From NCBI GenBank assembly GCA_016190025.1, contig JACPRG010000162.1, forward strand, positions 1 to 10,321: DNA of 10,321 nt, written 5' to 3'. The notes under the pieces were generated by a model that did not search any database, was not told where the DNA came from, and worked only from the letters and a program-made list of their open reading frames with translations. Shown one piece after another: positions 1 through 10,321 of the stretch. The translations under genes and the position numbers were made by a program. Origin of the DNA: Candidatus Tectimicrobiota bacterium. GTDB lineage: Bacteria > UBA8248 > JACPRG01. The stretch's first letter is position 1; each line of letters opens with the position of its first letter.

Positions 1-285
1 CCTCTCCTCATGGGGGAAAATCCCGATTCCAAAGGTCAATCCACTTCTCATTTCGCTGATCCTTCCATGCTCGCGCAAGAAAGACGGCCCGCCCGCCGGG
101 GAACTCCTCCGGCTTCCCCCTACCGACTTGTCGCAGCCCCGAAGGAACCGGAGGATGAGGCCGCCCTTCTTGGGCTTTCCGCTCCGCCGTCAGGCCCGAG
201 CACTCAGGACGGCCTCCCGTCCCGGCAAGGGAAAGAAGACGGAGGGGGCCGCCTCTCATCCAAGGCGGCGGTTTCCGGAGACCCG
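1..285. other. non-coding stretch downstream of the transporter operon
   Basis: I see no supportable gene here. Open frames exist on both strands, but they are short, rich in Arg, Pro and Gly, lack a convincing ribosome binding site and resemble no family I know. A minus-strand ATG at 11-9 could begin a gene running off the edge, but only three codons are visible and no Shine-Dalgarno precedes it. The only structure noted is the inverted repeat at 248-269. Confidence 0.5.
248..269 (-). terminator. possible weak terminator hairpin after the substrate-binding protein gene
   Basis: A perfect 7-bp GC-rich inverted repeat (GCCGCCT / AGGCGGC, 8-nt loop) starts 16 bp past the stop codon of the last transporter gene. 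On the minus strand it is followed by a pyrimidine-rich stretch (CCCCCTCCGTCTTCTTTC) rather than a clean U tract. The position suits the end of the operon, but it is not a canonical intrinsic terminator. It could instead be an mRNA 3'-end stabilising stem. Confidence 0.35.
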
Positions 286-1320
286 TCAGTCCTTGGGGAT
301 GTTCACGATGTAGCGGTTGGTCCAGAGCCCGCCTTCTTTGATGTCCACGTCTTCTTTGACCGTGCCCGCCTTCCAGAGCTTCATCGAGTTGGCCCACATC
401 GCCTCGGTCATCCTTCCGCTCCCCCCGAAAGCGGGAACGAGCGAGCGCACGGACTCGGCGACGACTTCCGGCTTCATCCTCTTGAACCGGGCCTGGATCA
501 CCCGAGTGGACTCCTCCAGGTGGCTGGGAACGTAGTTCGTCCCCCGGGCCACGGCGCGGACCATTTTTCTGACGACTTCCGAATTGGCCGCCCCGTACTC
601 CTTCTTGATCGTCAGGACCTCATAGACCATGTTTCCCAACTCGGGGATGTCCCATCCGCTAAGGAGGATCTGCCCCAAACCCCGGCTGACGATCTCGGGA
701 CCCGCGGGGGGCGAAGCGCCGAAACCGTCGATCTGGCCCGTCGCGAGGGCGCTCACCAGGGCGGCCCCGAAGCCCACGGCCACGACGGAGACGTCACCCC
801 GCTTGAGCCCCCCGACGTTTTGCAGGTAATACCGGATGACATGCTCGCTGAGGCCGCCGAGGGAAGGCGCGCCGAAGGTCGCGCCTTTCATGGCTTGAAG
901 CTTCTGGACGGCGGGCGCGCGAGGATTCACGGCGGCCTTCTTCAACCACTTGTTGCCGGCGATGACCTGGAAGGTGAGCGCCCGGGCGAAAGAGTTGACC
1001 ACCAGGACGTTCTTTTGCCCCCTCGCCATGAGCACGACAGGAGTGTCGGAGCCCGTCGAAAGGAACGGAGCCTCTCCGGACAGGAATCCCGCCGCCGCCG
1101 CCGGCCCGCCCCGAACCACCGTGAAATCCAGGTCGATCCCTTCCTGTTTGAAAAAGCCTTTCCCGATGGCCACGTAGATCGGCGCGAAAGAAAGGGCGTC
1201 CACCGACTGGATCATCGTCACCTTGGAGGCGGCCCAGGCCGGATCTATCCCTCCCGAGAAAATCAGAAAGAACATGGTCGGCGCCAGCAAACAGCGTATG
1301 TTCCGGATGGCTCTTCCCAT
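286..1320 (-). CDS. ABC transporter substrate-binding protein (NMT1/SsuA/TauA-like)
   Basis: A 344-residue periplasmic binding protein of the family that captures nitrate, sulfonates, taurine or thiamine-precursor pyrimidines and passes the ligand to an inner-membrane ABC importer. Residues 1-31 form a Sec signal peptide: basic start (MGRAIRNIR), hydrophobic core (LLAPTMFFLIF) and a probable cleavage site after AWA. The mature part opens with a strand and the family's usual segment (SFAPIYVAIGKGFFKQEGID, about 44-63), then the ligand-contacting stretch around GFLSGEAPFLSTGSD (78-92) and the hinge region with ALATGQIDGF (191-200). There is no lipobox cysteine at the cleavage site. The ATG at 1320-1318 is preceded by GGGGAGGG at 9-nt spacing. 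It is the last gene of the importer operon, 74 bp after the permease. The ligand cannot be told from sequence; the neighbours suggest a nitrogen-containing organic compound. Confidence 0.9.
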   Translation of the reverse strand: MGRAIRNIRCLLAPTMFFLIFSGGIDPAWAASKVTMIQSVDALSFAPIYVAIGKGFFKQEGIDLDFTVVRGGPAAAAGFLSGEAPFLSTGSDTPVVLMARGQKNVLVVNSFARALTFQVIAGNKWLKKAAVNPRAPAVQKLQAMKGATFGAPSLGGLSEHVIRYYLQNVGGLKRGDVSVVAVGFGAALVSALATGQIDGFGASPPAGPEIVSRGLGQILLSGWDIPELGNMVYEVLTIKKEYGAANSEVVRKMVRAVARGTNYVPSHLEESTRVIQARFKRMKPEVVAESVRSLVPAFGGSGRMTEAMWANSMKLWKAGTVKEDVDIKEGGLWTNRYIVNIPKD

Positions 1321-1394
1321 TGTCTTTTGCCCTCCCCTTGTTCGTGAATTTCGATGCCTCACTCCGGACATGCCTGGCCCGCGACTTTGCGCCC

Positions 1395-2237
1395 TCACGA
1401 GACATCCTGCCAACGCAGGACCCGGGTCCGGACCGCCTCGAGCAGCAGGTTGGAAAAAAGAATCGCCAACAGGAGGACGATGATCCCCGCAAAGATCCCC
1501 GCCGTGTCGAACTGCCCGGTCGAAAACAGGATGTAGTGGCCGATCCCGGCCCGGGAGGCCACGAACTCGCCGATGATGACGCCGATGACGGCGCGGGGGA
1601 TTGAAACCTTGATCCCCATGAAGATGAAGGGGGCCACGGAGGGAACCACGACCCAGCGGATCACCTGCCACCGGCTCGCCCCGATGATCTGAGCGATGTG
1701 GATGAACTCGGGCTCGACGCTGCGCACCCCCAGGAACGTGTTGTAAAAGGTCAAAAAGAACACCATCATGCCCACAATGAAGATCTTGGACATCAGGCCG
1801 ATCCCGAACCAGATGATCAGCAAAGGGGCGAGGGCCGACTGGGGCACACCGTAGAGGACCATGACGTAGGGCTCGAAGACCCTCGAAAGGGTCTTGGAGG
1901 CCCCGAGGACGTAACCGAAGAACACCGCGCCCAGGGCCCCGAAGAGAAAGCCCCACCCCAGCTCCGTGAAGGTCACCTGCAAGTCCCGGAGACCTTCGGG
2001 GCTTCGGACGTATTCCAGGGTCCGCACAAGAATGATGCTCGGCTTGCTCGTATACAGGAGGTCGATGTACCGCCCGCCCGCAATTTCCCAAACCGCCAAG
2101 AGCAGGACGCCCGGCAAAAGGTCCACCCGTTTCTTCCCGAACCGAGCCAAGGACGAGGAAAGCCCTCTCGGTTTTTCCCGGCGTCCTTCGCTCAGAAGTC
2201 CCGCGCTCTGGGATTCAGGCGTGGCCTCCACGGTCAA
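1395..2237 (-). CDS. ABC transporter permease (SsuC/TauC-type, BPD_transp_1)
   Basis: An inner-membrane channel subunit of about 280 residues, the normal length for SsuC/TauC/NrtB-like permeases. After a polar N-terminus (1-38) I see hydrophobic segments near 40-55, 92-113, 123-147, 150-170, 198-226 and 246-268, fitting about six membrane helices. The cytoplasmic EAA-type coupling loop that docks on the ATPase is visible as IAQIIGASRWQVIRWVVVP (181-199). The first possible start is TTG at 2237-2235, overlapping the ATPase stop codon by 4 bp (TTGA). AGAAGG directly abuts this TTG but lies 6 nt before an in-frame GTG at 2232-2230, so that GTG may be the true start, making the protein two residues shorter. 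Either way it is translationally coupled to the ATPase gene. The family is clear; the transported compound is not. Confidence 0.92.
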   Translation of the reverse strand: MTVEATPESQSAGLLSEGRREKPRGLSSSLARFGKKRVDLLPGVLLLAVWEIAGGRYIDLLYTSKPSIILVRTLEYVRSPEGLRDLQVTFTELGWGFLFGALGAVFFGYVLGASKTLSRVFEPYVMVLYGVPQSALAPLLIIWFGIGLMSKIFIVGMMVFFLTFYNTFLGVRSVEPEFIHIAQIIGASRWQVIRWVVVPSVAPFIFMGIKVSIPRAVIGVIIGEFVASRAGIGHYILFSTGQFDTAGIFAGIIVLLLAILFSNLLLEAVRTRVLRWQDVS

Positions 2238-3103
2238 CCTTCTCTCTCCCGGCCGGCTTTCGCCCCATCGACCACCTCACTCCTGAACCGATCCCAGATC
2301 CCGCGGTACAGGTCGGGAAAAGATGGATCCTCGTGGATATTGAAGACGTTCCTGGGTCTTTCCAGGGGGATCGGGAAAATGCCTTTGACCCGCCCGGGCC
2401 GCTTCGTCATGAGGACCACGGTGTCCGAGAGCGCGATGGCCTCCACCAGGTCGTGGGTGATGAAGAGCACGGTCTTGTGGGTTTGCTGCCAGATCTGCTG
2501 GAGCTCGTTCTGCAAGACAAGACGGGTCTGCGCGTCCAACGGACCGAAGGGCTCGTCCATCAGGACCACCTCCGGGTCGTAGATCAGCGTCCGAATGATG
2601 GACGCCCGCTTCTGCATCCCGCCCGAAAGCTGCCTGGGGTAGGCGCGCTCGAATCCCGTCAGCCCGAACATCTCCAGGAACTCGGCCGCCTTCCTCCGGC
2701 GCTCCTCCTTTGGGATCCCCCGGACGGCGAGAGGGAACTCGACGTTCTCGATCAGCGTGAGCCAGGGGTAAAGGTTGCTGTCCTGGGTGACGTACCCGAT
2801 CCGGTTGTTGACCCGATTCACGCTCCAGTCTCTGTAGCGTACGGCGCCGGAGGTGGGAAAGGTCAGGCCGGCGCACATGCGCAGAAGGGTGGTCTTGCCG
2901 CAACCGCTGGGACCGACGATGGACGTGAACTCGTTCTCGCGAACGGAGAAGCTCGCCTCCTGGATGGCCAGGACGCGGTTGTTTTCGGATTCGAAGACCT
3001 TGGTGACCCGGTCGAAACGAATGGCGGGGCGCCCGTCCAAGAGACCTTTCTCCTGGATGTCACCCGTCTCCTGACGGCCGCAGACACCCTTCCTTTCGCC
3101 CAA
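2234..3103 (-). CDS. ABC transporter ATP-binding protein (SsuB/TauB/NrtD-type)
   Basis: A 289-residue cytoplasmic ATPase that powers the importer encoded with it. All nucleotide-binding motifs are present: Walker A GPSGCGKTT (64-72), Q-loop YVTQDSNLYPW (104-114), signature LSGGMQKR (159-166), Walker B VVLMDEPFG (179-187), D-loop PLDAQTR (188-194) and switch histidine in FITHD (214-218). Acidic-rich NxVEFPLAVRGI (120-130) and the tail around LERPR (247-251) match the nitrate/sulfonate/taurine subfamily. The chosen TTG at 3103-3101 follows a GGAGGGGGG run at suitable spacing. An in-frame TTG at 3040-3038 (residue 22), preceded by GGAGAAAGG, would remove a poorly conserved N-terminal extension and is a real alternative. 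This is the first gene after the promoter at 3163-3191, and its stop overlaps the permease start. Confidence 0.93.
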   Translation of the reverse strand: MGERKGVCGRQETGDIQEKGLLDGRPAIRFDRVTKVFESENNRVLAIQEASFSVRENEFTSIVGPSGCGKTTLLRMCAGLTFPTSGAVRYRDWSVNRVNNRIGYVTQDSNLYPWLTLIENVEFPLAVRGIPKEERRRKAAEFLEMFGLTGFERAYPRQLSGGMQKRASIIRTLIYDPEVVLMDEPFGPLDAQTRLVLQNELQQIWQQTHKTVLFITHDLVEAIALSDTVVLMTKRPGRVKGIFPIPLERPRNVFNIHEDPSFPDLYRGIWDRFRSEVVDGAKAGREREG

Positions 3104-3162
3104 AAACCGCCCCCCTCCGTTCGGCGCAGTCCGCTATCCCCTCGCGTAAGGCTGGAAGTGAA

Positions 3163-3191
3163 ATGATACCAGAGCGCCCCGCGGTCTTCAA
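3163..3191 (-). promoter_or_regulatory. sigma70-like promoter of the ABC importer operon
   Basis: On the minus strand there is a -35 box TTGAAG (3191-3186), a spacer of exactly 17 nt and a -10 box TATCAT (3168-3163), the latter preceded by TGG to give an extended -10 (TGn). Four of six and five of six bases match the consensus. The predicted transcript start is near 3156, leaving a leader of about 50 nt before the ATPase start. The position, in the only sizeable gap between genes, supports a separate or additional transcript for the importer. No operator repeat was recognised. Confidence 0.7.
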
Positions 3192-3270
3192 TCCGTCTCC
3201 CCCCGCCCTGCGCCGCCCGTCCGCGTCGAAACCGAGGGCGGTCGGGACACCCTCCGCGATAGGCCCCGAT

Positions 3271-3293
3271 GCCGTCCGCCCCGGCGGGCCGGC
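3271..3293 (-). terminator. GC-rich hairpin just after the amidohydrolase stop codon
   Basis: Beginning 6 nt past the stop codon of the amidohydrolase gene, the minus strand can fold into an outer GCCG/CGGC stem and an inner CCGC/GCGG stem. No U tract follows, so it is at best a pause or attenuation structure, or an mRNA end stem. GC-rich DNA yields such repeats by chance, hence the low confidence. Confidence 0.25.
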
Positions 3294-3298
3294 CTGCG

Positions 3299-4510
3299 TC
3301 ACTTGCCCTTCGGCCTCTCCAGGTTGAAGACCTTCAAGGCGGTCTCCCCGAGGATGTTCCGCCGGGCTTTGTCGCTCAAGAAAGGAAGATCAAAGACCGC
3401 GCTCGGCAGATCGAAGTCCCAGTGGGGCCAGTCGGTTGCGAACATCAGCTGCGTCTCGGCGTGAATCATCCGGAAGGTCAGCTCCAACGCATCCAGGTTC
3501 TCCCGTTCCATGGGCTGAGAGGAGAAATACATTTCCCGGATGTACTCGCTGGGCCGCCGCTTCAAAAGGGGCGCCTCCGACACGCGTTTCATATACTCAC
3601 TGTCCAGCCGCTGCATGACAAAAGGCAGCCAGGCCAAGCCGCTTTCGATCCAAATGACCTTCAATTTTGGGAACCGCTCAGGAAGGCCGTTCGTCACCCA
3701 ATTGATCAAATGGATCATATTCCACAAGGTGAACCCAATCAGGTGGTATCCCATGAATTTGTTCATTTGCGCCGTGACTGGCTCCTCTCCCCACGAATAA
3801 CCGGCGTGGAAAGCCAGCGGCAGGCCGCGTTCTTCAAGGGCCGCGTAGAGTTTCATGTACAGGTTGTCGTGGACCGGCTTGTTCCGGGTGCTGGTCACCA
3901 TGAAACCGATGACGCCGGGAGCGCCCGTGAATTCCTCCACCGTCCGCAGGGCCTCATCGGGCAGGCTGAACGGCAGATACAGGAGCGACTTTATCCGCTC
4001 GTCGCAAGAAAGAATGTTCTCCACGAGCCAGCGGTCATACGCCCGGGCGAGGAGAGCTTCGGTCCGGGCGTCCGGATGCTTGCCGAGATCGAGGAGCTTG
4101 GTCGGGAAGACGATCATATAGTCGAGCCCGATGCTATCCATGGCCCGCCGGATGATGGTGACATCCTTGTGGTGTTCCGACTCTTCCACCGGCTCCCGCC
4201 ATCCCGCCTGATGTTGAATGCGGCCACCGACGTCTTGGTAGTACATGATGTTGTTCACGACACCGTAAGGGGGAGACGCCACCTTGGAGTGATATTCAAC
4301 GGCGTGGGCGCGGACGACAGGATCCTCGATGTACTCCACAACCTCTTTCCATGACACATTGTCCGAATGGTGAGAATCCACATCGATGATCATATAATCT
4401 TGGTAGTTCCGTCCCGCCGCCTGGCGCTTCGCGTGGGCCAGGATCTCCCGTGTGTCCGTGCGGTGGTCGATCCGCTCCAGGTCTGTAGCCCACCCCATCC
4501 TGAATTCCAT
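3299..4510 (-). CDS. amidohydrolase_2 family metal-dependent hydrolase (TIM barrel)
   Basis: A 403-residue cytoplasmic enzyme of the amidohydrolase_2 family (relatives: ACMSD, 4-oxalomesaconate hydratase, gamma-resorcylate decarboxylase), which hydrolyses or decarboxylates small organic acids using a bound divalent metal. The first barrel strand carries IDVDSHHSD (42-50), the family's metal-ligand start (D-x-H-like). FHAGYSW (234-240) supplies a histidine ligand, IESGLAWLP (288-296) is the typical E-x-G-x-x-W-x-P segment, and FATDWPHWDFD (357-367) carries the catalytic/metal aspartate D360. The C-terminal ILGETALKVFNL is the usual family ending. The ATG at 4510-4508 follows GGGGGG at about 7 nt; an in-frame ATG four codons later (4498-4496) is possible. 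No signal peptide is seen. It lies 50 bp after the Rieske gene and is the last gene before the transporter promoter. The fold is clear, the substrate unknown; it could be hydrolase or decarboxylase. Confidence 0.88.
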   Translation of the reverse strand: MEFRMGWATDLERIDHRTDTREILAHAKRQAAGRNYQDYMIIDVDSHHSDNVSWKEVVEYIEDPVVRAHAVEYHSKVASPPYGVVNNIMYYQDVGGRIQHQAGWREPVEESEHHKDVTIIRRAMDSIGLDYMIVFPTKLLDLGKHPDARTEALLARAYDRWLVENILSCDERIKSLLYLPFSLPDEALRTVEEFTGAPGVIGFMVTSTRNKPVHDNLYMKLYAALEERGLPLAFHAGYSWGEEPVTAQMNKFMGYHLIGFTLWNMIHLINWVTNGLPERFPKLKVIWIESGLAWLPFVMQRLDSEYMKRVSEAPLLKRRPSEYIREMYFSSQPMERENLDALELTFRMIHAETQLMFATDWPHWDFDLPSAVFDLPFLSDKARRNILGETALKVFNLERPKGK

Positions 4511-4560
4511 TTCAGTTCCCCCCGTTCGTCCCGTCCGGCCCCCCTCGCCGGCCGTCGCCC

Positions 4561-4944
4561 TTACACCACGACGTAAACCTCTCCCGCCCGGACCTTCACT
4601 TCGAACTTCCTCAGCCGGATCCGATTGTCCGCCGGATGCACCCCCGTTTGGATATCAAATTCATACCCGTGCCAGGGACAGACGATGTGAATCTTTTGTT
4701 CCGAGAACCTCAGCCCGCGGCTGGTCTTGTCCTCCGCCAGGATCTCTTCCACGTTGGGAAACAGCCGGCCCTGGCAGACCGGTCCACCCAGGTGCGGGCA
4801 ATCATTCTCGTATGCATAAAAGCGGCCGCCGATGAAAAAGACCCCGATTTCGAGATCGTCCTTCACAATAATTTTGCACTCTCCGCCTTCAAAATCCGCC
4901 TGGCTCGCGACGTGTACTTCAGGCACGCCCGGTCTCTCCTGCAT
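4561..4944 (-). CDS. small Rieske [2Fe-2S] protein
   Basis: A 127-residue soluble Rieske-type ferredoxin, an electron carrier or partner subunit with a two-Cys two-His ligated iron-sulfur cluster. Both ligand boxes are intact: C49-P-H51 in ENDCPHLGGPVCQG and C89-P-W-H92 in VCPWHGYEFD, followed by the conserved QTG (99-101) and a final strand VRAGEVYVVV. The distance between boxes (40 residues from C49 to C89) is longer than the roughly 17-20 of classic Rieske ferredoxins because of an insert with acidic residues (about 62-82). I chose the ATG at 4944-4942 because AGGTGG lies 5 nt upstream. A GTG at 4953-4951 would overlap that site and is less likely. The gene starts inside the 3' end of the molybdenum-enzyme gene (26-bp overlap), so the two are translationally coupled and may share an electron path. 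No oxygenase catalytic domain is attached. Confidence 0.9.
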   Translation of the reverse strand: MQERPGVPEVHVASQADFEGGECKIIVKDDLEIGVFFIGGRFYAYENDCPHLGGPVCQGRLFPNVEEILAEDKTSRGLRFSEQKIHIVCPWHGYEFDIQTGVHPADNRIRLRKFEVKVRAGEVYVVV

Positions 4945-7261
4945 TGCGGCCACCTGAACGCTGCTTCAAGGCTTGAAATATCTTGTCGGGGGACAGGGGG
5001 AGCTCGCGGATGCGGGCGCCGACTGCATCGTACACAGCGTTGGCGATGGCGGCGGCCGTCGGCGTGATCGGCAGCTCCGCGAACCCCTTGGCGCCGAAGG
5101 GGCCTTCCTTCTCATCGGATGACACGACGATGGTCTGAATGGGGGGGATGTCCAGGGCGGTGGGCAGTTTGTAGTCGGCCAGGGTCCCGTTGAGGAGCTG
5201 GCCCGAAGCCGCGTCGAACACCATCTCCTCCATCAGGGCGTAGCCCACCCCCTGCATCACCCCGCCCTCGATCTGTCCCTCCACGCCCAGCAGGCTGATC
5301 GGGAAGCCCACGTCCTGGGCCGCCACGAGCCGGAGGACGTTCACGAAGCCGGTCTCCGGGTCCACTTCCACTTCCGCGGCCTGGGCGCAGAAGCTGTACG
5401 CGACCGAGATGTTCCCGAAGTTGGTCTTTTTATCCACGGCCTCGTGCGGCGGGTCATAGACCCCCCGGCCGATGAAGAGCCGGCTGTCCTTCCGGTAATG
5501 GCTCGCCCGGGCGACCTCGGCGATCCCGACCCGCCGGTCCGGCAATCCCCGGATGTAGATCTGGCCGTCCTCCGCGACCAGATCCTGCGCGTCGGCTTCC
5601 AGCATCTCCCCGGCCGCCCGGAGGATTTGCCCCCTGAGATCGAGGGCCGCCAGGCGGACGGCGTTCCCGGCGACGAACGTGCACCGGCTCCCGTGGGTCC
5701 CGAGGTCCCAGGGGACCGCGTCGGTATCCTCGCTCACCACGCGGACGGCCTCGGGCGGGATCCCGAGCTCCTCGGCGACCACCGCCGCGATCACCACGTT
5801 CTGGCCGCTTCCGATCTCCGTCGTGCCGGTCAGCACCACGACCGTCCCGTCGTCCTCCATTTTGGCGATGGCGCTCCCGACGTCCGTGTTCTGATACACG
5901 CGAACGCCCCCTCCGCAATGCACGGCGCAGGCGATCCCGACCCCGCGTCCGAACTTCCGGTCCCTTTTCTTCTCCGCCCATCGAACGGCCCGCGCCGTCC
6001 TCTCGATGCACTCCCGCATCCCGCAGCTCGTGATCCGGTAGCCGCACGCGGAGACGTCCCCCCGCTCCGTCGCGTTCCTGAGCCGGAATTCCACCGGGTC
6101 GATGCCGAGCCTCTCCGCCAGGACGTCGATGTGAACCTCCCGGGCGAAGGTGGCCTGGGGATTTCCATACCCTCGGTAGGCGCCGCCATAGTTCTTGTTC
6201 GTGTAGACAATCCTGCCATCGACCCGGCAGTCCTTGACCTTGCTGTACAAGGTGACGTTGTAGTTGGCCGCCGAGAACGTGACCCCCGGGGCCGCGCTCA
6301 TGTAAGCGCCGTTGTCCGTGACGATCCACATTTCCTGCCCCAGGATGCGACCGTCTTTGTCCGCGCCCGTCCGGAGACGGATGTGCATGGGATGGCGCGT
6401 CCTCGACCCGACAAAGTCCTCCTCGCGCGAATACACGATCCTGACCGGACGGCCGGTCTCCTTCGCCAAAAGGGCGCAGATGGGGTGCAAGTCGTGCATC
6501 TCCATGCGCTTTCCGAACCCCCCCCCGATGGTCGTCCGGATCACCCGGACCTGGCTTTCCGCGAGGCCGAGACAGCCCGCCAGGTGCTTGCGGAGAAGGA
6601 AAGGCATCTGAATCGAGGTCCAGACCGTCAGTCGGCCGGCCGGGTCGTACTGGGCGAGACAGCCCTGCGTCTCAAGACAACAGTGCTCGACCTGGGAAGT
6701 CACGAATTCGTCCTCGACCACCACATCCGCTCGGGAGAGCGCCCGATCCACATCCCCGAAATTCATCGACAAGGAGTGGGCCACGTTCCCCTTCACCCCC
6801 TCGTGGACCTCGGGCGCGCCCTCCCGCATGGCCTCCACAGGCGACATCACCAGCGGCAACGGCTCGTATTCGACTTCGATGAGCGCAAGCGCCCTGTCCG
6901 CCGTGTCATCGTCCACCGCAGCCACGGCCGCCACTTCCTCCCCCGCGAAGCGCACCTTCCCGTGCGCCAGGGGGAGCTTGTCGGCGAGCCGGGCATTCCC
7001 GGGGTCCGTGTCCTCGCGGAAACCGTACCGGATCAGGGGCGTGTCCTCGGCCGTGATGACCGCCTTGACGCCGGGAAGGGCTTTTGCCTTGCGGGTGTCG
7101 ATCTTCTGGATCCGGGCGTGCGCGTAAGGGCTTCGGAGGATCTTGCCGACCAGCATCCCCGGCAGCGTGACGTCCGTTCCGTAGACCGCCCGGCCGGTGG
7201 CTTTAGGCGCCCCGTCGAGCCTCGGGATGCGCTGGCCAACGACGCGATGGGCAGGTTTCAT
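4919..7261 (-). CDS. xanthine dehydrogenase family molybdopterin-binding large subunit
   Basis: A 780-residue protein covering both the aldehyde-oxidase/XDH hammerhead domain (about 15-140) and the molybdopterin-binding domain (about 160-770), the usual length for CoxL/HcrA/NdhM-like large subunits. Such enzymes hydroxylate aromatic or heterocyclic carbon or oxidise aldehydes with a Mo-cytosine-dinucleotide type cofactor. Key segments: GGGFGKRMEMHD (246-257), AYRGYGNPQ (361-369, the substrate/active loop; not the AYRCSFR loop of CO dehydrogenase), TEIGSGQNVV (481-490), GTHGSR (521-526) and GAKGFAE (723-729), whose E729 fits the catalytic glutamate. The ATG at 7261-7259 is preceded by GGGAG at about 9 nt. 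The N-terminus (VVGQRIPRLDGAPKATGRA) is the family's standard opening. The gene follows the hydantoinase-like gene after 80 bp and overlaps the Rieske gene. The partner 2Fe-2S and FAD subunits are absent from the window. The substrate is unknown; a heterocycle fits the context. Confidence 0.93.
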   Translation of the reverse strand: MKPAHRVVGQRIPRLDGAPKATGRAVYGTDVTLPGMLVGKILRSPYAHARIQKIDTRKAKALPGVKAVITAEDTPLIRYGFREDTDPGNARLADKLPLAHGKVRFAGEEVAAVAAVDDDTADRALALIEVEYEPLPLVMSPVEAMREGAPEVHEGVKGNVAHSLSMNFGDVDRALSRADVVVEDEFVTSQVEHCCLETQGCLAQYDPAGRLTVWTSIQMPFLLRKHLAGCLGLAESQVRVIRTTIGGGFGKRMEMHDLHPICALLAKETGRPVRIVYSREEDFVGSRTRHPMHIRLRTGADKDGRILGQEMWIVTDNGAYMSAAPGVTFSAANYNVTLYSKVKDCRVDGRIVYTNKNYGGAYRGYGNPQATFAREVHIDVLAERLGIDPVEFRLRNATERGDVSACGYRITSCGMRECIERTARAVRWAEKKRDRKFGRGVGIACAVHCGGGVRVYQNTDVGSAIAKMEDDGTVVVLTGTTEIGSGQNVVIAAVVAEELGIPPEAVRVVSEDTDAVPWDLGTHGSRCTFVAGNAVRLAALDLRGQILRAAGEMLEADAQDLVAEDGQIYIRGLPDRRVGIAEVARASHYRKDSRLFIGRGVYDPPHEAVDKKTNFGNISVAYSFCAQAAEVEVDPETGFVNVLRLVAAQDVGFPISLLGVEGQIEGGVMQGVGYALMEEMVFDAASGQLLNGTLADYKLPTALDIPPIQTIVVSSDEKEGPFGAKGFAELPITPTAAAIANAVYDAVGARIRELPLSPDKIFQALKQRSGGRNAGETGRA

Positions 7262-7341
7262 TGCACAGGTCTCCCGACTTCCCGGAAAGAAGGACACACC
7301 GACCGGCCGTCGCCGCTCCCGGGTCTTCGGCTCACGATTCC

Positions 7342-8736
7342 TCAGCGGCCCGGAACAGCGCGCCCTTGCCGCGGAACGACAAGGGGTCTTCGCAACACCC
7401 TTCCGCACCCCGGCTCGACGAGGATCCGACCGTCCTCGGCCGCGACGACTCCCCCCTTGATGGTCACGACCGGCCAGCCGCGGACCTTCTTTCCTTCGTA
7501 CAGGGAAAAGTCCGCCAGCGTATGGAGATCCGACGCCCGGACCACCCTCTCCTTGTCCGGGTCGACAACGACGAGGTCCGCGTCGCTTCCGGGCGCGAGG
7601 GTCCCCTTCCTGGGGAACAGGCCGAAGATCCGGGCGGGCTGCCGGGTCATCTTGTCGACCAGCTTCTCCAGGGGGAACTTGCGCCTGTGATAGGCCTCCT
7701 CGAAGAGCACCGGCAGGTGGACCTCCAGAAAGGTGGCGGCCCCCTTCGCCCCGATGAGTCCCGCCTCGACCTGCTTGTAGGCCCGGTTTCTCTGAATGTT
7801 GTCCGTCCCCAGCGTGTCGATGACACCCTCGGCCATCCCCCCCCACAGGGCCTCCCGGTCCTCCTCGCCCCGGAGCGGAGGAATCAGCTTCGCCAGGAGC
7901 CCCATCTTCGAGTGCTTCGTCAGGGTGAGGTAGGGGGTGCACGTCTCCGCGAAGAGATCCTTCCTCCCCTTGCGGAGCTCCCTCAGCCGCCGGAGGGCCT
8001 CCTGGGTGGAGACGTGAACAATGTAGATGCGGCAGCCGGCCTTTCCCGCCAGGTAGGTGGAGCGGAGGACCGCCTCCTCTTCCACCAGGTTCGGATGGCA
8101 GTCGGCCCAGTCCGCCAGATTCCCCTCCGGCCTCCGCTCCCCGATGCGGGCCCGCGTCAGAATGATGATGGGGGCGTTCTCGGCGTGCACCACGGCCAGC
8201 CCCGCGGGCCCGAGGCTCGCGATCTGGCGGAACGCTTCGAGAAGCACCCCGTCGTCCACCGGCGTCGCCGCGCCCTTGATCCCGGACATGAACATCTTGA
8301 AAGAGGTCACGCCGAAGCGCCTGGCGCACTCGGGGATCTCCAGGGCCTGGGCCTCGGAGATGATCTCGAAGTGGGGGAAGATGTCGATCGAGCTGTTGGC
8401 CTCGAAGGCCCTGGAGACGCCGCCAAAGGCCTTGAGGTGGGAATCGGGCTCGCGGATGAAGGTCCCGACCGTCGTCACCCCCCCGGCCAGCGCCGCCCGC
8501 GTCTCCGCCCGGCAATCCTCTTCCAGGTTCCCGAGGAGGCCGAAATGGACGTGGGGATCGATGACGCCCGGCAGGACGAAGGCCCCGTCCACGTCGAGGA
8601 CCCGCCGGGCGGAGGGAAGAACGTCCTCCCGCGCGACGGCCCGGATCTTCCCCCCTTGAATTGCCACCCCGGCGCGCACGAGCCCCTGGCCGGGGATCAC
8701 CAGCGTACCGCCCCGCAGCACCAGATCCGCCTTCAC
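7342..8736 (-). CDS. dihydropyrimidinase/hydantoinase-like cyclic amidohydrolase
   Basis: A 464-residue cytoplasmic enzyme of the dihydropyrimidinase/dihydroorotase/allantoinase superfamily, which opens cyclic amides or imides using a two-metal centre. Metal ligands visible: DPHVHFG (H62, H64), the lysine that becomes carboxylated in SFKMFM (K147), VVHAEN (H184), IVHVST (H241) and the aspartate in GTDN (D312). The C-terminal PGSDADLVVVDPD is the family's closing beta-sandwich motif. Unlike classic D-hydantoinases, the residues after the lysine read FMSGIKG instead of FMAY, and the last ligand box is GTDNIQRN instead of SDH-type, so the substrate is probably not plain dihydropyrimidine. I chose the GTG at 8736-8734 because AGGAGG (8747-8742) is 5 nt away; the preceding GTG at 8739 would leave only 2 nt. 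It starts 24 bp after the selenoprotein stop codon, tightly in the same operon. Confidence 0.9.
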   Translation of the reverse strand: MKADLVLRGGTLVIPGQGLVRAGVAIQGGKIRAVAREDVLPSARRVLDVDGAFVLPGVIDPHVHFGLLGNLEEDCRAETRAALAGGVTTVGTFIREPDSHLKAFGGVSRAFEANSSIDIFPHFEIISEAQALEIPECARRFGVTSFKMFMSGIKGAATPVDDGVLLEAFRQIASLGPAGLAVVHAENAPIIILTRARIGERRPEGNLADWADCHPNLVEEEAVLRSTYLAGKAGCRIYIVHVSTQEALRRLRELRKGRKDLFAETCTPYLTLTKHSKMGLLAKLIPPLRGEEDREALWGGMAEGVIDTLGTDNIQRNRAYKQVEAGLIGAKGAATFLEVHLPVLFEEAYHRRKFPLEKLVDKMTRQPARIFGLFPRKGTLAPGSDADLVVVDPDKERVVRASDLHTLADFSLYEGKKVRGWPVVTIKGGVVAAEDGRILVEPGCGRVLRRPLVVPRQGRAVPGR

Positions 8737-8741
8737 CACGG

Positions 8742-8747
8742 CCTCCT
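8742..8747 (-). promoter_or_regulatory. Shine-Dalgarno site deciding the hydantoinase start
   Basis: A perfect AGGAGG lies between the selenoprotein stop codon (8763-8761) and two consecutive GTG codons. Spacing favours the second GTG (8736-8734). Its presence here also shows that the selenoprotein frame ends just where the next gene begins, which supports reading through the TGA. Confidence 0.75.
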
Positions 8748-8760
8748 CTCAGAAGGAAAT

Positions 8761-10065
8761 TCAGAAAACCCGATGGGTCTCCACATCCGTGGCGACGGCC
8801 TGGAGGGCGCGCTCCACCAGCTTCCGGCGGAATTCTCTCTCTCCGGCGGGGTCGAGCTCGGGGTTTCCCACCACGTGGGGAATGCCGGCCCCGGTGACGA
8901 TCCGGTTCGCGCCCACGTTCCGGGCGACCGAGCTCAACGTGGCGATGAGGGCCGCCGGGAGCCCCTCTCTCTCGATTTCCTTCGCGATCGCTGACCCGCA
9001 GCGAGTGCAAGTCCCTCACGTGGCGGTGATGAGCGCCGCCTGGACGTCCGATTCCTTCAACTCGCGGGCGATGGCCTGCCCCATGCGGGCGCCAGCCTCA
9101 TAGTACGTGCTGCATCCGGCCACGGTGTAGAAGTAGTCGAAGACCTTTCCAATCCGGCCCTCCTTTTCCAGGGAGCGGGAGACGTCCAGGGGGACCAGCC
9201 GGTCGGGGTCTTCGTTGACGTAAACGGTGGAGTATCCCCCGTGGTTGCCCTCGTAGGCCGGGGGTTGGAAATCCTCCAGGCCCGCGATGGGGTACTTTCC
9301 GAAGCGCGTCGCCATGGTGGATTCCAGACGATCGGGATTGCCCTTGGGCACGAGTCCGCCCGTGGTGACGAGGGCGATGGTGGCCCTGGACAGGTCTTTC
9401 ACGGCCGGAGCCGGCGGCACCCGGTCGAACTTCGGCGTCACCAGCTCCGTCTGAAAGGGTCGGCCTTGAACCTTGGCGAGGATCATGTCGATGGCCCGTT
9501 CCACGCCTTTCTTCCCGACGAGGACGTTTTTCCGCAGCCCCCGCGGAAAATAGCCCTCTTCCCGGGGATGCCCCGGGGTTTCCCCCCGCACCAGCTTGAG
9601 GCTCAGCCGGGCGATGGCCTCCAAGGCTGCGCTCATCCCCCGGGCGTTGTCCGAGGTCTGGACAATGTAGGTGTCCCGCCGGTAATCCACGCCGGGGTTC
9701 TCCGGCGCCATTCCGGTCACCGTGGGGATGCCCAGGGCCTGGCCGACCTTCTGGCACAAGACGCCGCAGGCGTAGCCGTAGCGCCCGGAGTTGAAGGCGG
9801 GCCCCGCGATGAACAGGTCGGGCCGCGCCCCCCGGATCAGGGCCAACAGCCGCTCCGCCGCTTCCTCCGTCCGCTCGGCGAAGAAGTTATCCCCGCAGAT
9901 GGCGGTCAGGACGATCTCCCCCTCTCCCCGAAGGGCCTCTTGCAGAGGCCGGCCCGGCCCGACGGGTCCCTCCGCCGAGGTGGGGGCGGCCGAGGCCTTG
10001 GCTTCCCCGCCAATCCCCCCGAAGAACTGATTCAGGTAATGGACGACTCGAACCGGCGCCGCCAT
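8761..10065 (-). CDS. grdB: GrdB-like selenoprotein (glycine/sarcosine/betaine reductase protein B, Sec at residue 350)
   Basis: A 434-residue GrdB-family selenoprotein, the catalytic subunit of substrate-specific protein B in glycine, sarcosine or betaine reductase, where selenocysteine takes part in reductive C-N cleavage. Family segments: N-terminal VRVVHYLNQFFGGIGGE (5-21), AGPAFNSGRYGYACG (87-101), ALVTTGGLVPKGNPDRLES (231-249), HGGYSTVYVNEDPDRLVPLD (275-294) and DYFYTVAG (310-317). After ITAT the frame meets TGA (9018-9016), then continues open for 84 codons as GTCTRCGSAIAKEIER, then VGANRIVTGAGIPHVVGNPEL, ending in a RRKLVERALQAV tail. U-x-x-C-x-x-C is the known GrdB redox motif. Total length and C-terminal homology match full GrdB, so TGA is decoded, not terminal. 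The ATG at 10065 has GGAGG 6 nt upstream; a TTG at 10080 is less likely. It lies 22 bp after the GrdE-like gene. The exact substrate is undetermined; the segment before VGANRIV (SSVARN) departs from the clostridial form. Confidence 0.92.
8982..9010 (-). promoter_or_regulatory. bacterial SECIS-like hairpin downstream of the Sec codon
   Basis: Inside the coding sequence, on the minus strand, a perfect 6-bp stem TCGCTG/CAGCGA (9004-8999 with 8993-8988) closes a 5-nt loop CGGGT. A 2x2 internal loop and a lower 4-bp stem TTGC/GCGA (9010-9007 with 8985-8982, one G-U pair) extend it. The apical loop begins 18 nt after the TGA and contains GGGU, in line with the bacterial SECIS rule of a small loop carrying G or GU roughly 16-37 nt after UGA, which SelB recognises. 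Identified by eye, not by a folding program. Confidence 0.7.
9016..9018 (-). other. in-frame TGA read as selenocysteine (Sec350 of the GrdB-like protein)
   Basis: Minus-strand TGA lies between ACG (Thr) and GGG ACT TGC ACT CGC TGC (G-T-C-T-R-C). It sits exactly where GrdB proteins carry selenocysteine. The frame is continuous on both sides with family homology, and a SECIS-like hairpin follows. Automated callers would end the gene here. Confidence 0.92.
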
Positions 10066-10071
10066 GAAAAT

Positions 10072-10076
10072 CCTCC
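10072..10076 (-). promoter_or_regulatory. Shine-Dalgarno site deciding the GrdB-like start
   Basis: GGAGG lies 6 nt before the ATG at 10065-10063. This favours that ATG over the in-frame TTG at 10080, which would place the site inside the coding region. The resulting N-terminus begins directly with the conserved family segment. Confidence 0.75.
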
Positions 10077-10087
10077 GCAACCCGAGC

Positions 10088-10321
10088 CTAAAAGCCCTGG
10101 GCGCAAAGAAAGTTGTCGCCGAAAAAGCTCACGGGCCCGGGCATCTTGTTGTAGGGAACCTCCACGGGCTCCCGGGGGTCCTGGTCGTAGTCCTTGAGGC
10201 GCTGGCCCCCCACGACGCGCTCGACCCTGGGGAGCCGGATCATCTCGGCGCAATTGCCGACGGCGACGATGGCATCGGCGCGGGGGCTCGAGTCCGCCAG
10301 GGCCCCCTCCGACGACCCGCC
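10088..10321 (-). CDS. GrdE-like protein B precursor subunit, C-terminal fragment (cut by window edge)
   Basis: The last 77 residues of a gene entering from the right edge; it ends at TAG (10090-10088), 22 bp before the GrdB-like ATG. The piece SSPRADAIVAVGNCAEMIRL and the following PRVERVVGG match the C-terminal region I know from GrdE/GrdI/PrdA-type precursors (pattern D-A-I-V-x-x-G-N-x-x-E-x-x-x-L-P-x-x-x-x-V-I-G). These precursors are cleaved to alpha and beta subunits carrying a pyruvoyl group that binds the substrate amine. The cleavage site lies outside the window. After VVGG the tail (RLKDYDQDPREPVEVPYNKM then PGPVSFFGDNFLCAQGF) does not resemble the ending I remember for clostridial GrdE, which fits a divergent branch. 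The position directly before grdB matches grdE-grdB and grdI-grdH gene pairs. Family assignment is good, precise orthology unsure. Confidence 0.72.
   Translation of the reverse strand, partial: GGSSEGALADSSPRADAIVAVGNCAEMIRLPRVERVVGGQRLKDYDQDPREPVEVPYNKMPGPVSFFGDNFLCAQGF

Follow-up and report, generated by a model that had tools for sequence, protein, structure and literature searches.

Does the TGA at 9016..9018 of this locus end a gene, or does it encode selenocysteine (Sec) within a longer one? The window, by which we mean the whole 10,321-nucleotide stretch of Candidatus Tectimicrobiota DNA analysed here (G+C 64.6%), carries on its minus strand a grdB-like frame that opens with an ATG at 10065, meets TGA as codon 350, runs on for 84 codons and closes with a terminal TGA at 8763-8761. 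Translation reproduced to the base what the original prediction had given for this frame, namely its strand, the TGA at 9018-9016 and the 84 further codons. We examined the gene, its relatives at the protein and DNA levels, the RNA structure that follows the TGA, and the neighbouring genes.

The reading frame around the TGA

Read through, the gene (8761..10065, minus strand) would encode a GrdB-family selenoprotein of 434 residues with Sec at residue 350, as judged by translation and by Pfam and NCBIfam profiles. Residues 349-356 would be T-U-G-T-C-T-R-C, the motif in full being T-U-G-T-C-T-R-C-G, and both downstream cysteines, C353 and C356, are kept. The Pfam family GRDB (PF07355) matched residues 5-349 with 463.5 bits (cut-off 22), and NCBIfam TIGR01918 matched residues 6-434 with 524.1 bits (cut-off 65.45), running across the TGA to the end of the profile; the conserved C-terminus that had been said to lie hidden behind the TGA is indeed there. 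The following gene begins at GTG 8739 or GTG 8736, which is 21 or 24 bases past the grdB-like gene, so that the predicted gap of 24 bp holds for the second start and not for the first. The Shine-Dalgarno sequence claimed for this gap is present as AGGAGG.

Taken alone, the 84-codon open frame is weak evidence for read-through, because 7917 of 20,000 order-1 Markov sequences of equal length and composition (40%) also lacked a stop over 84 codons. That an open downstream frame is not rare at the G+C of the window is one point in favour of genuine termination at the TGA, in a GrdB gene that is truncated or decaying. Another is that standard gene callers end the gene there; the database entry for the window protein has 349 residues, which is the truncation that had been expected of standard annotation. 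Codon-position base composition speaks against a true stop, since it is alike on either side of the TGA (0.676/0.487/0.860 before and 0.682/0.524/0.845 after).

The TGA and the Sec column among relatives

We scored 7999 candidate proteins and obtained 6761 homologues; the protein-level figures that follow refer to the best 120 of these 6761. Seventy-one of the 120 have at least 400 residues, and the remaining 49 are shorter. All 49 lack the Sec column, a pattern that reaches down to 54% identity, and at least 45 of them end exactly one residue before that column. The three nearest listed entries, which are 81%, 73% and 71% identical to the window protein, each stop at this same point. Truncation that recurs just before one column over such a range of identity argues against a true stop in a decaying gene.

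The Sec column of the 71 full-length homologues holds 62 W, 5 C, 3 G and 1 gap. The five Cys homologues were counted without the query's own C-for-U, and two of them are named Bathyarchaeota. Genetic codes 4 and 25 translate TGA as W and G. Because these tables give W and G at this position, we take both residues most likely to represent TGA in the homologues' genes, an effect of gene calling. The Trp of the 62 full-length entries (P0013 to P0110) is most likely a translation artefact, and could mislead the building of profiles.

At face value, the 62 W and 3 G would favour decoding of the TGA as some other amino acid in a recoded organism (table 4 or 25). We regard this as extremely improbable. 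The W and G are most likely the gene-caller effect just described, and TGA is the ordinary terminator of six of the eight other window genes, so UGA is not reassigned wholesale here. Groups that use table 4 or 25 also differ from the 64.6% G+C of the window, which counts further against recoding. The five Cys homologues, for their part, lend something to the idea that a sequencing or assembly error made a Cys codon into TGA. This too has next to no probability in our judgement: the 349-residue form falls in a cluster of two sequences from two contigs (90% clustering), the nearest listed relative, at 81% identity, stops at that residue as well, and a SECIS-type hairpin lies directly 3' of the TGA.

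At the DNA level, TGA was found at the aligned codon in all 65 distinct GrdB places of the examined loci. These places are a subset of all GrdB places listed, taken at tblastn E <= 1e-40; two short matches (L065 and L008) end before the Sec site and were left out. Two of the 65 are annotated in their records as grdF (Peptoclostridium acidaminophilum) and grdH (Enterococcus gilvus), so that comparison of the read-through product with GrdB and GrdH relatives, proposed as a check on the original prediction, found the TGA common to all. The claim that codon 350 is the known Sec position of the family, UxxCxxC, agrees with this result and with the presence of C353 and C356. Since all 65 relatives have the TGA plus an aligned continuation, a true stop is already very unlikely on this evidence, and we consider its overall probability to be very small.

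The same arrangement was seen in wider searches, in which up to four candidates per genome were scored. Among the 400 genomes of the phylum set of genome G001, of which 10 had a match, a single in-frame TGA was present at 15 of 16 places, the sixteenth being a fragment that stops short of the site. Among the 395 genomes of the G004 phylum set, of which 18 had a match, the TGA was present at 25 of 25 places, two of which had an additional stop. A further phylum-wide search covered largely the genomes of the G004 set. The window's own clade was not found in the phylum-wide searches, in which the best full-length identity was 54%; the L065 fragment (genome G079) is 58% identical to the window protein and, by score, no nearer to the window protein than to other GrdBs. 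The viral contigs searched gave no relative. One separate record from human faeces, MT838886.1 (4783 bases), which is labelled Bacteriophage sp. and is perhaps a bacterial fragment, carries at 720-2006 a GrdB relative of almost full length with 49.9% identity.

A SECIS-type hairpin follows the TGA

An Rfam search of the window at E up to 5 returned SECIS_4 on the minus strand at 8978..9015 as the sole SECIS. The match starts on the first base past the TGA and has a score of 27.9 bits (E 0.007 over the whole window), which is below the gathering score of 38. The element has the core stem CGCTG / CAGCG and the loop CGGGT, and its assignment as a bacterial SECIS draws on both the Rfam match and covariation. 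Folding of the window's hairpin stretch alone was no better than that of shuffles (z -0.57), and pair 21/25 is C-U in the window, as it is in 7 of the 64 distinct rows used for covariation.

Covariation was assessed on a six-pair stem in a gap-free alignment of 66 genes (64 distinct rows). Pairing was kept in 97.9% of cells versus 88.0% in shuffles, 34 stem cells were changed on both sides versus 8.2, and the covariation score was 0.295 versus 0.109. None of 500 shuffles reached any of these three values, a count that is no probability because the rows are related. A slid control, which preserves relatedness, gave 16.9-68.0% pairing when partners were shifted by 1 to 3 columns. Two of the five stem measures were not above shuffles (double-change pairs, 2 versus 2.0; further pair types, 5 versus 4.4). 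Three pair types were seen at 19/27 (U-A, A-U and G-C) and three at 18/28 (U-A, C-G and G-U). On the homologue, hairpin and window-gene evidence we rejected all three alternatives, namely a true stop, a sequencing error and decoding as another amino acid.

We consider the reading of codon 350 (9016..9018, minus strand) as selenocysteine very secure because the profile crosses the TGA, 65 of 65 relatives have TGA there, and a covarying SECIS-type hairpin follows. The probability that the window gene is a selenoprotein of this kind is, in our estimate, about 0.93.

Sec machinery in the genomes of relatives

SelB scored above its cut-off in 30 of 32 genomes with GrdB relatives (6 of 6 and 24 of 26). 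Of 26 genomes for which no GrdB match was listed, 17 also had SelB, and its occurrence in the relatives' genomes is therefore expected and not striking. A tRNA-Sec exceeded the Rfam score in four of six relatives' genomes, and GrdA was found in 28 of the 32 genomes with GrdB relatives. Judged from these genomes, the host very likely decodes UGA as Sec. In G001 we counted ten GRDB matches and no GrdA match, and in G004 twenty and two, respectively (loci L102-L111 are among the examples).

The window protein belongs to a separate GrdB clade

The protein has the marks of the GrdB-type family, with a full-length profile match, a TGA at UxxC(xxC), a SECIS-type hairpin, albeit below gathering score, and an adjoining GrdE-type gene. 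It missed the equivalog cut-off of glycine reductase GrdB proper (TIGR01917; 496.2 of 602.2 bits) and the cut-offs of sarcosine reductase GrdF (NF040794; 523.1 of 800 bits) and betaine reductase GrdH (NF040795; 449.5 of 775 bits). In an 81-row tree it fell inside a 13-row clade with support of 100/100, the other 12 rows being database proteins. The next relatives of this clade are L038, L013 and L077, and the joint 16 rows were supported at 100/95. The annotated GrdF of P. acidaminophilum (L122) and GrdH of E. gilvus (L123) lie outside the 13-row clade. On its sequence, the window protein is placed in an uncharacterised GrdB clade. It is like GrdB, GrdF and GrdH in whole-length homology, in the place of Sec, in the U-x-x-C-x-x-C motif and in its adjoining GrdE-type partner, but unlike them in falling below each substrate-specific cut-off, in its separate clade, and in having Ala for Ser two residues before Sec.

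At that position, number 348 (9022-9024), the window protein has Ala; 39 of the 65 relatives have S, 23 have A and 3 have G. In the available text of PMC10838667, the STUG motif's Ser is put forward as a residue that might supply the carbonyl. This proposal can hardly cover the whole family, because residue 348 is A or G in 26 of 65. The cysteines are themselves variable, the one at 353 being present in 43 of the 65 relatives and the one at 356 in 50. PrdB of D-proline reductase resembles the window protein, as far as the available description goes, in its UxxC motif, and its profile matches in part at window residues 208-396, but with 85.6 bits against a cut-off of 300 the window protein is not a member.

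An AlphaFold2 model, computed with C for Sec from a 56-row alignment, had a mean pLDDT of 93.2 and a pTM of 0.66. In the model, residue 350 lies between a strand (343-348) and a helix (351-366), which is followed by two more strands and helices; the later blocks score 90-98. A stop at residue 349 would, on this model, delete that helix together with the two strands and helices. Of the 50 matches listed by a fold search of solved structures, which were to Rossmann-like proteins, none was convincing (query TM 0.16-0.21), and a PDB sequence search with the window protein gave no match.

Genes around the GrdB-like gene

All genes described here lie on the minus strand. The 3' end of a GrdE-like gene (10088..10321; component B alpha subunit; Pfam Gly_reductase, 29.0 bits, cut-off 22.2) stops 22 bases ahead of the grdB start, most of this gene lying beyond the contig end. 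The window seems to span an entire metagenome contig, since the longest contig of the cluster that contains its Amidohydro_2 protein at 100% is 10321 bases long. On the other side is a hydantoinase or dihydropyrimidinase-like amidohydrolase (7342..8739, with the alternative starts given above; Amidohydro_1, 85 bits), for which the best NCBIfam match was D-hydantoinase with 271.7 bits, below the cut-off of 393.25. A xanthine-dehydrogenase (XDH)-like molybdopterin-binding subunit (4919..7261; MoCoBD_1, MoCoBD_2 and Ald_Xan_dh_C) follows; its profiles were matched on the longer frame 4919-7297, and the start at ATG 7261 was placed by inference. Next come a Rieske-type ferredoxin (4561..4953; Pfam Rieske, 37.5 bits), an Amidohydro_2 protein (3299..4510; 86.5 bits) and, by Pfam, an ABC importer (286..3061) made up of an ATPase (2234-3061), a permease (1395-2237) and an NMT1-like binding protein (286-1311), the starts of the ATPase and the binding protein being provisional. 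The XDH-like frame and the Rieske frame overlap by 35 bases. A FAD-subunit query had no match on the contig. Relatives of the hydantoinase and of the Amidohydro_2 protein bear mixed names, among them Deltaproteobacteria, Chloroflexi, Tectomicrobia, Nitrospinota, Acidobacteria and others.

We surveyed 46 GrdB regions in other genomes, and within 8 kb found GrdE in 43, GrdA in 22 and GrdC or D in 21. At the same distance, XDH-type genes and binding proteins were each present in 6 regions, amidohydrolases in 3 and HyuA/B in 1; the regions were of unequal length, and several queries were taken from surveyed loci (L003, L004, L110, L115 and L117), which match themselves. The amidohydrolase (3/46) and HyuA/B (1/46) counts come entirely from these query-source loci. 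Twenty control regions gave 0 for every gene class in the survey; these came from 14 genomes that did not include G001, G003, G004, G440, G711 and G763, and because the omitted genomes hold the majority of matches to XDH-type genes, binding proteins and amidohydrolases, the controls are no test of those matches. No close match to the window hydantoinase was found near GrdB in other genomes, where the one match was a weak piece of 91 residues in L003, and a recurrent link between the two, sought in those genomes, was not seen. The evidence that ties the clade to ring-opening and importer genes is no more than suggestive.

When GrdA, GrdC and GrdD queries from named records were compared with the contig, GrdA gave no match at E 10 and the others gave E 0.14 or worse. 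The sister loci L109, L110 and L116 likewise held no GrdA, C or D within the examined stretch, which is 10 kb in L109, with GrdB at its end, and 4.5 kb in L116. Within the Sec reading, these results would fit a complex that runs without GrdA, C and D and carries out a reaction other than the formation of acetyl phosphate, as would the lack of GrdA beside the ten GrdB matches of G001. We think such a complex unlikely, though well short of negligible. The window is a single contig and the stretches of L109 and L116 are short, while G004 and G440, the hosts of two sister loci, carry GrdA elsewhere. Furthermore, according to the available text of PMC10838667, many bacteria run several B complexes into one common system.

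Proposed function and substrate

By analogy with the family, the gene product would be the beta subunit, carrying Sec, of a 'protein B' complex, which binds the substrate in reductases of the glycine, sarcosine and betaine kind, and the product of the GrdE-like gene just upstream would be its partner subunit. UGA would be read by SelB with Sec-tRNA, the selenolate would attack the alpha carbon of the substrate, and the carboxymethyl group would be handed to a GrdA protein. If the reaction is the usual one, its gene must be elsewhere in the genome.

The gene order suggests a putative operon of an importer, a molybdenum-hydroxylase-like subunit, a Rieske protein, a hydantoinase-like ring opener and the GrdE-GrdB pair. 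From these neighbours we would guess, tentatively, that the substrate is a small N-substituted acid, which the hydantoinase-like enzyme would free from a cyclic amide that the ABC importer brings in. The clade might then be a selenoenzyme subfamily with a new substrate, in which Sec-dependent reductive cleavage of a C-N (or C-X) bond serves an operon for the catabolism of cyclic amides or N-heterocycles outside Stickland fermentation; we offer this as a speculative proposal that is more probably wrong than right. Creatinine breakdown by way of 1-methylhydantoin, carbamoylsarcosine and sarcosine reductase was considered as a pathway because Tissierella creatinophila combines a D-hydantoinase-like gene with sarcosine reductase (PMC5364220), and by this analogy it may be guessed at here.

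A GrdE-GrdB-type pair turned to a new substrate is described in the available text of PMC10838667, for FarB/FarE, the fluoroacetate reductase component of Cloacibacillus. The pair there is like that of the window in its type and in an operon without grdA. FarB is said in that text to be without CxxC, whereas the window protein has both cysteines, and the neighbours given for FarB/FarE are an antiporter and a radical SAM protein, whereas those in the window are hydantoinase-like, XDH-like, Rieske and ABC importer genes.

Known background and significance

GrdB with UxxC is tabulated in the available parts of PMC9312934 and PMC13188914, the latter of which names the UxxCxxC motif, and GrdB selenoproteins are listed for many bacteria in that of PMC1794560. 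The family, the Sec position and UxxCxxC are already published, and the window gene is a correct but ordinary case. Novelty, if there is any, is confined to the clade and the gene neighbourhood. In the open-licence PMC literature we found no paper on a GrdB selenoprotein together with hydantoin, and the T. creatinophila work was the only one on glycine reductase with hydantoinase; four papers, PMC1794560 among them, came up for GrdB with Chloroflexi and selenocysteine.

The locus clearly illustrates how the catalytic part of a selenoenzyme is lost from view in gene calling: among the best 120 homologues, 49 are missing the Sec site and all that follows it, and another 62 have a Trp there that is most likely false. 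It also draws attention to an uncharacterised GrdB clade, known here from database entries only, for which the neighbours on one contig suggest a substrate besides glycine, sarcosine and betaine.
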